Assembly (NCBI RefSeq): GCF_014284305.1
Contig: NZ_JACOFW010000017.1
Location: forward strand, 43,094 to 107,093
DNA length: 64,000 nt
Reading direction: 5' to 3'
DNA from: Affinundibacterium seohonense
GTDB lineage: Bacteria > Pseudomonadota > Gammaproteobacteria > Burkholderiales > Burkholderiaceae_D
Shown here: piece after piece, positions 1 through 64,000 of the stretch
How the letters are laid out: each line of letters opens with the position of its first letter
Numbering within the stretch: the first letter of the stretch is position 1
Made by a program: the position numbers and the translations under genes
Notes under the pieces: model-generated
The model's input: the letters and a program-made list of their open reading frames with translations, nothing else
Database searches by the model: none
What the model was told of the DNA's origin: nothing

Positions 1-42
1 ATGATTTTAGACTTTGCTCACAATAATTTTGCCGCTATTTAA

Positions 43-2025
43 ATGATCAATAAGTCTGTAGTATCTAATGAAGGTATTCCGCTAACACCGTTGCAGCGCC
101 GAATGTCTTTACTGAAAATACTTTCCTCACTGTTCGGAATATTTACACTTTTGGGCTTATGGTTAATCTTTGAATTAAGAGACGGCTATGATCAAGCTCT
201 GAAGCAGGCAAGCTACAGGGCAGTACAACGTAGCCAAATTTTCGGACAAAGTTTGCGCACTCAAATTTTGGCATCTGACTATGTATTACGTGATGTCGCT
301 AGTAGGATTCAAATCATAGACGGCGTATTTGTAGATACTGGTTTTAACCAAGGTAAAACCTTGTCGACTCTATTAAAGGAGAAGGGTGACACTGTCCCTG
401 ACTTTTTTAGTATGGTTTTATTTGATCGAGATTGTAAATTTATTGCGACAGCTACCGGGCAGAATATCGGCATACGCTCAAAGCCCGAACTATGTGAAGC
501 TCGAAAGAAATTCAAAGGTTCAGGGCCCATGGTTGAATATGTGGCAGGTAATAGATCTGCTTCGGGTCGACCAGCGCTCGTAATTTCAAGGCACTTCATT
601 AACGCCAGTGGTCAATTTTCGGGTGGTGTGTTGGGAGTCATTGAGCTTGAACGAATGCAACGCTGGCTTGATTCACTTGATATCGCCAGCTATGACGCCG
701 TTTCTTTGATCGACAATTCTCAACTACTATTGGCTCGCAGACCGGCGATGCATTCCTACTTGGAAAAGCGGATGATGAGCGAAGCGGATATGAATTCTTT
801 GAGCGAGAAGTTTGCGAAATCAGGTATCGCTACCTCAATTGACATCGATGGACTTGAACGTCTTTTTGGTATTTATCAGATTGAAGATTTTCCTTTCACT
901 GTTGTTTACGGGTTCGAAAAACTCGCGATTCTAAAACAATGGAGGAAGCGGGCAATTGATATGAGCATTGGATATTGCCTCTTATTGCTTTTGGCAGGAT
1001 TTGTCGTTCGCTCACACATCACTGTACTGCGTCAACATAATGAAATAAGCAAGAACAATGCATTATTGCGTTCAAGTGAAGCAAATTTTCGCATGTTGGC
1101 TGAGAATATGGCTGACATCGTTTGGCAAATCAATTCATTCTTTAAGGTCACATACACAAATGCTGCGGATGAAAGAGTGCGTGGTTATTCCAATAGTGAA
1201 ATAATTGGTGTTGACATTCGTGAGCAATTTACCGAATGTGGTCAAAAAATTTTTCAGCAAGAAATAGACAAGCGGGTTGAACTTGAAAAATCCGGTAACA
1301 AGGACCTGGCGATGAAGTTTGAGTTGCCGATGCGTTGCAAGGACGGCCGTGAACTATGGATGGAAATTTCTTCATCGCCAATTTATGGAGAAAATGGCGA
1401 GATCGATGGGTACCAAGGGGTGGCTCGCGATATTAGTCTGCGAAAGCTGCACGACGAAAAACTACTTCAAGCACACCAGGAAATGGAAAGCCGACTGTTA
1501 GAGGCAGCTGAAGAAAAAACAGCGTTACAAGAATTAGCCTTACATGATGCGATGACCGGTTTATACAATAGACGGTTTCTTGATGCGGCAATTGTGCGAG
1601 AAATTGCACTTTCGGAGCGAGAGCAAAGACCACTTGCGGTGATTATGTTGGATTTGGATCATTTTAAGAATATCAATGATCGATTTGGGCATAGTGCTGG
1701 AGACCAAGTCCTGAAGGCCCTCGCAGACATCATGCGACAAACATCGCGTGAAAGCGATTTAATTTGCCGCTATGGCGGAGAAGAATTTATCGCAATTATT
1801 CCAAACATGACAGCTTCTCAAGCATTCGAAAGAGCCGAGATATGGCGTAAGCAACTGGAACAAAATACGGTGAATTATGGCGGAAATGAAATAAAAATCA
1901 CATTATCCGCAGGCATAGCTATTTATCCCGGTCATGGTAAAAATGGTGAAGAGCTTATTTTGTGTGCTGATGAAATGCTTTATCAATCTAAACACTCTGG
2001 GCGGAATCAAGTGAGTATCGCTTAA
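43..2025 (+). CDS. Membrane-bound diguanylate cyclase with periplasmic sensor, PAS and GGDEF domains
   Basis: This 660-residue protein should make cyclic di-GMP from two GTP at the inner membrane in response to a periplasmic and a PAS-sensed signal. A membrane segment lies at about residues 25-47, a periplasmic sensor region follows, and a second membrane segment lies at about 306-325. A PAS domain (about 345-470) and a GGDEF domain (about 490-655) follow. The active-site GGEEF is at 578-582. An RxxD inhibitory site (R569 to D572) lies exactly five residues upstream, so product inhibition is expected. No EAL domain is present. The ATG directly follows an in-frame TAA at 40-42, so an upstream gene may end there; no clear ribosome site is visible. 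The gene converges on the nos operon. The ligand cannot be told from sequence. Confidence 0.9.
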   Translation: MINKSVVSNEGIPLTPLQRRMSLLKILSSLFGIFTLLGLWLIFELRDGYDQALKQASYRAVQRSQIFGQSLRTQILASDYVLRDVASRIQIIDGVFVDTGFNQGKTLSTLLKEKGDTVPDFFSMVLFDRDCKFIATATGQNIGIRSKPELCEARKKFKGSGPMVEYVAGNRSASGRPALVISRHFINASGQFSGGVLGVIELERMQRWLDSLDIASYDAVSLIDNSQLLLARRPAMHSYLEKRMMSEADMNSLSEKFAKSGIATSIDIDGLERLFGIYQIEDFPFTVVYGFEKLAILKQWRKRAIDMSIGYCLLLLLAGFVVRSHITVLRQHNEISKNNALLRSSEANFRMLAENMADIVWQINSFFKVTYTNAADERVRGYSNSEIIGVDIREQFTECGQKIFQQEIDKRVELEKSGNKDLAMKFELPMRCKDGRELWMEISSSPIYGENGEIDGYQGVARDISLRKLHDEKLLQAHQEMESRLLEAAEEKTALQELALHDAMTGLYNRRFLDAAIVREIALSEREQRPLAVIMLDLDHFKNINDRFGHSAGDQVLKALADIMRQTSRESDLICRYGGEEFIAIIPNMTASQAFERAEIWRKQLEQNTVNYGGNEIKITLSAGIAIYPGHGKNGEELILCADEMLYQSKHSGRNQVSIA

Positions 2026-2173
2026 TCCTATTCTTATTATTCAAAACGAGTTACAAAGAGATCAAAAAAATTACTGCTTTGCTAAACAACATGGCCGACG
2101 AGGTAGGTAAGTTACAAATAATTGAATTGAACTGTGTTGATTATCAAATCTGATGCAAAGTCGCAATCAAGCG

Positions 2174-2800
2174 TTAATCCTTTAGATGCAAATGCTGACG
2201 TGAGCGGTGAAGATTTTGTAGGGACTGAGACTTGATTTGATCTGCTTTCATTACTGTCCCGCCGCGTTTTTTAGCAAAGTCTTGTGCGTCTTCGATAAGA
2301 GAAAACGCGGGGAAGTTGCCAGCGCGCATGGGTCCCATTACCTCCGATCCGCTCACAAAAAAAGCTTCGCTGGTTTTAATCCATTGGCCTTGGGACGTAT
2401 CAGTGACGTAACTGACCGCGATTTCACTAGCATTGCGGCCACGGCTATATTTTGACGGGTCTAGCAGATAGATAAATAAAGTTAATGGCGAATCAAAGAA
2501 GTGGGTATCGCCATTCTTGAAGATTACTTGCGCGGCCCATTCGCTGGTGCGAGCTGGATACATACCGCAGACAGGGCAGCGCGCATCGGCGGGGATCTTA
2601 CGTGGCGCGAGTAGGCTGATACCCCAATTCGGATCGAATGGCGTCGCAGGGGCAACGATGCAGATGTCGCCGCTGGTGATGGTTTGATCGTCCGTAACTG
2701 TTGGCTGCCATGGAACCAGTTTGGTCAGCATAAGCGCGATGATTAATGTGCCAGTTGTCCAAGTGAGAAGCTTGGCTGACGGAATGCGCAGTAACATCAT
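2174..2800 (-). CDS. Second NosL-family protein, membrane-anchored
   Basis: This is a 208-residue NosL-family protein and the last gene of the nos operon. One N-terminal membrane segment (about residues 9-27) anchors it, with the rest outside the cytoplasm. A CPVCGM motif near residues 74-79 is the expected Cu(I) ligand set, and the conserved MGPMRAGNFPAF segment follows. NosL is known as an outer-membrane Cu(I) lipoprotein that serves NosZ metallation. This copy has a plain membrane anchor instead of a lipobox and carries the canonical CxxCGM that its neighbour lacks. It starts at the base next to the upstream nosL stop, so the two are almost certainly co-translated. A specialised copper chaperone role is inferred. 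Confidence 0.82.
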   Translation of the reverse strand: MMLLRIPSAKLLTWTTGTLIIALMLTKLVPWQPTVTDDQTITSGDICIVAPATPFDPNWGISLLAPRKIPADARCPVCGMYPARTSEWAAQVIFKNGDTHFFDSPLTLFIYLLDPSKYSRGRNASEIAVSYVTDTSQGQWIKTSEAFFVSGSEVMGPMRAGNFPAFSLIEDAQDFAKKRGGTVMKADQIKSQSLQNLHRSRQHLHLKD

Positions 2801-3334
2801 TTACATCCGCGTATCGTGTAAAGCACCGCCACTCAAATCCACCATGTCAGGTTTGATTTCTGCATAGCGCAGGAATTTCCCTCCCCATTGTCCTATAAAT
2901 TTTTTTGCATCTGCCTCCTGGGCAAAACTGGCAATGGTGGGGCCCATAGAGCCATGTCGTTTACTGCCCAAAACATAGCATCCCTCTTTTGCAGGTATCC
3001 AGTTGCCACGCGGTTGATCCCAATCCGCTTTGCCCATGTCTTGTACATAGGCGGCGCTAACTGCCTTGACCTGTTCAGGTGACAATAAGGTGTGAAACAT
3101 TTCTACCGTATCGCAAAAAAATGTGGGTGACTCTTTGCCCTCATAAAAAATCTGTGCTTTCGGGCCTGGGTAGTCGGCCAGTAACATGCCGTCGAGATCG
3201 CAGGTGGTGTGCGGATCAATTTCTACCGGGGTGATGGATTTGCTGGTCGTTGATTGACCGCAAGCCATCAAGGTACTTCCAGCGACGGCGGTGATGAGCA
3301 TATTGATGATAAATTGTCGACGATTAATGATCAT
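2801..3334 (-). CDS. nosL: NosL copper-binding lipoprotein
   Basis: This 177-residue lipoprotein is the classical NosL of the operon, thought to hand copper to the NosZ CuZ site. The signal peptide ends in a lipobox LMAC (Cys near residue 25). The mature part has CDLDGM, then FFCDTVEMFH and GSMGPTIASFA, the usual landmarks of proteobacterial NosL. The first metal motif is CxxxGM, with Asp where other NosL proteins have Cys. The start overlaps the nosY stop by four bases in an ATGA arrangement, and the stop abuts the second nosL-like gene. Membership of the family is certain; the exact route of copper to NosZ is not shown by sequence. Confidence 0.92.
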   Translation of the reverse strand: MIINRRQFIINMLITAVAGSTLMACGQSTTSKSITPVEIDPHTTCDLDGMLLADYPGPKAQIFYEGKESPTFFCDTVEMFHTLLSPEQVKAVSAAYVQDMGKADWDQPRGNWIPAKEGCYVLGSKRHGSMGPTIASFAQEADAKKFIGQWGGKFLRYAEIKPDMVDLSGGALHDTRM

Positions 3335-4149
3335 GAGTTAAATCTCCAACGTGCCAACGCCAGCGGCACAACGATCCAGGCACACATAACAGAACCCATA
3401 AGCCAGGGTTTGGCGAGGGCAGCGGGAACGATGCTCGAAAGCCCATAAAGGGTGCGTACATCATCCATAGAAAAGACATTCAGAATACGAAATACATCGG
3501 TCGGATTGAGTAACAGTAAGTAGGCAAAAATATCCCCACCATAGCTGCCGCCAGTACCGACCAGCGCACCTAGTAATAAAAGATCAAAGACTAAGACAAA
3601 GAAAAACCAGAGTGCGATTGCCAAGCCAGATGCACGGGTACGTTCGCGTGCAATCACTGACATGAAAATAGCAAGACTGAGAAAGGCCAGGCCGAGCAGT
3701 ACGGAGCTGATGATGAAGCCGAGGTAATGTAATAATCCGGCCCATTTAAATTGTTGGTATAGCAGTGCTGCCACCAGTGAAAATCCTGCGACGGTGGATA
3801 GTGTTAAAGCGCCAGCGAGACCTAAATATTTACCGAGTAAAAATTCAGTACGGGTAATCGGAAAAGACAATAACAAATCCAGCGAACCGCGTTCACGTTC
3901 GCCGACAATCGCATCGAAGCCGAGCAGTAGGGCAATTAAGGGAATCAAATAAATCACTAGACTGACCAAACTTGTGATGGTTAACTCTATCGATTTAAGG
4001 CCTATCTGGCCTTGTTGCGCACCACCCAGATAGGTAATCACTAGCGAAAATACGGTAAACACCAGTGCTACCGCCAGTACCCAACGATTGCGAATCCGGT
4101 CACGAAATTCTTTCGCTGCTAGGGTGAAAATTTGATTTATTTCCATCAT
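3331..4149 (-). CDS. nosY: NosY, ABC transporter permease for nitrous oxide reductase maturation
   Basis: NosY is the membrane part of the NosDFY ABC complex, which is required to build the sulfur-containing CuZ cluster of NosZ in the periplasm. The 272-residue protein has about six membrane helices and the ABC-2 type signature of this family (GERERGSLDLLLSFPITRTEFLLGKY is the core region, near residues 85-110). Length and the order nosD-nosF-nosY-nosL fit the family. The nosF stop lies 18 bases upstream and the nosL start overlaps the stop, so expression is polycistronic. It works with the NosF ATPase and periplasmic NosD. Confidence 0.93.
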   Translation of the reverse strand: MMEINQIFTLAAKEFRDRIRNRWVLAVALVFTVFSLVITYLGGAQQGQIGLKSIELTITSLVSLVIYLIPLIALLLGFDAIVGERERGSLDLLLSFPITRTEFLLGKYLGLAGALTLSTVAGFSLVAALLYQQFKWAGLLHYLGFIISSVLLGLAFLSLAIFMSVIARERTRASGLAIALWFFFVLVFDLLLLGALVGTGGSYGGDIFAYLLLLNPTDVFRILNVFSMDDVRTLYGLSSIVPAALAKPWLMGSVMCAWIVVPLALARWRFNS

Positions 4150-4167
4150 GGTTTCTTTTATCCTGGT

Positions 4168-5115
4168 TTAATCTGAAAACCCAAAAAAGACATCTTCCAG
4201 TGACGCTTCTTGTATGTTGAGGTCGATCAATTTGCTGCCAAGACGACTGACTACGGAAATCACTTCCATCTTGCTGCTACGTGGACAATTCACTGTTAAG
4301 CCATCACCGTTCACTGCGCAGTTCACATACGAAAGCTGACTTAGTGCATCTTGAGCTAGCGGAATATCATTTGCTGCAAGACGGAGAGTAATGACGAGTG
4401 GCATCTGCATTTGCTCGCGTAATTGCGCCACGCTGCCTAGGGCTTGTATTTTTCCCGCCGACATAATGGCTAGGCGATCCACCCGTTCTTGCAACTCTGC
4501 CAGAATGTGTGAGGTAATAATGACGGTAACGCCGGTATCGCGTAACTTATGCAGCGTAATATAAAAGTCTCTTATCGCTTGAGGATCAAGGCCATTGGTT
4601 GGTTCGTCGAGAAATAGCACGCGTGGCTTGCCGAGCAAAGCTTGCGCAAATCCCAGACGTTGGCGCATTCCCTTGGAATATTCGCGCAAGGGGCGATTGA
4701 GTGCATGAGCCAAGCCAACTTGTTCTAACATAGGCGCACATTGTTCTATCGGTGCACCTTTGAGTTTGGCAAAGAATTTTAAAGTTTCGATGCCGCTGAG
4801 ATTGTCGTATAGCACCACATTTTCCGGGAGATAACCGAGCTGACGACGGGTATGACGAAAATCGCTACCTGTCACCGCTGTGCCATTAATTAAAATCTCG
4901 CCAGCGCTCGGTTCCGTCAGGCCCAGCATCATTTTGAACAAGGTACTTTTACCAGCACCGTTGTGACCGATGAGGCCGAAAATCTCGCCATGTTTTACCG
5001 TCAAATCAACGCCATCAACCGCGTGTAAGGCGCCATAATGTTTGCTGACACCACGTACCTCGATGGCACTGTCTTCAGAGTGAGACCTGTTATTGGCCGG
5101 GATAGTGCTTGCCAT
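4168..5115 (-). CDS. nosF: NosF, ABC transporter ATP-binding subunit
   Basis: NosF hydrolyses ATP to drive the NosDFY complex that matures NosZ. With the start chosen here it has 315 residues. The Walker A motif GHNGAGKS is at 50-57, the signature region is YSKGMRQRLGFAQALL, and Walker B is VLFLDEPTNGLDP. The frame is open for 41 more codons upstream, but that part lies inside nosD and looks unlike NosF. The ATG at 5115 has GGAGG seven bases ahead and gives the usual NosF length, so I chose it. It overlaps the end of nosD by 26 bases, which suggests translational coupling. Confidence 0.92.
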   Translation of the reverse strand: MASTIPANNRSHSEDSAIEVRGVSKHYGALHAVDGVDLTVKHGEIFGLIGHNGAGKSTLFKMMLGLTEPSAGEILINGTAVTGSDFRHTRRQLGYLPENVVLYDNLSGIETLKFFAKLKGAPIEQCAPMLEQVGLAHALNRPLREYSKGMRQRLGFAQALLGKPRVLFLDEPTNGLDPQAIRDFYITLHKLRDTGVTVIITSHILAELQERVDRLAIMSAGKIQALGSVAQLREQMQMPLVITLRLAANDIPLAQDALSQLSYVNCAVNGDGLTVNCPRSSKMEVISVVSRLGSKLIDLNIQEASLEDVFFGFSD

Positions 5116-6361
5116 GCCATTGCCTCCATTGCTTATTGGTTGGTTGCATACGCGGCTTGGGATCGACCACGCTCGGTACACGTAATACAGGAAATTGTTG
5201 CGATACCAAGCGCAGTGCTTGCACCGCTGGACTGGCAAGTAATAACTGGGTGCTGGGGTAGCGCCAGTTTAAGCGGTCTACCATGTCATTGGCTTCGTAG
5301 GAAACATCACCGAACCCATCGGCATTTCTATCCCAGCCTAAATAATTGCTCCAGTGATTGCCACTTTGAACACCCCATTTTTCGTCTTTCGCACCCACAT
5401 ATCGAATCTGCTCACGATTGCCTATGAAATCATTGCCTTCGACTTGATTGCGGGTAGAGCCCGCTGATAGATGCACACCGACGCGATTATCTACCACCAG
5501 ATTATTTTTAATGTTGACGTACTCAACATCGTAAATAAATAAGCCTCGGCTATTGCCCGCAATGACGTTGTTTTCGACTAAGGAATCCTGCATGGTACGC
5601 AACATGATGCCGTGATCAGAGTTCCCCCAAGTACGGTTATTGCGTACCACTTGGTCACGTACTTCCATCAATGCCAGACCACCCCGATTGAAATAACTAT
5701 CGTTGTCTTCCCATAAGTTGTAATAAGAATTCATGTAGTGGCTGCCGTAACGGCTGTGATGCAATTTGTTGCCGCGAAAAATGGCATGATGTGAGACGTC
5801 GACATACAAGGCATCGCGTACAAAACTGATGTTGTTGCCGATGATGCGCGCACCTTTGGTGTTGTAAAGTTGTACGCCATTTCCACGTTGAGATGAATTG
5901 TATTCGCGCTTGCCCGTGATCAAATTGTTTTCTATCAACACATCGTTGGATTTTTCTATCCACAGACCAAACAGGTTGTAAGTGATGTCGCAATTTTTGA
6001 CGATGGTGCGGTGCGCGCCGGGAAAAATATAGATACCTGCATTTTGATCTTTCAGGCTGTCGCCGGAGTCTCGTACTATCAATCCTTCAATAACCACGTC
6101 GGGTGAGACGATACGGATAGTATCGCCACGATTTTCGCCGCTAATCGTGGGACGATTGATTCCTCTTAAGGTCAGTTTTTTATCGATTAAAAAATTACCT
6201 TGATACCGGCCACGCGTGATTTCTATCGTGTCACCAGCTTGCGCTTTCGCAATCGCCTGTTGTAGTGACTCACCTGGTTTTACTAAGATGGTCGCTGCGT
6301 CGCCAAAGGTGGGAACAGCCATCATGCAACCTAGTAGCAATCCCTTTATCGCTGTCATCAT
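5090..6361 (-). CDS. nosD: NosD, periplasmic right-handed beta-helix protein of NosZ maturation
   Basis: NosD is the periplasmic partner of the NosFY ABC transporter and is needed for CuZ assembly in NosZ. The 423-residue product has a signal peptide (about residues 1-22, cleaved after GDAA or nearby). The body consists of parallel beta-helix repeats of the carbohydrate-binding and sugar-hydrolase (CASH) type, with many N-rich turns such as NNV and RNN. The ATG overlaps the nosR stop as ATGA; a second ATG follows directly, so the start is uncertain by one codon. The gene end overlaps nosF by 26 bases. Confidence 0.93.
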   Translation of the reverse strand: MMTAIKGLLLGCMMAVPTFGDAATILVKPGESLQQAIAKAQAGDTIEITRGRYQGNFLIDKKLTLRGINRPTISGENRGDTIRIVSPDVVIEGLIVRDSGDSLKDQNAGIYIFPGAHRTIVKNCDITYNLFGLWIEKSNDVLIENNLITGKREYNSSQRGNGVQLYNTKGARIIGNNISFVRDALYVDVSHHAIFRGNKLHHSRYGSHYMNSYYNLWEDNDSYFNRGGLALMEVRDQVVRNNRTWGNSDHGIMLRTMQDSLVENNVIAGNSRGLFIYDVEYVNIKNNLVVDNRVGVHLSAGSTRNQVEGNDFIGNREQIRYVGAKDEKWGVQSGNHWSNYLGWDRNADGFGDVSYEANDMVDRLNWRYPSTQLLLASPAVQALRLVSQQFPVLRVPSVVDPKPRMQPTNKQWRQWHGKHYPGQ

Positions 6362-9000
6362 ACGATTAATAAGCCCAGCGTTTTTAGTGATAAAAATAAT
6401 GCGGCACCAATGAGTAAATTTTTAAAACTCACATAACTGATCATGTCCATCACACTGGCGTAACGATAATTGTCCTGCCACCATGGACCATCCTTGACAT
6501 AACGTTTTCCTGATAGACGGATCAATACTTCATACACACTCCAGCCGAACCACCAGGCGATAATAGCGGCGGATGAGAGTTGGCCAATCGCCGTTAATAT
6601 CCAAGCTAGGCTGGCTGCAATCGCTAGCGCGACGCCAGCGATTTGCAAGCCGCGTTGCGATGACCAGGATTTCGCACTCCAAGGCCAGACATGATCGACA
6701 ATCTCTAAGATTATCCAGCGCAATCCAGTGGCGTTCGTCTTATATGCGGGCTTCACGGGGTCAGTTGGCATACGCGGATCGAGGCCAGCTTTGATCGCCT
6801 CGGATGCCGGAGTTGCTGGTATCGGATAAATGGGGATGAAGTAGCCATCTTTGCCTATGGCTTTAATTTCTAAACCTTCTCTGTCGCGTCGTTTGCGTTC
6901 TTTAGATAGCGGCGGGCAGCCTTTGACGTCGGTGTAAAGCACCATACAGTCTAAGCAGTGCAAACATTCACGGTGATCAATTCGTCCAGCTTTATCAATC
7001 GCCAGCGAACCGCAACCGACTGCGCATGCCTTACAGCTATTGCAGTCTTGTTTGCGTTTCAGACCAAACCAGCGGAAAGTGCTAGGCATAGCTAAGGCGG
7101 CTCCCAGCGGGCAAATGTATTTGCAATAAGGCCGTTCGATGAATAAAGAGATGCCGAGTATGAGTGCGACAAACAATCCATAAGGCCAGGCACGATGCGT
7201 TATGCCGACTAAGAAAGTTGTTTTGAAAGGTTCAATCTCTGCTAATTTTTCTGCCAAACCCATGGAAAACATCGACACCGCTAATAGTCCAAAAAAGATC
7301 CCATATTTGAGCCACTTTAGCTTGTCATGTACGGCTTGGGGTAAATGAGTTTGAAAACGTTTAAGTCCAATTTTTTCGCCGACTTTGTAGATCGCTTCCG
7401 ACATCGATCCAAATGGACACATCCAGCCGCAGAACAAGCCGCGTCCGAATAAGAACACCGTGATAATGATGAAAATCCAAAAGACAAAAATAAAGGGGTC
7501 GGTTAAAAACAGTGACCAAGTCCATTGAAATAATAGCGAGTGAAACCAGGTCAGCACTTGCGTAATCGAGGGTTGTGCCATCACGCCAAAACCCACAAAA
7601 GTGATACTCAAGATCCAGGCGCTGTATTTGAAAATATTTACCGGCCATTTGTTTTTGTGATTCGACATACGTGTCAGTTTTTCTCGACAGGCATAGGCGA
7701 TGGTGACGACGATCAATAAGAGACAAAACAAGCCTATTTCTATAGCACGTGATTTCCAGATGCGAACATAGGGTGCTGCTGCTTCTTCGACCACTGGTCT
7801 ACCGCCCTGTAATAGCTCGTCAGCTAACCAATATTTAGCATCAAAACTGGCGAAACTGCGTGTGCCCGTGGCACGGTCAACCCGATTGCCGAGGAAAGAT
7901 AATTTCCATGGATAGGCAGTTGAAAACGCTTTGGAGCGAATGATGAAAATGGCGGATTCGTTGTAAGTCGGCGCGCCATCGGCGACGATGCCATAGAGAT
8001 TGAGATAATCGAGATCGCGGAAGGTATACGAGTCTGCATCTTGTTTTACTTGTATTCGGTCGTACATGCCACCACGCACAAATCCTGAGCCTTTGAAGGA
8101 TTCTATGCCATCGGTGCGGATGATGAACAACGCGTGTTCGTCGGGCTTTAGCTGAGAACGTAAATTATTGAAACTGTTTTCCCCCAACAGGCTGATGCCA
8201 ACATCTGGGTGATTCAGATCACCAAACCACAGTTCGATAAAAGGTACGACATTTTTTTCTAAGCCCACTTGTTCTGGTTTAACTAGCAGGCGTTGTACAC
8301 TGCCTTGTTTGACCAACTCGGCCCATGTTAGACGGCGGCCGCTAAGCACATATTTTGCAGGTTCACGTACCGTCGGTGCGACGATACCAGTCTGTCTGGC
8401 GATCGCCATGCCAGAAGTCATCATGACCTGGTTTTGCACGATAACGGTGACGGTCGCGCCAGAGATGGCGTCCACACCCAACACGCCTTCGTCAGGGCGG
8501 GATTGACCCACCTCAATTTTATCGGTGACCGATTTACCAAGATATTGTTTATTGAAATTAAGCAGAGCTGATTCGGGGATGCCCAACAAAAGAATCGGTT
8601 CAGAGTGTTTGAGCACTTTGATCCCAACGAAGCGGCCTTTGAGATCCATGCCCATCAGTGTCACGACAGGTTTGCCAGAATAGGCTGGGGTGTCGGTAAT
8701 GTCGGTTGAGAGCATGACATAACCAAGCAAGTTTTTTTTGCCAGCGATGGGGTCGCCATAGGCTTCTACGTAAGGCGGCTGTCCCATGCGTTCTGAAAAG
8801 CTTTTCGCGCCAGGAAATACATCGGTGCAAGCAACTAATGCACACATGTTTTTGGCAGTTTTGAGTTCTGCTGGCAAAGCCGCTTCATACGCGCTCGATC
8901 GCGCAATCGCCGGATTGATGATGCAGCTTAGCAGTAACAGAAAAAATGCGACCAGGTAGAAATCTACACTAGTCGCCAAGTTTTTACGCATTAAAGACAT
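6358..9000 (-). CDS. nosR: NosR, membrane flavo-iron-sulfur protein supporting N2O reduction
   Basis: NosR is a membrane electron donor and maturation factor for NosZ. This copy has 880 residues. A signal or first membrane segment (about 13-33) precedes a periplasmic FMN-binding domain with SGATVT at 180-185, where FMN is attached covalently by ApbE. Membrane helices follow, with CxxxCP motifs (CGWMCP and CKYICP). Two ferredoxin-type clusters follow (CNSCKACAVGC and CLHCLDC). At the C-terminus an extra stretch of about 170 residues carries two to three more membrane segments, making the protein longer than the roughly 700-750 residues I recall for Pseudomonas-type NosR. It lies downstream of nosZ, after a hairpin, and overlaps nosD. 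Confidence 0.94.
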   Translation of the reverse strand: MSLMRKNLATSVDFYLVAFFLLLLSCIINPAIARSSAYEAALPAELKTAKNMCALVACTDVFPGAKSFSERMGQPPYVEAYGDPIAGKKNLLGYVMLSTDITDTPAYSGKPVVTLMGMDLKGRFVGIKVLKHSEPILLLGIPESALLNFNKQYLGKSVTDKIEVGQSRPDEGVLGVDAISGATVTVIVQNQVMMTSGMAIARQTGIVAPTVREPAKYVLSGRRLTWAELVKQGSVQRLLVKPEQVGLEKNVVPFIELWFGDLNHPDVGISLLGENSFNNLRSQLKPDEHALFIIRTDGIESFKGSGFVRGGMYDRIQVKQDADSYTFRDLDYLNLYGIVADGAPTYNESAIFIIRSKAFSTAYPWKLSFLGNRVDRATGTRSFASFDAKYWLADELLQGGRPVVEEAAAPYVRIWKSRAIEIGLFCLLLIVVTIAYACREKLTRMSNHKNKWPVNIFKYSAWILSITFVGFGVMAQPSITQVLTWFHSLLFQWTWSLFLTDPFIFVFWIFIIITVFLFGRGLFCGWMCPFGSMSEAIYKVGEKIGLKRFQTHLPQAVHDKLKWLKYGIFFGLLAVSMFSMGLAEKLAEIEPFKTTFLVGITHRAWPYGLFVALILGISLFIERPYCKYICPLGAALAMPSTFRWFGLKRKQDCNSCKACAVGCGSLAIDKAGRIDHRECLHCLDCMVLYTDVKGCPPLSKERKRRDREGLEIKAIGKDGYFIPIYPIPATPASEAIKAGLDPRMPTDPVKPAYKTNATGLRWIILEIVDHVWPWSAKSWSSQRGLQIAGVALAIAASLAWILTAIGQLSSAAIIAWWFGWSVYEVLIRLSGKRYVKDGPWWQDNYRYASVMDMISYVSFKNLLIGAALFLSLKTLGLLIV

Positions 9001-9004
9001 TTTT

Positions 9005-9037
9005 ATTCCTACTTATTACTACTTGCTTATTACTACT
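9005..9037 (-). repeat. Two-copy 14-bp direct repeat in front of nosR
   Basis: Read on the minus strand, the unit CAAGTAGTAATAAG occurs twice head to tail, then AGGAAT and the nosR ATG. It occupies most of the space between the nosZ 3' hairpin and the nosR ribosome site. The repeat is directly visible; any effect on nosR translation is guesswork. Confidence 0.7.
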
Positions 9038-9069
9038 TGGCGAGACATTTTAAAATGCCTCACTGGGAT

Positions 9070-9099
9070 GGTGGCGCCCAGAAAAATCCAGACGCCACC
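9070..9099 (-). terminator. Hairpin just after nosZ
   Basis: GGTGGCG at 9070-9076 pairs perfectly with CGCCACC at 9093-9099, and wobble pairs extend the stem inward to a U-rich loop. It begins 19 bases past the nosZ stop. There is no U tract after it, so it is more likely an mRNA-stabilising or partial termination hairpin that raises nosZ over nosR than a complete terminator. Confidence 0.6.
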
Positions 9100-9117
9100 G
9101 GAGCTGCAACTACCGGG

Positions 9118-11037
9118 TTAGGCTTCCACGATCATGCGAGTGCGCATTTCCAAATGCAAGGCGTGGCAGAAATGTGTGCAATAACACCAGTACACGCCTG
9201 GATTGCCAGCGATGAACGTGACAGAGGCAGTTTCTTGTGGATTGACAATGAAATTGACGTTGTGGTTGGGAATAGCGAAGCCGTGTGTCAAATCTTCGAT
9301 TTTGTCCAAGTTGGTCAAAATCAAAGTAACTTCATCACCTTTCTTAACGGTGAATTCACGCAGGCTAAATGCTGGTGCCTGCGATGTCATTTTGACGGTC
9401 ACTTTTTTGCCGTTACGTACAACGCCAGACTCTTTTGGATCTTTAATAGCATTTGGGAAGTCGTTCAAATCATAGACTTGCTTTGGACGAACCAAGTCAC
9501 GTTTGAAGATGATGAAATCATGTGGCTCGCCGCGTACTGGGTGATCTGCCATCAAAACCATTTTTTCACCAGAGATGTCGATCATTTGCTCATTTTCTGG
9601 ATGCAAAGGGCCTACTGGCAAGAAGCGATCTTTGGAGAATTTACAACCAACGGCAAGGTATTTACCGTCAGCCGCTTTGGTTTCGGATTGTGATGCGTTC
9701 AAGTGACCTGGTTGATACTGTACATCGAGGCGATCCACGACATATTTTGCAGTCTTGTCGCCAGCGTGGAACTTGATCGCAGCTTCGACATTCCATTTCA
9801 CTACTTGGCTGTCAAGGAACAAAGTGGTGAACGCATTGCCGCGACCATCAAAGGCTGTGTGCAAAGGACCCAGACCGAGTTCAACTTCCGCCACAATTGC
9901 TGCATCTAATTTTTCCAGCTTACCGTCAAACCAGTCCAACACTTTGGATAGATCAATGACAGTGCCAGTAGGGGAGAGTTTGCCTGCACAAATGAAATAT
10001 TTTCCATCTGGACTCGCGTTAACACCATGCGGATTTTTTGGCACAGATACATAAGCGGTGAGGGCGGTTTTTGGATCTTTGTTGGCTTCGTGCGTGCCAT
10101 CCACTACAGGTACTTTGGAGTCGCCAATGGTTTTGAATTTTCCTGCTTTGACCGCTGCTTCAATACGTGCCACGTTATAGAACAGACAGGCATCACGTTC
10201 GGACGACATCATGTCTTCATAGTGTGCACCCATTTCAGTGTTGTACTGATTAGTCGCGGCTAATTTTCCGTCGTAGGAAGTTGCTACCAAATCGCAATTG
10301 CCGTCGATCAGCACTTGCCAACGCACTTCCATCGTTTCGGCATCGACGCAGCTAAACATAGAGCGATATTTGCTGCTGTCTGCACTACCTGCATTTGGCA
10401 AAGGAGTCGCAAATTCACCGCCGCAGAAAACACGGGTGGTGTAGTTGATTTTCTCATCAACCGGATCACGTTTGTCTGGGAAAATACCGTGGAAACCCTG
10501 AACATTCGGCAATTGTGTGATTTTGTCGCAGACGAAGTAATCAAGACGAACACGCGCGATACGGCTATTGATTTTGTCATTGATCCAAGCGTAACGACCA
10601 TCGTAGTTACCGTCTTTGTAGGAAGCGTGAGTATGATGCGTATCTGCTACGGTGTACTTTAGGCTACCGTCAGCTTTAGTGCCCATGACCTTTTTAGATT
10701 CGTTGGTAACACCCCAACCAACCAATGCATCCGGTACGAAGCAGGGAATGCGATGGATCTCGCGACCAGAAGGAAGGCCCAGTACACGCATGTCGCCAGT
10801 ATGACCGCCACTCCACAGACCGTAATAGGTGTCTAGTTCGCCAGGTTTTAAATGTGGTGCATTGCTACTTGCATGACTGCCACCAGCTGAGGCGGAAGCA
10901 GAGGGGATCGCCCCGGCTGTACCAGGTTTTTCGTTACATGCGACCAATGTTCCTATGCTTGCAATCGCGGCGGTATTGAGAAATCTGCGGCGACCTAAAG
11001 CAGGTGCTTCGGTTTCTTTGATTTTGTCTTGACTCAT
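9118..11037 (-). CDS. nosZ: NosZ, nitrous-oxide reductase (Tat-type, clade I)
   Basis: NosZ reduces N2O to N2 in the periplasm, the last step of denitrification. The 639-residue precursor starts with a twin-arginine signal (GRRRFLNTAAIASIG, residues about 15-30), marking the clade I, Tat-exported type. The body is a seven-bladed propeller holding CuZ, with the His-rich segments DTHHTHAS and PHGV among its ligands. The C-terminal cupredoxin domain has the CuA motif CYCTHFCHALHLEM. The signal region ends in TLVAC, which resembles a lipobox, so lipidation is possible but unproven. It is the first gene of the operon. An FNR/DNR box lies about 100 bp upstream. Confidence 0.97.
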   Translation of the reverse strand: MSQDKIKETEAPALGRRRFLNTAAIASIGTLVACNEKPGTAGAIPSASASAGGSHASSNAPHLKPGELDTYYGLWSGGHTGDMRVLGLPSGREIHRIPCFVPDALVGWGVTNESKKVMGTKADGSLKYTVADTHHTHASYKDGNYDGRYAWINDKINSRIARVRLDYFVCDKITQLPNVQGFHGIFPDKRDPVDEKINYTTRVFCGGEFATPLPNAGSADSSKYRSMFSCVDAETMEVRWQVLIDGNCDLVATSYDGKLAATNQYNTEMGAHYEDMMSSERDACLFYNVARIEAAVKAGKFKTIGDSKVPVVDGTHEANKDPKTALTAYVSVPKNPHGVNASPDGKYFICAGKLSPTGTVIDLSKVLDWFDGKLEKLDAAIVAEVELGLGPLHTAFDGRGNAFTTLFLDSQVVKWNVEAAIKFHAGDKTAKYVVDRLDVQYQPGHLNASQSETKAADGKYLAVGCKFSKDRFLPVGPLHPENEQMIDISGEKMVLMADHPVRGEPHDFIIFKRDLVRPKQVYDLNDFPNAIKDPKESGVVRNGKKVTVKMTSQAPAFSLREFTVKKGDEVTLILTNLDKIEDLTHGFAIPNHNVNFIVNPQETASVTFIAGNPGVYWCYCTHFCHALHLEMRTRMIVEA

Positions 11038-11106
11038 GATGTGATCCTTATTGGCTGGCCGTGGTTAATAGATACTAGATAGATGCTAGATATGACAACG
11101 GTTGCC

Positions 11107-11148
11107 ATGATGCAAGGTTTTCTTGAAAATTAAATTGATGCTGGTCAA
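11107..11148 (-). promoter_or_regulatory. FNR/DNR-type box and -10 element for nosZ
   Basis: TTGATGCTGGTCAA at 11135-11148 matches the TTGAT-N4-ATCAA consensus at 9 of 10 positions. On the minus strand CATCAT, a 4-of-6 match to TATAAT, is centred exactly 32 bp downstream. That is the spacing of a class II FNR promoter, where the box is at -41.5. It predicts a transcript start near 11100 and a leader of about 63 bases. The Dnr-type regulator at 31390 is a plausible activator. Confidence 0.75.
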
Positions 11149-11317
11149 GAAAAAAAGGCAGAATAATTGTTTGTGACGCATGTTTGTTTTAGCGCAACTT
11201 ACAATAGGTGGGGCGATTTTTGTCGAATGTTATTGAATATAATCATGCTCATGCGTGTCGCCAATCTTCCGTCTTTCGTCTCTGGTTTTTTTATACCTTA
11301 CTCATTCAAGGAAAAAC

Positions 11318-11713
11318 ATGAAATTATCTACTCAATTGTTGAGTGCGCTCACTCTGGCAAGTCTGGCTTTAATCAGCGGCTGCAATAAAAAAGAAGCAGA
11401 GGCGCCAATTGCTTCCGCTAGCGCTGTAGTGGCTGCCGCTGCGCCCGCTGCTGCAGAAAATGTGATTGGTAAAACGACTTATGGAAAAACTTGCTCTATG
11501 TGTCATGCGGCCAATGTGGCTGGTGCGCCAAAACCAGGTGATAAGGCGGACTGGTCACCACGCATTGCCCAGGGAATGGATGTCTTGTATAAGCATGCTT
11601 TAGAAGGATATACCGGTGCGAAAGGGCAGATGCCTGCGCGCGGAGGTGCGGCAAATTTGAGCGATGACGATGTGAAAGCAACGGTCGACTATATGGTTGC
11701 TCAGTCTCGCTGA
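11318..11713 (+). CDS. Lipoprotein c-type cytochrome (c5-like)
   Basis: This small monohaem cytochrome c of 131 residues probably carries electrons in the periplasm, possibly to NosZ or another reductase. It has a lipoprotein signal with lipobox LISGC (Cys about residue 21), an Ala-rich linker, a haem motif CSMCH near residue 60, and a distal Met in KGQMPARGG. That layout resembles cytochrome c5/c555 types. I chose the ATG at 11318 because AAGGA lies just upstream and it begins the signal peptide. A longer GTG frame exists but adds 21 residues before the signal. It is divergent from nosZ; TATAAT at 11238-11243 may be its -10. Confidence 0.88.
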   Translation: MKLSTQLLSALTLASLALISGCNKKEAEAPIASASAVVAAAAPAAAENVIGKTTYGKTCSMCHAANVAGAPKPGDKADWSPRIAQGMDVLYKHALEGYTGAKGQMPARGGAANLSDDDVKATVDYMVAQSR

Positions 11714-11861
11714 TCTCTGTTGAATTAAATGACGTAATTTTGGGTTTATGCATGTTGTGTGTGGTGAAAATTTGCTGCACACCTAGTGCTTGAGTCAGCG
11801 CACATAACTGAAATAGTTTTGTGAGAAGTTTGCCCTCTCTTTGTGAAGAAGATTTCAATTC

Positions 11862-12893
11862 ATGACTACTTTATCTGCCAAACTAGCATCGCCTAAACGC
11901 CGCCAACTGGCGATCGGTCTTCCTTTGTTTGCTTGTGGTTTGTTGATTGCTCCGGTGCAGGCAAAATCTGATATACACCAATTTTCCAAAACAATGATGG
12001 GCACCCGCCTTGATCTGACTTTGCAAGGTGCAGATGCAAGTTTGATGAAAACTGCTGCGGTTGCAGCTTTGAGCGAAATGGCACGGCTCGCTGATATGAT
12101 GAGCCGCTACCGCAGTGATAGCGAGCTTAACGCCATTAATTTGGCTGCAGGCTTGCAAGCGGTGCAGGTATCGGCTGAATTATTGGAAGTACTTGAGATG
12201 GCACAGCGTGTCACGAAAATGAGTAAGGGAGCCTTTGACGTTACCGTTGGTGCGTTACGTGATTGGAACTTTGATGCGGCGTCTCCTTCCATCGCTAGTG
12301 CCCAGCAAATTGCGTCACAATTGCCGCTAATTGGCGCCAAGGGCTTAATTCTTAACGCTCGTAAAAGAACTGCTTTCCTTAGTCAACGAGGTATGCGGCT
12401 CGATTTGGGAGGTATCGCCAAATTACCGATTATGAAGGCGGGCATGCGTCAACTTCTCGCACATGGTGTGGTCAATGCCATGATCAATGGTGGTGGAGAT
12501 GTGCTGGTGAACGGCCAACTGAATGGACGAGATTGGCGAGTTGGTTTGCGTGATCCGCGTCAACCTGATCAGTTACTCGGCGTGGTGGCATTGAACAAAG
12601 GTTTTGTTGCTTCGTCAGGCGACTACGAACGATATGTCATGCACGAGGGACAACGCTTGCATCACATACTTGATCCCAAAACAGGTTACCCGACCAAAGG
12701 GCCGCATGGCGTAACATTAATTAGCGATAATCTCGAAGCGATTAATGGTCTGGGGGCGGCCATTATGGTGGCCGGCGCACAATCTGGTCGCACCAGACTT
12801 CAGCAGATGAGCGATGTGGATGCATTGATCGTCGATGCCAACAATCAACTCTGGACATCATCTGGAATGGCGCGTCGCTTGGTACGTAGCTAA
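11862..12893 (+). CDS. nosX: ApbE-family FAD:protein FMN transferase (NosX-like)
   Basis: ApbE enzymes move FMN from FAD onto a Thr of target proteins outside the cytoplasm. The target here is very likely NosR, whose SGATVT motif is encoded in the neighbouring operon; this is the job given to NosX in nos clusters. The 343-residue protein has a PKRRQLAIG signal (Tat-like) to about residue 35. It shows the family blocks DVTVGAL, LDLGGIAK, INGGGDV and ILDPKTGYP. The residue after GGIAK is Leu where Gly is usual. The gene follows the cytochrome c gene by about 150 bases and is convergent with the ketosynthase gene. Confidence 0.88.
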   Translation: MTTLSAKLASPKRRQLAIGLPLFACGLLIAPVQAKSDIHQFSKTMMGTRLDLTLQGADASLMKTAAVAALSEMARLADMMSRYRSDSELNAINLAAGLQAVQVSAELLEVLEMAQRVTKMSKGAFDVTVGALRDWNFDAASPSIASAQQIASQLPLIGAKGLILNARKRTAFLSQRGMRLDLGGIAKLPIMKAGMRQLLAHGVVNAMINGGGDVLVNGQLNGRDWRVGLRDPRQPDQLLGVVALNKGFVASSGDYERYVMHEGQRLHHILDPKTGYPTKGPHGVTLISDNLEAINGLGAAIMVAGAQSGRTRLQQMSDVDALIVDANNQLWTSSGMARRLVRS

Positions 12894-12942
12894 GCTGACG
12901 ATTGACCTTTGTTTGACCTTCCTCAGCTACACTTTGAGGCGA

Positions 12943-14097
12943 CTAACGCGATAGCAAAATACTGACCGCATTCCCGCCAAAACCAACCGCATTCACCAGA
13001 ACTTTTCGAATGTGTTTGCGAGGTGTTGGTATCGGAATATATGGCACAGGTATAAAATGTTGATGCTGGAGCATGAGTACAGCCATATGCAAACTTAGTA
13101 TGCCCGAGGCACCAAGGGTATGCCCAATTTTCCACTTATTTGTCGTGCACATTGGTTTCTCGTGTGAGAAAACTTGTTGAATCGCTTGCCACTCGTAGAG
13201 ATCGCCTTTGATTGTTCCTGGCGCATGCATCACGATGACATCTATCTCGCTAGGATCTGTATCTCCGATTGCCATTCGCATCGATTTTTGAAAGCAAATT
13301 GCGGCCTCAGACATGCCAGTGCTAGTGAACGCATCATCGGTTGCGTAACCGACTTCATCAATGTACGCTATCGCAATCGCTTCTGGGTTAATGTCTAAGC
13401 AGGCGACACCCGCAGCTTCACCTAACACCATGCTGTTATACGTTTTTGTCAGATCCAAGGCGCGGCACGGATATTCCGCATCATCCTTCGCATAAATCTT
13501 CAAAGCTTGCATCTGATGCAAAGTAAACGACGTGAGTGCAGCTTCGCTACCGCCCGCAAGAAATCGGGTCTCCATGCCAGAACGCAGCCACGCGACCGCA
13601 TTCAATATGGCATGCAGAGAGGTGGAGCAGGTGACCGATAACGAAGTGCTAGGTCCCGTTGCTTTAAGATCTCTGGCAACTGAACTAGCTAGATTGCCTA
13701 GCGTGGTCGTTGGTGAGGTATGAGGAGAAACAGTCCCTCCGTCTAAAAATGTCCTGTGATATGTCTCCAATTGTTGTGTCGCTCCTCTTGATGAGCCGAG
13801 AAAGACGCCGAATTGGCGATCATTTCCCCACTTCGCTTGCTCTATTGCCTGACGTGCGACCCACATGGCATTGATAACACTCGCATCAAGATGTTGGTAC
13901 TGTGTATTTTCTGTACGAATTGATTGTAGTTGCGTTTGTAAATCATCAGGAATACTAGCCACGAATTGTGTTTCACCGTTGATTAACTTCTTTTGAATAT
14001 GAGTTTGTGAATTTTGATAATGACGCCAAATTTCCTCTGGATTTGATCCAAGCGCAGAAATGGTATTGAGTGCGGTGATGGCAATTCTTGATTTCAT
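12943..14097 (-). CDS. Orphan beta-ketoacyl-ACP synthase (FabB/FabF fold)
   Basis: This 384-residue protein has the thiolase fold of condensing enzymes. Catalytic Cys157 lies in SVTCSTS, His291 in HAPGTIKGD (commonly HGTGT), and the second His at about 326 in NKWKIGHTLGASG, so the triad is intact. It should join a malonyl-ACP unit to an acyl chain in the cytoplasm. The ATG at 14097 starts the typical MKSRIAIT strand; a start 11 codons upstream lacks support. No ACP, reductase or dehydratase gene lies nearby, so its pathway is unknown. It interrupts an otherwise respiratory region and may belong to an older or inserted segment. Confidence 0.82.
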   Translation of the reverse strand: MKSRIAITALNTISALGSNPEEIWRHYQNSQTHIQKKLINGETQFVASIPDDLQTQLQSIRTENTQYQHLDASVINAMWVARQAIEQAKWGNDRQFGVFLGSSRGATQQLETYHRTFLDGGTVSPHTSPTTTLGNLASSVARDLKATGPSTSLSVTCSTSLHAILNAVAWLRSGMETRFLAGGSEAALTSFTLHQMQALKIYAKDDAEYPCRALDLTKTYNSMVLGEAAGVACLDINPEAIAIAYIDEVGYATDDAFTSTGMSEAAICFQKSMRMAIGDTDPSEIDVIVMHAPGTIKGDLYEWQAIQQVFSHEKPMCTTNKWKIGHTLGASGILSLHMAVLMLQHQHFIPVPYIPIPTPRKHIRKVLVNAVGFGGNAVSILLSR

Positions 14098-14424
14098 ATA
14101 TAAGTTTGGGAAAGATAAAAGCAAATGCAATCAAGTCGCTCATTGCACAAACTTGAATGTAAAAAAAACGAACTCTAGTGGCTTGCACGTATGACTGCAA
14201 GATAAGAGAGGTAAAAGCTTTACTCTCATCAAGAAAGCTTGTCATAAGAACGGAGAGAGAATGATTTACTAGCCGTTGCGATCCCAATTGCGATCGCCAC
14301 GCGAGCATAAAAAAACGAAATAAGACTTATTCGACGTTTGATTTTATTGATCTAAGGCAAGGAAGCGACTTGGAGATAAGGCGAAACCAGTGGAATATTA
14401 AGTTTCTTTCCAGTTGACGTACTG
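14098..14424. promoter_or_regulatory. Divergent intergenic region with candidate FNR-type box
   Basis: This stretch separates the ketosynthase gene from the HPP-CBS gene and holds no convincing reading frame. TTGATCTAAGGCAA at 14347-14360 matches the FNR/DNR consensus at 8 of 10 positions and lies about 70 bp ahead of the HPP start. No -10 element sits at the exact class II distance, so the site is a weak candidate. Confidence 0.4.
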
Positions 14425-15639
14425 ATGCCAAAATCTTGTGATTCTCTAGTGAATAAAAGCTTCTATCTCTCTGATGTTAAAGCAACATTTGGACGATTCT
14501 TGCCCCTAGCAAACAAGCTGGGATACAAGGATCGTTTTCTCATTGCAGCAGGTGCTTTGTCGAGCTTGTTATTCGCGAGTGTATCGAGCTTTCTCATTTG
14601 GGGCAGTTATGGATCGATTCCTCTATTGGTAGCGCCAATGGGAGCCACTTCTATACTAATATTTGCTCTACCATCTAGCCCTCTAGCGCAACCATGGTCG
14701 GTATGCTTTGGCAATTTTATATCCGCAAGTATCGGTGTTGGGTGTGCGACCTTGCTCGGTCATCATCCGTTTGTCGCTTCGCTGGCTGTTGGGCTTTCGA
14801 TCTTGGTAATGTTTGCTACTAGTAGCCTACATCCACCAGGCGGAGCGGTTTCACTTTTGGCAGTGCTTGGTGGGACACAAATAGAGCACCTTGAATGGTA
14901 TTTTGTGTTGGGAGTCGTTGTGCTGCAGTCGACATGTTTGGTCATCATTGCGGCAGGATTTCACCATTTGCGAAAGGTGAATTACCCGCAATCTGCAAGG
15001 TTAAGCGAGAATTTGCATCGAACAGGCGATCCGCAAATAAGCGCTAGATTAGGTGTTACCAGCGCTGATCTCGATGTTATCTTGGCTAAGCACGGAAAAT
15101 TACTCGATATTAGTCGAACTGATTTACAAACATTGATTACGAATACCGAGATACAAGTGCAACGTCGGCGACACGGAGTGATTCGGTGTAGTGAAATCAT
15201 GTCACGCCATGTCGTCACAGTTAAGTTTGAAACGAGGCTCGAAGAGTGTTGGCAATTATTACGAACCCATAAAGTCAAAACACTGCCAGTCATTGACGAT
15301 CAAAGAAAAGTGATTGGAACAATAAGCCTCATTGATTTCTTAAAAAATGCGGGTCTTGATGTTTACCATGATTTTGACCTGCGTTTGCGGCAATTGCTGG
15401 AGAATGCACATCGTTTGACTGGTAGTAGATATGAAGTTGCAGGTCATATCATGAACACTTCAGTCCAGGCTAAAGTAGACGATTCCGATATCCTTGAACT
15501 GGTGGCGCTTTTTACCGATCTTGGTCTGCATTCTGTTCCGATTTTGAATTCGAGTGGCGAGTTGCAAGGTGTGATTACACAAACGGATTTGATCGCTACT
15601 TTGTATCGTATGCAGATTGATAAACCGCTCGATACTTAG
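14425..15639 (+). CDS. HPP-family membrane protein fused to paired CBS domains
   Basis: The 404-residue protein joins an HPP transmembrane domain (about residues 35-190, four to five helices, with the family motif LHPPGGA near 131) to two CBS domains (about 240-300 and 335-400). CBS pairs usually bind adenosine nucleotides and gate transport. Cyanobacterial and chloroplast HPP proteins are reported nitrite transporters. A nitrite or nitrate transport role gated by energy charge is therefore an inference from family and neighbourhood. It is a single gene on the plus strand with a possible FNR-type box upstream. Confidence 0.85.
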   Translation: MPKSCDSLVNKSFYLSDVKATFGRFLPLANKLGYKDRFLIAAGALSSLLFASVSSFLIWGSYGSIPLLVAPMGATSILIFALPSSPLAQPWSVCFGNFISASIGVGCATLLGHHPFVASLAVGLSILVMFATSSLHPPGGAVSLLAVLGGTQIEHLEWYFVLGVVVLQSTCLVIIAAGFHHLRKVNYPQSARLSENLHRTGDPQISARLGVTSADLDVILAKHGKLLDISRTDLQTLITNTEIQVQRRRHGVIRCSEIMSRHVVTVKFETRLEECWQLLRTHKVKTLPVIDDQRKVIGTISLIDFLKNAGLDVYHDFDLRLRQLLENAHRLTGSRYEVAGHIMNTSVQAKVDDSDILELVALFTDLGLHSVPILNSSGELQGVITQTDLIATLYRMQIDKPLDT

Positions 15640-15882
15640 ACCATTGTTTATGATTGCGATGGTTTTCAATGCTTGGTGTTGACGATCTTCAGATCGGTGG
15701 GAGTAATGAATTTCATCTAGGTAGTCGTTGACGACACACTTGTGGTTGGCTAAGTTTGATGTTCAAGATTTTTGAATTATGTTTTTGCGGCATTACTAGA
15801 TATCTAGTAACAGAACTTCATAGTGCATGAAGTAGGTTGCACCTGCCAACCTTTGTTACTGTTTGGTGCATCCATGATTTCA

Positions 15883-15896
15883 TTGACCTAAGACAA
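15883..15896 (+). promoter_or_regulatory. Degenerate FNR-type box upstream of ubiU
   Basis: TTGACCTAAGACAA matches the FNR consensus at 7 of 10 positions and is 36 bp before the ubiU ATG. E. coli ubiUV is Fnr-activated, which lends some support, but the match is poor and the distance to the start leaves little room for a class II promoter with a leader. Confidence 0.35.
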
Positions 15897-15931
15897 AGAC
15901 ACGCCTACAGCGTATCGCTACCATCTTGCGC

Positions 15932-16936
15932 ATGAAAACAATCGATCTCGTAGCGCCTGCCGGCAGCTTAGTTGCACTCAAAGCAGCCATCGACAAAGGC
16001 GCTGATGCCGTTTATCTAGGCTTACGCAATGCCACCAATGCACGTAATTTTGGTGGTCTCAATTTTACCGATGCCGACATTCGGCTTGGCGTGGAATATG
16101 CCCACCACCGCGGCAAACAAGTTCTGTTCGCGATCAATACTTACCCGCAAGCGCAAATGGCGCACGAATGGCGCGCTGCCATCGATACCGCAGTACTGCT
16201 AGGTGCTGACGCGATTATTTTGGCGGATCCTGGTTTAATGGCTTACGCACGTCATCGTTATCCTGATGTGCGTTTGCATTTGTCTGTGCAAAGTTCATCC
16301 ACCACGGTCGATGCAATCGAATTGATGCGCGAACAATTTGGCATACGTCGCGCTGTTTTGCCACGCGTATTAACACTGACTGAAATTGAAAAAATCATTC
16401 GTCAGACCGAAGTTGAAATTGAAGTGTTTGGTTTCGGTAGCTTATGTGTGATGGCTGAAGGACGTTGCTTGTTATCGAGTTATGTCACGGGTGATTCACC
16501 GAATAACAAAGGCGTATGCTCGCCTGGTCATGCTGTTAGCTGGGAAGAAAAAGACAAGGTCTTATCCGCGCGTTTGAGCGGCACCTTAATCGACCGCTAT
16601 GCACCGAATGAAGCGGCTGGTTATCCGACGCTGTGCAAAGGTCGTTTTGAAGTCGAAGGGCAAGTCGATTACGCCTTAGAAGAACCGACCAGTTTGAATG
16701 CCATCGGCTTGCTGCCGCAGTTACTCAAAATGGGCGTGAAAGCGATCAAGATTGAAGGTCGTCAACGTAGTCCAAATTATGTGTCACAAGTGGTTGGGAC
16801 TTTGCGCGCAGCGCTGGATTCAGCTGAACGTGATCCTGAGCGATATACAGCGAGGCCGGATTGGAATGCGACCTTGGCGAAACATGCTGAGGGAGCGCAG
16901 GTGACGCAAGGAGCATTCGAACGTCCCTGGAAATGA
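15932..16936 (+). CDS. ubiU: UbiU, U32-family protein for oxygen-independent ubiquinone synthesis
   Basis: UbiU with UbiV hydroxylates ubiquinone precursors without O2. The protein has 334 residues. It carries the four Cys that bind [4Fe-4S] in E. coli UbiU, here C172, C179, C196 and C235, each exactly three positions later than the E. coli residues I recall (169, 176, 193, 232). The U32 core begins with LVAPAGSLVALKAAIDKGAD. I chose the ATG at 15932 over a TTG two codons earlier. It leads a ubiU-ubiV-ubiT series in the same order of function as in E. coli, placed right before nar genes. This explains how quinone is made during denitrifying growth. Confidence 0.95.
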   Translation: MKTIDLVAPAGSLVALKAAIDKGADAVYLGLRNATNARNFGGLNFTDADIRLGVEYAHHRGKQVLFAINTYPQAQMAHEWRAAIDTAVLLGADAIILADPGLMAYARHRYPDVRLHLSVQSSSTTVDAIELMREQFGIRRAVLPRVLTLTEIEKIIRQTEVEIEVFGFGSLCVMAEGRCLLSSYVTGDSPNNKGVCSPGHAVSWEEKDKVLSARLSGTLIDRYAPNEAAGYPTLCKGRFEVEGQVDYALEEPTSLNAIGLLPQLLKMGVKAIKIEGRQRSPNYVSQVVGTLRAALDSAERDPERYTARPDWNATLAKHAEGAQVTQGAFERPWK

Positions 16937-17122
16937 GCGTAGTTTGCAAATTCAATCACAGGGCGGATTACGGCGTTGACTATGCTCGCAATACTGACGC
17001 ATCGCAGTGCTTGGCGCCTAGCCCTGCATCCATAGAGTCGAATTCCTGAGCACGATTATGGCGTATTGGATTCACTAGTCGTCGTTCTACTGTTTGTTTG
17101 AAAATATAAACTTAAAGACCTT

Positions 17123-18028
17123 ATGAAACTATCCCTCGCACCACTGTCTTATTACTGGTCTAAAGAAAGCACGATGCAATTTTATGTAGAGGCGATGAAC
17201 TGGCCTGTAGATATTATTTATCTGGGCGAAGTTGTTTGTTCGCGTCGGCATGTGATGCGTTTGCCGGATTGGATTGGTTTGGCGAAAGCTTGTCGCGATA
17301 CGGGTAAACAAGTGGTGCTTTCAAGCTTAACTTTGATTGATAACGAAGCTGATCGACGAGCCATGCATAAATTGATTGATGCGGCGGTTGCGGAAGATTT
17401 TCTGATCGAAGCGAATGATTTTAGCGCCGTACGTGCAATGCAAGGACGGCCCTTTGTCGCGGGACCACATTTAAATGTATATCACACTGGCACCTTGAAT
17501 TGGTTGCGTGAATTGGGCGCGATGCGCTTTACCCCGCCAATAGAATTAAGTGGTGCGGATTTGGCGGTATTGCAGGCGCAACGGCCAGTTGGTTTAGAAA
17601 CCGAAGTGCAAGTATGGGGACGCATGGCGCTCGCCTTCTCTTCTCGATGCTTCACTGCACGCCATCATCGCCTGCGCAAAGACAATTGCGAGTTTCGCTG
17701 TGAACATTATCCCGATGGATTGGCATTACAAACCCGCGAGCACAGCGATTTTCTGACCATTAACGGCATACAAACCCAAAGCGCGAATTGCTTGGATTTG
17801 AGTGCACAAATTCCTGCCCTCAAAAACTTGCAAGTCGATATCTTGCGTCTGCAAGTGCAGTCCAACTATATGGAACAAATCGTCCACGCCTTTGATACCG
17901 CACGCCGCCGCGAACAAGCAGCGGTGATTGAACCTGCATTTTTGCCGCCGCAATCTGAGCGCTGCAATGGTTATTGGAACGGTAGTTCAGGCATGCAATG
18001 GCAAACGATTCCAATTCATGCAAACTAA
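17123..18028 (+). CDS. ubiV: UbiV, partner of UbiU in anaerobic ubiquinone hydroxylation
   Basis: This 301-residue U32-family protein forms the UbiUV heterodimer. Its [4Fe-4S] ligands are C39 (GEVVCSRRH), C176, C189 and C193 ([18 protein letters not shown]). The spacing 13 and 4 equals that of E. coli UbiV. The gap of 186 bases after ubiU has no recognisable gene. The ubiT start follows the ubiV stop by nine bases, so those two are surely co-transcribed. It acts in the cytoplasm on the C5 and C6 positions of the ubiquinone ring. Confidence 0.95.
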
Positions 18029-18037
18029 ATTTATTCT

Positions 18038-18496
18038 ATGATGAACCTCACTGATTTTCGTTTTCCCCGTGTCTTTGGCCAAATCGGCCGACACTTGCCT
18101 TCACCTGTTGCCAGCGCACCTTTAATGTTGATTTTGGCGCTGGCGCGACAACGCAGCTGGCTCGTCGCACCAGAAAATTTATACGACAAAACTTTTCGAA
18201 TCTACGTCGAAGATCTCGGCCTATGCCTTTGCTTTCGTTGTGATCATGGTCGTTTTAAAGCCATCCAACATCAAACTACCGACGTCAGTCTGAGCGCCTG
18301 TGCTATGGATTTTTTGAGGCTGGCAACTGCCTTGGAAGACGCCGACACTTTATTCTTTCGCCGTCGCTTAAAAATCGAAGGCGATACAGAGCTCGGCATT
18401 GCGGTGAAATATTGGATCGATGCGAGTGAACGTCCAGCTTGGTTGAATCTGCTCGCAGAAAAACTGAATTCGGGTTTGAATACGGGATCAGTATAG
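18038..18496 (+). CDS. ubiT: UbiT, SCP2-domain lipid-binding accessory of anaerobic ubiquinone synthesis
   Basis: UbiT is the SCP2-type (sterol-carrier-like) protein that holds ubiquinone intermediates for UbiUV under anoxia, the counterpart of aerobic UbiJ. The 152-residue product shows the SCP2 fold signals: a hydrophobic N-terminal helix, the central YVEDLGLCLCF strand, and LKIEGDTELGIAVK near residues 109-122. Two ATGs are adjacent at 18038 and 18041. It directly follows ubiV. The identification rests on fold, length and position; similarity at single sites is modest. Confidence 0.88.
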   Translation: MMNLTDFRFPRVFGQIGRHLPSPVASAPLMLILALARQRSWLVAPENLYDKTFRIYVEDLGLCLCFRCDHGRFKAIQHQTTDVSLSACAMDFLRLATALEDADTLFFRRRLKIEGDTELGIAVKYWIDASERPAWLNLLAEKLNSGLNTGSV

Positions 18497-18539
18497 TTGT
18501 TTGCAGCTTTGTATAGCATTTGTCGGTGAGGATCATCAT

Positions 18540-18932
18540 ATGTTAGAACAACTACCACTGGTATATTCATGCTCAGGATGCTCCAGTGTCGCCCAACTGG
18601 CTAACGACTGTGCATTGGAATTGGACAGAGCCGGGCGGGCGCAAATGTCTTGTATTAGCGGGGTGGGCGGTGGTGTGCCATCGTTGCAAAAACTTGCACA
18701 ATCTGGCCGTCCCATTTTAGCTTTAGATGGCTGCGCACTAGCCTGCGTGAAAGCTTGCCTGGCGCAGGCTGGCATAACGGCCACGGTACATTTGATTTTA
18801 AATCAAGAGGGCGCACGTAAACGATTTCATGTCGATGCGCAGCCTGAGGAGCGAGCGCTCATAGCACGAGTGGTCAATCAAGGCCTGCTTGAAGTGTATC
18901 GTTTAAGTGAACTAGAAAATGAACAAACTTGA
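18540..18932 (+). CDS. DGC-domain putative zinc-binding protein
   Basis: This 130-residue protein matches the family named for its DGC motif, here LDGCALACVKACL near residues 61-73. An N-terminal CSGCSS motif and a central ISGVGGG loop give a Cys-rich metal-binding set. No biochemical role is known to me. I chose the ATG at 18540, which has GAGGA seven to eight bases upstream; an earlier TTG-type start adds 13 residues. It lies between ubiT and narG and ends before an intrinsic terminator. Its place suggests a role in anaerobic cofactor or sulfur handling, but that is only context. Confidence 0.8.
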   Translation: MLEQLPLVYSCSGCSSVAQLANDCALELDRAGRAQMSCISGVGGGVPSLQKLAQSGRPILALDGCALACVKACLAQAGITATVHLILNQEGARKRFHVDAQPEERALIARVVNQGLLEVYRLSELENEQT

Positions 18933-19029
18933 CAACGTGAATGGTCTGTATAGAGGAAGGGGTAGGGCTTCATTGCTTGCACTTCCAATACTATTTTTTG
19001 CGATTAAATAGTGATTTTTGTTAACTGGA

Positions 19030-19053
19030 GGCTCATGAAAATGAGTCTTTTTT
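19030..19053 (+). terminator. Rho-independent terminator of the ubi operon
   Basis: GGCTCAT pairs with ATGAGTC around a GAAA tetraloop (one G-T pair, with A-T and G-T pairs extending it outward) and is followed by seven T. It closes the ubiU to DGC transcript before narG. Confidence 0.85.
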
Positions 19054-19309
19054 ATTATCGAGGCGGGAATGAAGAACTCAACATCTTGTCGATATTTCTT
19101 CACCTACTTTCTACAAGCTTGAGTCAATTCAATCTTCAAACGATCGAGAAAATCGACCTAGTTCTAAAGAACTATCTCAGTCTAGTGCCAACGCCTGCTT
19201 TTAGGCACCGCTCCGAAGAATGGGCGTAATACATATATATAACTAAAATTTGATCATGTCAAAGTGGCGTGAACATCAGGTTCACCGCTCGCATATTAAG
19301 GAGCTTGAG
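19054..19309 (+). promoter_or_regulatory. narG upstream region with candidate FNR-type box
   Basis: After the terminator this region should hold the narG promoter. TTGAGTCAATTCAA at 19119-19132 matches the FNR consensus at 8 of 10. A second dyad, TTGAT-N3-GTCAA at 19250-19262, has one base too few between half sites. AAGGAG at 19298-19303 is the narG ribosome site. No clear -10 fits either box, so the promoter position is unresolved. I see no gene here. Confidence 0.4.
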
Positions 19310-22300
19310 ATGAGTCATTTTCTGGATAGATTGAAGTTCATGTCTAAGGTGAAGTCCACCTATTCTGATGGGCATGGTGCGGTGGTGGATGAGGATAGAC
19401 AGTGGGAGAATGCGTATCGCAGCCGCTGGCAGCATGACAAGATCGTGCGTTCTACCCATGGTGTGAACTGTACCGGTTCTTGTTCTTGGAAGGTGTATGT
19501 CAAGAATGGATTGATTACTTGGGAAACCCAGCAAACTGATTACCCACGTACCCGTCCTGATTTGCCGAATCATGAGCCACGCGGTTGTCCACGTGGTGCT
19601 TCGTATAGCTGGTATGTGTACTCTGCCCAGCGCGTCAAATATCCTATGATACGTGGTCGCTTGATGGAAATGTGGCAAGAGGCACGTAAGACTATGGACC
19701 CGATCCAAGCATGGGAAGCCATTAGTCAAAATCCAGAAAAAGCGACACGCTATAAATCTGTGCGTGGTTTGGGTGGTTTTGTGCGTGCCGATTGGGATAC
19801 GGCGCAAGAAATTATTGCGGCATCGAACGCCTTCACCATCAAGAAATTTGGCCCTGACCGCGTGGTGGGTTTTTCGCCGATTCCTGCGATGTCGATGGTG
19901 TCCTACGCGGCAGGTTCGCGTTACTTGTCTTTGATTGGTGGCGTGCCACTTTCTTTCTACGATTGGTATTGTGATTTGCCGCCGTCTAGCCCGCAGGTCT
20001 GGGGAGAACAAACAGACGTACCTGAATCAGCGGACTGGTATAACTCTACCTATTTAATGGTCTGGGGTTCCAACGTGCCGCAAACACGGACACCAGATGC
20101 CCATTTCTACACGGAAGTGCGTTATAAGGGAACCAAAACGGTGGCTGTCTCTAGCGATTTCGGCGAGATGGTCAAATTTGGTGATATCTGGATGGCGCCT
20201 AAGCAGGGTACGGATGCCGCACTCGCGATGGCGATGGGTCACGTGATCCTGAAGGAATTCCATTTAGAGAATAAATCAGCTTATTTCCGTCGCTATGTTA
20301 AGCAATATACCGATATGCCAATGTTGGTGCGCTTGGTTGAGCGTAATGGTTGTTATGTGCCGGATCAAATGCTGCGCGCGTCACAGATGCCAGGCGGCTT
20401 GGATGAAGCGAATAATGGCGACTGGAAGACGTTGGCGATTGATGAGACAACAGGCACTATCGTTTCACCCAATGGTTCTATTGGTTACCGTTGGGGTGAA
20501 GGCAAGTTTGATGACGGTGCGAAAGTTGGTCGTTGGAATCTGGAAGCCAAGGATGGCGGTTCCGGTCGCGAAATTGACCCGCAATTAAGCTTGATCGGCA
20601 AACACGATGAGATCGTCAGTGTCGGTTTTAGCTACTTTGGTGGTGCTGATGCCAATGATATGTTGCAGCGTAATTTGCCCGCAAAACGTGTCACGCTGGC
20701 TGACGGTAGCGTCGCCTTAGTCGCCACGGTCTACGACTTGTCAATGGCGAACTACGGTGTTGATCAAGGATTAGGTGGCGCCGTTGCTACGTCTTATGAT
20801 GATGACGTGCCATACACACCAGCATGGCAAGAGAAGCATACGGCGGTCAAACGTGATCTGGTGATCCAGGTGGCGCGTGAGTTCGCACAGAATGCGCATG
20901 ACACCGAAGGTAAGAGCATGGTGATCGTTGGTGCTGCTCTAAATCACTGGTACCACAACGATATGATTTATCGCGGCATTATCAACATGCTGATGATGTG
21001 CGGTTGCATCGGCAAATCTGGCGGTGGTTGGGCACATTATGTGGGTCAAGAAAAACTGCGTCCACAATTTGGCTGGGCACCATTGGCATTTGCTAGTGAT
21101 TGGGTACGTCCTGCACGCCAGATGAACGGTACCAGCTTCTTCTATGCACACACTAGCCAATGGCGTCATGAGAAATTGGCGATGGATGAAATTCTGGCAC
21201 CGACCGCAGATAAGTCCAAGATTAGCCACATGAGCATGATCGATATGAACGCCAAGTCTGAACGTCTGGGCTGGTTGCCATCAGCACCGCAGCTGGAGAC
21301 TAATCCTCTGGATATTTGCGATGCGGCGGCCAAGGCTGGTGTCGAGCCAGTTGAGTATCTGACCAAAGGTCTCAAAGCAGGTACGCTGAACATGAGTTGC
21401 GATGATCCCGATAATCCAAAAAATTTCCCGCGCAATATGTTTGTGTGGCGTTCGAATATCTTAGGTAGTTCAGGCAAAGGTCACGAGTACTTCTTGAAGT
21501 ATTTATTGGGTACGCAAAATGCCTTGTTTGATGATCCTTATGATGCGGTCAAACCATCGGAAGTGAAGTTCCGTCCGGTGGCAGCTGAAGGCAAACTCGA
21601 TTTGCTGGTGGTATTGGATTTCCGTATGAGCACGACTTGCTTGTACGGCGATATTGTTCTGCCGACCGCGACTTGGTACGAGAAAGATGATTTGAATACC
21701 TCCGACATGCATCCTTTCATTCACCCATTGAGTGAAGCGGTGCAGCCATTGTGGGAAAGCAAAACTGACTGGGAAATCTACAAAGGTATCGCTAAGAAAT
21801 TTACTGAAATCGGTGGTGAGTATCTGGGCACACGCAAAGACATCGTCTTGCAACCATTGATGCACGATACGCCGGGCGAACTAGGCCAAGCATTTGAGCC
21901 TAAAGATTGGAAAAAAGGCGAATGCGATTTGATTCCTGGTAAGACAGCGCCAAATATGATCGTGGTGGAACGTAACTACAAAGACATCTTTAAGAAGTTC
22001 ACGTCGATCGGACCTTTGCTCGACAAATTGGGCAACGGTGGTAAAGGAATTAACTGGAATACCGAGCACGAAGTCAAGGAAATTGGTGGCATCACCAAGT
22101 TAGTAACGGAAGAGGGTGTCAGCAAAGGACGCCCACGTCTGGAAAGCGCGATTGATGGCTGTGAGATGATATTGACGTTTGCACCTGAAACAAATGGTCA
22201 TGTGTCGGTCAAAGCGTGGGAAGCGTTAGGTAAAATCACGGGTCGCGATCACACGCACCTAGCTGTTGGTCGTGAGCATGACAAAATCCGTTTCCGTGAT

Positions 22301-23038
22301 GTGCAGGCACAACCGCGTAAGATTATTTCTGCACCAACCTGGTCTGGTTTGGAATCGGAAGAAGTCAGCTACAACGCCGGTTATACCAACGTGCATGAAT
22401 ATATTCCTTGGCGCACATTGACCGGTCGCCAACAGTTTTACCAAGATCACCGCTGGATGCTTGATTTTGGCGAAGGTTTGTGTGTGTACAAGCCAGCGAT
22501 TGATACCAAGACCGTTGCGCCGATGTTGAACAAATCATCTAACGGTGAAAAAGAGATCGTGTTGAATTGGATTACACCGCATCAAAAGTGGGGTATTCAT
22601 TCGACTTACTCTGATAACTTGCGTATGTTGACCTTGTCACGTGGTGGCCCTCACGTATGGGTCTCTGAGATTGAAGCCAAAGAAGCAGGATTAGTCGATA
22701 ACGATTGGGTAGAAGTGTTTAACAGTAACGGTACTTTGACAGCGCGGGTCGTGGTCAGTCAGCGCGTACCAAAAGGCATGTGTTTGATGTATCACGCTCA
22801 AGAAAAAATCGTGAACACGCCAGGCGCAGAACTCTCTGGTATGCGCGGCGGTATCCATAACTCGGTCACACGTGCGGTATTGAAACCTACGCACATGATT
22901 GGTGGTTACGCTCAACTCGCATACGGCTTTAACTACTATGGCACGGTCGGTAGTAACCGCGATGAGTTTGTGGTCTTGCGTAAGATGAAAAAAGTAGACT
23001 GGTTAGAAGGCAAGTTAGAAGAAGGAGCAGCGTCATGA
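19310..23038 (+). CDS. narG: NarG, respiratory nitrate reductase catalytic subunit
   Basis: NarG reduces nitrate to nitrite at a molybdenum bis-MGD centre on the cytoplasmic face of the membrane. The chosen 1242-residue form begins MSHFLDRL, the family start, with AAGGAG seven bases before it; earlier in-frame ATGs lack a site. The FS0 iron-sulfur ligands lie in STHGVNCTGSCSW and the later EPRGCPRG. The Mo-ligating Asp is in WYCDLPPSSPQ. Length matches the family. Its stop overlaps the narH start (ATGA). Nitrate must reach the cytoplasm, yet the only narK here is a relic. Confidence 0.97.
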   Translation: MSHFLDRLKFMSKVKSTYSDGHGAVVDEDRQWENAYRSRWQHDKIVRSTHGVNCTGSCSWKVYVKNGLITWETQQTDYPRTRPDLPNHEPRGCPRGASYSWYVYSAQRVKYPMIRGRLMEMWQEARKTMDPIQAWEAISQNPEKATRYKSVRGLGGFVRADWDTAQEIIAASNAFTIKKFGPDRVVGFSPIPAMSMVSYAAGSRYLSLIGGVPLSFYDWYCDLPPSSPQVWGEQTDVPESADWYNSTYLMVWGSNVPQTRTPDAHFYTEVRYKGTKTVAVSSDFGEMVKFGDIWMAPKQGTDAALAMAMGHVILKEFHLENKSAYFRRYVKQYTDMPMLVRLVERNGCYVPDQMLRASQMPGGLDEANNGDWKTLAIDETTGTIVSPNGSIGYRWGEGKFDDGAKVGRWNLEAKDGGSGREIDPQLSLIGKHDEIVSVGFSYFGGADANDMLQRNLPAKRVTLADGSVALVATVYDLSMANYGVDQGLGGAVATSYDDDVPYTPAWQEKHTAVKRDLVIQVAREFAQNAHDTEGKSMVIVGAALNHWYHNDMIYRGIINMLMMCGCIGKSGGGWAHYVGQEKLRPQFGWAPLAFASDWVRPARQMNGTSFFYAHTSQWRHEKLAMDEILAPTADKSKISHMSMIDMNAKSERLGWLPSAPQLETNPLDICDAAAKAGVEPVEYLTKGLKAGTLNMSCDDPDNPKNFPRNMFVWRSNILGSSGKGHEYFLKYLLGTQNALFDDPYDAVKPSEVKFRPVAAEGKLDLLVVLDFRMSTTCLYGDIVLPTATWYEKDDLNTSDMHPFIHPLSEAVQPLWESKTDWEIYKGIAKKFTEIGGEYLGTRKDIVLQPLMHDTPGELGQAFEPKDWKKGECDLIPGKTAPNMIVVERNYKDIFKKFTSIGPLLDKLGNGGKGINWNTEHEVKEIGGITKLVTEEGVSKGRPRLESAIDGCEMILTFAPETNGHVSVKAWEALGKITGRDHTHLAVGREHDKIRFRDVQAQPRKIISAPTWSGLESEEVSYNAGYTNVHEYIPWRTLTGRQQFYQDHRWMLDFGEGLCVYKPAIDTKTVAPMLNKSSNGEKEIVLNWITPHQKWGIHSTYSDNLRMLTLSRGGPHVWVSEIEAKEAGLVDNDWVEVFNSNGTLTARVVVSQRVPKGMCLMYHAQEKIVNTPGAELSGMRGGIHNSVTRAVLKPTHMIGGYAQLAYGFNYYGTVGSNRDEFVVLRKMKKVDWLEGKLEEGAAS

Positions 23039-24588
23039 AAATTCGCGCACAAGTAGGCATGGTGTTGAACCTAGATAAATGTATCGGTTGCCACACCTGT
23101 TCCGTGACCTGTAAGAACGTCTGGACTAGTCGTGATGGCGTTGAATACGCTTGGTTTAATAACGTCGAAACTAAGCCTGGTATTGGCTACCCTAAAGAAT
23201 GGGAAAATCAAGCCAAGTGGAAGGGCGGTTGGCATCGTAATGACGCAGGTAAATTAGAGCCAAAACAAGGTGGTAAGCTGCGCATCTTGGCGAATATTTT
23301 TGCCAATCCTAATTTGCCATCGATCGACGATTACTACGAGCCATTCACCTTTGACTATGAGCGCCTTCAAAACGCCCCATTGTCACAGACGCCACCGACG
23401 GCACGTCCTATCTCTGTCATCACTGGCAAAAAAATGGACAAGATTGTTTGGGGCCCGAACTGGGAAGATGACTTAGGCGGCGAATTTAGCTCACGTAGTC
23501 GTGACGCATTATTCGAAGGCATACAAAAAGAAATGTATAGCACTTTCGAATCGACTTTCATGATGTACTTGCCACGTCTGTGCGAACACTGTTTGAATCC
23601 AGCCTGCGTAGCATCTTGCCCATCCGGCTCGATCTACAAACGGGAAGATGACGGCATCGTTTTGGTCGATCAAGATAAGTGCCGTGGCTGGCGCATGTGT
23701 ATCTCTGGTTGCCCTTACAAAAAGATTTACTACAACTGGAGTTCAGGCAAAGCAGAGAAATGCACATTCTGCTATCCACGTATTGAAGCAGGTCAGCCAA
23801 CTGTCTGTTCCGAAACTTGCGTAGGTCGTATTCGTTACCTCGGTGTTCTACTGTATGACGCAGATAAAATCGAAGCCGCGGCATCGACGCCGAACGAGCA
23901 AGATTTGTATCAGGCGCAATTAGATTGCTTCTTGGATCCGCACGATCCAGCAGTGATTGCTGAAGCGCGCAAGCATGGCATTCCTGAGAGCTGGATAGAC
24001 TCTGCTCAAAAATCGCCAGTCTACAAAATGGCGATGGAGTGGAAGATTGCTTTCCCATTGCATCCAGAATATCGCACCTTGCCTATGGTTTGGTATGTAC
24101 CACCTCTGTCTCCAATTCAAAAGGCAGCAGAAGCTGGTCACATGGGCATGAACGGCATTATTCCTGATGTGAAGTCTTTGCGTATTCCTGTGCGTTACTT
24201 AGCGAATCTTTTGACTGCTGGTAAAGAAGAGCCAGTTTTGAAAGCACTTGAAAGAATGCTAGCAATGCGTGCTTACAAGCGTTCTGAAGTAGTGCATGGC
24301 GAACTTGATCATGAAGTGTTGAAACAAGTCGGTTTGACAGCAGCACAAGTCGAAGACATGTATCAAACCATGGCGATAGCAAACTACGAAGATCGTTTCG
24401 TGATTCCTTCTTCGCATAAAGAGATGGTGGAAGACAGCTTCAACGAAAAAGGTAGTTGCGGATTTACGTTTGGTAATGGTTGCTCTGGCGGTACTTCTGA
24501 CGGTGCGCTGTTTGGCAAGAAGCCGCAGGGTAGTGTGATTTTTGTGGATATGCCGAAGTCGCGGAAGAAAATGTCGACGACGGAATAA
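23035..24588 (+). CDS. narH: NarH, respiratory nitrate reductase iron-sulfur subunit
   Basis: NarH relays electrons from NarI haems to NarG through four clusters. The 517-residue protein has the first Cys group CIGCHTCSVTC (about 18-28), CEHCLNPACVASC, then CRGWRMCISGC, where Trp replaces a Cys and gives the typical [3Fe-4S] cluster, and CTFCYPRIEAGQPTVCSETC. All expected ligands are present. It overlaps narG by four bases. A repeat-rich gap of 185 bases follows before narJ. Confidence 0.97.
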   Translation: MKIRAQVGMVLNLDKCIGCHTCSVTCKNVWTSRDGVEYAWFNNVETKPGIGYPKEWENQAKWKGGWHRNDAGKLEPKQGGKLRILANIFANPNLPSIDDYYEPFTFDYERLQNAPLSQTPPTARPISVITGKKMDKIVWGPNWEDDLGGEFSSRSRDALFEGIQKEMYSTFESTFMMYLPRLCEHCLNPACVASCPSGSIYKREDDGIVLVDQDKCRGWRMCISGCPYKKIYYNWSSGKAEKCTFCYPRIEAGQPTVCSETCVGRIRYLGVLLYDADKIEAAASTPNEQDLYQAQLDCFLDPHDPAVIAEARKHGIPESWIDSAQKSPVYKMAMEWKIAFPLHPEYRTLPMVWYVPPLSPIQKAAEAGHMGMNGIIPDVKSLRIPVRYLANLLTAGKEEPVLKALERMLAMRAYKRSEVVHGELDHEVLKQVGLTAAQVEDMYQTMAIANYEDRFVIPSSHKEMVEDSFNEKGSCGFTFGNGCSGGTSDGALFGKKPQGSVIFVDMPKSRKKMSTTE

Positions 24589-24602
24589 GTTTAGGGGGCT
24601 CG

Positions 24603-24730
24603 CTCCTTCCCCTTCAAGGGGAAGGCTGGGATGGGGATGGGTTTTTAGTCGGGAAATTTGTACGTTAATTATTCCACCAAAACCCATCCCCACCCCAACC
24701 CTCCCCCCATGTAATTGATAGGGGGAGGAG
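24603..24730. repeat. REP-like inverted-repeat element between narH and narJ
   Basis: Two G/C-rich arms face each other: GGCTGGGATGGGGATGGG on the left (from about 24624) and the near-complement CCCATCCCCACCCCAACC (24683-24700) on the right. Each arm carries its own small hairpin, CCTTCCCC/GGGGAAGG at 24605-24625 and CCTCCCCC/GGGGGAGG at 24700-24728. The layout resembles dispersed repetitive palindromes common in beta- and gammaproteobacteria. It may stabilise the narGH part of the message. Confidence 0.75.
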
Positions 24731-24773
24731 ACTTCAAACCACAAAACCAGCCACAAAGAATAAAGGAAATCGT

Positions 24774-25460
24774 ATGCAAATTTATCGCATTTTATCCGCA
24801 CTACTCAGTTACCCGCAGGCAGATTTGATCGCGGCTTTGCCTGAGATTCGTGCTGAGCTTGCTGGCGATCAAGACACTTCGGATGCCTTGCAGCCTTTGC
24901 TCAATTATCTGCAAGAGAGTGATCTAATCAGCGTGCAAGAAAACTATGTAGGCACTTTCGATCGTACGCCTTCGGTAGCCTTGCACTTGTTCGAACATAT
25001 CCATGGTGAAAGCCGTGATCGTGGTCAGGCGATGGTGGATTTGATTTCGGAATATCGTCGTTATGGTTTTGAGCCAGAAGCGAGCGAATTGCCGGATTAT
25101 GTACCGCTATTCTTAGAATTTTTAAGCTTGGTCGATGCAGAAACCGCAGAGAAATTATTGGGTGAAGCAATCCACGTGTTAGCCGCGATTGGCATTCGTT
25201 TGCAACGCAAAGACAGTCCGTATGCGAATGCGTTTTTATTGCTGACTTCATTTACCGATGTGGTTCCGCAAGAGCAGGGCGAGCCGCCAGTACAGGATAT
25301 GGATGATGCGATGGAAACCTTTGGCCCGGGTGCGGATGGTGTTGAGCCTTTGTTGAAGCCAGGTTTATCTTGCTCATCGAGTGGGGCATCTGGTGGTGCG
25401 CAGGCGATTAATTTTTATCCACGTCAGGCTAAGGCGACGGAAACAGAGCTACGAATCTGA
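24774..25460 (+). CDS. narJ: NarJ, nitrate reductase assembly chaperone
   Basis: NarJ binds apo-NarG and directs molybdenum cofactor insertion; it is not part of the mature enzyme. The 228-residue protein is helical and of TorD/NarJ type, with YVGTFDRTPSVALHLFEH near residues 61-78 and the family DYVPLFLEFL segment. AAAGGA lies nine bases ahead of the ATG. The C-terminal stretch LKPGLSCSSSGASGGAQ is low in complexity. It lies between two repeat elements that split it from narH and narI. Confidence 0.95.
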   Translation: MQIYRILSALLSYPQADLIAALPEIRAELAGDQDTSDALQPLLNYLQESDLISVQENYVGTFDRTPSVALHLFEHIHGESRDRGQAMVDLISEYRRYGFEPEASELPDYVPLFLEFLSLVDAETAEKLLGEAIHVLAAIGIRLQRKDSPYANAFLLLTSFTDVVPQEQGEPPVQDMDDAMETFGPGADGVEPLLKPGLSCSSSGASGGAQAINFYPRQAKATETELRI

Positions 25461-25464
25461 CATG

Positions 25465-25557
25465 GTCGTCATTCCCGCGAAGGCGGGAATCCAGTGACTT
25501 TAGACACGATCGGTTGATGGACGAAAGACACTGGGTTCCTGTCTACGCAGGAACGAC
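25465..25557. repeat. REP-like palindromic element between narJ and narI
   Basis: GTCGTCATTCCCGCGAAGGC followed by GGGAATCCAGTG (25465-25496) is mirrored by CACTGGGTTCCTGTC and ACGCAGGAACGAC (25529-25557). Inner hairpins TTCCCGC/GCGGGAA and GTTCCTG/CAGGAAC are visible. The sequence type, ending in CCAGTG with a CCCGCGAAGGCGGG core, is a familiar dispersed repeat in betaproteobacterial genomes. Confidence 0.75.
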
Positions 25558-25627
25558 AACATCAGACAAAGGAATCTTCGTCGCATGCAAGATGGTATTC
25601 AAGGCTACATTATTTTAGGAGTTTATG

Positions 25628-26311
25628 ATGGACTACTTACATCAATTTATTTATGGGATCTATCCCTACATCGCCTTAGCGATTTTCTTATTCGGTAGCT
25701 TGGCACGCTTCGAGCGCGAACAATATACGTGGAAGAGTGATTCTTCCCAGATGCTGCATGCCGGTAATTTGCGTGTGGGTAATATCTTGTTCCACATCGG
25801 GGTACTTGGCCTATTCTTCGGTCACATGGTCGGTTTGCTGACGCCGGTGATTGTATGGGATACCTTGGGAATTTCACACGGCTTTAAGCAAATGATCGCG
25901 ATCGTCATGGGTGGCGTGTTTGGCACTTTGTGCATGGTCGGTTTGCTGATTTTAATGCATCGTCGTTTTACCGACGCACGTATCTCAGCCGTGACGAAAA
26001 CTGGCGATAAGGTCTTGTTGTTGTGGATCTTCATTACCTTAGGCTTAGGTTTGTCTACGATCTTTGAATCTTTGCATCATCGAGATGGACACATGATGGT
26101 GTTGTTGATGACCTGGGCACAGCACATCGTGACTTTCAAAGGTGATGCTGCCAGTTACATCGTGACTGCACCATTCATGTTCAAGGCGCACTTATTTATG
26201 GGCTTAAGCTTGTTCGTGATCTTCCCGTTCACCCGCTTGGTGCATGTGTGGAGTGGCTTCGCATCAGTCGGCTACTTGAGTCGTGCATGGCAATTAGTAC
26301 GTCCTAGATAA
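25628..26311 (+). CDS. narI: NarI, nitrate reductase cytochrome b subunit
   Basis: NarI oxidises quinol on the periplasmic side and passes electrons inward via two b haems. The 227-residue protein has five membrane helices. Haem ligand His residues fall in LFHIGVLGLFFGHMVG (helix 2) and in the helix 5 region near MFKAHLFMG and TRLVHVW. I chose the second of two adjacent ATGs because its spacing from AGGAG is better and its N-terminus aligns with E. coli NarI (IYPYIA after seven residues). A strong 16-bp palindrome follows the gene. Confidence 0.96.
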   Translation: MDYLHQFIYGIYPYIALAIFLFGSLARFEREQYTWKSDSSQMLHAGNLRVGNILFHIGVLGLFFGHMVGLLTPVIVWDTLGISHGFKQMIAIVMGGVFGTLCMVGLLILMHRRFTDARISAVTKTGDKVLLLWIFITLGLGLSTIFESLHHRDGHMMVLLMTWAQHIVTFKGDAASYIVTAPFMFKAHLFMGLSLFVIFPFTRLVHVWSGFASVGYLSRAWQLVRPR

Positions 26312-26323
26312 AACTTTGAAGTA

Positions 26324-26360
26324 CAGAGGTATAGAAATTCACTCAATTTCTATACCTCTG
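26324..26360. repeat. Perfect 16-bp inverted repeat after narI
   Basis: Arms at 26324-26339 (CAGAGGTATAGAAATT) and 26345-26360 are exact complements with a five-base loop. No T tract follows, so it is not a standard terminator. It may block 3' exonuclease decay of narGHJI mRNA or attenuate read-through into the parvulin gene. Confidence 0.8.
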
Positions 26361-26389
26361 CGGCGAATGAATCTCAACAGGAGGCAATC

Positions 26390-27133
26390 ATGCCCGTCAT
26401 AGTTAATGGTTACGAACTCAGCGATGCTGAGATGGAAAAAGAACTGCCAGAGCATCAAGGTGCTGCTGATCCGATGAAGAGCGCAATGACCGCTTTGGTC
26501 TTGCGCCGGGTCTTGCTCGATAAGGCGAATGAATTAGGCTTAACTGGCAATGATGAGGATAAAATCGAAGCCTTGTTGGTACGTGAAGTTGTCGTTCCGC
26601 AGCCGAGTTCCGAAGAATGTTTGCGTCATTATCAGACCCATCCGCAGCGCTTTACGGTCGGTGAATTGGTCGAAGTAAATCACATTTTATTTCAAGTCAC
26701 CGCCGCCTTAGATTTAGATAATCTGCGCAAACACGCAGAAATCGTGTTGCAAGACTTGCTCGATAGTCCAGCCAATTTCACCGCAATGGCAAAAGCGAAT
26801 TCAAATTGCCCATCGAGTGAAGTAGGTGGCAATCTAGGTCAACTGACACGCGGCGACACAGTTCCCGAATTTGAAAAAGTGATTTTCAATGCGGAAGAAC
26901 ACAAGATCGTGCCACGCTTAGTTGAAACACGTTTTGGCCTGCATATCGTGCAGTTAGGCCGCAAACTGGCGGGACAGTTACTGCCGTTCGAACAGGTAGA
27001 AAGCAAGATCGCTGATGCCATGCAAAGAGCTAGTCACGATCACGCCATGCGTCAGTATTTGCAACTGATGGTGGGGCAAGCCAAGATTAGCGGCATTGAA
27101 CTTGAAGGGGCGGATACGCCTTTGGTGCAATAA
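26390..27133 (+). CDS. Parvulin-type peptidyl-prolyl isomerase of the nar cluster
   Basis: The 247-residue protein has an N-terminal helical part (about 1-85) and a rotamase domain (about 90-205) with the parvulin landmarks VNHILF, SNCPSSEVGGNLGQLTRG, VPEFEKVIF and TRFGLHIVQL. There is no signal peptide, so it should act in the cytoplasm, perhaps on Nar subunits, as NifM does on nitrogenase Fe protein. AGGAGG lies seven bases before the ATG. It follows narI after the palindrome and precedes a hemerythrin gene. The substrate is inferred from position only. Confidence 0.87.
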   Translation: MPVIVNGYELSDAEMEKELPEHQGAADPMKSAMTALVLRRVLLDKANELGLTGNDEDKIEALLVREVVVPQPSSEECLRHYQTHPQRFTVGELVEVNHILFQVTAALDLDNLRKHAEIVLQDLLDSPANFTAMAKANSNCPSSEVGGNLGQLTRGDTVPEFEKVIFNAEEHKIVPRLVETRFGLHIVQLGRKLAGQLLPFEQVESKIADAMQRASHDHAMRQYLQLMVGQAKISGIELEGADTPLVQ

Positions 27134-27146
27134 ATTAGAAAGTGTG

Positions 27147-27638
27147 ATGGAAATGTCTCAAGCAATGATGAATTTGGTAAAGCAGCATGTGGAATGCGAC
27201 GATCAATTGAACCGCGTAGAAGCAGCTTTGCATAAAGCTGATATGGCGTCTGCAGGTAGGAATTTTCGCCTGTTTGATGAGCAGTTAGAACATCACTTCC
27301 ATCTTGAAGAGGAGCGCCTATTTCCGGCCTTCGAAAAAGCCACAGGCATGACAAATGGACCGACGATGGTGATGCGCGGTGAACACGCAGAGATACGCCA
27401 ACTGCGCGATCAGGCCATGGCGCAAATTGATAGCAAAGAGATCGCTGCGGCCTTAGCGACAATCGATACTCTCAATGTATTGATACAACAGCACAATGTG
27501 AAAGAGGAAAATATTCTCTACCCTATGTGCGGTGGAAGCATTCCAAATTTAGCGTCTCTGTTGGGGATGGGCGGCTGCGGTGGTGCATGCTCATGTGCAG
27601 GAACAGGTGAGAGTACAAACGCAAAAGCAGTGACATAG
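27147..27638 (+). CDS. Hemerythrin-domain protein of the nar cluster
   Basis: This 163-residue protein has a four-helix hemerythrin (HHE) domain with the candidate diiron ligands in HVECDDQ, HHFHLEEERLFP, HAEIRQL and HNVKEENILYP. A Gly/Cys-rich tail (MGGCGGACSCAG) could bind metal as well. Such proteins sense or bind O2 or NO, or help repair iron centres, as YtfE does. Start choice is uncertain: ATG at 27147 or 27153, neither with a strong ribosome site. It is 13 bases after the parvulin gene and likely in the same transcript. Confidence 0.82.
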   Translation: MEMSQAMMNLVKQHVECDDQLNRVEAALHKADMASAGRNFRLFDEQLEHHFHLEEERLFPAFEKATGMTNGPTMVMRGEHAEIRQLRDQAMAQIDSKEIAAALATIDTLNVLIQQHNVKEENILYPMCGGSIPNLASLLGMGGCGGACSCAGTGESTNAKAVT

Positions 27639-27653
27639 CCTCTATGTATTGTT

Positions 27654-28955
27654 GTGGCTAATAAAATTCTCAGCTACGAGCTGGCGCCGTCGCCAGCGAC
27701 TATTTTTGGTTGCCTACTTCCCGCGCCATGGATAGGAGCCGTCGCAGGGCTTCTTCTTGCATTTGGCCCTGCTGAAGGTGTGCCGAACCGCTTCGCTCCC
27801 TTGCTGTTAGCGGTGACCCACGTGCTGGCATTGGGGATGTTGGCGCCGATCATGATCGGCGCGTTGTTTCAACTATTCCCCGTGGTCGCTGGGCAAGCTG
27901 TGCCTGGCGCAAAAAAAATCAGCCCGTTTGTGGCGCTTGCCTCTTTTGGTGTATCGCTATCACTTACATTTGGTTTTTTATATGGGAATCGCATAGCGTT
28001 TATCCTCGCGATGTTGATGGCGATTCTCATATACGGTGCTGTCGTTTGCGCGCTCGCCTTAGCAGCATGGCGCATGGTTCTCCCGACTCATCACGATGCA
28101 AGTTTGTTGACCTTGCGTTGGATTGCCTTGCCTCTTCTTATGGTGCTCGGATTGGGTGTGGCATTGGCCGGTGGATTTGCTGGCGCTTGGGAAATCAATC
28201 TGACTGCTGTACTAACACGACATGTGGCATGGGCAGGTCTAGGCTGGGTGGCTGCGTTGGTTTCTGGTATTGCCTCGACCGTCGTTCCTATGTTTTGGCA
28301 GAGTCCCAAACCATCTGCCAGATGGCATCAATCAGTTCCTGTCGTGTTGTGGCTACTGTTGATGTTAATGACGCTTTTTGATTCGCAAGATGGGATACCG
28401 TATTGGACAATCTTGCTCGCTTTGGTGGTGATGTGTTTAGCAGCCTTTGCCTTTAAAAATGTGATGAAAGCAAAGCGGCGTTTCGATCCTGCGTGGACGC
28501 TCTGGGTCGCTTGCGTGTTAAGTTGGTTTTCAAGTGCCATGTTGTATTTGATGTTAGCGGTTCCTCACGACTACTTGCCAGCGTTCTTTATCGATGCTTC
28601 ACCTTGGTGGATAGGTGTACTCGGGCTAGTGGGCGGGGCGGTTTTTCCGGTCAATGCGATGTTGGGAAAAATTATTCCCTTTCTTGTTTTTTTACATTTA
28701 CGGCGCCAGATTCCTACGCCGCAACGTATTCCAACGATGCAAGAAGTGATTTTGCCACAGCATTTACGCCTACAAGCACGGCTAGTGGTCGTCGCTTTCC
28801 TTAGTTTGCTCTTGGTTCCTGTGACCCCCTCAATTATTCTTCCGCTAGCTGGATGCATTTTTGCAGCGTCCCAAATGCTAATTGGCGCACTGATTCTACG
28901 CGCCTTGTTTCGTTATCGTCACGAATTGAAGCGTGTGATTTTTGCAAAAAATTAA
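27654..28955 (+). CDS. Polytopic membrane protein of the nar cluster, function unknown
   Basis: The 433-residue product has about twelve hydrophobic helices and almost no soluble domain. His-bearing helices (VTHVLALGMLAPIMIGALF and LTRHVAWAGLGWVAALVSG) recall the haem-binding helices of NnrS and of haem-copper oxidase subunits, but I cannot place it in a named family. The frame opens with GTG at 27654, 15 bases after the hemerythrin stop, with no obvious Shine-Dalgarno, so the start is tentative. Its place between hemerythrin and moaA suggests a role in nitrate or NO metabolism. Confidence 0.75.
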   Translation: MANKILSYELAPSPATIFGCLLPAPWIGAVAGLLLAFGPAEGVPNRFAPLLLAVTHVLALGMLAPIMIGALFQLFPVVAGQAVPGAKKISPFVALASFGVSLSLTFGFLYGNRIAFILAMLMAILIYGAVVCALALAAWRMVLPTHHDASLLTLRWIALPLLMVLGLGVALAGGFAGAWEINLTAVLTRHVAWAGLGWVAALVSGIASTVVPMFWQSPKPSARWHQSVPVVLWLLLMLMTLFDSQDGIPYWTILLALVVMCLAAFAFKNVMKAKRRFDPAWTLWVACVLSWFSSAMLYLMLAVPHDYLPAFFIDASPWWIGVLGLVGGAVFPVNAMLGKIIPFLVFLHLRRQIPTPQRIPTMQEVILPQHLRLQARLVVVAFLSLLLVPVTPSIILPLAGCIFAASQMLIGALILRALFRYRHELKRVIFAKN

Positions 28956-29057
28956 ATGATCGCCACTGACACTTTTGTTTCCTTCCCCCAAGAGAACTAG
29001 GTAGCCTTGGCTAGCAGAGGAATTGCGGTTCAGCCTGCTGCGGTCCACAATTCAAGT

Positions 29058-30074
29058 ATGAAAATCCAGCCACTTCAAAGACAGGACACCGTTACTGCAC
29101 CACTGATAGACCGCTTTGGTCGTCGTGTCGATTATTTACGCGTCTCGGTCACGGATAAATGTGATTTGCGTTGTAGTTATTGCATGCCGAAAGGTTTTCG
29201 TGGTTTCGAGGAACCGGAGAACTGGCTGCGCTTTGATGAAATTGAAAGAGTCGTGGCTGCATTTGCGCGTATGGGAACCCGCAGAATTCGCCTCACGGGT
29301 GGTGAGCCTCTATTGCGTCGGGATTTGCCACGTTTGGTAGAGGGAATTGCTCGCCATACGCAGGTGACCGATATCTCTTTGTCGACCAACGCAACACAGC
29401 TTTTCAAATACGCCGATGATTTGTATTTAGCTGGGGTCAATCGTATCAACGTCAGTCTCGACAGCTTAGACAAAGCCTGTATGCTAAAAATAACGGGTAG
29501 CGATAGTTACGCTAGCATCATGGCGGGTCTGCAAGCGGGTAAGCAGGCAGGTTTTAAGCCAATTAAACTTAATATGGTGGTAATGCGTGGCGTTAACGAT
29601 CACGAGATATTACGTATGGCGAAATTTTGCTTTGAGCAGGGTTTCATTTTGCGTTTAATTGAAGCAATGCCGATTGGTCACACGGGGCAAAATTCTGCGT
29701 ACATGGATATTGGTCCCATCCGGCAGCAGTTAGTAGATCAATTCGATCTCGTTCCCGTTGCGAGTGAACTGGGCGGCGGCCCTGCACGTTATTGGATGAG
29801 TCGTGACGGCGCATCTACTTTAGGTTTCATTACGCCAATGAGTCAACATTTTTGTGCAAGTTGTAATAGGGTTCGTTTGGCAGTGGATGGAACTTTATAT
29901 ATGTGTTTGGGACAAGATGAAAAGTTTGAACTTCGCCCCTTACTACGGGCGGGTATTAGTGACAATGAGTTAGAGGCAGCGATTCGTACAGCGATAGAAT
30001 TGAAGCCGGAGCGACATGAATTTAACACGCAGTCAACCAAAATTATTCGCTTTATGTCACAAACGGGTGGCTAA
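29058..30074 (+). CDS. moaA: MoaA, GTP 3',8-cyclase of molybdenum cofactor synthesis
   Basis: MoaA starts molybdopterin synthesis by radical rearrangement of GTP, and NarG needs the product. The 338-residue form has the radical SAM cluster C35, C39, C42 (CDLRCSYC). The second cluster lies in FCASCNRVRL with a further Cys in LYMCLG, and the essential C-terminal Gly-Gly ends the chain. The ATG at 29058 gives the normal length. An in-frame TTG at 29007 would add 17 poorly conserved residues. It lies in the nar cluster and is followed directly by narX remains. Confidence 0.95.
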   Translation: MKIQPLQRQDTVTAPLIDRFGRRVDYLRVSVTDKCDLRCSYCMPKGFRGFEEPENWLRFDEIERVVAAFARMGTRRIRLTGGEPLLRRDLPRLVEGIARHTQVTDISLSTNATQLFKYADDLYLAGVNRINVSLDSLDKACMLKITGSDSYASIMAGLQAGKQAGFKPIKLNMVVMRGVNDHEILRMAKFCFEQGFILRLIEAMPIGHTGQNSAYMDIGPIRQQLVDQFDLVPVASELGGGPARYWMSRDGASTLGFITPMSQHFCASCNRVRLAVDGTLYMCLGQDEKFELRPLLRAGISDNELEAAIRTAIELKPERHEFNTQSTKIIRFMSQTGG

Positions 30075-30379
30075 GTCCTCAATCTTACACAACAGTTCAC
30101 GGTGGAAAACGGCACGGAAAGCTGTAGTGATCGATACCTGGCTGTTCAAATAGTGGTGACGTGCATGTGCGAGTCAATAATGATCGTGATCTTTCAATGA
30201 CGGTGCACGAAAAAGGCGATAGCTATGTCGGCTTGCGTACAATGTACGAATGGGTTTCCTGCTCATTGGCAAAATTTGATATTCTCAGTAAAATTAATAG
30301 GCGCACTGCTGTCTCCTTACAATTAAAGCGTGAGGAAGGGCTGGTTGCCCAGAATGACTATGGCAGCACGAATTGAAAC
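30075..30379 (+). pseudogene. narX: Decayed 3' end of narX (nitrate sensor kinase)
   Basis: Between moaA and narL the frame at 30131-30376 encodes the C-terminal half of a NarX-type ATPase domain: SNSGDVHVRVNNDRDLSMTV, then a short gap, then YVGLRTMYEW and TAVSLQLK. These match the usual pattern 'vrvxDDG... HvGLrxMxERa ... GTxVxLxLP'. The DGxGF ATP-binding loop is deleted and stops precede the segment. A different frame just before it (RYLAVQIV) resembles the preceding 'QIVqEAL' helix, so at least one frameshift is present. The HAMP, sensor and DHp parts are gone. The intact narL that follows is therefore an orphan in this locus. Confidence 0.75.
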
Positions 30380-30451
30380 GTATGGTTTACGTTAAATTCT
30401 TCCGTCAGTCACTCAATAAAGCTGGGTGAAAATTTAACAAAGAAGCGAACA

Positions 30452-31096
30452 ATGTCAATTAAAATTTTGCTAGTAGATGACCACACATTGTTTCGAAGTG
30501 GCATACGTTTGATTTTGCAACGCAATCCCGAATTTGAGATTGTTGGTGAGGCTTCGGATGGATTGGAAGGTGTCAAGCGGGCAAAACAATTAAAGCCCGA
30601 TGTGGTGCTGATGGATTTGAATATGCCGGGACTCTCAGGCTTGGAAGCGATGCAACTTATCGTGGAAGATTTGCGAGAAACTGCTGTTCTAATGTTAACC
30701 GTTTCTGAGGAAGCAGAAGACTTAACGGCGGCGCTAAAAAGTGGTGCACGCGGTTATTTGCTGAAAAACATCGATGCGGATTATTTAAACCAATCAATCA
30801 AGCGAGCAGCGGCAGGCGTGCCTGTGATCGCTGACGCCATGACTGCTAAGTTAGTGATGCAATTCCGGTCTGGAAATAATGTAACGGTGGAGCCTGAGCG
30901 TGAAAAATTGACACCGCGCGAACGTGAAACCATGGTGTGCTTGGCGCGTGGCGAAAGTAACAAAGAAATTGCTCGAAATCTTGATGTCGCGGAAAGTACT
31001 ATAAAGATTCACGTGCAAAACATTCTGAAAAAATTGAACTTGAGCAGTCGCGTTCAGATTGCCGTTTATGCCGTCGAACATGGCATGGATAAATGA
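30452..31096 (+). CDS. narL: NarL-type response regulator
   Basis: This 214-residue regulator has a receiver domain with acidic pocket DD (9-10), phospho-acceptor D55 in LMDLNMPG and Lys near 104 (YLLKNID). A LuxR-type HTH spans about 148-205 (LTPRERETM ... NKEIARNLDVAESTIKIHVQNIL). By family and place it should control nar genes in response to nitrate or nitrite. Its usual partner NarX, normally just upstream, is reduced to a relic, so NarL must be phosphorylated by another kinase or act without one. Confidence 0.9.
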   Translation: MSIKILLVDDHTLFRSGIRLILQRNPEFEIVGEASDGLEGVKRAKQLKPDVVLMDLNMPGLSGLEAMQLIVEDLRETAVLMLTVSEEAEDLTAALKSGARGYLLKNIDADYLNQSIKRAAAGVPVIADAMTAKLVMQFRSGNNVTVEPEREKLTPRERETMVCLARGESNKEIARNLDVAESTIKIHVQNILKKLNLSSRVQIAVYAVEHGMDK

Positions 31097-31389
31097 GGCT
31101 TTTTAAACTATTCAATAGCTTGAAGTTTATTCCACATCAATAGTCGTTTGATCTCTGGTTCTTTTGCGTTGCTCGACTACTCCCTTTGACGGATAGTCGC
31201 ATGGGCTGTTAGCTTTTACACTTCCACTATTTTGAGACATCAGCACAACTTACTGTGCGACCGAATTTTTGATTCTGCCAAAGCTACAAGCTCGTCGCTG
31301 TGCTCTAGTATAGGTGCGCTTTTCGACACAAAATTCGACCGCTCGCTTCAGTTGCGCAGAGGTCTCATTCCTATAGTGGGGGAGGTAAT

Positions 31390-32106
31390 ATGGGTAAGAT
31401 AAATATTGACGGTTTGCTGGCTAACCAGGCTTTGTTTAAACATATCTCGCCATTTGAGTTGGAAAGTTTGAAAACGAGTGTGGTGAAAGTGGACCTGGAA
31501 AAAGGGCTAATGCTTTTTCAGAAGGGCAATCTGGCCGACGGTTGCTATATCCTCGTTTTTGGCCTCATCAAGCTGGCGATTCCCTCGTCTGCTAGTAGCG
31601 ACAAGATCGTTGAGTTAATACGGCCAGGTCAATCCTTTGGCGAAGCAATGATGTTCCTTGATGAGCCTTATCCTTTTTACGCTGAAGCGCTGGAACCATC
31701 GTTGTTATTACGCCTTCCAAAAAACGCGCTGCTCACCTTGCTTGAGCATTCGCCTGTCATAGCTAGACAGATGATGACGGGCTTGTCTTATCGTTTGCTG
31801 GGGTTCATTCGCAATGTTGAACGACATGCTTTACACAACGCCATGCAACGTGTGGTTGATTATTTAGTCCAAGTATCCGTATCGCAAAATAGTACCCACA
31901 TTCGACTTGAGTTAAAGAAAAACGTCGTCGCTTCTTTGTTAAATCTCACACCAGAAACATTTTCCCGCACCTTGCATCATTTGAGTGGGCTTGGACTGAT
32001 ACAGGTCAGGGCATCGCGTATTCATATTCATTGCCTAGAAACATTAAAAAATTATCCAGTGGATGAGCCAGCAACAGTTTCTTGCCCGAAGAAGCGCATT
32101 CGGTAG
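31390..32106 (+). CDS. dnr: Crp/Fnr-family regulator of Dnr type
   Basis: The 238-residue protein has a cyclic-nucleotide-like sensor domain (about 15-130), a long dimer helix and a winged HTH (about 160-225). The recognition helix reads TPETFSRTL, with the Glu and Ser-Arg that read TTGAT half sites. The N-terminal Cys cluster of Fnr is missing, so O2 sensing by an Fe-S cluster is not expected. Haem-based NO sensing, as in Dnr of Pseudomonas, is the likeliest mode. GGGGGAGG lies just ahead of the ATG. It probably drives the nos, nrd and perhaps nar boxes seen in this window. Confidence 0.85.
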   Translation: MGKINIDGLLANQALFKHISPFELESLKTSVVKVDLEKGLMLFQKGNLADGCYILVFGLIKLAIPSSASSDKIVELIRPGQSFGEAMMFLDEPYPFYAEALEPSLLLRLPKNALLTLLEHSPVIARQMMTGLSYRLLGFIRNVERHALHNAMQRVVDYLVQVSVSQNSTHIRLELKKNVVASLLNLTPETFSRTLHHLSGLGLIQVRASRIHIHCLETLKNYPVDEPATVSCPKKRIR

Positions 32107-32289
32107 GATCACAATCACTACGGGAGGATGTCCGCCATTGCGAGTTCTTTTGGCTAGGGACTAAACCCATTTGTATTCAGCGAAAAGCAAAGAGAAAAAT
32201 TCTATTCGTCGTTTGGATAGCCTATGTTGATTGCACGATTGGTAGTACGACGGATTAAGTGGTTCTTCATCGGGGCGATCTCGTATTAC

Positions 32290-32768
32290 AGATATCAATT
32301 TAATGTGACATTTTCGGAAGCCACATCGTGAGTCATGTTTTAACCAGATGGGCGCAAGAAAATTCGTAATCTTGGTCTGAATGGTATTGAGCGTGGTCGC
32401 TGCAAATCTAGAAATTGTCAGATTTAAGTTCAGCAAGGAAAAGTTGTTTTTCTTGATTACCTTACCTGCTCTGACGGGTACGGCCTTACGGATTCTCTAT
32501 TCCTTTCTTACTTTAACGTTTGGTGGGCGTTGATTTACCGCAAGTTCGAGCGCAGGTTTATTAATTCCAATAATCGGCATGAGCTTTGCATTTTAATATC
32601 CGACGACGAGTTATTTTGTGCTGCTAGTGGAGGTGATTTTAGGTTCTCGGCATGGCGAAACATCAATTTCTTCGTTCCTAAATCACTTAAAGACTATGTG
32701 ATGGAAATGAATGCAGGTATTGGTAATCTTGGCGTACCAGCCGTCTAATTTATTGAGCCGCTGGCTAA
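32290..32768 (+). pseudogene. narK: Decayed narK (nitrate/nitrite transporter)
   Basis: Segments of a NarK-type major facilitator are legible in order across this gap. TFSEATS (to 32328) resembles the N-terminal 'FWExTG'. From 32381 come VLSVVAANLEIVRFKFS, LPALTGTALRILYSF and LTLTFGGR, then after TGA the same frame gives TASSSAGLLIPIIGMSFAF and PTTSYFVLL. A shift of frame leads to GGDF, INFFVPKSLKDYV and NAGIGNLGVPAV, the most conserved NarK signature (FFPK..KG...G.NAG.GN.GV). Two TGAs fall where Trp is conserved, and a TAA sits where Gln is. The C-terminal half is missing. The rest of 32107-32916 holds no other gene I can support. Confidence 0.85.
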
Positions 32769-32916
32769 TTTAAAAAAATAAAAAATAGTCAAATTGTGTC
32801 AGTCAAGAAAGTGGCTTTGGGATAAACAGTTTTCAATTCATTGCTTGCAAGCGTTTGATCAGATACTATGAAACTGGCAATACGCTAATGGGATTTTATA
32901 TTTTTGGAGAAGTAAT

Positions 32917-33255
32917 ATGGCCATTTCGCATCTCGCATCAGGTCAGGTGACCAAAGTATTGCCGATTGAGGCATCGCTTGCTGAAGTTAAAACTAGTGCT
33001 TTGTTTAAAGGACCTCACTTGGAAGTCATACGTATGGTTTTGCTTGCCGGGAAAAAAATCCCGCCACATCAGGTCAGCGGGCCAATTACTATACATTGCC
33101 TTAAAGGTGAGGTCGATGTCGGTGTCGAAAGCGAGCGGAAGGTTCTTCGGCAAGGCGATTTATTGTATTTGGCCGGCAACGTGAAGCATGATTTGCTTGC
33201 ATTAACAGATGCCGCGTTACTGGTTTCGGTAGTACTCTTGAGTAACACAGATTAA
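32917..33255 (+). CDS. Small cupin-domain protein
   Basis: This 112-residue protein is a single cupin barrel (about 30-108). Motif one is PPHQVSGPITIHCLKGEVDV, where only one of the usual His residues is kept, and motif two is GDLLYLAGNVKHDLLAL. TTGGAGAAG lies just before the ATG. Such small cupins often bind a metal or a small ligand, but no substrate can be named. It lies alone between the narK relic and the NO module. Similar small cupins occur near denitrification genes in related bacteria, as far as I recall. Confidence 0.75.
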   Translation: MAISHLASGQVTKVLPIEASLAEVKTSALFKGPHLEVIRMVLLAGKKIPPHQVSGPITIHCLKGEVDVGVESERKVLRQGDLLYLAGNVKHDLLALTDAALLVSVVLLSNTD

Positions 33256-33281
33256 AGCTTTCTTACTCTAATTGGATTTGA

Positions 33282-33791
33282 TTAATGAGAGTTAAATTCT
33301 ATCGCTCGCCAACCGGGATGGTCGAAATATTTGCCGTAGGTGTTCAAAGTTTCCGCCATGTTGATCACTCCTAATTCCTTTTCTTGAGTTCCTCGCTTAG
33401 CTGTTACGACATCCATTCCGATGGCGAAGCGGCCAAGTATGATATGAAGGTTCTCGTCTGCTTTTGGATCAAGTTTGCAGTGTGCCACGATAAAGGCGAT
33501 TTCCTTTTCTATGCTTTTAGTGAGCACATCGTAATGCGTGGATTTCAGATTGCCACTATGGATAGCTGTTAATGTATTTGTTATGCTGATACGGATGTTT
33601 GTCATGGCGTGGCGCAAGGCGTCATCGGTGCGCCACTTTTTACCATCGTTTAGGTTTAGTTGTGTACGGATCTCAGCATCGTGTTTGTGTCCGCTATGCT
33701 GATCGGCAAGCACCAATAGCGGCGCCGCTGTGCTTATGTTAAGAGTTACTACAAAACTCATTACGAACAACAATAATTGAGAGATTTTCAT
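33282..33791 (-). CDS. Secreted protein of unknown function in the NO module
   Basis: The 169-residue product has a Sec signal peptide (about 1-23, ...STAA) and a helical mature part with HSGHKHDAE, LNDGKKWRTDDALRHAM and an HCKLDPKADENLH segment. The spaced His residues could bind metal or haem. I recall related proteins labelled DnrO near nitric oxide reductase genes, but no function is established. I chose the ATG at 33791 with GGTGG five bases ahead; a GTG three codons earlier is possible. It runs in the same direction as the DUF2249 and norB genes. Confidence 0.7.
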   Translation of the reverse strand: MKISQLLLFVMSFVVTLNISTAAPLLVLADQHSGHKHDAEIRTQLNLNDGKKWRTDDALRHAMTNIRISITNTLTAIHSGNLKSTHYDVLTKSIEKEIAFIVAHCKLDPKADENLHIILGRFAIGMDVVTAKRGTQEKELGVINMAETLNTYGKYFDHPGWRAIEFNSH

Positions 33792-33899
33792 GTTTTCCAC
33801 CAGTTTTTCTTGAGTGGAATCAACACCAAACTAAGAGTTCAAAATGATGCATCTGATGTTGGCGTTGATTCATAGTGTCGTTGAGAAATGCCTCAGTAA

Positions 33900-34163
33900 T
33901 CAGCCGACTATCATGAAGTCAATGACGATTTCGCCAGGTGCACGTGAAACATAGCTCATCTTGATACCGCTGCCAAATCGTTGATCAAGCTGCGCCAATA
34001 AAGGTAGAGGATCGTGGTCATTGCAAAAGCGCATAGTCTCGCCCACTTGGAGCGATTGCAGAGCACCGAAGATAGCCGCATGGCGAAAGCGTTTTGCGAC
34101 GCCACGTGCATCAAATGGATAAGTGCCATCGGCAACAATAGCTGTAGAACAGTTGTGTGTCAT
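33900..34163 (-). CDS. DUF2249 small protein
   Basis: The 87-residue protein matches the DUF2249 family, with FDARGVAKRFRHAAIFGALQSLQ-type N-terminus (about 17-39) and NDHDPLPLLAQLDQRFG (48-64). The family is frequent beside nor, hemerythrin and nnrS genes and is thought to take part in NO-related metabolism, but its activity is unknown. AAGGAGTA is present ahead of the ATG. It lies downstream of norB on the same strand, 154 bases after the norB stop, and may be read from that transcript or from its own promoter. Confidence 0.85.
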   Translation of the reverse strand: MTHNCSTAIVADGTYPFDARGVAKRFRHAAIFGALQSLQVGETMRFCNDHDPLPLLAQLDQRFGSGIKMSYVSRAPGEIVIDFMIVG

Positions 34164-34317
34164 GGTGATACTCCTTGTAATGTGAAATTATTAAAAAATG
34201 CTCCACGATAAACACGGAAAAATTAAAAAAGATGCAAAGGCTTTTCATGATTTTTTTCGTGCCCATCGTGCTACTCGTGGAAATACTGATTTTTAGAGTT
34301 GTATGAAAATAGTGTTA

Positions 34318-36597
34318 TTAAACACGTTTGGTCTGTGCCGTTGGTGCCAACGCCGACCGCTCACGTTTGCCACCCATCAACAAACGCCAGGCAAACAAGG
34401 CGAGAAATACGCAACCAATCGCGAACACGATGTCACCTGGTACGCGCATCCAGACGAAAGTTTCCATCAGGTTCGAGTGTATGACTTCCGGTGAACGCGC
34501 GAACCACATGCCCTGAGTTATACTGGCCCAGGCCTGATAGATACCGGCTGGAACCAACGAAATGAAGACCATCATCGCCAAACCAATATTCAGCGACCAA
34601 AACATCGGTGCTAATAACTTGTCTGACCATGCTGCGCGATCAGACAGCCCACGCAGGCAAAACAACAGCAAACCGATGCCCAACATGCCGTACACACCAA
34701 ACAGTGCGGCGTGTCCATGAGCGGCAGTCATGTTCAGTCCTTGCATGTAATACAGCGCGATCGGGGTATTGATAGCGAAGCCTAAAAGACCGGCGCCGAC
34801 CACGTTCCAGAAGCCTACAGCGATGAAGCAAAGTATCGACCACTTGTAGGCTTGTACCCAAGCTGCCGCTTTCGAGCGTTGATAATTTTTGTAGGCTTCG
34901 ACACCGATCAGTGCCAGTGGTACTACTTCCAATGCAGAGAACATCGCACCGATGGCAATCACGAAAGTAGGAGTGCCCGTGAAGTACAAATGATGCAAGG
35001 TGCCCAAAATTCCGCCAAACAGAAACACGATGGTTTCTAAGACGATGGCACTATTCGCAGTGCTGGCGCGTATCAAGCCGAGGCGCGTGAACAGCAGTGC
35101 TATCACCGCGGTAGCAAACACTTCAAAGAAACCTTCTACCCACAAATGCACCAACCACCAACGCCAGTATTCGATCATCGAATAATGTGTGCGCGGGCCC
35201 CAAGTTAAAGAGGTCGCATAGAAGCCTCCGATACAGAGTGCGGCCAGAAATACCATGGCGATCAGGCCACGGCTTTCAGATGGCGTTTTCAAAGCGGGCA
35301 TTAAACCACGGCCGAGTAAGGTTACCCAAAACAGCAAACCAATGAATAATAAAACTTGCCAGACACGCCCCATGCTGGTGAATTCCAAACCCTGATTGCC
35401 AATCCAGAAACTGAAATCGTTGCCTAAATTCTGCAAAGTACCGAGCCAGCCAAAAGCGGTAGAGCCTACTACGATAAATAGCAGGGCATAGAACAAGACA
35501 TCAACACCAAGTTTTTGATATTTTGGTTCATGTCCGGAAATCGCTGGTGCAATATACAAGCCGGTGGCCAGCCAAGCGGTGGCGATCCACAATACCGCGA
35601 ACTGCGTGTGTATTGTGCGGCTAACCGTAAATGGTAGGATTTTTGCGAGTGGGAAGCCGAAAAAACTCTGACCTTCAACTGCGTAGTGGGCAGTAATCAC
35701 GCCCATCGCCACTTGCGCCAAAATTAGGCCGATCACGACATAGAAATATTTCTTAGTGGCCTTCATCGAAGGAGTCGGTTTTAGATCGAATAGTGGATCG
35801 GTTTTAGGAGGCGTCGGATCAGGCGCTTCCTTGCTGATCGAATGGAGAAAAATCATTCCTGCAATTGCTGCAATCATGAGGATGATACTAGCGATCGACC
35901 AAATACCGGCACCAGCAGTCGGCGTATTGCCGACCAGCGGTTCATGCGGCCAATTGCTGGTGTAGCTAATTCCAGTTTCACCCGGCCTGTCGGTCGCTGC
36001 CGACCATGCCGACCAAAACATAAATGCAGGCAGGGCTTGCAGATCTCGCGGATCTCGAAGTGCCCCACTAGTCATCGCATATTGTTCACGCAGTTTATCT
36101 AGTTTTGGGTCATCACCAAACAGGCCGACATAATGTTCGACCACTTGCGCCACTGCCTGGGCCCGTGCCGGGGAGAGTGTGATGTTGCCACTCTTGCTGT
36201 CGTAGCTATTGAGCCGCATTTCATTCTTCAACTTGGCATCGAGTTCAGCCTGCTGGCCAAGGCTCAGCTGCTCAAAATTTTTGCCAAATTCTTGCTGTGC
36301 CCAGATAGCACGTAAGGTCAATGCTTCACGATGCAGCCAATCGGCGGACCAATCCGGCGCGACGTAACTACCATGGCCCCATACGGAGCCAAGCTGTTGA
36401 CCACCAGCTGAGAGCCATGCTTCCTGGCCAAGTTGCACCTGACCTTCTGAAAACAAAATCTTGCCATCGGTACTGATGACTTGCTTGGGGATGGGTGGCG
36501 CCGTTAGATAGATTTCTGTGCCTACGCAGCCGAGAACGGAGAATGAGAGTACACAGATGACAGCGAGCCAGGTCCAGAGTTTGCGCGTTGCATGCAT
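34318..36597 (-). CDS. norB: Quinol-dependent nitric oxide reductase (qNor)
   Basis: This 759-residue enzyme reduces two NO to N2O at the inner membrane, taking electrons from quinol without a NorC subunit. An N-terminal helix and a periplasmic domain of about 200 residues precede about twelve haem-copper-oxidase-type helices. Ligand His residues occur in RTIHTQFAVLW, HLWVEGFFEVF and HHLYFTG, and the Glu-containing VEGFFE is typical of NO reductases. The ATG at 36597 gives the normal qNor length; an upstream frame adds 27 residues that fall in the promoter. It is divergent from nsrR, with the NsrR operator over its -35. Confidence 0.95.
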   Translation of the reverse strand: MHATRKLWTWLAVICVLSFSVLGCVGTEIYLTAPPIPKQVISTDGKILFSEGQVQLGQEAWLSAGGQQLGSVWGHGSYVAPDWSADWLHREALTLRAIWAQQEFGKNFEQLSLGQQAELDAKLKNEMRLNSYDSKSGNITLSPARAQAVAQVVEHYVGLFGDDPKLDKLREQYAMTSGALRDPRDLQALPAFMFWSAWSAATDRPGETGISYTSNWPHEPLVGNTPTAGAGIWSIASIILMIAAIAGMIFLHSISKEAPDPTPPKTDPLFDLKPTPSMKATKKYFYVVIGLILAQVAMGVITAHYAVEGQSFFGFPLAKILPFTVSRTIHTQFAVLWIATAWLATGLYIAPAISGHEPKYQKLGVDVLFYALLFIVVGSTAFGWLGTLQNLGNDFSFWIGNQGLEFTSMGRVWQVLLFIGLLFWVTLLGRGLMPALKTPSESRGLIAMVFLAALCIGGFYATSLTWGPRTHYSMIEYWRWWLVHLWVEGFFEVFATAVIALLFTRLGLIRASTANSAIVLETIVFLFGGILGTLHHLYFTGTPTFVIAIGAMFSALEVVPLALIGVEAYKNYQRSKAAAWVQAYKWSILCFIAVGFWNVVGAGLLGFAINTPIALYYMQGLNMTAAHGHAALFGVYGMLGIGLLLFCLRGLSDRAAWSDKLLAPMFWSLNIGLAMMVFISLVPAGIYQAWASITQGMWFARSPEVIHSNLMETFVWMRVPGDIVFAIGCVFLALFAWRLLMGGKRERSALAPTAQTKRV

Positions 36598-36662
36598 GGC
36601 GTGGTTTCTTTTTTTTTGCAATAGTGAGAAAGCGGTAAAAACAACGATATTGATAAAGATGG

Positions 36663-36691
36663 ATTCTATATGCATCATTTATAAGATGCAA
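36663..36691 (-). promoter_or_regulatory. Sigma-70-type promoter of norB
   Basis: On the minus strand TTGCAT (36691-36686) and TAGAAT (36668-36663) are 17 bp apart, a good sigma-70 pair. The start would be near 36656, giving a leader of about 60 bases. The -35 lies inside the NsrR operator, so NsrR binding would block RNA polymerase. Confidence 0.7.
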
Positions 36692-36705
36692 GTAAAATAC
36701 ATCTT
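36683..36705. promoter_or_regulatory. NsrR operator between norB and nsrR
   Basis: The 23-bp dyad has a left arm AAGATGCAAGT and a right arm AAATACATCTT around one central base. This fits the published NsrR pattern of AAGATGYATTT and its complement. It lies 86-108 bp from norB and 107-129 bp from nsrR and could control both. Confidence 0.88.
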
Positions 36706-36811
36706 ATTTTCTAAAGACTACTTTTTTAGCTCCATAAACATATATACTAAGTACTGCATAAATTTTTCTTTGGAACTTTGTGATAACTTCATTACCAAGA
36801 ATATTCAAGCC

Positions 36812-37282
36812 ATGAGACTCACTGCCTATACCGATTACACACTACGCACCCTGATGCATTTGGCGACCAATCAAGATCACCTAGTGACAATTCAAGACAT
36901 CGCTGACTTACACTCTGTATCAAAAAATCACCTTATGAAAGTAGTGCACCAACTTGGTTTGTCGGGCATGGTCGACACGGTGCGCGGGCGCAATGGAGGC
37001 TTAAAATTAAGTAAGGATCCGAAGCAAATTAATATTGGCGAGGTGGTGCGCAATTCCGAGAGTGATTTCTTTATGGCGGAATGCTTCGACCATAGCGATA
37101 CCTGCTGCGCCTATGCTTCAGCTTGCGCCTTGAAAGGGGTGTTGAGCTCGGCCACTGCAGCCTATTTGGCGGTGCTCGACGGTGTGACCTTGGAAGACTT
37201 GGTTAGTAAAAAAGTTGGAGGTGCAGGCTTAAAAGCGAAAGCCAGCCCTATCCATTTGCATGCAAAAATAAAGCAAACATAG
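36812..37282 (+). CDS. nsrR: NsrR, Rrf2-family nitric oxide-sensing repressor
   Basis: NsrR holds an Fe-S cluster that NO destroys, releasing repression of NO-detoxifying genes. The 156-residue form begins MRLTAYTDYTLRTL, the family start. It has a winged HTH (about 25-62) and the Cys set C91, C98 or C99, and C105 in the loop ECFDHSDTCCAYASAC. The long upstream frame is promoter sequence. It is divergent from norB and shares the operator. A second operator lies before nnrS. Confidence 0.94.
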   Translation: MRLTAYTDYTLRTLMHLATNQDHLVTIQDIADLHSVSKNHLMKVVHQLGLSGMVDTVRGRNGGLKLSKDPKQINIGEVVRNSESDFFMAECFDHSDTCCAYASACALKGVLSSATAAYLAVLDGVTLEDLVSKKVGGAGLKAKASPIHLHAKIKQT

Positions 37283-37485
37283 CGAAATAAGCACGAACCG
37301 GATAGCGGCCAATAAAGCTGTCGATATTGCCGGTGAGGTGACGTATCACAAGAAGCATTTTGAATCATTATCATCAGCGAAATACCCTAGTTAAAATAGC
37401 GTGATTGCCGACTAACCCGAACATCAGAATGTTTCTATTCGGGAAGGTCGCTTCACTATTGAGAAACCAATAAATAAGTAAGTCT

Positions 37486-38877
37486 ATGAATACTTTGCCA
37501 GAAATAGAAATTTCCGAGGATTTGATACGCCGCTTTGACAAACTTGGCCCGCGTTACACCTCGTATCCAACCGCAGACCGTTTTCATCCAGAGTTTGCCG
37601 AACAAAGCTACATCGCCTATCTGGAACAGCGTGCTTCAAATACGGATAAGAATCCGCCGCTATCAATCTACATCCACGTGCCATTTTGTGAATCGCTGTG
37701 CTATTTTTGTGCCTGTAACAAAATCATCACCAAAGACCATAGCCGCACCACGGAGTATTTACACTATCTGGCAAAAGAGATGGCGATGGTGGCAGCCAGA
37801 ATCGGACCAGACCGGCGTACCGTTCAGCTCCATTTTGGCGGCGGAACGCCTACTTTTTTGAGTTCAGACGAACTGCGCGAATTGATGTTGATGATACGCA
37901 GCCATTTCGAGCTTTTGCCTGATGCGGAACTCGGGATAGAGATTGACCCGCGTACCGTCAGCGATGACACTTTAGAGCTACTCGCCGAACTCGGTTTTAA
38001 TCGAACTAGTTTTGGTGTTCAAGATTTTGACCCAGCGGTACAGCAAGCTGTGAACCGTATCCAACCATATGAAATGGTCGAGAAGGCGGTCATTGCAAGT
38101 CGCAAGGCGGGATTTGAATCGATCAATGCCGATCTGATTTATGGCTTGCCCAAGCAATCCCTGCCGAGCTTTAACCGTACCTTGGATAAGGTGATTGAAC
38201 TTTCGCCAGACCGCATTGCACTTTATAACTATGCTCACTTACCGAGCCGCTTCAAGGCGCAACGGCAAATCATTGAAAGCGAGCTTCCTAGCGCTGAAGA
38301 ACGCCTGCAAATATTTCTAATGTCTGTGCGCAGGTTGCTCGCTGCTGGCTACATTTACATAGGGCTGGATCATTTCTCAAAGCCAGATGATGAACTGAAT
38401 AAAGCGCGTCTCGATAAAAGTCTGCATAGAAATTTTCAGGGTTATACTACGCGCGCCGACTGCGATCTAATCGGTTTTGGAGTGTCTGCCATCGGTAAGG
38501 TAGGGCATTCATATAGTCAGTCAGTGCGCACGATCAAAGCCTATTACGAACACCTGGATGCTGGCCAGTTACCGATAGAAAAAGGGTTCTCTTTGACTGA
38601 TGATGATGTCTTGCGTCGTCAAGTTATTATGGAATTGATGTGTAGCGGACCAGTGGATTTTGTCGCAATCAATCATCAGCATGGAATCGATTTTCGCAGC
38701 TATTTTGCGGATGAGCTGACGCAATTGCAGAAATACGAAGAGGCTGAATTGATCAAGGTCGATGCGCACAGTATTCAAGTTACCGCAAAGGGGCGGATGT
38801 TTGTGCGGGCGGTGGGTATGGTGTTTGATAAATACTTGGCTTTGCAAACCGGAGCGAAATATTCAAAATTAATCTGA
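37486..38877 (+). CDS. hemN: HemN, oxygen-independent coproporphyrinogen III dehydrogenase
   Basis: HemN is the radical SAM enzyme that makes protoporphyrinogen without O2 and so supplies haem for Nar, Nor and cytochromes. The 463-residue chain has the cluster motif C68, C72, C75 with C77 (CESLCYFCAC). The SAM-binding GGGTP block follows (about 123-127), and the HemN C-terminal domain is complete. An in-frame overlap or ribosome site is weak; the ATG at 37486 gives the normal N-terminus (RYTSYPTADRF). It follows nsrR by about 200 bases, with a small CCCGAA/TTCGGG hairpin in the gap. It ends in a strong terminator. Confidence 0.96.
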   Translation: MNTLPEIEISEDLIRRFDKLGPRYTSYPTADRFHPEFAEQSYIAYLEQRASNTDKNPPLSIYIHVPFCESLCYFCACNKIITKDHSRTTEYLHYLAKEMAMVAARIGPDRRTVQLHFGGGTPTFLSSDELRELMLMIRSHFELLPDAELGIEIDPRTVSDDTLELLAELGFNRTSFGVQDFDPAVQQAVNRIQPYEMVEKAVIASRKAGFESINADLIYGLPKQSLPSFNRTLDKVIELSPDRIALYNYAHLPSRFKAQRQIIESELPSAEERLQIFLMSVRRLLAAGYIYIGLDHFSKPDDELNKARLDKSLHRNFQGYTTRADCDLIGFGVSAIGKVGHSYSQSVRTIKAYYEHLDAGQLPIEKGFSLTDDDVLRRQVIMELMCSGPVDFVAINHQHGIDFRSYFADELTQLQKYEEAELIKVDAHSIQVTAKGRMFVRAVGMVFDKYLALQTGAKYSKLI

Positions 38878-38895
38878 TTTAAATTGGCACTCAAA

Positions 38896-38945
38896 GGCCA
38901 CGCGCTAATGCGTATTGTCGATACGCATTAGCGGTGGCTTTTTTT
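38896..38945. terminator. Strong terminator between convergent hemN and nnrS
   Basis: GCCAC, one mismatch, then CGCTAATGCGTAT pairs with ATACGCATTAGCG and GTGGC around TGTCG, followed by seven T. The A-run on the other side is shorter (AAA), but the stem could serve both directions. Confidence 0.9.
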
Positions 38946-38978
38946 CACTCTTATGAGGAAATTTGAATTTGCATTTAA

Positions 38979-40184
38979 CTATCCCTCTCGGCCGTCAACC
39001 CGAGCACGTAACAAATAGGGACCGTATGCGATGACAAACAACAGAAACGCACCGCTCCAGCAGAGCATGGCGACGATCAAACTTGCTTGATACAGTGCCG
39101 GCGCGCTAAGTGAAGCAGCCACACGTGCTACGGCGCCAGTCTGAATCAGCAGATACATGGCTAACTCGGCGTGGCCAGTCTTCAGTAGACGCCCCGTGTG
39201 TCCTAGCGTGGTACGGGTCATCATCCCTAGTATCAATCCAGCCATCGAACCGACCGTTAACGCATGCCACGCTGCGCTGCTTGGGATGAGTCCTATTGCA
39301 CTAAGCGCCAGCATGAAAAAACCCAACGGTATCCAGGCGTAGGACAAGTGCAAAATCCAAACAAGTGGCGTGCCTAAAGTGCGATGTGGTTGCCACAGTG
39401 CGAACCGTGCCAGTACCATGCAGCCAGCACCCCCGCACAACGATGCTATCAGCGCGGAAGGCAAGGGTGAGATCGAGGCCAAACTAGCGATGACTATTGC
39501 GGTAATTGCGCTGCGGTTAAGCCATGGATAGGTGACAGGTATCACGCCTGGCACACCATTCTGGGTAAACATCGGTATCACGCGCGCGCCGATCACTGAC
39601 TCAATGATGACGACGATTAGGATCGCGGCATGTATAGGCAAGGCTGGGTTTAGCGTAATGAGATTTAACACTGCAGCATGAAAAATGGCATTAGCTACGG
39701 TTAACAGCGCTAGCAGCATAATCAGGAACATATTGCGCTTGTTACCAGATTGTTTCAGAACACGGTAAATCGGCCAGGCGGCCAAAGGCAAAAACGATAA
39801 ATCGACCAATGCGGCTAAACTCGGTGGCGCAGCCAACATCGCCACGCGGCCAATTAACCACCAACAGGCAAGCCCTGCTAGATGCAAGTTGGTCGGCGTT
39901 GGCAGACCGGTCCAGTTACGCCCAGCGGTAAACAGAAAGCCAATGATGACCGCGATAACCACTCCAAAAATCATCTCGTGCATATGCCATGCAGCAGTGA
40001 CCTGCGGCCAAGCGCTGAACCAGCCTAAGTATTGCGCGATCCATAAGGGCAGACTCAATGCGGAAAAGCATGCAGCCAGTAAATAAAAGGGCCGAAATCC
40101 CAAACCCCAGACTGGATGTTGTTTATGCCATATAGCGGAATCACTCTTTGTTTCTGGTTCTTCAATTGATAATAAAGTCATCAT
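38979..40184 (-). CDS. nnrS: NnrS, haem-copper membrane protein protecting against NO
   Basis: NnrS is a twelve-helix membrane protein that eases nitrosative stress. This 401-residue copy has the family opening GFRPFYLLAACFSAL (about 29-43), AWHMHEMIFGVVIAVIIGFL with putative haem-copper ligand His residues, GRNWTG, and the later HALTVGSMAGLILGMMTRTTLGHTG. Two ATGs are adjacent at 40184 and 40181, with GAGGG upstream. An NsrR-type dyad lies 18-40 bp before the start, so it should be derepressed by NO with norB. Confidence 0.94.
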   Translation of the reverse strand: MMTLLSIEEPETKSDSAIWHKQHPVWGLGFRPFYLLAACFSALSLPLWIAQYLGWFSAWPQVTAAWHMHEMIFGVVIAVIIGFLFTAGRNWTGLPTPTNLHLAGLACWWLIGRVAMLAAPPSLAALVDLSFLPLAAWPIYRVLKQSGNKRNMFLIMLLALLTVANAIFHAAVLNLITLNPALPIHAAILIVVIIESVIGARVIPMFTQNGVPGVIPVTYPWLNRSAITAIVIASLASISPLPSALIASLCGGAGCMVLARFALWQPHRTLGTPLVWILHLSYAWIPLGFFMLALSAIGLIPSSAAWHALTVGSMAGLILGMMTRTTLGHTGRLLKTGHAELAMYLLIQTGAVARVAASLSAPALYQASLIVAMLCWSGAFLLFVIAYGPYLLRARVDGREG

Positions 40185-40201
40185 TTATCCCTCTTTTTTA
40201 A

Positions 40202-40224
40202 TACATGGATATAATATACATCTT
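40202..40224. promoter_or_regulatory. NsrR operator upstream of nnrS
   Basis: The right arm ATATACATCTT matches the NsrR half site at 10 of 11 and the left arm TACATGGATAT at 7 of 11, around one central base. It is 17 bp from the nnrS ATG, close to where a -10 would lie. It may also affect the divergent metal-binding gene at 40344. Confidence 0.7.
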
Positions 40225-40343
40225 TAATCGAATTCATGCTACTCTTATGCCTTCAGTGTCATCAAGCCAGTAAGGCTAGGAAGCCTTGCTTCGGATGGCG
40301 AATGAACATTACCTATCAAATTAAAGGAAGAAGTGAGAATAAT

Positions 40344-40598
40344 ATGCAAACCGAGATCATAAAAGTAAACGGCATGAAAGGTCAGCCATGCGTCGAGATG
40401 ATTACCCAGACATTGCGTGGGATGGAAGGCGTGATTGAAGTCAGCGTGACGCTCGCCAGCGGTCGCGCGACGTTACGCTACGAAGAACATGTTGCGAGTA
40501 GTATCCAGTTGCGCGCTGCCTTAATCAAACTTGGCTTCGATGTCGATCCCGCCGCTGGCAAGAGTCACAGTGGGTGCTGTGGTAGTTGCGGCGGTTAA
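40344..40598 (+). CDS. Small heavy-metal-associated (HMA) domain protein with altered metal site
   Basis: The 84-residue protein has the beta-alpha fold of HMA metallochaperones (KVNGMKGQPCVEMITQTL near residues 7-24, then GVIEVSVTLASGRATLRY). The usual GMTCxxC is changed to GMKGQPC, leaving a single Cys at that site. The chain ends in CCGSCGG, a Cys-rich tail that could bind metal instead. I chose the ATG at 40344 because it begins the HMA fold; the frame is open for 36 more codons upstream but reaches into the promoter. It is divergent from nnrS. A role in copper or iron delivery is inferred. Confidence 0.78.
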   Translation: MQTEIIKVNGMKGQPCVEMITQTLRGMEGVIEVSVTLASGRATLRYEEHVASSIQLRAALIKLGFDVDPAAGKSHSGCCGSCGG

Positions 40599-40949
40599 TG
40601 TGAAGTGTGAAATGTGAAAGCGAATTCTAGGAATGCGTGCAATTCATGAGTCGTGCAGATAAATGTCTGCATGATGCAATAGCGTTTGCGTCTTTTTGAC
40701 TCGCAAAGTGCTCATGCCATTGGCGATCAGCTAGGATTTAATTTCACACTGGCGAATACTGAACGCAAATATGACATCATTGCCTACGCTTGGTGTCGCC
40801 TCAATGAATCGTTTGGAGTCGTATTTTTAGCCTTGTTCGAATAGTAATCCTACAATCCGTGAAATTTTCTATAAGCGACCGACTGCGGAAAACGCAACTA
40901 GAAGGCAACATGGGAAAATCAAGAAGCCCATGAAAATATTGAAAGAGTG
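40599..40949. other. Non-coding gap between HMA and bacteriohemerythrin genes
   Basis: No frame here looks like a protein. A small dyad, TGCAGA (40654-40659) and TCTGCA (40666-40671), is visible without a T tract. The two flanking genes converge, so a terminator is expected but none is strong. Confidence 0.5.
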
Positions 40950-41363
40950 TTATTGAGGGCTTCCATTAGACTTCTGAATCGCGATCGCCAATTCTTTATC
41001 GGCCATGTAAATATGAGAAGTAAGCCAAAACTTTAGCAGTTCAGCCGTTTCTTTGGCGACGTATTCTCTTTTTTCAGCTAAAGAAGCTTGCAGACGAACT
41101 ACGCGCTCCAGTAATTTCTTGTGCTGCTTCTTATGGTTTTCAAAGCCTGGATAACCAGTTAGTTTCATCATTTCTTCTTCGCGATCAAAATGCTCACTGG
41201 TGTAATCAAATAGGCGCTGTAGGATGTCTCCCAAGATGTCGCAATCCTGCTTTAGATCGGCAGCCGTATAAAGTTCATTGACAATGTCGATCAGATTTTG
41301 ATGATCGCTATCGATGAGCGTATTGCCCACACTCAATGCGCAATTCCATTGAAAGTACACCAT
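40950..41363 (-). CDS. Bacteriohemerythrin
   Basis: The 137-residue protein is a full hemerythrin with all expected diiron landmarks: IDSDHQNLID, YTSEHFDREEEMM, HKKQHKKLLERV and WLTSHIYMADKELA. It binds O2 reversibly in the cytoplasm and may deliver or scavenge O2 or NO. The ATG at 41363 has TAGGA a few bases ahead; an in-frame TTG two codons earlier is less likely. It differs from the nar-cluster HHE protein in type. Confidence 0.92.
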   Translation of the reverse strand: MVYFQWNCALSVGNTLIDSDHQNLIDIVNELYTAADLKQDCDILGDILQRLFDYTSEHFDREEEMMKLTGYPGFENHKKQHKKLLERVVRLQASLAEKREYVAKETAELLKFWLTSHIYMADKELAIAIQKSNGSPQ

Positions 41364-41618
41364 AATCAATTCCTATCCTTAGTTACTTACGAGTGAATTT
41401 CTCCTAGGTGCCTTAGTGTAAATCGGTGGTTGTTTGTGGGCAAGTGTTTGATTGATAATAGGCGAAGTAGATCTATCTTTCAAATGGATGAAAGCTTTTC
41501 AGATGGTTTGAAGAGTTGCACTTTGAAATCTGTACTTTGAGGTAAATTGAAGCTTCAAACCAGCTACTTTTTGAGATGCGCTTTGTTGTGCATTTCTTAG
41601 TGCGCATTGCACGGCGAT

Positions 41619-42338
41619 TTAATGATTCTGTCGCAATGTGAACTTGGGGAATAGATCTTGAAGAGTTTGCAGCGTTGTCGCATCCAGATAATCGTTTGGC
41701 AGACTTGTTTGTAAATTTGTGTCTAGACAGCCTAGTGATCGAAATAGTTGTATCGCATAGTTGGTAACACCCATTTCTGATAAATCGTAAGCCAAATTCA
41801 ATATATCCTCAGAAGACAACAATGCAGGATGAACCGTGGTACGGCATTCGTAATCGACGCCACTAGCCATTATCATCTGTGTGCATGCCTGAATATGCTG
41901 ACCACTATCCGCTTTGCCCGTCACAACGGGGTAGCGATGAAAGGGGGCTTTGATATCAAAGCCTACCCAATCTAGTTTGGGCAAGATGGCTTGTAGTTGT
42001 CGGGGATAAATGCAAGCAGTATGCAAGCCAACTGCAAATCCTAGTTGACGCACTTCATCAATGGCAGAACTTAATGCTGGATCTATTGTTGCCTCACCAC
42101 CGCTAAAAACAACGGCATCGATAAAGCCGACGCGTTGCCTTAACAAATGTAGAACGGACGCCCAAGTAATCGGCGCATTGGCTGTTCTGGTTTGCAAATG
42201 CGGATTATGACAATACCCGCAGCGCCATGGACAGCCTTGCACAAACACGACTAACGATAATTTACCTGGATAATCGGTGCTGCTAAATTTCGTTATTCCA
42301 CCAACTTTGAGTGTGCGCAATGCTGTCGCTGCTGGCAT
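41619..42338 (-). CDS. nrdG: NrdG, anaerobic ribonucleotide reductase activating enzyme
   Basis: NrdG is a radical SAM enzyme that abstracts H from the Gly of class III ribonucleotide reductase. The 239-residue protein has C36, C40 and C43 in CPWRCGYC and the SAM-contact segment VVFSGGEATID. Its length matches the longer TIGR-type 'NrdG2' activases found with NrdD of this kind, not the short E. coli NrdG. It starts one base after the stop of the small glycyl-radical gene, so the partner to be activated is made next to it. Confidence 0.93.
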   Translation of the reverse strand: MPAATALRTLKVGGITKFSSTDYPGKLSLVVFVQGCPWRCGYCHNPHLQTRTANAPITWASVLHLLRQRVGFIDAVVFSGGEATIDPALSSAIDEVRQLGFAVGLHTACIYPRQLQAILPKLDWVGFDIKAPFHRYPVVTGKADSGQHIQACTQMIMASGVDYECRTTVHPALLSSEDILNLAYDLSEMGVTNYAIQLFRSLGCLDTNLQTSLPNDYLDATTLQTLQDLFPKFTLRQNH

Positions 42339-42339
42339 C

Positions 42340-42537
42340 TCAGTAAGCTTTCTCTACTGTATTTTCTTCAAAATAAGTGCGTTCATAAAACTCCCCTTTT
42401 TTGCCGGTATTAAATGAACTCACTGGTCGATGATAGCCCATGACACGGGTCCAGACTTCACAGACTTGACGTTCTGCATCATTTAAGATGATCGATGGAT
42501 TTTGTGTTTGAGAGAGAGGGGCATTGCTAGTGTTCAT
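42340..42537 (-). CDS. Stand-alone glycyl-radical domain of NrdD
   Basis: This 65-residue protein corresponds to the C-terminal glycyl-radical segment of class III ribonucleotide reductase: CEVWTRVMGYHRPVS, with the radical Gly at 34 in RVMGY, then FNTGKKGEFYERTYF. The large nrdD upstream stops after its zinc motif and lacks this part. The separation is not a simple mutation. The gene has AGGAG eight bases ahead of its own ATG, a 17-base spacer after the nrdD stop, and about 20 residues of leader (SNAPLSQTQNPSIILND) before the domain. It should dock onto NrdD and carry the radical, much as YfiD replaces the tail of pyruvate formate-lyase. Confidence 0.88.
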   Translation of the reverse strand: MNTSNAPLSQTQNPSIILNDAERQVCEVWTRVMGYHRPVSSFNTGKKGEFYERTYFEENTVEKAY

Positions 42538-42554
42538 AGAGACTCCTGTTTAAG

Positions 42555-44570
42555 TTAAACAAACTGATGCTGCTTACGAGCGATTAATTCTTCATCGCAT
42601 TTTGGACAAAATTCATGCTGCCCACGAAGATAACCATGCTTAGGGCAAATCGAAAATGTCGGTGAAATAGTGATGTAAGGTAGGGTGAATCGGCTGAGCG
42701 CCTTTCGTACCAAATGGCGGCAAGCGTCGGCACTGCTGAGCGCCTCACTCATATACAAATGTAAGACCGTTCCCCCTGTGTATTTGCGTTGAAGATCATC
42801 TTGCAAAGTGAGGGCGGTAAATGGGTCATCTGTAAAGCCGACCGGTAATTGCGACGAGTTAGTGTAGTAGGGCATATCCTGGGTGCCGGCTTGCAAAATG
42901 GTGGGGAACTGTTTACGGTCTTCTTTTGCAAAACGATAAGTTGTCCCTTCTGCTGGTGTTGCTTCTAGGTTGTACATGTGCCCGGTTTCATCTTGAAACG
43001 CCAACATACGTCCACGCACATGATCCAATAAGCGGACGGCTATCGCGTGCCCTGTGTCGCTGCTGATATCGTGTTGATCGTCGGTGAAGTTACGTATCAT
43101 TTCATTGATACCATTCACGCCTAAGGTAGAGAAATGATTGCGCAATGTGCCGAGGTAGCGTTTGGTGTAGGGGAATAGACCATTATCCATATGGCGCTGT
43201 ATGACTTTGCGTTTGATCTCTAAGCTAGTTTTTCCTAACTCAAGCAACTTATCGAGTGCAGACAATAAGCTAGGTTCGTCGCCACGATGCAAATAACCTA
43301 ACCTCGCACAATTGATGGTGACGACACCAAGAGAGCCTGTTTGTTCGGCTGAACCAAATAAGCCGTTACCACGTTTTAGTAGTTCACGCAGGTCTAACTG
43401 GAGTCGACAGCACATCGAACGTATCATGTTCGGTTTCAACTCAGAGTTAATGAAATTCTGAAAGTAAGGTAAGCCATAACGTGCCGTCATTTCAAAAAGC
43501 AATTCTGCATTTGGACTATGCCAATCAAAATCCTCGGTGATGTTGTAGGTAGGAATAGGGAAGGTGAAGACACGCGCTTTTGCATCGCCCGCCATCATGA
43601 CTTCGATATAAGCGCGATTGATGAGATCCATTTCTGCCTGTAAATCACCATAAGTGAAATCCATCTCAACACCAGCAATCACAGGTACTTGCTCACGTAA
43701 ATCTTCTGGACATGTCCAATCAAAAGTCAGATTGGTAAATGGTGTTTGGGTGCCCCAGCGCGATGGTACATTTAAGTTGTAAATGAGTTCTTGTAGATAT
43801 TGTTTGATGTCCTTGTAATCGAGCTTATCTTTGCGAACATAAGGCGCCATGTAGGTATCAAAAGAACTGAATGCCTGCGCACCAGCCCATTCATTTTGTA
43901 GCGTGCCGAGAAAATTGACGATCTGCCCGATGGCGCTAGAAAAATGCTTAGGCGGATCAGATTCCACTTTTCCTGGAACCCCATTTAATCCTTCGTTTAG
44001 TAAAGTGCGCAAAGACCAACCTGCACAATAGCCTGCCAGCATATCAAGATCATGAATGTGCAAATCGGCATTTCTGTGTGCTTGTCCTACTTCAGGTGGA
44101 TAGACATGATTGAGCCAGTAATTGGCAATAACTTTTCCTGAAACATTGAGTATCAATCCACCTAGTGAATATCCTTGATTGGCGTTTGCATTGATACGCC
44201 AATCTTGTCTGTTTAGATATTCATTCATCGATAATTCAACATCGACTAGGGATTTGTTATCGACCCTTAGTTTCTGATGCTGTTCACGATAAACGATATA
44301 GGCGCGTAAGGTCTTTCGGTAGTTTGCTTCAAACAAGCATGATTCAACCAAATCTTGAATTTGTTCAACAGAAAGTGGCTGAGGTGCCGGAAATTTCTCA
44401 ATGAGGCTGAGCACTTGCATCGTAATTTTGTGCGCTTGATCGGCTACAAATTCATTGCTTGCTGTACCAGCGCGCTTGATTGCAGAAGCTATTTTACTTG
44501 CGTCAAAGCTGACAACGCAGCCATCTCGTTTGATTACTTCACGATGCAGCAAAGGAAGGGTTAAGCTCAT
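42555..44570 (-). CDS. nrdD: NrdD, class III anaerobic ribonucleotide reductase large part lacking the glycyl-radical tail
   Basis: NrdD makes deoxynucleotides from ribonucleoside triphosphates without O2. The 671-residue chain has an ATP-cone (about 8-100, VIKRDGCVVSFDASKI) and the barrel with active-site Cys regions. Its C-terminal zinc site has CPKHGYLRGQHEFCPKC. It ends 12 residues after that site, at ARKQHQFV, where usual NrdD proteins continue with the RVxGY glycyl-radical domain; that domain is the next gene. The start ATG is preceded by AAGGAGC. The promoter has NrdR and FNR boxes. Confidence 0.93.
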   Translation of the reverse strand: MSLTLPLLHREVIKRDGCVVSFDASKIASAIKRAGTASNEFVADQAHKITMQVLSLIEKFPAPQPLSVEQIQDLVESCLFEANYRKTLRAYIVYREQHQKLRVDNKSLVDVELSMNEYLNRQDWRINANANQGYSLGGLILNVSGKVIANYWLNHVYPPEVGQAHRNADLHIHDLDMLAGYCAGWSLRTLLNEGLNGVPGKVESDPPKHFSSAIGQIVNFLGTLQNEWAGAQAFSSFDTYMAPYVRKDKLDYKDIKQYLQELIYNLNVPSRWGTQTPFTNLTFDWTCPEDLREQVPVIAGVEMDFTYGDLQAEMDLINRAYIEVMMAGDAKARVFTFPIPTYNITEDFDWHSPNAELLFEMTARYGLPYFQNFINSELKPNMIRSMCCRLQLDLRELLKRGNGLFGSAEQTGSLGVVTINCARLGYLHRGDEPSLLSALDKLLELGKTSLEIKRKVIQRHMDNGLFPYTKRYLGTLRNHFSTLGVNGINEMIRNFTDDQHDISSDTGHAIAVRLLDHVRGRMLAFQDETGHMYNLEATPAEGTTYRFAKEDRKQFPTILQAGTQDMPYYTNSSQLPVGFTDDPFTALTLQDDLQRKYTGGTVLHLYMSEALSSADACRHLVRKALSRFTLPYITISPTFSICPKHGYLRGQHEFCPKCDEELIARKQHQFV

Positions 44571-44584
44571 TTATGCTCCTTAAA

Positions 44585-44631
44585 ACACAATATGTAGTGT
44601 GTTTTTAAAGAATAGTAACTAAATGTAGTTA
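44585..44631. promoter_or_regulatory. Tandem NrdR boxes ahead of nrdD
   Basis: ACACAATATGTAGTGT at 44585-44600 is a near-perfect NrdR box (ACACwATATATwGTGT). A weaker copy, TAACTAAATGTAGTTA, lies at 44616-44631. The centres are 31 bp apart, about three helical turns, the spacing known for tandem NrdR sites. They should repress the operon when dATP is plentiful. Confidence 0.85.
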
Positions 44632-44664
44632 GGTCAACTGCTGTTAACCCCAATCTTATTTTCA

Positions 44665-44678
44665 TTGATTTGAGTCAA
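44665..44678. promoter_or_regulatory. FNR/DNR box ahead of nrdD
   Basis: TTGATTTGAGTCAA matches TTGAT-N4-ATCAA at 9 of 10. It is 95-108 bp before the nrdD ATG and upstream of both NrdR boxes, a normal layout for anaerobic activation plus NrdR repression. No convincing -10 is seen at the class II distance. Confidence 0.75.
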
Positions 44679-45055
44679 ATCAGGAAGCGTAATCGACATG
44701 GGCACATAGCTTTTAATTGAAGTTATATCGCTTCACTTCGTTTTGTGAAGAGAGGCTTGTGCCCGCAGTTACATTTAAAAATTTTTGTACTTCGAGGAGA
44801 ATCGAGCTGAGTAGTTCGGTACATTTGATCGACTTCAATAATCGTTATTAGCAGATATTAAAGCCTAGTTTAAGGAAAGGATCACAAGAACGATTCATGA
44901 TATTTATCATCCTTTCGAACAAATAAAGACCGTAGAATTAGGTCTTATCTGCATGTTGTGGAAACCGTGATCCAAACGGCTCAATCAAGAATCGAGTTTG
45001 GGTTTGATCGCTACTCTTATTTTTACTCAAGTTGTTTTTTATTTCGTAAGCTTCG
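44679..45055. other. Non-coding gap between nrdD promoter and DUF2946 gene
   Basis: The sequence is AT-rich and I see no gene. It must hold the promoter of the DUF2946 gene. No convincing -35/-10 pair or known operator stands out. Confidence 0.4.
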
Positions 45056-45457
45056 ATGCAAACCTTAGTACAACAACGCTCAGTTTTTTTACGTTTAGTA
45101 CAGCTATTGCTGCTGCTTTACGGATTGACTTTGGCTGTTGCAATCGTTTCTCCAGTTGTTAATCCCAAGATTCTCAATCTGGTTTGTACCAGCACTGGCT
45201 ATAAATTTGTCGCGCAAGAAACTGGTATCGATGGTTTGGGTATTGACGAATCAACGAGCGCATCCATGCAAGGGCACTTACTTGATTGCTCTTTGTGTCT
45301 ACCGTCGGGCATCTTACTAACGACATATTACGGTATTACTTATCACACGTCACATCGATATGTTTATTTGCTGCCACCTATTTCCGCAACTGGATTTTAT
45401 TCATTTATCACGACGGTATTTTTTGCTCGTGGCCCACCTTCAAATTTCGCTGGCTAA
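45056..45457 (+). CDS. DUF2946-type membrane protein next to copper receptor
   Basis: The 133-residue protein has an N-terminal membrane segment (about 10-33), the CSLCLP motif near 78-83 and a C-terminal FFARGPP, a pattern I know from DUF2946 proteins. Cys and His residues (HLLDCSLCLP, TSHRY) may bind copper. The family is often found beside TonB-dependent copper receptors, as here, so a part in copper uptake or its control is likely but unproven. It is transcribed in the same direction as the receptor, with about 290 bases between. Confidence 0.7.
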   Translation: MQTLVQQRSVFLRLVQLLLLLYGLTLAVAIVSPVVNPKILNLVCTSTGYKFVAQETGIDGLGIDESTSASMQGHLLDCSLCLPSGILLTTYYGITYHTSHRYVYLLPPISATGFYSFITTVFFARGPPSNFAG

Positions 45458-45699
45458 GTGAGGATTAAAGCTTGATTGATTTCCTTTATTTAAGGAAATG
45501 CATTTCTATGATTGATCAACAACCGTTCATTACTATGACGAAGCTCAGGGTAATGAATGGATATCTCATTACGCCTCAATAGAACAATAAGAGTAATGGA
45601 GTGAGATATTTGTTCTGCCTGAAAAAAGGCAAACATTTTATCTCGTGACGAGTCCAATTTTTTGCGTAGCGTGCGCTACTGCCTACACATATCGTTCAC

Positions 45700-45723
45700 A
45701 AGAACATTCTTATGAATGTTCTT
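45700..45723. repeat. 10-bp inverted repeat just before the copper receptor gene
   Basis: AAGAACATTC and GAATGTTCTT are perfect complements around TTAT, ending 28 bases before the ATG. It could be an operator or an RNA hairpin in the leader. A second small dyad, GTAGCG/CGCTAC, lies nearby at 45665-45678. The rest of 45458-45751 has no gene. Confidence 0.65.
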
Positions 45724-45751
45724 AACGAAAAAATTTATTGAAGAACTAATT

Positions 45752-47980
45752 ATGAATACGCTTTATCGAAAAAAATTAATTGTTTTGGCTATTGTCGCTA
45801 CATTCACAAGCCAATTTTCCTTTGGAAAAGTCCAGCAAAGTGCTTCAAAGAAAGATCAAATCCTTAGTCAAATCACGATTCGTGGAGAAAAGATTGCTGC
45901 ACCTAACGTTGATGGAGAAAGTAAAGCTGGGGCAGCGAGCATTTTGAGTGATACAGCGTCACTTTTAGAAAATATTCCAGGCATGAGTTTATATAAAGCT
46001 GGGGGACTTTCGAGCCTACCATCTTTACATGGTTTGGCAGATGATCGCTTGCGAATACAAGTTGATGGTATGAATTTAATTTCGGCTTGTGCCAATCATA
46101 TGAATCCACCTCTGTCCTATATTGATCCAAGTAATGTTGGGAATGTACAAGTGCTCAATGGCATCGCCCCTGTCAGCAGTGGTGGAGATAGTATCGGTGG
46201 CACAATCAAGGTCAATTCCTCTGCCTCCGTGTTTGCCAATGAAGATCAAGGAAATATTTTAAAAGGGCAAGCCGGAGTCTTTTTCCGAAGTAATAGTCAT
46301 GCTCGTGGCGCTAATGTAAACGCCAATTATGCGACACCAAGCTTCAGTTTTAACTATTCAGCTGCAGTTGCAAAAGCCGATAATTATCTGGCAGCGAAGT
46401 CTTTTAAATTGAATGGATTGTCAGCCTTAGGAAGCGTGACATCTGGCCGAGAAGTTGGTTCATCCGCTTACCAAAGCGAAAATCATGCATTGGGCTTTGC
46501 GATAAGGGGCTCCGATCAATTACTTGAACTGAAACTAGGGTTGCAAGATATTCCCTTACAAGGCTTTCCAAATCAACGAATGGATATGACGCGCAATCGT
46601 AGTGAGCAAATCAATCTGCATTATCGCCAGCAACTTGAGTGGGGCAATGTCGATGCACGGATTTATCATGAACAAACGCAACATAGAATGAATTTCTCTG
46701 ATGATAAGCAATATTGGTATGGTAATGCGCCTGGCATGCCGATGGAAACAGCGGGACACAACACGGGTGCGGTACTCAAAGCAGATTGGGTGTTGTCTGA
46801 GCGTGATAAATTGATTCTTGGCTCCGAATTGCAGCGATATCGCATGAACGATTGGTGGAATGCATCAGGTACGGGCATGATGATGGCACCGAATACCTTT
46901 ATCAATATTAAAGATGGCGAACGCAATCGACTTGCTATATTCGCTGAGTGGGAAACGCAGTGGAGTCCTACTTGGTTTAGTCAGCTCGGTGTGCGCAGTG
47001 AACGCGTCAGAATGGATAGCGGTGCCGTCGCTGGATATAACAATATGGCCTATGGTGATCCAACTTCCACCACATCTATTCCTGGCATCTTCAATCATAG
47101 TGATCGTCAAGGAAACGATCATAATATTGATGTAAGCGCGGTATTTCGTTTTGCCCCAGATAGTAATTTTAGTGTTGATGGCGGCTATGCTTACAAGACG
47201 CGTTCACCCAATTTATACGAGCGTTATACATGGGCAAATAGTAATACCATGGTGATGAACATGAACAATTGGTTTGGCGATGGCAATGGTTACGTTGGTA
47301 ATTTGCAATTGAAACCAGAGATTGCACAAACCTTGAGTGCGACAATTCATTGGCAGAATTTTGTTGACAGCGGAATTGAATTCAAGCTTGCGCCATTTTA
47401 TACAAGGGTGCGTGATTACATTGATGCTGTCGCTTGTTCGTCTATTGGAAAAATTTGTGCTGCGCGCAAAGATGGTTTTGTTAACTTGAGTTTGAGTAAC
47501 CAGCAGGCCGAGTTATTCGGAATCGATTTGTCGTTCGAAAAAACGCTCGCACAATCCCGCGATTTTGGAAAAATTCATGCGAAAGGCGGTATCAATTATG
47601 TGCGCGGAGAGAACACACAAACGCGTACTGGTCTCTATAACATCATGCCATTGAATGCAAAATTCAGCTTGCAGCAACAAATTGATCGATGGACAAATAC
47701 CTTAGAGTGGCAGGTGGTCAATGCTAAATCTCATGTTTCAGAAATTCGCCGTGAGTTAAATACTTCTGGTTACGCATTGGTAAATCTGCGTGCAAGTTAT
47801 GATTTTCAGCAGGGACGAATTGATTTTGGTGTGGAAAATTTAACCAATCGTTTTTATTCTTTACCCTTGGGTGGTGCTTATCTAGGACAGGGTGCTACGA
47901 TGGGAATGGGCGTTCCTCATGGGACGACCGTGCCGGGAGTTGGACGTTCTATGTATGTTAGTGGCACATGGAAGTTCTGA
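45752..47980 (+). CDS. oprC: TonB-dependent copper receptor, OprC/NosA type
   Basis: This 742-residue outer-membrane receptor should import copper, needed in quantity for NosZ. It has a signal peptide (to about residue 25), a plug domain, and a 22-strand barrel ending in aromatic Phe (SGTWKF). The plug has MNLISACANHMNPPLSY with C113 and M117, the CxxxM copper-binding pair of OprC, followed by the family YIDPSNVGNVQV segment. The ATG at 45752 begins the signal peptide; an upstream ATG in frame lies inside the inverted-repeat leader. NosA of Pseudomonas stutzeri belongs to the same family and is linked to N2O reduction. Confidence 0.9.
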   Translation: MNTLYRKKLIVLAIVATFTSQFSFGKVQQSASKKDQILSQITIRGEKIAAPNVDGESKAGAASILSDTASLLENIPGMSLYKAGGLSSLPSLHGLADDRLRIQVDGMNLISACANHMNPPLSYIDPSNVGNVQVLNGIAPVSSGGDSIGGTIKVNSSASVFANEDQGNILKGQAGVFFRSNSHARGANVNANYATPSFSFNYSAAVAKADNYLAAKSFKLNGLSALGSVTSGREVGSSAYQSENHALGFAIRGSDQLLELKLGLQDIPLQGFPNQRMDMTRNRSEQINLHYRQQLEWGNVDARIYHEQTQHRMNFSDDKQYWYGNAPGMPMETAGHNTGAVLKADWVLSERDKLILGSELQRYRMNDWWNASGTGMMMAPNTFINIKDGERNRLAIFAEWETQWSPTWFSQLGVRSERVRMDSGAVAGYNNMAYGDPTSTTSIPGIFNHSDRQGNDHNIDVSAVFRFAPDSNFSVDGGYAYKTRSPNLYERYTWANSNTMVMNMNNWFGDGNGYVGNLQLKPEIAQTLSATIHWQNFVDSGIEFKLAPFYTRVRDYIDAVACSSIGKICAARKDGFVNLSLSNQQAELFGIDLSFEKTLAQSRDFGKIHAKGGINYVRGENTQTRTGLYNIMPLNAKFSLQQQIDRWTNTLEWQVVNAKSHVSEIRRELNTSGYALVNLRASYDFQQGRIDFGVENLTNRFYSLPLGGAYLGQGATMGMGVPHGTTVPGVGRSMYVSGTWKF

Positions 47981-48115
47981 TTTGATTTATTGATCGGCAT
48001 CTTTCAAAATGCGAACTGATTCGAACTGTATAGCGATACATTCTATGCAGAGTTGTCCTCATCAGTTAGTTTTTGATATCTAGTCGAGATTTGTGTTTTG
48101 AATTTTTAGACATCC

Positions 48116-48143
48116 CCATAGATGTGTGTCAGTACATCTATGG
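48116..48143. terminator. Hairpin between convergent receptor and ABC genes
   Basis: CCATAGATGT (48116-48125) and ACATCTATGG (48134-48143) form a perfect 10-bp stem with an eight-base loop. Neither side has a T tract, so it is at best a weak bidirectional terminator. Confidence 0.5.
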
Positions 48144-48233
48144 CCCCCCTTATTGTGCAAGGTCACATCATCGATAAATTCTGTAAGAAGTTTTCACGAG
48201 TCAAAGACAACGAAGTTGCGATTCATCGAGACC

Positions 48234-48965
48234 CTAAGCAAAGTTTCTGCCTTCTCCAGCTTCTTCATAAGTCACGCCGTCGCGTATGTGATAAATCCGC
48301 TTGAACGTGGGGATAATTTTTTCATCGTGAGTAACAACGACGATGGCGGTATCGAACTGTTTAGCCATTTGGTTGAGTATGCGGATGACAGCTAATGCGC
48401 GCTCACTATCAAGTGGTGCGGTTGGCTCATCGGCTAAGATGACTGGTGGCCGGTTGATTAATCCACGTGCAATCGAAACCCTTTGTTGCTCGCCACCAGA
48501 TAATTGGGATGGCATTGCTTTGGCTCTATGTCCTACATCCAACGCCTCGAAGAGTGCGACCGCACGTTGACGAGCTTCGGCATTGGCAACACCTGCCAGC
48601 ATTGGTAATAGAGCTACATTATCAGTGACATCTAAGAACGGAATTAAATACGGTGCTTGAAAAACAAAACCAATCTTGTCACGCCTTAGTGCTCGTAAAT
48701 CTTTAATATTCCATCCATTCTCATAGATCACATCTTGGCCTAAAATCATGCGCCCTGAAGTGGGCTCAATGACGGCACCGAGACATTTTAAAAGGGTACT
48801 TTTACCAGAGCCAGATGGCCCCACCAGACCAACCACTTCGCCGGGGGCTACCACCATATTGACATTTTTTAAGGCATGGACTGCAGTATCTCCTTGACCA
48901 TAGGTCTTGGTTAGATTCTCGATTCGAATACCTTTGCCTTTTGTGTTTAGTGATTTATCCACCAA
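48234..48965 (-). CDS. ABC transporter ATP-binding protein, MacB/DevA-like
   Basis: The 243-residue ATPase has Walker A GPSGSGKS (49-56), a Q-loop FVFQAPY, signature LSGGEQQR and Walker B VILADEPTAPLD. It is of the LolD/DevA class that powers permeases acting on periplasmic substrates. It overlaps the permease gene by 11 bases and completes a tetR-fusion protein-permease-ATPase operon. The transported compound is unknown; copper or metal stress is suggested only by neighbours. Confidence 0.9.
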   Translation of the reverse strand: MVDKSLNTKGKGIRIENLTKTYGQGDTAVHALKNVNMVVAPGEVVGLVGPSGSGKSTLLKCLGAVIEPTSGRMILGQDVIYENGWNIKDLRALRRDKIGFVFQAPYLIPFLDVTDNVALLPMLAGVANAEARQRAVALFEALDVGHRAKAMPSQLSGGEQQRVSIARGLINRPPVILADEPTAPLDSERALAVIRILNQMAKQFDTAIVVVTHDEKIIPTFKRIYHIRDGVTYEEAGEGRNFA

Positions 48966-50178
48966 TGGCCTCCGCTGGGTCTACCTGTAAAGCAACGCGT
49001 ATCGCGAGTAAGCTGGCCAACATACAAATCGCCATTACTGCAAAAAAACCACTGACGGCGTCGCTATTTTCTAGCAATACATATTTGGGGAAAATGGGTG
49101 CCCAAAATGTTGCTGATATTTTTCCTACTGCAAAACCGATGACACCTAAGGCTAAGGATTGCTGCAGAATCATGGTGGCAATTGTGCGGTTTTTTGTACC
49201 AATTAATTTTAGTACTGCGATCTCACGAATTTTCCCTATCGTTAGTGTGTAAATAATGAAGGCAACAATCGCGGCACTGACGATCGCTAATATCACCAAG
49301 AACATACCAATTTGTTTGGCAGAAGTGGCGATTAATTTTGCAATCAATATGTCTTCCATTTGTACGCGTGTATAAACTGTTAAATGCTTCCATCGACGGA
49401 TTGGCTCTGCAACACTTTCGGGATCGGTTCCAGGGCTTATTTGCACTAAAACAGCGTTAACGGAGTTGTTCACACTTTGTGACTGAATTACTGCTGCCAA
49501 TAGCGTTGGCGTATTAGGTCGATTTAGTGCCGGATTTTGTGCGGTGCGTGCACGTTGCCGGACAATCGCATCGTTGTCTTTTAAAAATTGTGCCTCTTGC
49601 GCATCACGCAATGGAATGAAAATCATCGGATCGCCGCCGGACGACACCATGCGACGGGTCAGTCCGACTACCTGATATTGATTGCGGCGAATTTTGATGT
49701 TCTCTCCTAGTTGTAAGCCTGAAGAGATGTCTGCGATAGCTTCATAGTGATCACGCGTGATGTGTCTGCCAGCGACTAGATAGGCTGGCTGCCCTGGTTG
49801 CGCAGGTGCGTTGGTAACGGTGCCGACAATCATCGCACGAACCTCATTCGCCATATTTGTACTGCGCGCTTGGGTTTTACGTACTTGCATCGTAAGGTAA
49901 GTCACATTGCTAGCTGCGGCTACGCCTTGCATGCCAAGTAGGCTGCGATAAGTGTCGTCATAAATACTCGATGCCTCTGCGTATGGCCCGAGGGTATCTT
50001 GTTGCACGATCCATAAATCAGCGCCGCTATTATCAAGCAGAGTTTTGGCATCATCTACCATGCCGCGATAAATGCCTGCCATAGTGAGAGTTACGCCGAT
50101 CAATAGGCCAAGACCGATCCCAGTAAAAACGAATTTACCCCAGCTATGTAAAATATCGCGGCCGGCCAGGCTAATCAT
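48955..50178 (-). CDS. ABC transporter permease, FtsX/MacB-like (DevC type)
   Basis: The 407-residue permease has one N-terminal helix (about 17-37), a large periplasmic domain of about 230 residues, and three C-terminal helices carrying the FtsX-type domain (IREIAVLKLIGTKNRTIATMI near 320-340). This is the DevC-like form of ABC exporters. It overlaps the fusion-protein gene by four bases and the ATPase gene by 11. The complex likely moves a substrate out through an outer-membrane channel not encoded here. Confidence 0.88.
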   Translation of the reverse strand: MISLAGRDILHSWGKFVFTGIGLGLLIGVTLTMAGIYRGMVDDAKTLLDNSGADLWIVQQDTLGPYAEASSIYDDTYRSLLGMQGVAAASNVTYLTMQVRKTQARSTNMANEVRAMIVGTVTNAPAQPGQPAYLVAGRHITRDHYEAIADISSGLQLGENIKIRRNQYQVVGLTRRMVSSGGDPMIFIPLRDAQEAQFLKDNDAIVRQRARTAQNPALNRPNTPTLLAAVIQSQSVNNSVNAVLVQISPGTDPESVAEPIRRWKHLTVYTRVQMEDILIAKLIATSAKQIGMFLVILAIVSAAIVAFIIYTLTIGKIREIAVLKLIGTKNRTIATMILQQSLALGVIGFAVGKISATFWAPIFPKYVLLENSDAVSGFFAVMAICMLASLLAIRVALQVDPAEAIGG

Positions 50179-51368
50179 TTGGATGTTCCGGCGAGTTGAT
50201 CGACGACCTTAATTCGACTGGCTGTATCTAATTTTTTGAAACTGTGGACGACGATACGCTCACCTCCTAGCAATCCCTCTAGCACTTGGACGTTGCCAGC
50301 GAGGTCACTAATACCGATTTTGACCGGGACGAATTGCAATTTTTCCTGATTAAGTTTCCATATTCCAAGTTCCCCTTGTAAGCGTTGCAGGCTGGCATTC
50401 GGCACAACTGGCATGATTTTTTCCAATGGCATAGCGACATTGACTTCAACTAATTCACCTATTGAGGGTAGTGGTTGCGGCAAATGATCAAATGAAATTT
50501 TCGCTAACAGCTCTTCAGTAACAGAATCGGCATGTGGCTCAATACGGACGATTTTGCCGGGCAACGCAGAGGCTCGTGTATGTAACGAGATTTGCACTGG
50601 TAGTGACGAAGTTAAACCGAAAGCTCGTTGTTGATCAAAGCGTGCATTGATCCAAATTGAGCTCGGTTCCACTATTTCTAGCACAGCTTGTCCAGCAACT
50701 ACAGTGGTTGCTGGATCTATTTCACGACGCATCACGATACCATCCACGGGTGACAATAAGCGTAAATGTGATCTTTGGCGCGCCATGCCATCCCGTTCGG
50801 CGCGAGTGCGTTGTTGTTCATCACGCATTGCATCGAGGTTAGCTTGTGCAGCAATAGCATTTGCCTGTGCAATACGTAAATCTTGTCGTTTCACTTCCAT
50901 CGCTTCTTCGCTAATAACCCGCGATGGCACAAGTTGCTCGTAGCGCTTCACTTGTAGCTCTGCAAATTTTTTACGTGCTTGCGACTCTTGAGTGTTTGCT
51001 TCCGCACTCAAAATATTCGCACCTGCGCGTTTGACACTCGCATCTAGCGCACTTATTTTTTCCTCAAAATCGATAGGGTCAATTTCAGCTAATATTTGCC
51101 CTTGTTTCACGACGTCACCAGTTTGCACCTCAACGCGTTTCACACGGCCAGCAACTGTGGGACCTATCTTATGGGTGTAACGCGCTTCTACGGCTCCAAT
51201 GCCAAATAGGGAAGGCTGAATTGCACGCTTTTCAACATTGACAGTTGTGACGCTAATGGGAGCCAATGGACCCGAACGCAGAAAGACATAGCCTAGCAAT
51301 CCAAGCATAAGGCTCATGACGATGGCAAGTGCAAACTTACGTCCATACTGTTGAATCACTTGTTTCAT
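50175..51368 (-). CDS. HlyD-type membrane fusion protein (DevB/MacA-like)
   Basis: The 397-residue protein has an N-terminal membrane anchor (about 10-30), two half lipoyl domains (VGAVEARYTHKIGPTVAGRV and LRLLSPVDGIVMRREID) and a long coiled-coil hairpin (about 95-195) rich in Ala, Gln and Arg. It links the ABC permease to an outer-membrane channel. I chose the ATG at 51368, which has CAGGAG ahead and overlaps the tetR stop as ATGA; the open frame upstream lies within tetR. Confidence 0.9.
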   Translation of the reverse strand: MKQVIQQYGRKFALAIVMSLMLGLLGYVFLRSGPLAPISVTTVNVEKRAIQPSLFGIGAVEARYTHKIGPTVAGRVKRVEVQTGDVVKQGQILAEIDPIDFEEKISALDASVKRAGANILSAEANTQESQARKKFAELQVKRYEQLVPSRVISEEAMEVKRQDLRIAQANAIAAQANLDAMRDEQQRTRAERDGMARQRSHLRLLSPVDGIVMRREIDPATTVVAGQAVLEIVEPSSIWINARFDQQRAFGLTSSLPVQISLHTRASALPGKIVRIEPHADSVTEELLAKISFDHLPQPLPSIGELVEVNVAMPLEKIMPVVPNASLQRLQGELGIWKLNQEKLQFVPVKIGISDLAGNVQVLEGLLGGERIVVHSFKKLDTASRIKVVDQLAGTSK

Positions 51369-51973
51369 GGGGTACTCCTGAGGCCGCGTTCGTAAATAGA
51401 AAAAACTTCTGGCGCATCCAGTAGAATTTTTTGAATATTTCCAGATAAAAGCGATTGCATTACCAAACCTTGAATGGTGCCGATGAACAAAATGGCACAA
51501 GCTTGAGTATTGATCTCGGCGGAAATCTCACCGACGGATTTTCCACGCTCTATGATTGCGCGCAGCCGTTCTGCGTATGCTTGAATTAAGGTTTGCGCTA
51601 AATGTTTTGCCGGTGTCATCTCCGCTTTTTGCAGCTCGCCAAATAGCATGCGCGGCACACCTGGATGTTCAACGACAAATTCCAAATGGCTTGTAAACAT
51701 GGCATACATCGCTTTCAGTGGTGACTCAATTCCCGCAGATGCTTTATCAATTCGCCCGAGAAGATGTTGGCTAACCCATTCCATCACTGCCTGCCAAATC
51801 GCAACTTTGGTTGGGAAGTGACGAAACAGAGCGCCCTGAGTTAATTGCATGTGTTTAGCAATGGCGGCGGTAGTGATATCGCCCGGATTCTTGGTCGCAG
51901 CGAGCGCAATGACTGCTTCTACAGTAACAGCTTTGCGTTCATCAGCTGGGAGGTGCTTTGCATGAATTTCCAC
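51365..51973 (-). CDS. TetR-family repressor of the ABC efflux operon
   Basis: The 202-residue regulator has an N-terminal HTH (about 15-62, ITTAAIAKHMQLTQGALFRHFPTK) and a helical ligand domain. As the first gene of the operon it probably represses itself and the efflux genes until a substrate binds. The start is GTG at 51973 with no strong ribosome site, so it is tentative. An imperfect dyad AGTAAG...CTTACT at 52012-52037 just upstream is a possible operator. The ligand is unknown. Confidence 0.88.
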   Translation of the reverse strand: MEIHAKHLPADERKAVTVEAVIALAATKNPGDITTAAIAKHMQLTQGALFRHFPTKVAIWQAVMEWVSQHLLGRIDKASAGIESPLKAMYAMFTSHLEFVVEHPGVPRMLFGELQKAEMTPAKHLAQTLIQAYAERLRAIIERGKSVGEISAEINTQACAILFIGTIQGLVMQSLLSGNIQKILLDAPEVFSIYERGLRSTP

Positions 51974-52011
51974 GATTCGACATTCTTTCTTTGGGGGTAT
52001 CTTTTGAATAA

Positions 52012-52037
52012 AGTAAGTAATCAGTTACTATCTTACT
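52012..52037. promoter_or_regulatory. Candidate TetR operator
   Basis: AGTAAG (52012-52017) and CTTACT (52032-52037) form an imperfect dyad 39-64 bp ahead of the tetR start, in an AT-rich stretch. Location fits autoregulation; the inner bases match poorly. Confidence 0.4.
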
Positions 52038-52176
52038 GCACTAAATGCAGATTGCAAGGGATTTCTATGGGATTGTTAAGCAATTTGCGATGCCTCAATA
52101 TCCACTAAGAAGAATGCTTGTATTCAATTAGTGCTGAGACATAATGTCGCCATCAACATCGATCAAGGAGTAATTT

Positions 52177-52533
52177 ATGAGTAAGAATTATCGCGATATT
52201 ACAAAGTCAATTTCTGCATCATTAGCGACATTGCGGACGGATGCGCCGGATGTCATGAAGGCCTTCTCGATGCTGGCACAAGCTGCAAGCAACGATGGCG
52301 CTTTGGATAAAAAGACGAAGGAATTAATCGCACTTGCACTCGGCATTGCCGCCCATTGTGATGGCTGCATCGGTTTTCATGTGCAAGCTTTAATTAAACT
52401 AGGCGTGAGTCGTGCTGAGTTTGAAGAAATGCTGGGAATGACCGTTTACATGGGTGGTGGGCCATCATTGATGTATGCAGCGGATGCTCTAACTGCGTTT
52501 GAGCAAATGTCGACGCCGATGGCGACTGTGTAA
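52177..52533 (+). CDS. AhpD-like carboxymuconolactone decarboxylase family protein
   Basis: The 118-residue protein has the alkylhydroperoxidase motif C61-D-G-C64 with His68 (CDGCIGFH) and the helical fold of the family. Proteins of this kind act as thiol-based peroxidases or reductases of oxidative damage. CAAGGAG lies seven to eight bases before the ATG. It is divergent from the tetR-efflux operon. The exact substrate is unknown. Confidence 0.88.
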   Translation: MSKNYRDITKSISASLATLRTDAPDVMKAFSMLAQAASNDGALDKKTKELIALALGIAAHCDGCIGFHVQALIKLGVSRAEFEEMLGMTVYMGGGPSLMYAADALTAFEQMSTPMATV

Positions 52534-52709
52534 AGCGATGATGATCATTGTCTTTCTTTAATGTGAATTTACTTTGGATGCAATTCAAATAGGACCTTTT
52601 TTGTTGTCTGCTCAAATAGTAATAATGATCTTCTGCGTCATATTGGTGCTTAGCTTCGCTGAGTATTTTGGAAGGAAGGCGTGAGAAAGCTCTTTGGATA
52701 GTCGTTTTG

Positions 52710-52910
52710 ATGACAATGCTAGCAGGTAGTTTGCTATTCTTCTTCCCGCATTTTTTTATTTGCGTGGACAAACCATTTGGCATTGTCGATCTTCTTGATG
52801 GGGGGATAGCTGCAACAGCGATCCTTGGAGGAATTGTGGCAGCATTTGTTTTGACTTCTCATGTACCAGCACTATATAAGTTGAGCAAAATTAAAAATGC
52901 TACTTTGTGA
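52710..52910 (+). CDS. Possible small membrane protein, unrecognised
   Basis: The frame encodes two hydrophobic stretches, VLMTMLAGSLLFFFPHFF and GGIAATAILGGIVAAFVL. I give the ATG at 52710 (66 residues); a TTG at 52668 would give 80. There is no strong ribosome site and no family that I recognise. It may be a real small protein near the edge of an inserted element or a chance frame. Confidence 0.35.
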   Translation: MTMLAGSLLFFFPHFFICVDKPFGIVDLLDGGIAATAILGGIVAAFVLTSHVPALYKLSKIKNATL

Positions 52911-52994
52911 TAAATCTTTTGATAAAAGTATTCACCAAAAACTGCTTTATTAGTTCTTGGCGCCAAAGTAAATATGAATGGTAATCCTCAATAA

Positions 52995-53261
52995 TTATTG
53001 CAGCCGACGTGCAGCGATTTCCTCCTTCTTAGATGGACGACCGCGGCGGCGTTTTGTATTGGTAGCAATGGGTGGCGGTGAGCGCTGCATTAATTGTTTC
53101 TGATCCAACCAAGTCATAACGTCAGAGGGACGAAAGCGAAGTAGGCGACCAATTTTCACCGAGACTGGCAAGTCACCTCCTGTCGAGTGTCTGTTGTAAA
53201 TTGTTTGTTCGGCGATTCCAAGTAGTTTTGCAAGAGTTTCTGGGCTGTATAGTTGTTCCAT
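52995..53261 (-). CDS. AlpA/excisionase-like MerR-type HTH protein
   Basis: The 88-residue protein has a winged HTH of the kind in phage excisionases and AlpA regulators (SPETLAKLLGIAEQTIYNRH, then IGRLLRFRPSDVMTWLD). Its basic tail KRRRGRPSKKE contains an AT-hook-like GRP. Such proteins are typical cargo of integrated elements and help excision or regulate an integrase. The gene lies about 200 bases from a tRNA 3' fragment, which supports an element boundary here. No integrase is seen in the window. Confidence 0.8.
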   Translation of the reverse strand: MEQLYSPETLAKLLGIAEQTIYNRHSTGGDLPVSVKIGRLLRFRPSDVMTWLDQKQLMQRSPPPIATNTKRRRGRPSKKEEIAARRLQ

Positions 53262-53458
53262 TTTGAGCGACTCACGTATGCAATCACATGACTGCCACTA
53301 GTTTAGTAACCAGATATTTGTAGTTACCTATAATTACTTTAATGCTTAAAATCTGCTGCAAATTTAACGCACCTATGTCGGTAAATTGAGGTATAATAGA
53401 GTAACTCAGGGTATAGAAGTCCTTGATTTTGTTAGGTTTTTTGTTTTTCGGTGGGCTG
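53262..53458. other. AT-rich gap beside the tRNA fragment
   Basis: I see no gene here. The sequence directly left of the tRNA fragment does not resemble the 5' half of a tRNA-fMet: no CGCGGGG acceptor strand and no D-arm. This marks the left side of the fragment as foreign to the original tRNA. Confidence 0.5.
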
Positions 53459-53462
53459 CCCG

Positions 53463-53512
<50 letters not shown>

Positions 53513-53523
53513 GTTTTAAGAAT

Positions 53524-53549
53524 AAAGCCACGTTTCATCGTGGCTTTTT
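53524..53549 (+). terminator. Terminator after the tRNA-fMet fragment
   Basis: AAAGCCACG pairs with CGTGGCTTT around TTTCAT and runs into TT. It is 11 bases past the CCA end and is most simply the original terminator of the tRNA gene. Confidence 0.85.
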
Positions 53550-53819
53550 CGTTATGCTGATGGATTTTTTTGATTGGTTTGTGTTTAGAACGTATTTCTA
53601 GACTACAATCGGGCATCTACTAAATTGATCGACTGTTTTGACTGACTTTTATTCGTTACTCTCAATATAAGTTGGCTGCAGACTGATCCACCAGGCGCAC
53701 ATCGATGATTCGTGCTGCGCAATGTCCTACAAGACTAGACTGGTTGGGATAATAGCTATCCCGAGTGCTTCACTGAATACTTCTTAAGATCAACACAACC
53801 TGTTAGCTAAAGAGTTTGC

Positions 53820-54812
53820 ATGAATACTGCAGATGCCAAGCGTGTACTCGAAACCGCATTGTTATGCGCACATGAGCCGCTGACCATTAACACAATGAAA
53901 AAATTGTTTGTCGATAGTAGCGATCAAGAGGATTTGGTTGGTGCTGATACGATTAAATTAATGCTGGAAGAAGTACGCCAAGATTGGTCGGACAGGGGAA
54001 TTATGTTGGTTTCCTTATCGACGGGCTGGCGCTTTCAAAGTCGCCCTGAGATGCGCGCTTTCATCGATCGTTTGAATCCAGAAAAGCCGCCCAAATACTC
54101 ACGTGCGACTTTGGAGACTTTAGCGATCATTGCTTATCGTCAACCTGTGACTCGCGGCGACATTGAGGAAATACGCGGTGTTGCTGTGGCTTCTCAGATG
54201 GTAAAGACCCTAGAGGATCGTGGCTGGATAGAAACTATTGGTCATCGTGAAGTTCCTGGACGGCCAGCTTTGTTTGCAACAACCAAGCAGTTTTTAAGTG
54301 ACTTGGGTTTGGCGTCCCTCGATCAATTGCCGCCTTTGCAGCAAATTGGCCAGGAAGAGGCAGAAGATGTACTTCCTTCTAAAGATGATTCTCCAGAATT
54401 GAATATGTTTGACGGAATTGAAGCTTTGGTTGAGGTCGCTGATGCACCGACGGTGAATGTTGAGGCTGTTGGCGATGAGTCTCATTCTAATGATGATGTC
54501 AATGTTGAGCTTGCGGCAGATGTTTCTGAGGGTGACGCGCCAGAAGCTGAGATTGAAAATAATACGATTGAAATAGATAAAAACGAAATTGAAGTAAATG
54601 AGCAAATAAGCGCAGAAATAAGTGCGCAAGAAGAATTGAGTGAAGTTGCATTGGAAGACCGCGCAACAGACGCTCTTGAAAATGAAGCAGCCAGTGATGT
54701 GATCTTGGATGATGTTGCAATGATGGCTGATACGAATATAGATGAAGTAGCGGAAGCGGATGCTGAAGCTCTAACACCTTTCAAACCAGAATCAGATAAT
54801 GAACACAAATAA
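53820..54812 (+). CDS. scpB: ScpB, segregation and condensation protein B
   Basis: ScpB works with ScpA and SMC to organise chromosomes. The 330-residue product has two winged-helix domains in the first 175 residues ([33 protein letters not shown] is the core near 92-124). A long acidic tail (about 180-330) rich in Glu, Asp and Ala follows; such tails are usual in Burkholderiales ScpB. scpA is not upstream, where it often lies; instead the tRNA scar is there. The end overlaps rluB by 14 bases. Confidence 0.93.
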
Positions 54813-56649
54813 TCCAGACGATACTTCCAGCCAGCACAATCCTGGTGCTGATACCGATGCGCCGCGTCCTCGTGCAAAGCGTGTCGCACGTCCAAAAGTT
54901 GCTAAAGTGGATGATGCCACTGTTGCTGCAAGCGATGGTGCCGTTGCTGCAAAAGCGCCGCGAGCGCCGCGTAAGCCAAGATTAAAGCCGGAAACTGTTA
55001 ATGTGGAGGCGGCTGCTCAAGCGCCAGTTTTTGCAGAGCAGTCAGAGCCTGTTGCTAGAGCGCCGCGTCAAGAGCGTCAGCCACGTCAAGCTCGCGCACC
55101 ACGTCAAGTTGAGGCGCGAGATCTCAATACAACAGGTGTTGAGCAGCAATCTTCGCCGCAATTAGATCCGATAAATCAAGCAAGTGCTGGCGACAACAAC
55201 GAGCGCCCACGTCGCCCACAGGGTGATAGAAATAACTCCCGTAATGTGCGGCCTCGTGATGGTCAAGCGCGCGATGGTCAGCAACGCGATGGGCAACCAC
55301 GCAATCGTCAACAGCCGAAGCCTGGGCAAGGTGCGCAAAATCGCACTGGTGATCAACGTAATCAAAATAATCAACGTCGTCCAGGTCAGCAAAGTAATCG
55401 TGGTGCAGTACCTGATGCGGATGATGTGTTTTCATTCGTGACTTCCGATGCGTACGACGCTGCAGATGATGCTCAGTATTCACGTAACGACAAAAATAAG
55501 AAGCCTCGTCGTGATTTAACTGCCGATGATGATGCGCCAAAACTGCATAAAGTCTTGGCAGAAGCAGGCCTCGGTTCGCGTCGCGATATGGAAGAGTTGA
55601 TTATTGCTGGTCGCGTATCCGTTAATGGTGAGCCAGCGCATATCGGGCAGCGTATTTTGCCGCAAGATCAAGTGCGTATTAATGGAAAATTAATTCAGCG
55701 TAAAGTCAGTAAAAAGCCGCCACGCGTGCTGATTTATCATAAACCAGCTGGTGAAATTGTCAGTGCTAGCGATCCAGAGGGTCGCGCATCGGTGTTTGAT
55801 AGTTTGCCGCAAATGAAGGTTGGTAAATGGTTGGCAGTTGGTCGCCTCGATTACAACACCGAAGGTTTATTGTTGTTCACAACGTCGGGTGATTTGGCGA
55901 ACCGCCTGATGCACCCACGTTATGGCATTGAGCGTGAATACGCTGTGCGTACTTTGGGTGACTTGGAAGAAGGTATGCGTCAGAAACTGTTGGCTGGCGT
56001 GGAGCTAGAAGACGGTATGGCGCAATTCTCCAAGATCTCCGATGGTGGTGGTGAAGGTGTGAATAAGTGGTATCGCGTCATCATTGGCGAAGGTCGTAAC
56101 CGCGAAGTGCGTCGTATGTTTGAGGCTGTTGGCTTGACCGTGTCGCGTTTGATTCGTACGCGCTACGGTGTAATGACTTTGCCATCCGGCTTGAAACGTG
56201 GTCGTTGGGATGAGTTGGGCGAAGATGCTGTGCGTAGTCTGCTTAAAGTCAGTGGTTTGGAAAAAACTGCTGGCGAAAAATCCGAAAAGCCTATGGGTAA
56301 GCCAAATGGTAATCGCGTGCAGGGTGGCAAGGTGCCACGCAATGTGAATCCGTTTGATGCGCCAGTGCAAAGAAGTTTCGAGCCTACGGTGCGTGGTGGT
56401 TTTGCTAATCCGCAAAATGGTCGTCCGCCGCGTGGTGCTGGTACTGGTGGGTATGCTGGGACGCCAGGTGGTTCTAAGGCTGCTAAACCGAATGCAAATG
56501 GCGGCAAGTCGCGCAGTCGTCAGCCGGACCCTTTGCAAACGGCTTTAGGTTATCCGAGTCGTGATCAAAATCGTCGTGGGCCAACTGAGCGTGGTAGCGG
56601 CCCTGCTATTGGTCAAGCGATTGCCGCACGCCGTCGTCGCGGCACTTAA
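54799..56649 (+). CDS. rluB: RluB, 23S rRNA pseudouridine 2605 synthase with long disordered extensions
   Basis: RluB isomerises U2605 of 23S rRNA. The 616-residue protein has a long basic, Gln/Arg/Pro-rich N-terminal region (about 1-240), then an S4 domain (about 248-305, [20 protein letters not shown]), the catalytic core with Asp351 in [12 protein letters not shown], and a Gly/Arg-rich tail (about 500-616). The core matches RsuA/RluB; the extensions are typical of this order and may bind RNA. It overlaps scpB by 14 bases. Confidence 0.92.
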
Positions 56650-56659
56650 ATTATTGCCT

Positions 56660-56706
56660 AGAAGTGGGTGAAAGATGTTGCTCATGCTGCGTTTTTCACC
56701 GACTTC
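56660..56706. terminator. Hairpin after rluB
   Basis: GAAGTGGGTGAAA pairs with TTTCACCGACTTC with one mismatch and a long partly paired loop. The lack of a T tract makes it a weak terminator or an mRNA end stabiliser. Confidence 0.5.
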
Positions 56707-56709
56707 TCA

Positions 56710-56738
56710 TTGCGATTGAGTAATTAATCGTTTATAAT
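56710..56738 (+). promoter_or_regulatory. Sigma-70 promoter of the rimP-nusA-infB operon
   Basis: TTGCGA (56710-56715) and TATAAT (56733-56738) are exactly 17 bp apart. Transcription should start near 56745, leaving a leader of about 175 bases before rimP that contains an intrinsic terminator. Confidence 0.85.
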
Positions 56739-56808
56739 CTTGTAGTTAGCAGATTTTTCCTTGAGTTGGTTTTTGATTGAAGTTGAAACTTTTCAAGGCG
56801 CTAAGAAG

Positions 56809-56832
56809 ATGGGCTAGTGCCCATTTTTTTTT
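56809..56832 (+). terminator. Leader terminator (attenuator) ahead of rimP
   Basis: ATGGGC-TAGT-GCCCAT is followed by eight T: a textbook intrinsic terminator placed between the promoter and rimP. Since the operon encodes NusA, which influences pausing and termination, this could provide feedback control, as reported for the E. coli nusA operon leader. Confidence 0.85.
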
Positions 56833-56921
56833 GGCGAATCGTTTTTGGGCGTGAATTTGAGTTAATTCTACTTAAATTGATCTGCTGCAAAATCGAGATC
56901 TGTGTTTATCGGAGAATTGTC

Positions 56922-57410
56922 TTGCAATTGTTGGAATTAATTGAAAAGACTGTCAATGGGACAGGCTATGATCTGGTCGACTTTGAGCGAGCAGAGCGTG
57001 GTTTGTTTCGTGTGTATATCGATCTTTTGCCAGAAGATGTTGAAGAAAAAGGTCATATCACAGTAGAGGATTGTGCGAAAGTCAGTCATCAATTGTCACA
57101 CGTATTGACTGTAGAAGAGGTGAACTATGAACGCCTAGAGATTTCTTCTCCTGGCTTAGATCGACCTTTGAAGAAGATGGCTGATTTCGTCCGTTTTGTC
57201 GGCGAAAAAGCCAATGTGAAATTGCGATTGCCTATGCCAGGCATGGCGAATCGTAAGAGTTTCGAAGGTGTATTGCATGAGCCAGAAGGGGAAACTCTGA
57301 AGCTCGAATTTGAAACAAAAGATGGCGCGGCGATGCTTGAGTTTACGCTCGCTGATTTAGATAAGGCACGCTTAGTGCCGCAAGTGGATTTTAGGAGTCG
57401 CAAAGCATGA
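56922..57410 (+). CDS. rimP: RimP, 30S ribosome maturation factor
   Basis: RimP aids 30S assembly. The best start is TTG at 56922, seven bases after GGAGA, giving 162 residues and the family N-terminus [20 protein letters not shown]. The frame is open further upstream, but that part covers the leader terminator and is not protein-like. Conserved parts are [14 protein letters not shown] and [14 protein letters not shown]. It overlaps nusA by four bases. Confidence 0.92.
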
Positions 57411-58966
57411 GTCGCGAAGTTTTATTATTGGTTGATGTGCTGGCGCGTGAAAAAAACGTTGATGAAGATATCGTTTTTGGCGCATTGGAACATGCTTTGG
57501 CAACGGCTACCAAAAAGCGTTATGAAGGTGAAGTCGATATTCGTGTAGAGATCGACCGTGATACTGGCGAGTATCGTACATTCCGTCGTTGGCACGTGGT
57601 GGCTGATGAAGCTGGTTTACAATTGCCAGATCAGGAGATTTTGCATTTTGAAGCAGTGGAACAGTACGCTGATATTGAAGTCGATGAATACATTGAAGAG
57701 CCAGTTCCATCAGTAGAACTGGGTCGTCGTTTTGCACAAGATACGAAGCAAATCGTTTTGCAACGTATTCGTGATGCGGAACGTGAACAGATTTTGGCTG
57801 AGTTCTTAGAGCGCGGTGATTCCCTGGTTATGGGCACGATCAAACGCATGGAACGCGGCGAAGCAGTGGTGGAATCTGGTCGTATCGAGGCACGTTTGCC
57901 ACGCGATCAAATGATTCCGAAAGAAAACTTGCGCGTTGGTGATCGCGTCCGTGCTTATATCTTGCGCATTGATCGCAACGCACGTGGTCCACAAGTGATC
58001 TTGTCCCGTACCGCGCCAGAATTCATCATGAAATTGTTTGAATTGGAAGTGCCAGAAATCGAACAAGGTTCTTTGGTCATCAAATCTGCAGCCCGTGATC
58101 CAGGTGTGCGCGCTAAGATCGCGGTGCACACGGATGATAAGCGTATCGATCCTATTGGTACTTGCGTTGGTATGCGCGGTTCGCGCGTACAAGCAGTGAC
58201 TGGCGAATTGGGCGGCGAACGTGTCGATATCGTGTTGTGGTCTGAAGATCCAGCGCAATTCGTGATCGGTGCTTTAGCGCCAGCGAATGTGTCCTCCATC
58301 ATGGTTGATGAAGAAAAACACGCAATGGACGTCGTTGTTGATGATGAAAACTTGGCGATTGCGATTGGCCGTAGTGGTCAAAACGTACGCTTGGCAGCAG
58401 AATTGACTGGCTGGCAAATTAACATCATGACAGCAGAGCAATCTGCGGATAAAGCAGAACAAGAATCTGCGGGCATCCGTGCGCTGTTCATGGAAAAACT
58501 CGACGTGGATCAAGAAGTTGCAGACATCTTGGTTGACGAAGGCTTCTCTAGCTTAGAAGAAATCGCTTATGTACCAATTAGCGAAATGCTGGAAATTGAC
58601 GCCTTAGATGAAGATACAGTGAATGAATTGCGCAATCGCGCACGTGACGCACTTGTGACAGAAGCGATTGCTTCTGAAGAAGGTGTAGAGGGTGTGGAAG
58701 ACGCATTGATTAATCTGGAAGGTATGAGCCGTGCAACAGCAGGTAAATTGGGCTTGGCTGGTATTAAGACCCTCGCTGCTTTCGGTGGCTTAGCTTACGA
58801 TGAATTTGGTGCGATTTTGGCTCTGTCTACAGACCGTGCGCGTCAATTAATTGATAATGCATTTGAAGATGTGACTGATGATGAGATGAAACTCATCGAC
58901 GCTAAATATGATGAACATGCTAAAGCCTTATTGGAAAAAGCATGGAAACTCGTTGAAGCAAAATAA
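57407..58966 (+). CDS. nusA: NusA, transcription termination/antitermination factor
   Basis: NusA binds RNA polymerase and modulates pausing, termination and antitermination. The 519-residue chain has an N-terminal polymerase-binding domain (1-125), S1 (about 135-200), KH1 and KH2 (about 200-345, with [22 protein letters not shown] and [17 protein letters not shown]), and C-terminal acidic repeats (about 360-515) as in gamma- and betaproteobacteria. It overlaps rimP. Confidence 0.97.
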
Positions 58967-59050
58967 TCACGAGTAAACAACATAATTGAAGCGTGGATTT
59001 AACTTAATTTATAACGTTAAATCACAGCGCAAACAAAGAAAGAGGACTGA

Positions 59051-61939
59051 ATGGCGAGTAATAATGTAGCTCAATTTGCCACCGAGCTGAAAATGTCAGC
59101 GGATTTACTGCTCACGCAATTGAATGCCGCAGGCGTTACAAAAGCGTCTGCGTCCGATGTCTTGTCCAAAGAAGATAAGGACAAGTTGTTGGAACATTTA
59201 CGCCGTTCGCACGGCGTGGCTCCTGATGCCGATAAGAAAAAAATCACCTTGACTCGCAAGGAAACAACCGAGATCAAGCAAGCTGATGCGACTGGCAAAA
59301 CACGCACCGTACAAGTTGAAGTGCGTAAAAAACGTACTTTTGTGAAGCGCGACGAAAGCTCGCCTGAAGACAATGCGAAACCTGCGATAGCAATTGATCC
59401 AGCAGAAATGGCGCGTCGTGAGGCAGAGGCGCAAGCCGAGGCAGAGTTGGCAGCGCGTCGTGAAGCTGAGCTGTTAGCTAAGCAAGAGCAACTGGCAAAA
59501 CTTGAAGCAGAAAAAGAAGCAGAAGCGAAAGCGGCACGCGAAGCCGAAGCTGCTGCGAAGGCGAAAGCAGAAGCAGAAAAAGCGAAGCAAGCGGAAGAAA
59601 AGCGTGCGAAAGCAAGCAAAATTCCAGCGGTTTCGGAAGTCGCTTCTGATACCCCTGCAGTAGATGAAGAAGCCAAACGCCTAGCTGCTGAAGAAGCAAA
59701 GAAAAAAGCGACTGCCGCTGCTGCTGAAGCCAAAGAAGCGGTGAAAGAAGCGGCTGCACGTGCTGCAAATGCTGAAAACGCTCGTAAGAAAGTTGCTGAC
59801 GAAGTTGCGCAGATTAAAGAAATGATGTTGGCAGCGCGTAAGCCAAAAGTTGTCGAAGCCCCAGCACCTGTCGTCCCATCGCCATCAAAAGTCGCTGAAG
59901 GTACTTTGCACAAGCCAGCTGATAAAAAACCTGGCGAGAAAAAGCCCGGTGACAAGAAAGATGTGAAACCGGCAGTAGCCGCACCAACCGACAAGAAGGC
60001 CGTCAAATCTGCCAATGTGTCGTCAACATGGCAAGAAGATGCTGCTAAAAAACGTGGCGGCGGGTTGAAAACACGTGGTGCTGCACCAGTTGGTCGTGAC
60101 GGCTGGAAAAGTGGTCCTAAAGGTCGTCGTAATAATCATCATGACGATAGAGAAACGAATTTCCAAGTGCCAGTTGAAGCTGTCATCAAAGATGTGTATG
60201 TACCAGAGACCTTAACGGTTGCTGAGTTGGCGCATAAAATGTCTGTAAAAGCCTCCGAAGTGATTAAGCATTTGATGAAACTCGGTCAAATGTGCACGAT
60301 CAATCAGGTTCTCGATCAAGAAACAGCAATGATTCTCGTGGAAGAAATGGGTCACAAAGCGTTTGCAGCGAAGATCGATGATCCAGAAGCGATGCTGACT
60401 GACGTTGCAGAACACGCTGAATACGAATCGTCACCACGTGCGCCAGTCGTTACAGTGATGGGTCACGTCGATCACGGTAAAACGTCGTTGCTTGATTATA
60501 TTCGTCGCGCAAAAGTGGCTTCTGGTGAAGCTGGTGGTATTACGCAGCACATTGGTGCTTACCACGTTGAAACACCACGCGGCATGATCACATTCTTAGA
60601 TACTCCGGGTCATGAAGCATTTACTGCGATGCGTGCGCGTGGTGCGAAAGCAACCGATATCGTTATTCTTGTTGTTGCAGCAGACGACGGCGTGATGCCA
60701 CAAACGAAAGAAGCGATTGCCCATGCAAAAGCCGCTGGTGTGCCTTTGGTGGTAGCGATCAATAAAATTGATAAACCAGGTGGTAACGCGGATCGTGTGA
60801 CGCAAGAATTGATCGCTGAAAGCGTCGTTCCTGAAGCCTACGGCGGTGAATCACCATTTGTGTCTGTCTCAGCAAAAACGGGTCAAGGCATCGACGAGTT
60901 GTTAGAGCAAGTATTGTTGCAGGCTGAAGTTTTAGAATTGCGTGCTCCAATCGACGCACCAGCGAAAGGTTTGGTGGTTGAATCTCGTTTGGACAAAGGT
61001 CGCGGTACCGTTGCAACGATCTTGGTTCAGTCCGGTACTTTGAAACGCGGCGATGTAGTCTTGGCTGGTTCATCTTACGGTCGCGTTCGTGCGATGTTGG
61101 ATGAAAACGGCAAAAATATCAGCGAAGCAGGTCCATCGATTCCAGTAGAGATTCAAGGTTTGACCGAGGTTCCAGCCGCTGGTGAAGAAGTGATGGTCAT
61201 GGTCGATGAACGCAAAGCACGTGAAATCGCTTTGTTCCGTCAAGGTAAATACCGTGATGTTAAATTGGCGAAACAGCAGGCAGCGAAGCTCGAAAACATG
61301 TTCGAAAACATGGGCGAAGGCGAACTCAAAAACTTGCCTATCATCGTCAAAACCGACGTGCAAGGTTCGCAAGAAGCTTTGGTTCAATCCTTGGTCAAGT
61401 TGTCGAACAACGAAGTACGCGTACAAGTGGTACATGCGGCGGTCGGCGGTATTTCTGAATCCGACGTCAACTTGGCGGTCGCTTCCAAAGCGGTCATCAT
61501 CGGCTTTAACACCCGTGCTGATGCCTCCGCCCGTAAGTTGGCTGAATCGAATGGCGTGGACATCCGTTACTACAACATCATTTACGATGCAGTAGACGAG
61601 ATTAAATCTGCCTTGTCCGGTATGTTGGCACCAGAGAAGCGCGAAACGATCATTGGTATGGTCGAGATTCGCCAAGTCTTCTCCGTCAGCAAAGTAGGTT
61701 CGATTGCAGGTTGCTTGGTTACTGAAGGTGTGGTTAAACGTACGTCCTCAGTTCGTTTGTTACGCAACAATGTGGTGACATGGACTGGCGAGTTGGATTC
61801 TTTGAAACGTTACAAAGACGATGCCAAAGAAGTTCGTGCAGGTATGGAGTGCGGTCTCTCACTCAAAGCCTACAACGATATCCAAGTCGGAGATTTCTTA
61901 GAAATCTTCGAGATCCAGGAAATTGCTCGTACTCTGTAA
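59051..61939 (+). CDS. infB: InfB, translation initiation factor IF-2
   Basis: IF-2 is the GTPase that brings fMet-tRNA to the ribosome. The 962-residue protein has an N-terminal IF2N domain, a long charged Ala/Glu/Lys helix (about 110-270), a second IF2N domain (about 385-435), and the G domain with GHVDHGKTS starting at residue 471, DTPGHE and NKID. Domains II to IV follow. GAGGA is present ahead of the ATG. A hairpin follows the gene. Confidence 0.97.
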
Positions 61940-61957
61940 GCTAACAAGAAGTAAGAC

Positions 61958-61985
61958 TAAAGAGGAAGCGCGAGCTTCCTCTTTA
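61958..61985 (+). terminator. Hairpin between infB and rbfA
   Basis: A perfect 12-bp stem (TAAAGAGGAAGC and complement) with loop GCGA is followed by ATTTTG. It probably works as a partial terminator that lowers rbfA-truB expression. Confidence 0.75.
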
Positions 61986-62172
61986 ATTTTGTAGTGTTGA
62001 AAAGAGATTGGAAGTTTCCCCCCTTTAAGGGTTGAAATTCTAGTTCGCAGCATATATTGAAATTTATAGGTAACCCTCGTTACCTGTTGAAACATGACGA
62101 CTAATATTGAGAAGGTCTTACAGACTTTCTCGATGATGAATAAAATATTAGAAGCAGTAACCGGTAATCCTT

Positions 62173-62571
62173 ATGGCCAAAAATAGTAAATCCATCCCAG
62201 CTCGCGGTTTGCGCGTCGCTGATCAAATCCAACGTGATTTGTCCGAAATCATATGGGCGGAACTCAAAGATCCACGCGTTGGTATGATCACGCTCACTGA
62301 AGTGCAGTTAACGCCAGACTACGCCCATGCAAAAGTGTATTTCACGACATTGGCAGACGATCCAGCGGCAATTAAAAACACTTTTGATGGCTTGAATAAA
62401 GCCGCAGGTTTTTTGCGTAATCAACTCGGCTTAAAACTGCGCATTCACACTTTGCCACAATTGCATTTCGTCCACGATACTTCCACTATGCGCGGTATTG
62501 CGATGTCGAAATTGATCGACGAAGCGAACGCGACTCACGTTCCAGAAGATAAGAACGACGACGAAGACTGA
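62173..62571 (+). CDS. rbfA: RbfA, 30S ribosome-binding factor
   Basis: RbfA is a small KH-type protein for late 16S rRNA maturation and cold adaptation. The 132-residue chain has the family start ([22 protein letters not shown]) and the end motif [19 protein letters not shown]. It lies about 230 bases after infB, with the infB hairpin in between. Confidence 0.95.
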
Positions 62572-62620
62572 TTCGGTTCTTCAGTAGCTGGAACCGCAGA
62601 GGCTTAGAGACTGCAGTTTT

Positions 62621-62691
62621 CGTAGGGCGGGTGAAACCCGTGCTGATCGGGTGCTCAATAGGCTGGCGGCGCGGGTTTCACCCGCCCTACG
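62621..62691. repeat. Perfect 20-bp inverted repeat between rbfA and truB
   Basis: CGTAGGGCGGGTGAAACCCG (62621-62640) is the exact complement of 62672-62691; allowing one mismatch, the arms reach 23 bp. The GTAGGGCGGGTGAAACCCGC type is widely dispersed in proteobacterial intergenic regions as a REP or MITE-like unit. Confidence 0.85.
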
Positions 62692-62744
62692 TCTCTTATG
62701 AGTGCTGAGTAGAAATTTTTTGAAATTCCAATTCTAATCTGCAT

Positions 62745-63695
62745 ATGAACCAACCCATTAAGAAAAAAACGCGCCTACCCATCAACGGCGTGCTGTTATT
62801 AGATAAACCTGTGGGTTGGTCGAGCAATGATGCGCTAATCAAAGCCAAGCGTTTGCTTAACGCGATTAAAGCGGGTCATACTGGCACTCTAGATCCGTTT
62901 GCTACAGGCTTATTGCCATTGTGTTTTGGTGAAGCAACCAAGTTCTCCGCAGATTTGTTGGATGCAGATAAAACTTATCAAACCGTAGTGCATCTCGGTA
63001 TTAGCACCAACACAGGCGACACCGAAGGTGAAACAATACAAACGCATGAAGTCAATATCACGGAAGCGCAAATTCAAGCCGTCTTAGCACAATTCAGAGG
63101 CGATATTTTGCAAGTGCCACCGATGTATTCGGCACTCAAACGTGACGGAAAACCACTCTATGAATATGCACGCGAAGGCATCACGCTAGAACGTGAAGCG
63201 CGTACAGTGACGATTCATTTACTTGAATTCGTTAAATACGAAGCGCCATTTCTCACCCTAAATGTACGTTGTAGCAAAGGTACTTACATTCGTGTTTTAG
63301 GTGAAGACATCGGCAATGCTTTAGGCTGCGGTGCGCATTTAAATACATTGCGTCGCACCCATGTCGGTCATCTCATTTTAGAAAATACCGTAACGCTCGA
63401 TCAGTTAATTGAAATGAGCGAAGAGCAACGCCATGCCTTGTTAGCGCCTGTCGATGCTTTGCTGTCGAGTTTTCCTGAGGTGCTCTTAAACCCAGAGTTG
63501 TCTAAACGCTTTTTGCAAGGCCAAAGGATTTCCTTGACGAAGGAAGCAGTTGCGCATCCAAGCGAACTCGGGCGTGTCCGAGTTTATCGCGCTGAGCCTG
63601 AACAAACAACGAAACAATTACTGGGCTCGGCACAGCTACAAGAGTTCGGTGTCTTGGCACCAGAGCGTTTGATTTCCACTGTGGATCAACACTAA
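62745..63695 (+). CDS. truB: TruB, tRNA pseudouridine 55 synthase
   Basis: TruB makes pseudouridine 55 in the T loop of tRNAs. The 316-residue enzyme has catalytic Asp50 in GHTGTLDPFATGLLP, the KxYxxxxxLG-type substrate block (DKTYQTVVHLG) and the RCSKGTYIRVLGEDIG core. It has the normal length, with a PUA-like C-terminal part. It follows rbfA across the palindromic repeat. Confidence 0.96.
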   Translation: MNQPIKKKTRLPINGVLLLDKPVGWSSNDALIKAKRLLNAIKAGHTGTLDPFATGLLPLCFGEATKFSADLLDADKTYQTVVHLGISTNTGDTEGETIQTHEVNITEAQIQAVLAQFRGDILQVPPMYSALKRDGKPLYEYAREGITLEREARTVTIHLLEFVKYEAPFLTLNVRCSKGTYIRVLGEDIGNALGCGAHLNTLRRTHVGHLILENTVTLDQLIEMSEEQRHALLAPVDALLSSFPEVLLNPELSKRFLQGQRISLTKEAVAHPSELGRVRVYRAEPEQTTKQLLGSAQLQEFGVLAPERLISTVDQH

Positions 63696-63761
63696 ACTTG
63701 CCTGTCTCGACTTCACTTTCGGGGGTAGAATAGTCTAATTGCCCCCCGACGAAAGCCTCTC

Positions 63762-63878
63762 ATGTTTCAAGACATTATTCAATTCTGGTTCGAAGAAATC
63801 GACAGCAAGAAATGGTGGAGTGTCGATTCTGAATTTGATCAACTGATACACAGCCGATTTCACAGCGTGATGCTGTAA
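63762..63878 (+). pseudogene. 5' fragment of a DUF924-family gene cut by an IS element
   Basis: The frame begins MFQDIIQFWFEEIDSKKWWS and continues with FDQLIHSRFHS, the start of DUF924 proteins (FWF...W......FD..I..RF). It then ends at TAA after only 38 residues, where a typical member continues for about 140 more. The break falls a few bases before sequence leading into an IS3-type transposase start, so insertion is the simplest cause. The right part would lie beyond the IS. Confidence 0.72.
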
Positions 63879-64000
63879 CCATCCCGTAAAATCAAGCCAT
63901 GCATAACTAGAGTTCTTGAGGCAAACTTATGTGCCAAAGGAGAACAGAAATGCGTAAAAGCAGATTTACAGAAACACAGATCATAGGAATATTGAAGGCA
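63850..64000 (+). mobile_element. Left end of an IS3-family insertion sequence (cut by window end)
   Basis: The stretch from about 63865 leads to a transposase OrfA start and appears to interrupt the DUF924 gene. The exact terminal repeat cannot be fixed because the other end is outside the window; candidates begin TGATGC or TGTAAC near 63868-63876. Confidence 0.7.
63950..64000 (+). CDS. IS3-family transposase OrfA, partial
   Basis: MRKSRFTETQIIGILKA is the characteristic N-terminus of IS3-family OrfA, whose HTH binds the IS ends. AAGGAG lies seven bases before the ATG. Only 17 codons are inside the window. Confidence 0.85.
   Translation, partial: MRKSRFTETQIIGILKA

Follow-up and report, generated by a model that had tools for sequence, protein, structure and literature searches.

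The DNA analyzed here is a stretch of 64,000 nucleotides from Affinundibacterium seohonense (hereafter, the window). On its minus strand, three consecutive genes encode a class III ribonucleotide reductase together with its activase, and the glycyl-radical domain (GRD) of the enzyme is encoded by a small gene of its own. The genes and their signals are as follows.

42555..44570, minus strand: nrdD, large chain of 671 aa with ATP-cone, NRDD barrel, MCCR finger loop and putative zinc motif
42340..42537, minus strand: separate GRD gene, 65 aa, with RVMGY (Gly34)
41619..42338, minus strand: nrdG, radical-SAM activase of 239 aa (TIGR02495 and PF04055)
42543..42547, minus strand: AGGAG, ribosome-binding site of the 65-aa GRD gene, read in the sequence
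42550..42557, minus strand: stop codon of nrdD (42555-42557) and, two bases on, a stop in the GRD frame (42550-42552), read in the sequence
44585..44600, no strand assigned: NrdR-box-like palindrome upstream of nrdD, one mismatch
44665..44678, no strand assigned: FNR/ANR-like site upstream of nrdD, one mismatch, weak alone

The large chain matched NF006126 at 1140 bits (cut-off 548) and the class III NRDD barrel family PF13597 at 581 bits over profile positions 2-531 of 562 (Pfam). Further, it carries an ATP-cone (PF03477, Pfam), and its finger-loop cysteines lie in SMCCR. The glycyl-radical motif was absent from this chain and is encoded by the separate gene, whose 65-aa product covers PF13597 positions 531-562 of 562 (Pfam). 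NrdG matched TIGR02495 at 193.7 bits (cut-off 131). These matches, and the division of PF13597 between two proteins, support the original prediction of a class III ribonucleotide reductase whose GRD is a protein of its own. The small frame was present as predicted, with its own AGGAG, an ATG start at 42537 (minus strand) and RVMGY, and nrdG indeed begins one base past its stop. NrdD had been described as ending 12 residues after its zinc motif; it does stop just after the motif, but we counted 13 residues beyond the last cysteine (the C-terminal end is CPKHGYLRGQHEFCPKC followed by DEELIARKQHQFV). The putative zinc motif, CPKH...CPKC, consists of three Cys and one His instead of the four Cys expected.

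The sites upstream of nrdD were located with sequences that we take to be the NrdR-box and FNR/ANR consensus. In the control, the NrdR-box-like site was matched at two or fewer mismatches in 5 of 100 shuffles, and FNR/ANR-like sites with one mismatch occurred 8 times in the window against 4.4 expected. Beyond nrdG, positions 38979-41369 encode NnrS (PF05940), a heavy-metal-associated protein and a hemerythrin, surroundings that fit an anaerobic or nitric-oxide-related neighborhood. On the other side, a TonB-dependent receptor gene (45716-47980, plus strand) lies upstream of nrdD and is followed by genes for an ABC transporter ATPase and a MacB/FtsX-type permease (48234-50178, minus strand).

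A search for PF13597 gave at least one match in 47 of 299 genomes from the phylum, 128 of 399 from the order and 39 of 370 from the class; the window NrdD was also used as a query in 60 relatives. From the loci fetched, a pattern for the MCCR-type finger loop picked 143 distinct NrdDs. In the first pattern pass, 132 had an adjacent separate GRD, three were fused and eight had no adjacent GRD. Four of these eight turned out to have an adjacent GRD that had escaped the pattern. Another is located at the end of a contig, and a GRD stands at the start of a different contig. In the other three the GRD lies apart from nrdD: beside nrdG with nrdD about 9 kb away (G042), on a different contig of a draft assembly (G380), or about 2.3 kb on from nrdD (G388). 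The final census is 136 of 143 split and adjacent, three fused, one at a contig end, and three split and apart. This census left out a gene with two in-frame stops (G239, fetched as L062), fragmented or partial matches (G812, G856, G962, G1046 and G893) and a match at a contig end (G692), and its pattern missed fused NrdDs of the SRVVGY/SRIVGY type (L031, L100, L101 and L124). A second count by finger loop, covering L001-L207, found the GRD missing from 140 MCCR chains and fused in five; it overlooked L031 and L100, both of which are fused.

The split state is the rule in the MCCR-type clade. The search of relatives for an nrdD followed by a short GRD frame thus showed the arrangement to be common, and the possibility that this strain alone is split failed. 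The statement that known NrdD proteins carry the GRD in the same chain holds for the solved enzymes, but not for this clade. Because 136 of 143 homologues share the layout and the 65-aa GRD has 5515 matches among proteins of similar length at E ≤ 0.001, a chance origin of the arrangement in the window is excluded.

We also inspected 96 named loci, comprising 80 genome contigs among the matches listed and 16 of 29 plasmid records. An NrdD frame lies near a separate GRD in 84 of those listed, two are fused and nine contain a lone GRD, three of the latter (L320, L361 and L364) being near contig ends; the single locus that the pattern left unclassified (L217) is fused. The split operon is found on the complete plasmid pHG1 of Cupriavidus necator H16, where the small gene encodes 66 aa, as well as in Azospira, Shinella and Sulfuricurvum, the last of which belongs to another phylum. 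Short GRDs are also listed for Pseudomonas and Stutzerimonas species (under names other than P. aeruginosa), and some small GRD proteins are already annotated by pipelines as "anaerobic ribonucleoside-triphosphate reductase".

Several of these loci have features of their own. Plasmid pAZI09 of Azospira sp. I09 (L219) carries genes in the order alpha subunit, nrdD, GRD, nrdG, beta subunit and then integrase, and thus holds class I subunits and split class III genes in one cluster. In Bradyrhizobium and Thiothrix plasmids (L211 and L218), whose gene tables are incomplete, GRD and nrdG are annotated with no preceding nrdD. The pattern detected an NrdD-like frame of more than 120 residues in both, and none of more than 450 residues in L218, which may thus have a broken large gene. 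A related NrdD is encoded by G239 and G220 (loci L062 and L063), two genomes of about 0.9 Mb that belong to other families of the phylum; it is split in G220, whereas the G239 match holds the two in-frame stops.

Additional GRDs occur elsewhere in host genomes. The GRD alignment was run against ten genomes, half of which had been chosen because of an extra match. Five of the ten (G399, G549, G610, G632 and G926) contained the linked GRD and one or two others elsewhere. In G610 the extra GRD is flanked by two weakly matched Rz-like genes, with an endolysin and a holin gene next to them, and its protein is identical to that encoded by L237, a viral contig that may represent a provirus of G610 or of a close genome. 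In G926 an extra GRD is near a RecT-like gene, and in G549 one is near an AcaB-type gene and another among ordinary-looking genes. Two Allochromatium plasmids carry a GRD without a nearby nrdD. By eye, a lone-GRD stretch of G926 (contig 3, L404) also encodes a 952-aa ribonucleotide reductase of B12-dependent type.

Viral contigs scanned with the GRD alignment yielded 168 relatives, of which the best 80 were kept. These records, which were chosen through GRD motifs, are predicted viruses of 4 to 108 kb and possibly incomplete. Among these best 80 of 168, the pattern test within the stretches found a GRD ORF without nrdD or nrdG in 77, flagged one for nrdD and found two without the exact motif. 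When the whole records were examined, NrdD was absent from 80 of the best 80 in that PF13597 matched the GRD part only, the flagged record included; one record had an extra PF13597 match of 11.5 bits, below the cut-off. NrdG was not found in any of 50 viral GRD records tested. As a control, we used the C-terminus of the fused E. coli-type NrdD, for which the GRD was in an NrdD chain of more than 300 residues in 52 of 55 viral loci, in shorter ORFs still holding the zinc motif in two, and without a call in one. Lone viral GRDs were therefore seen for the split type only.

The neighbors of viral GRDs include genes for endolysin, holin, Rz-like spanin, tail fiber, tape measure, terminase, portal and DNA polymerase, and several neighbors gave no match when tested. 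In 10 loci the GRD has an endolysin gene of one cluster at a distance of up to about 1.1 kb, and in two more this gene is further away; four loci have a cell-wall hydrolase gene no more than about 1.3 kb from the GRD, and in two (L273 and L275) the GRD is one gene behind a phage DNA polymerase gene. The viral GRD cores form 34 clusters at 80% over 43 residues. These varied settings and the number of clusters suggest that the GRD was acquired by viruses several times. The glycine is retained in the cores, as are 15 of 17 host-invariant positions; the two exceptions are C-8 and F+8. The conservation of WTRVMGY and FNxGK is partly an effect of selection of the records, because both are in the search patterns; the invariant residues R-11, E-7, R+3, P+4 and R+19 lie outside these patterns. 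All eight GRDs tested matched phrog_4132, a PHROG family of unknown function. In a collection of phage records, a typed consensus GRD found no match, and a real viral GRD found three weak matches (best E 0.04).

The known class III ribonucleotide reductases are permanently inactivated once O2 cuts the glycyl-radical loop. We consider it probable that nrdD, the 65-aa gene and nrdG form a two-piece class III reductase with an exchangeable radical subunit, for which phages likely supply spares. The small protein would bind to the large chain next to the zinc motif, and NrdG would place the glycyl radical on the GRD. The radical would then be delivered in trans to the finger-loop cysteines of the large chain. 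After cleavage by O2, the small protein could be swapped for a fresh copy and the large chain retained. Phages relying on the NrdD and NrdG of the host would likely bring their own GRD copy for this replacement, so that viruses are likely suppliers of radical parts for the host enzyme. We regard this as the simplest account. The sequences themselves show the layout, the start signals of the small gene, its conservation, the one large clade, and the lone viral and plasmid GRDs; radical formation in trans, repair after O2 and rescue by viral copies are inferred. Replacement of the radical part in the manner of YfiD was already proposed in the original prediction, and it gains support from the lone GRD genes that viral records and plasmids carry without NrdD. 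We found no activity, EPR or binding result for any split NrdD-GRD pair.

The split might instead be real but serve regulation or assembly, through NrdG dosage or through dATP control via a loose GRD, with the viral copies acting by mass action. In G042, GRD and nrdG are together although nrdD is about 9 kb off, and the GRD of the Prevotella copri NrdD turns mobile with dATP (PMC11226230); both are consistent with this explanation. However, it does not by itself account for the retention of the radical part alone by different phages, and we regard it as plausible but clearly the less probable of the two.

Phage GRDs might also be decoys or inhibitors that occupy the large chain or NrdG of the host and redirect the dNTP supply. 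That part of the viral GRDs lie near late and lysis genes, an odd time for making dNTPs, would be explained in this way. On the other hand, a decoy is difficult to reconcile with cores that keep the glycine and 15 of 17 host-invariant positions, five of these being outside the search patterns, or with the GRDs behind phage DNA polymerase genes in L273 and L275. We therefore consider such a role unlikely.

A programmed frameshift or stop read-through could join both frames into one chain, and in 31 of the 132 adjacent pairs a single stop separates two frames that are in phase. However, the GRD is distributed over the three frames relative to nrdD as 47, 46 and 39 of these pairs, so that all three relations are about equally common, some GRDs lie far from nrdD, and the records of the viral GRDs contain no nrdD. 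In the window, the second stop bars the GRD frame: because it lies between the nrdD stop and the ATG, a single frameshift cannot join nrdD and GRD, and the proposal that a base error separates two halves of one gene failed for this reason. Joining of the frames is thus very improbable. A ribosome-site match of 5-8 nt was found before the best-placed ATG in 118 of 130 GRDs with an ATG. Further, in seven close GRD pairs, which have one sequence in common and are not fully independent, there were 42 synonymous substitutions in 200 sites and 16 nonsynonymous substitutions in 787 sites when pooled, a ratio indicating that the GRD is under purifying selection. A sequencing error or a decaying gene in this strain, for which we found no support, is scarcely credible in view of the layout shared by 136 of 143 genes and by the complete plasmid pHG1 of C. 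necator H16, and of the low dN/dS of the GRD. Sequencing error, gene decay and frameshift fusion were accordingly rejected on the second stop, the three-frame spread and the low dN/dS.

A quick tree built from 50 rows gave the WTRVMGYHRP-type clade an SH-aLRT of 100, and five fused rows of the other motif type fell outside it. Three fused lineages lie within this clade, namely family f105, an Acidithiobacillus plasmid and an Actinomyces plasmid. This nesting suggests re-fusion. The split rows as a single clade were not rejected (AU p 0.258), and because inner support of the tree is low, three re-fusions and several splits are not firmly separable. The three fused lineages also indicate that splitting is not indispensable. 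Further full-length relatives were found in other phyla and in archaea (best 120 of 7998), and 46 aligned full-length relatives among these best 120 keep the radical glycine in the chain.

The GRD is predicted to dock in the place usual for this domain. In a modeled read-through relative, it occupies the GRD place of the solved class III enzymes; the model is a single chain, with the natural linker read through the stop codon, and concerns the position of the domain rather than the binding of free chains. A first AF2 model was weak (pLDDT 70), and the later model was used instead.

The fused class III NrdDs of Thermotoga maritima (4coi), P. copri (8p23) and phage T4 (1h7a) resemble the A. seohonense enzyme in barrel, finger loop, putative zinc motif and GRD, as well as in the modeled GRD position. 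However, their GRD is in the same chain, whereas here it is a second polypeptide, making this enzyme a two-chain variant. YfiD/GrcA of E. coli and Y06I of phage T4 are spare parts of pyruvate formate-lyase (PFL), and the source cited names these two as the only validated ones and those of other enzymes as possible (PMC8683613). Like them, the GRD is a short autonomous protein with a glycyl-radical loop and has host and phage examples. Unlike them, its partner is NrdD, and not PFL; Pfam searches at E ≤ 1 with the window GRD and nine other stand-alone GRDs gave PF13597 only and no PFL-type Gly_radical domain. Further, YfiD mends an enzyme synthesized as a complete chain, whereas the GRD here would be a standing subunit of a host large chain that has none of its own.

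NrdDs of NrdDh group 4 have the MCCR finger-loop motif in common with the window NrdD, and the accessible part of that account does not mention a separate GRD (Aurelius 2015, PMC4493059). NrdJa and NrdJb of P. aeruginosa likewise divide the catalytic chain of a ribonucleotide reductase between two genes, but belong to class II and have no glycyl radical (PMC4860495, PMC9669993). Phage nrdD genes are broken by introns, inteins, homing endonucleases or unexplained breaks; these genes are also in pieces, but no lone GRD is described in the accessible part of the report (PMC3653736). The full-text literature searched, which covers few subscription papers, yielded no account of the NrdD GRD as a separate protein or of a GRD occurring alone in a virus.

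A wider proposition, which we judge to be evenly poised, is that in a large, mainly proteobacterial clade the GRD is a detachable and tradable radical subunit: the large chain and the activase come from the host, and prophages, phages, plasmids and conjugative elements carry a radical subunit of their own with which they re-arm the host enzyme after O2 damage or in the course of infection. Such a spare-part system would be the first outside PFL among the glycyl-radical enzymes, and the GRD would be an auxiliary gene supplying one domain of a host enzyme. With the loop on a separate protein of 50-70 residues, the question of spare parts for other glycyl-radical enzymes (PMC8683613) becomes directly testable. 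The present results offer a candidate function for phrog_4132 and for the short entries that annotated records label "nrdD" next to nrdD itself, and suggest that phages may depend on and maintain an anaerobic host enzyme via a single small domain. Earlier nrdDG genetics in Cupriavidus, and possibly in Pseudomonas, would have involved a third small gene.

As a separate observation on the viral loci, a reverse transcriptase cluster (representative phrog_1423) occurs in 10 GRD loci among the best 80 of 168, including L264, perhaps as part of a diversity-generating retroelement.
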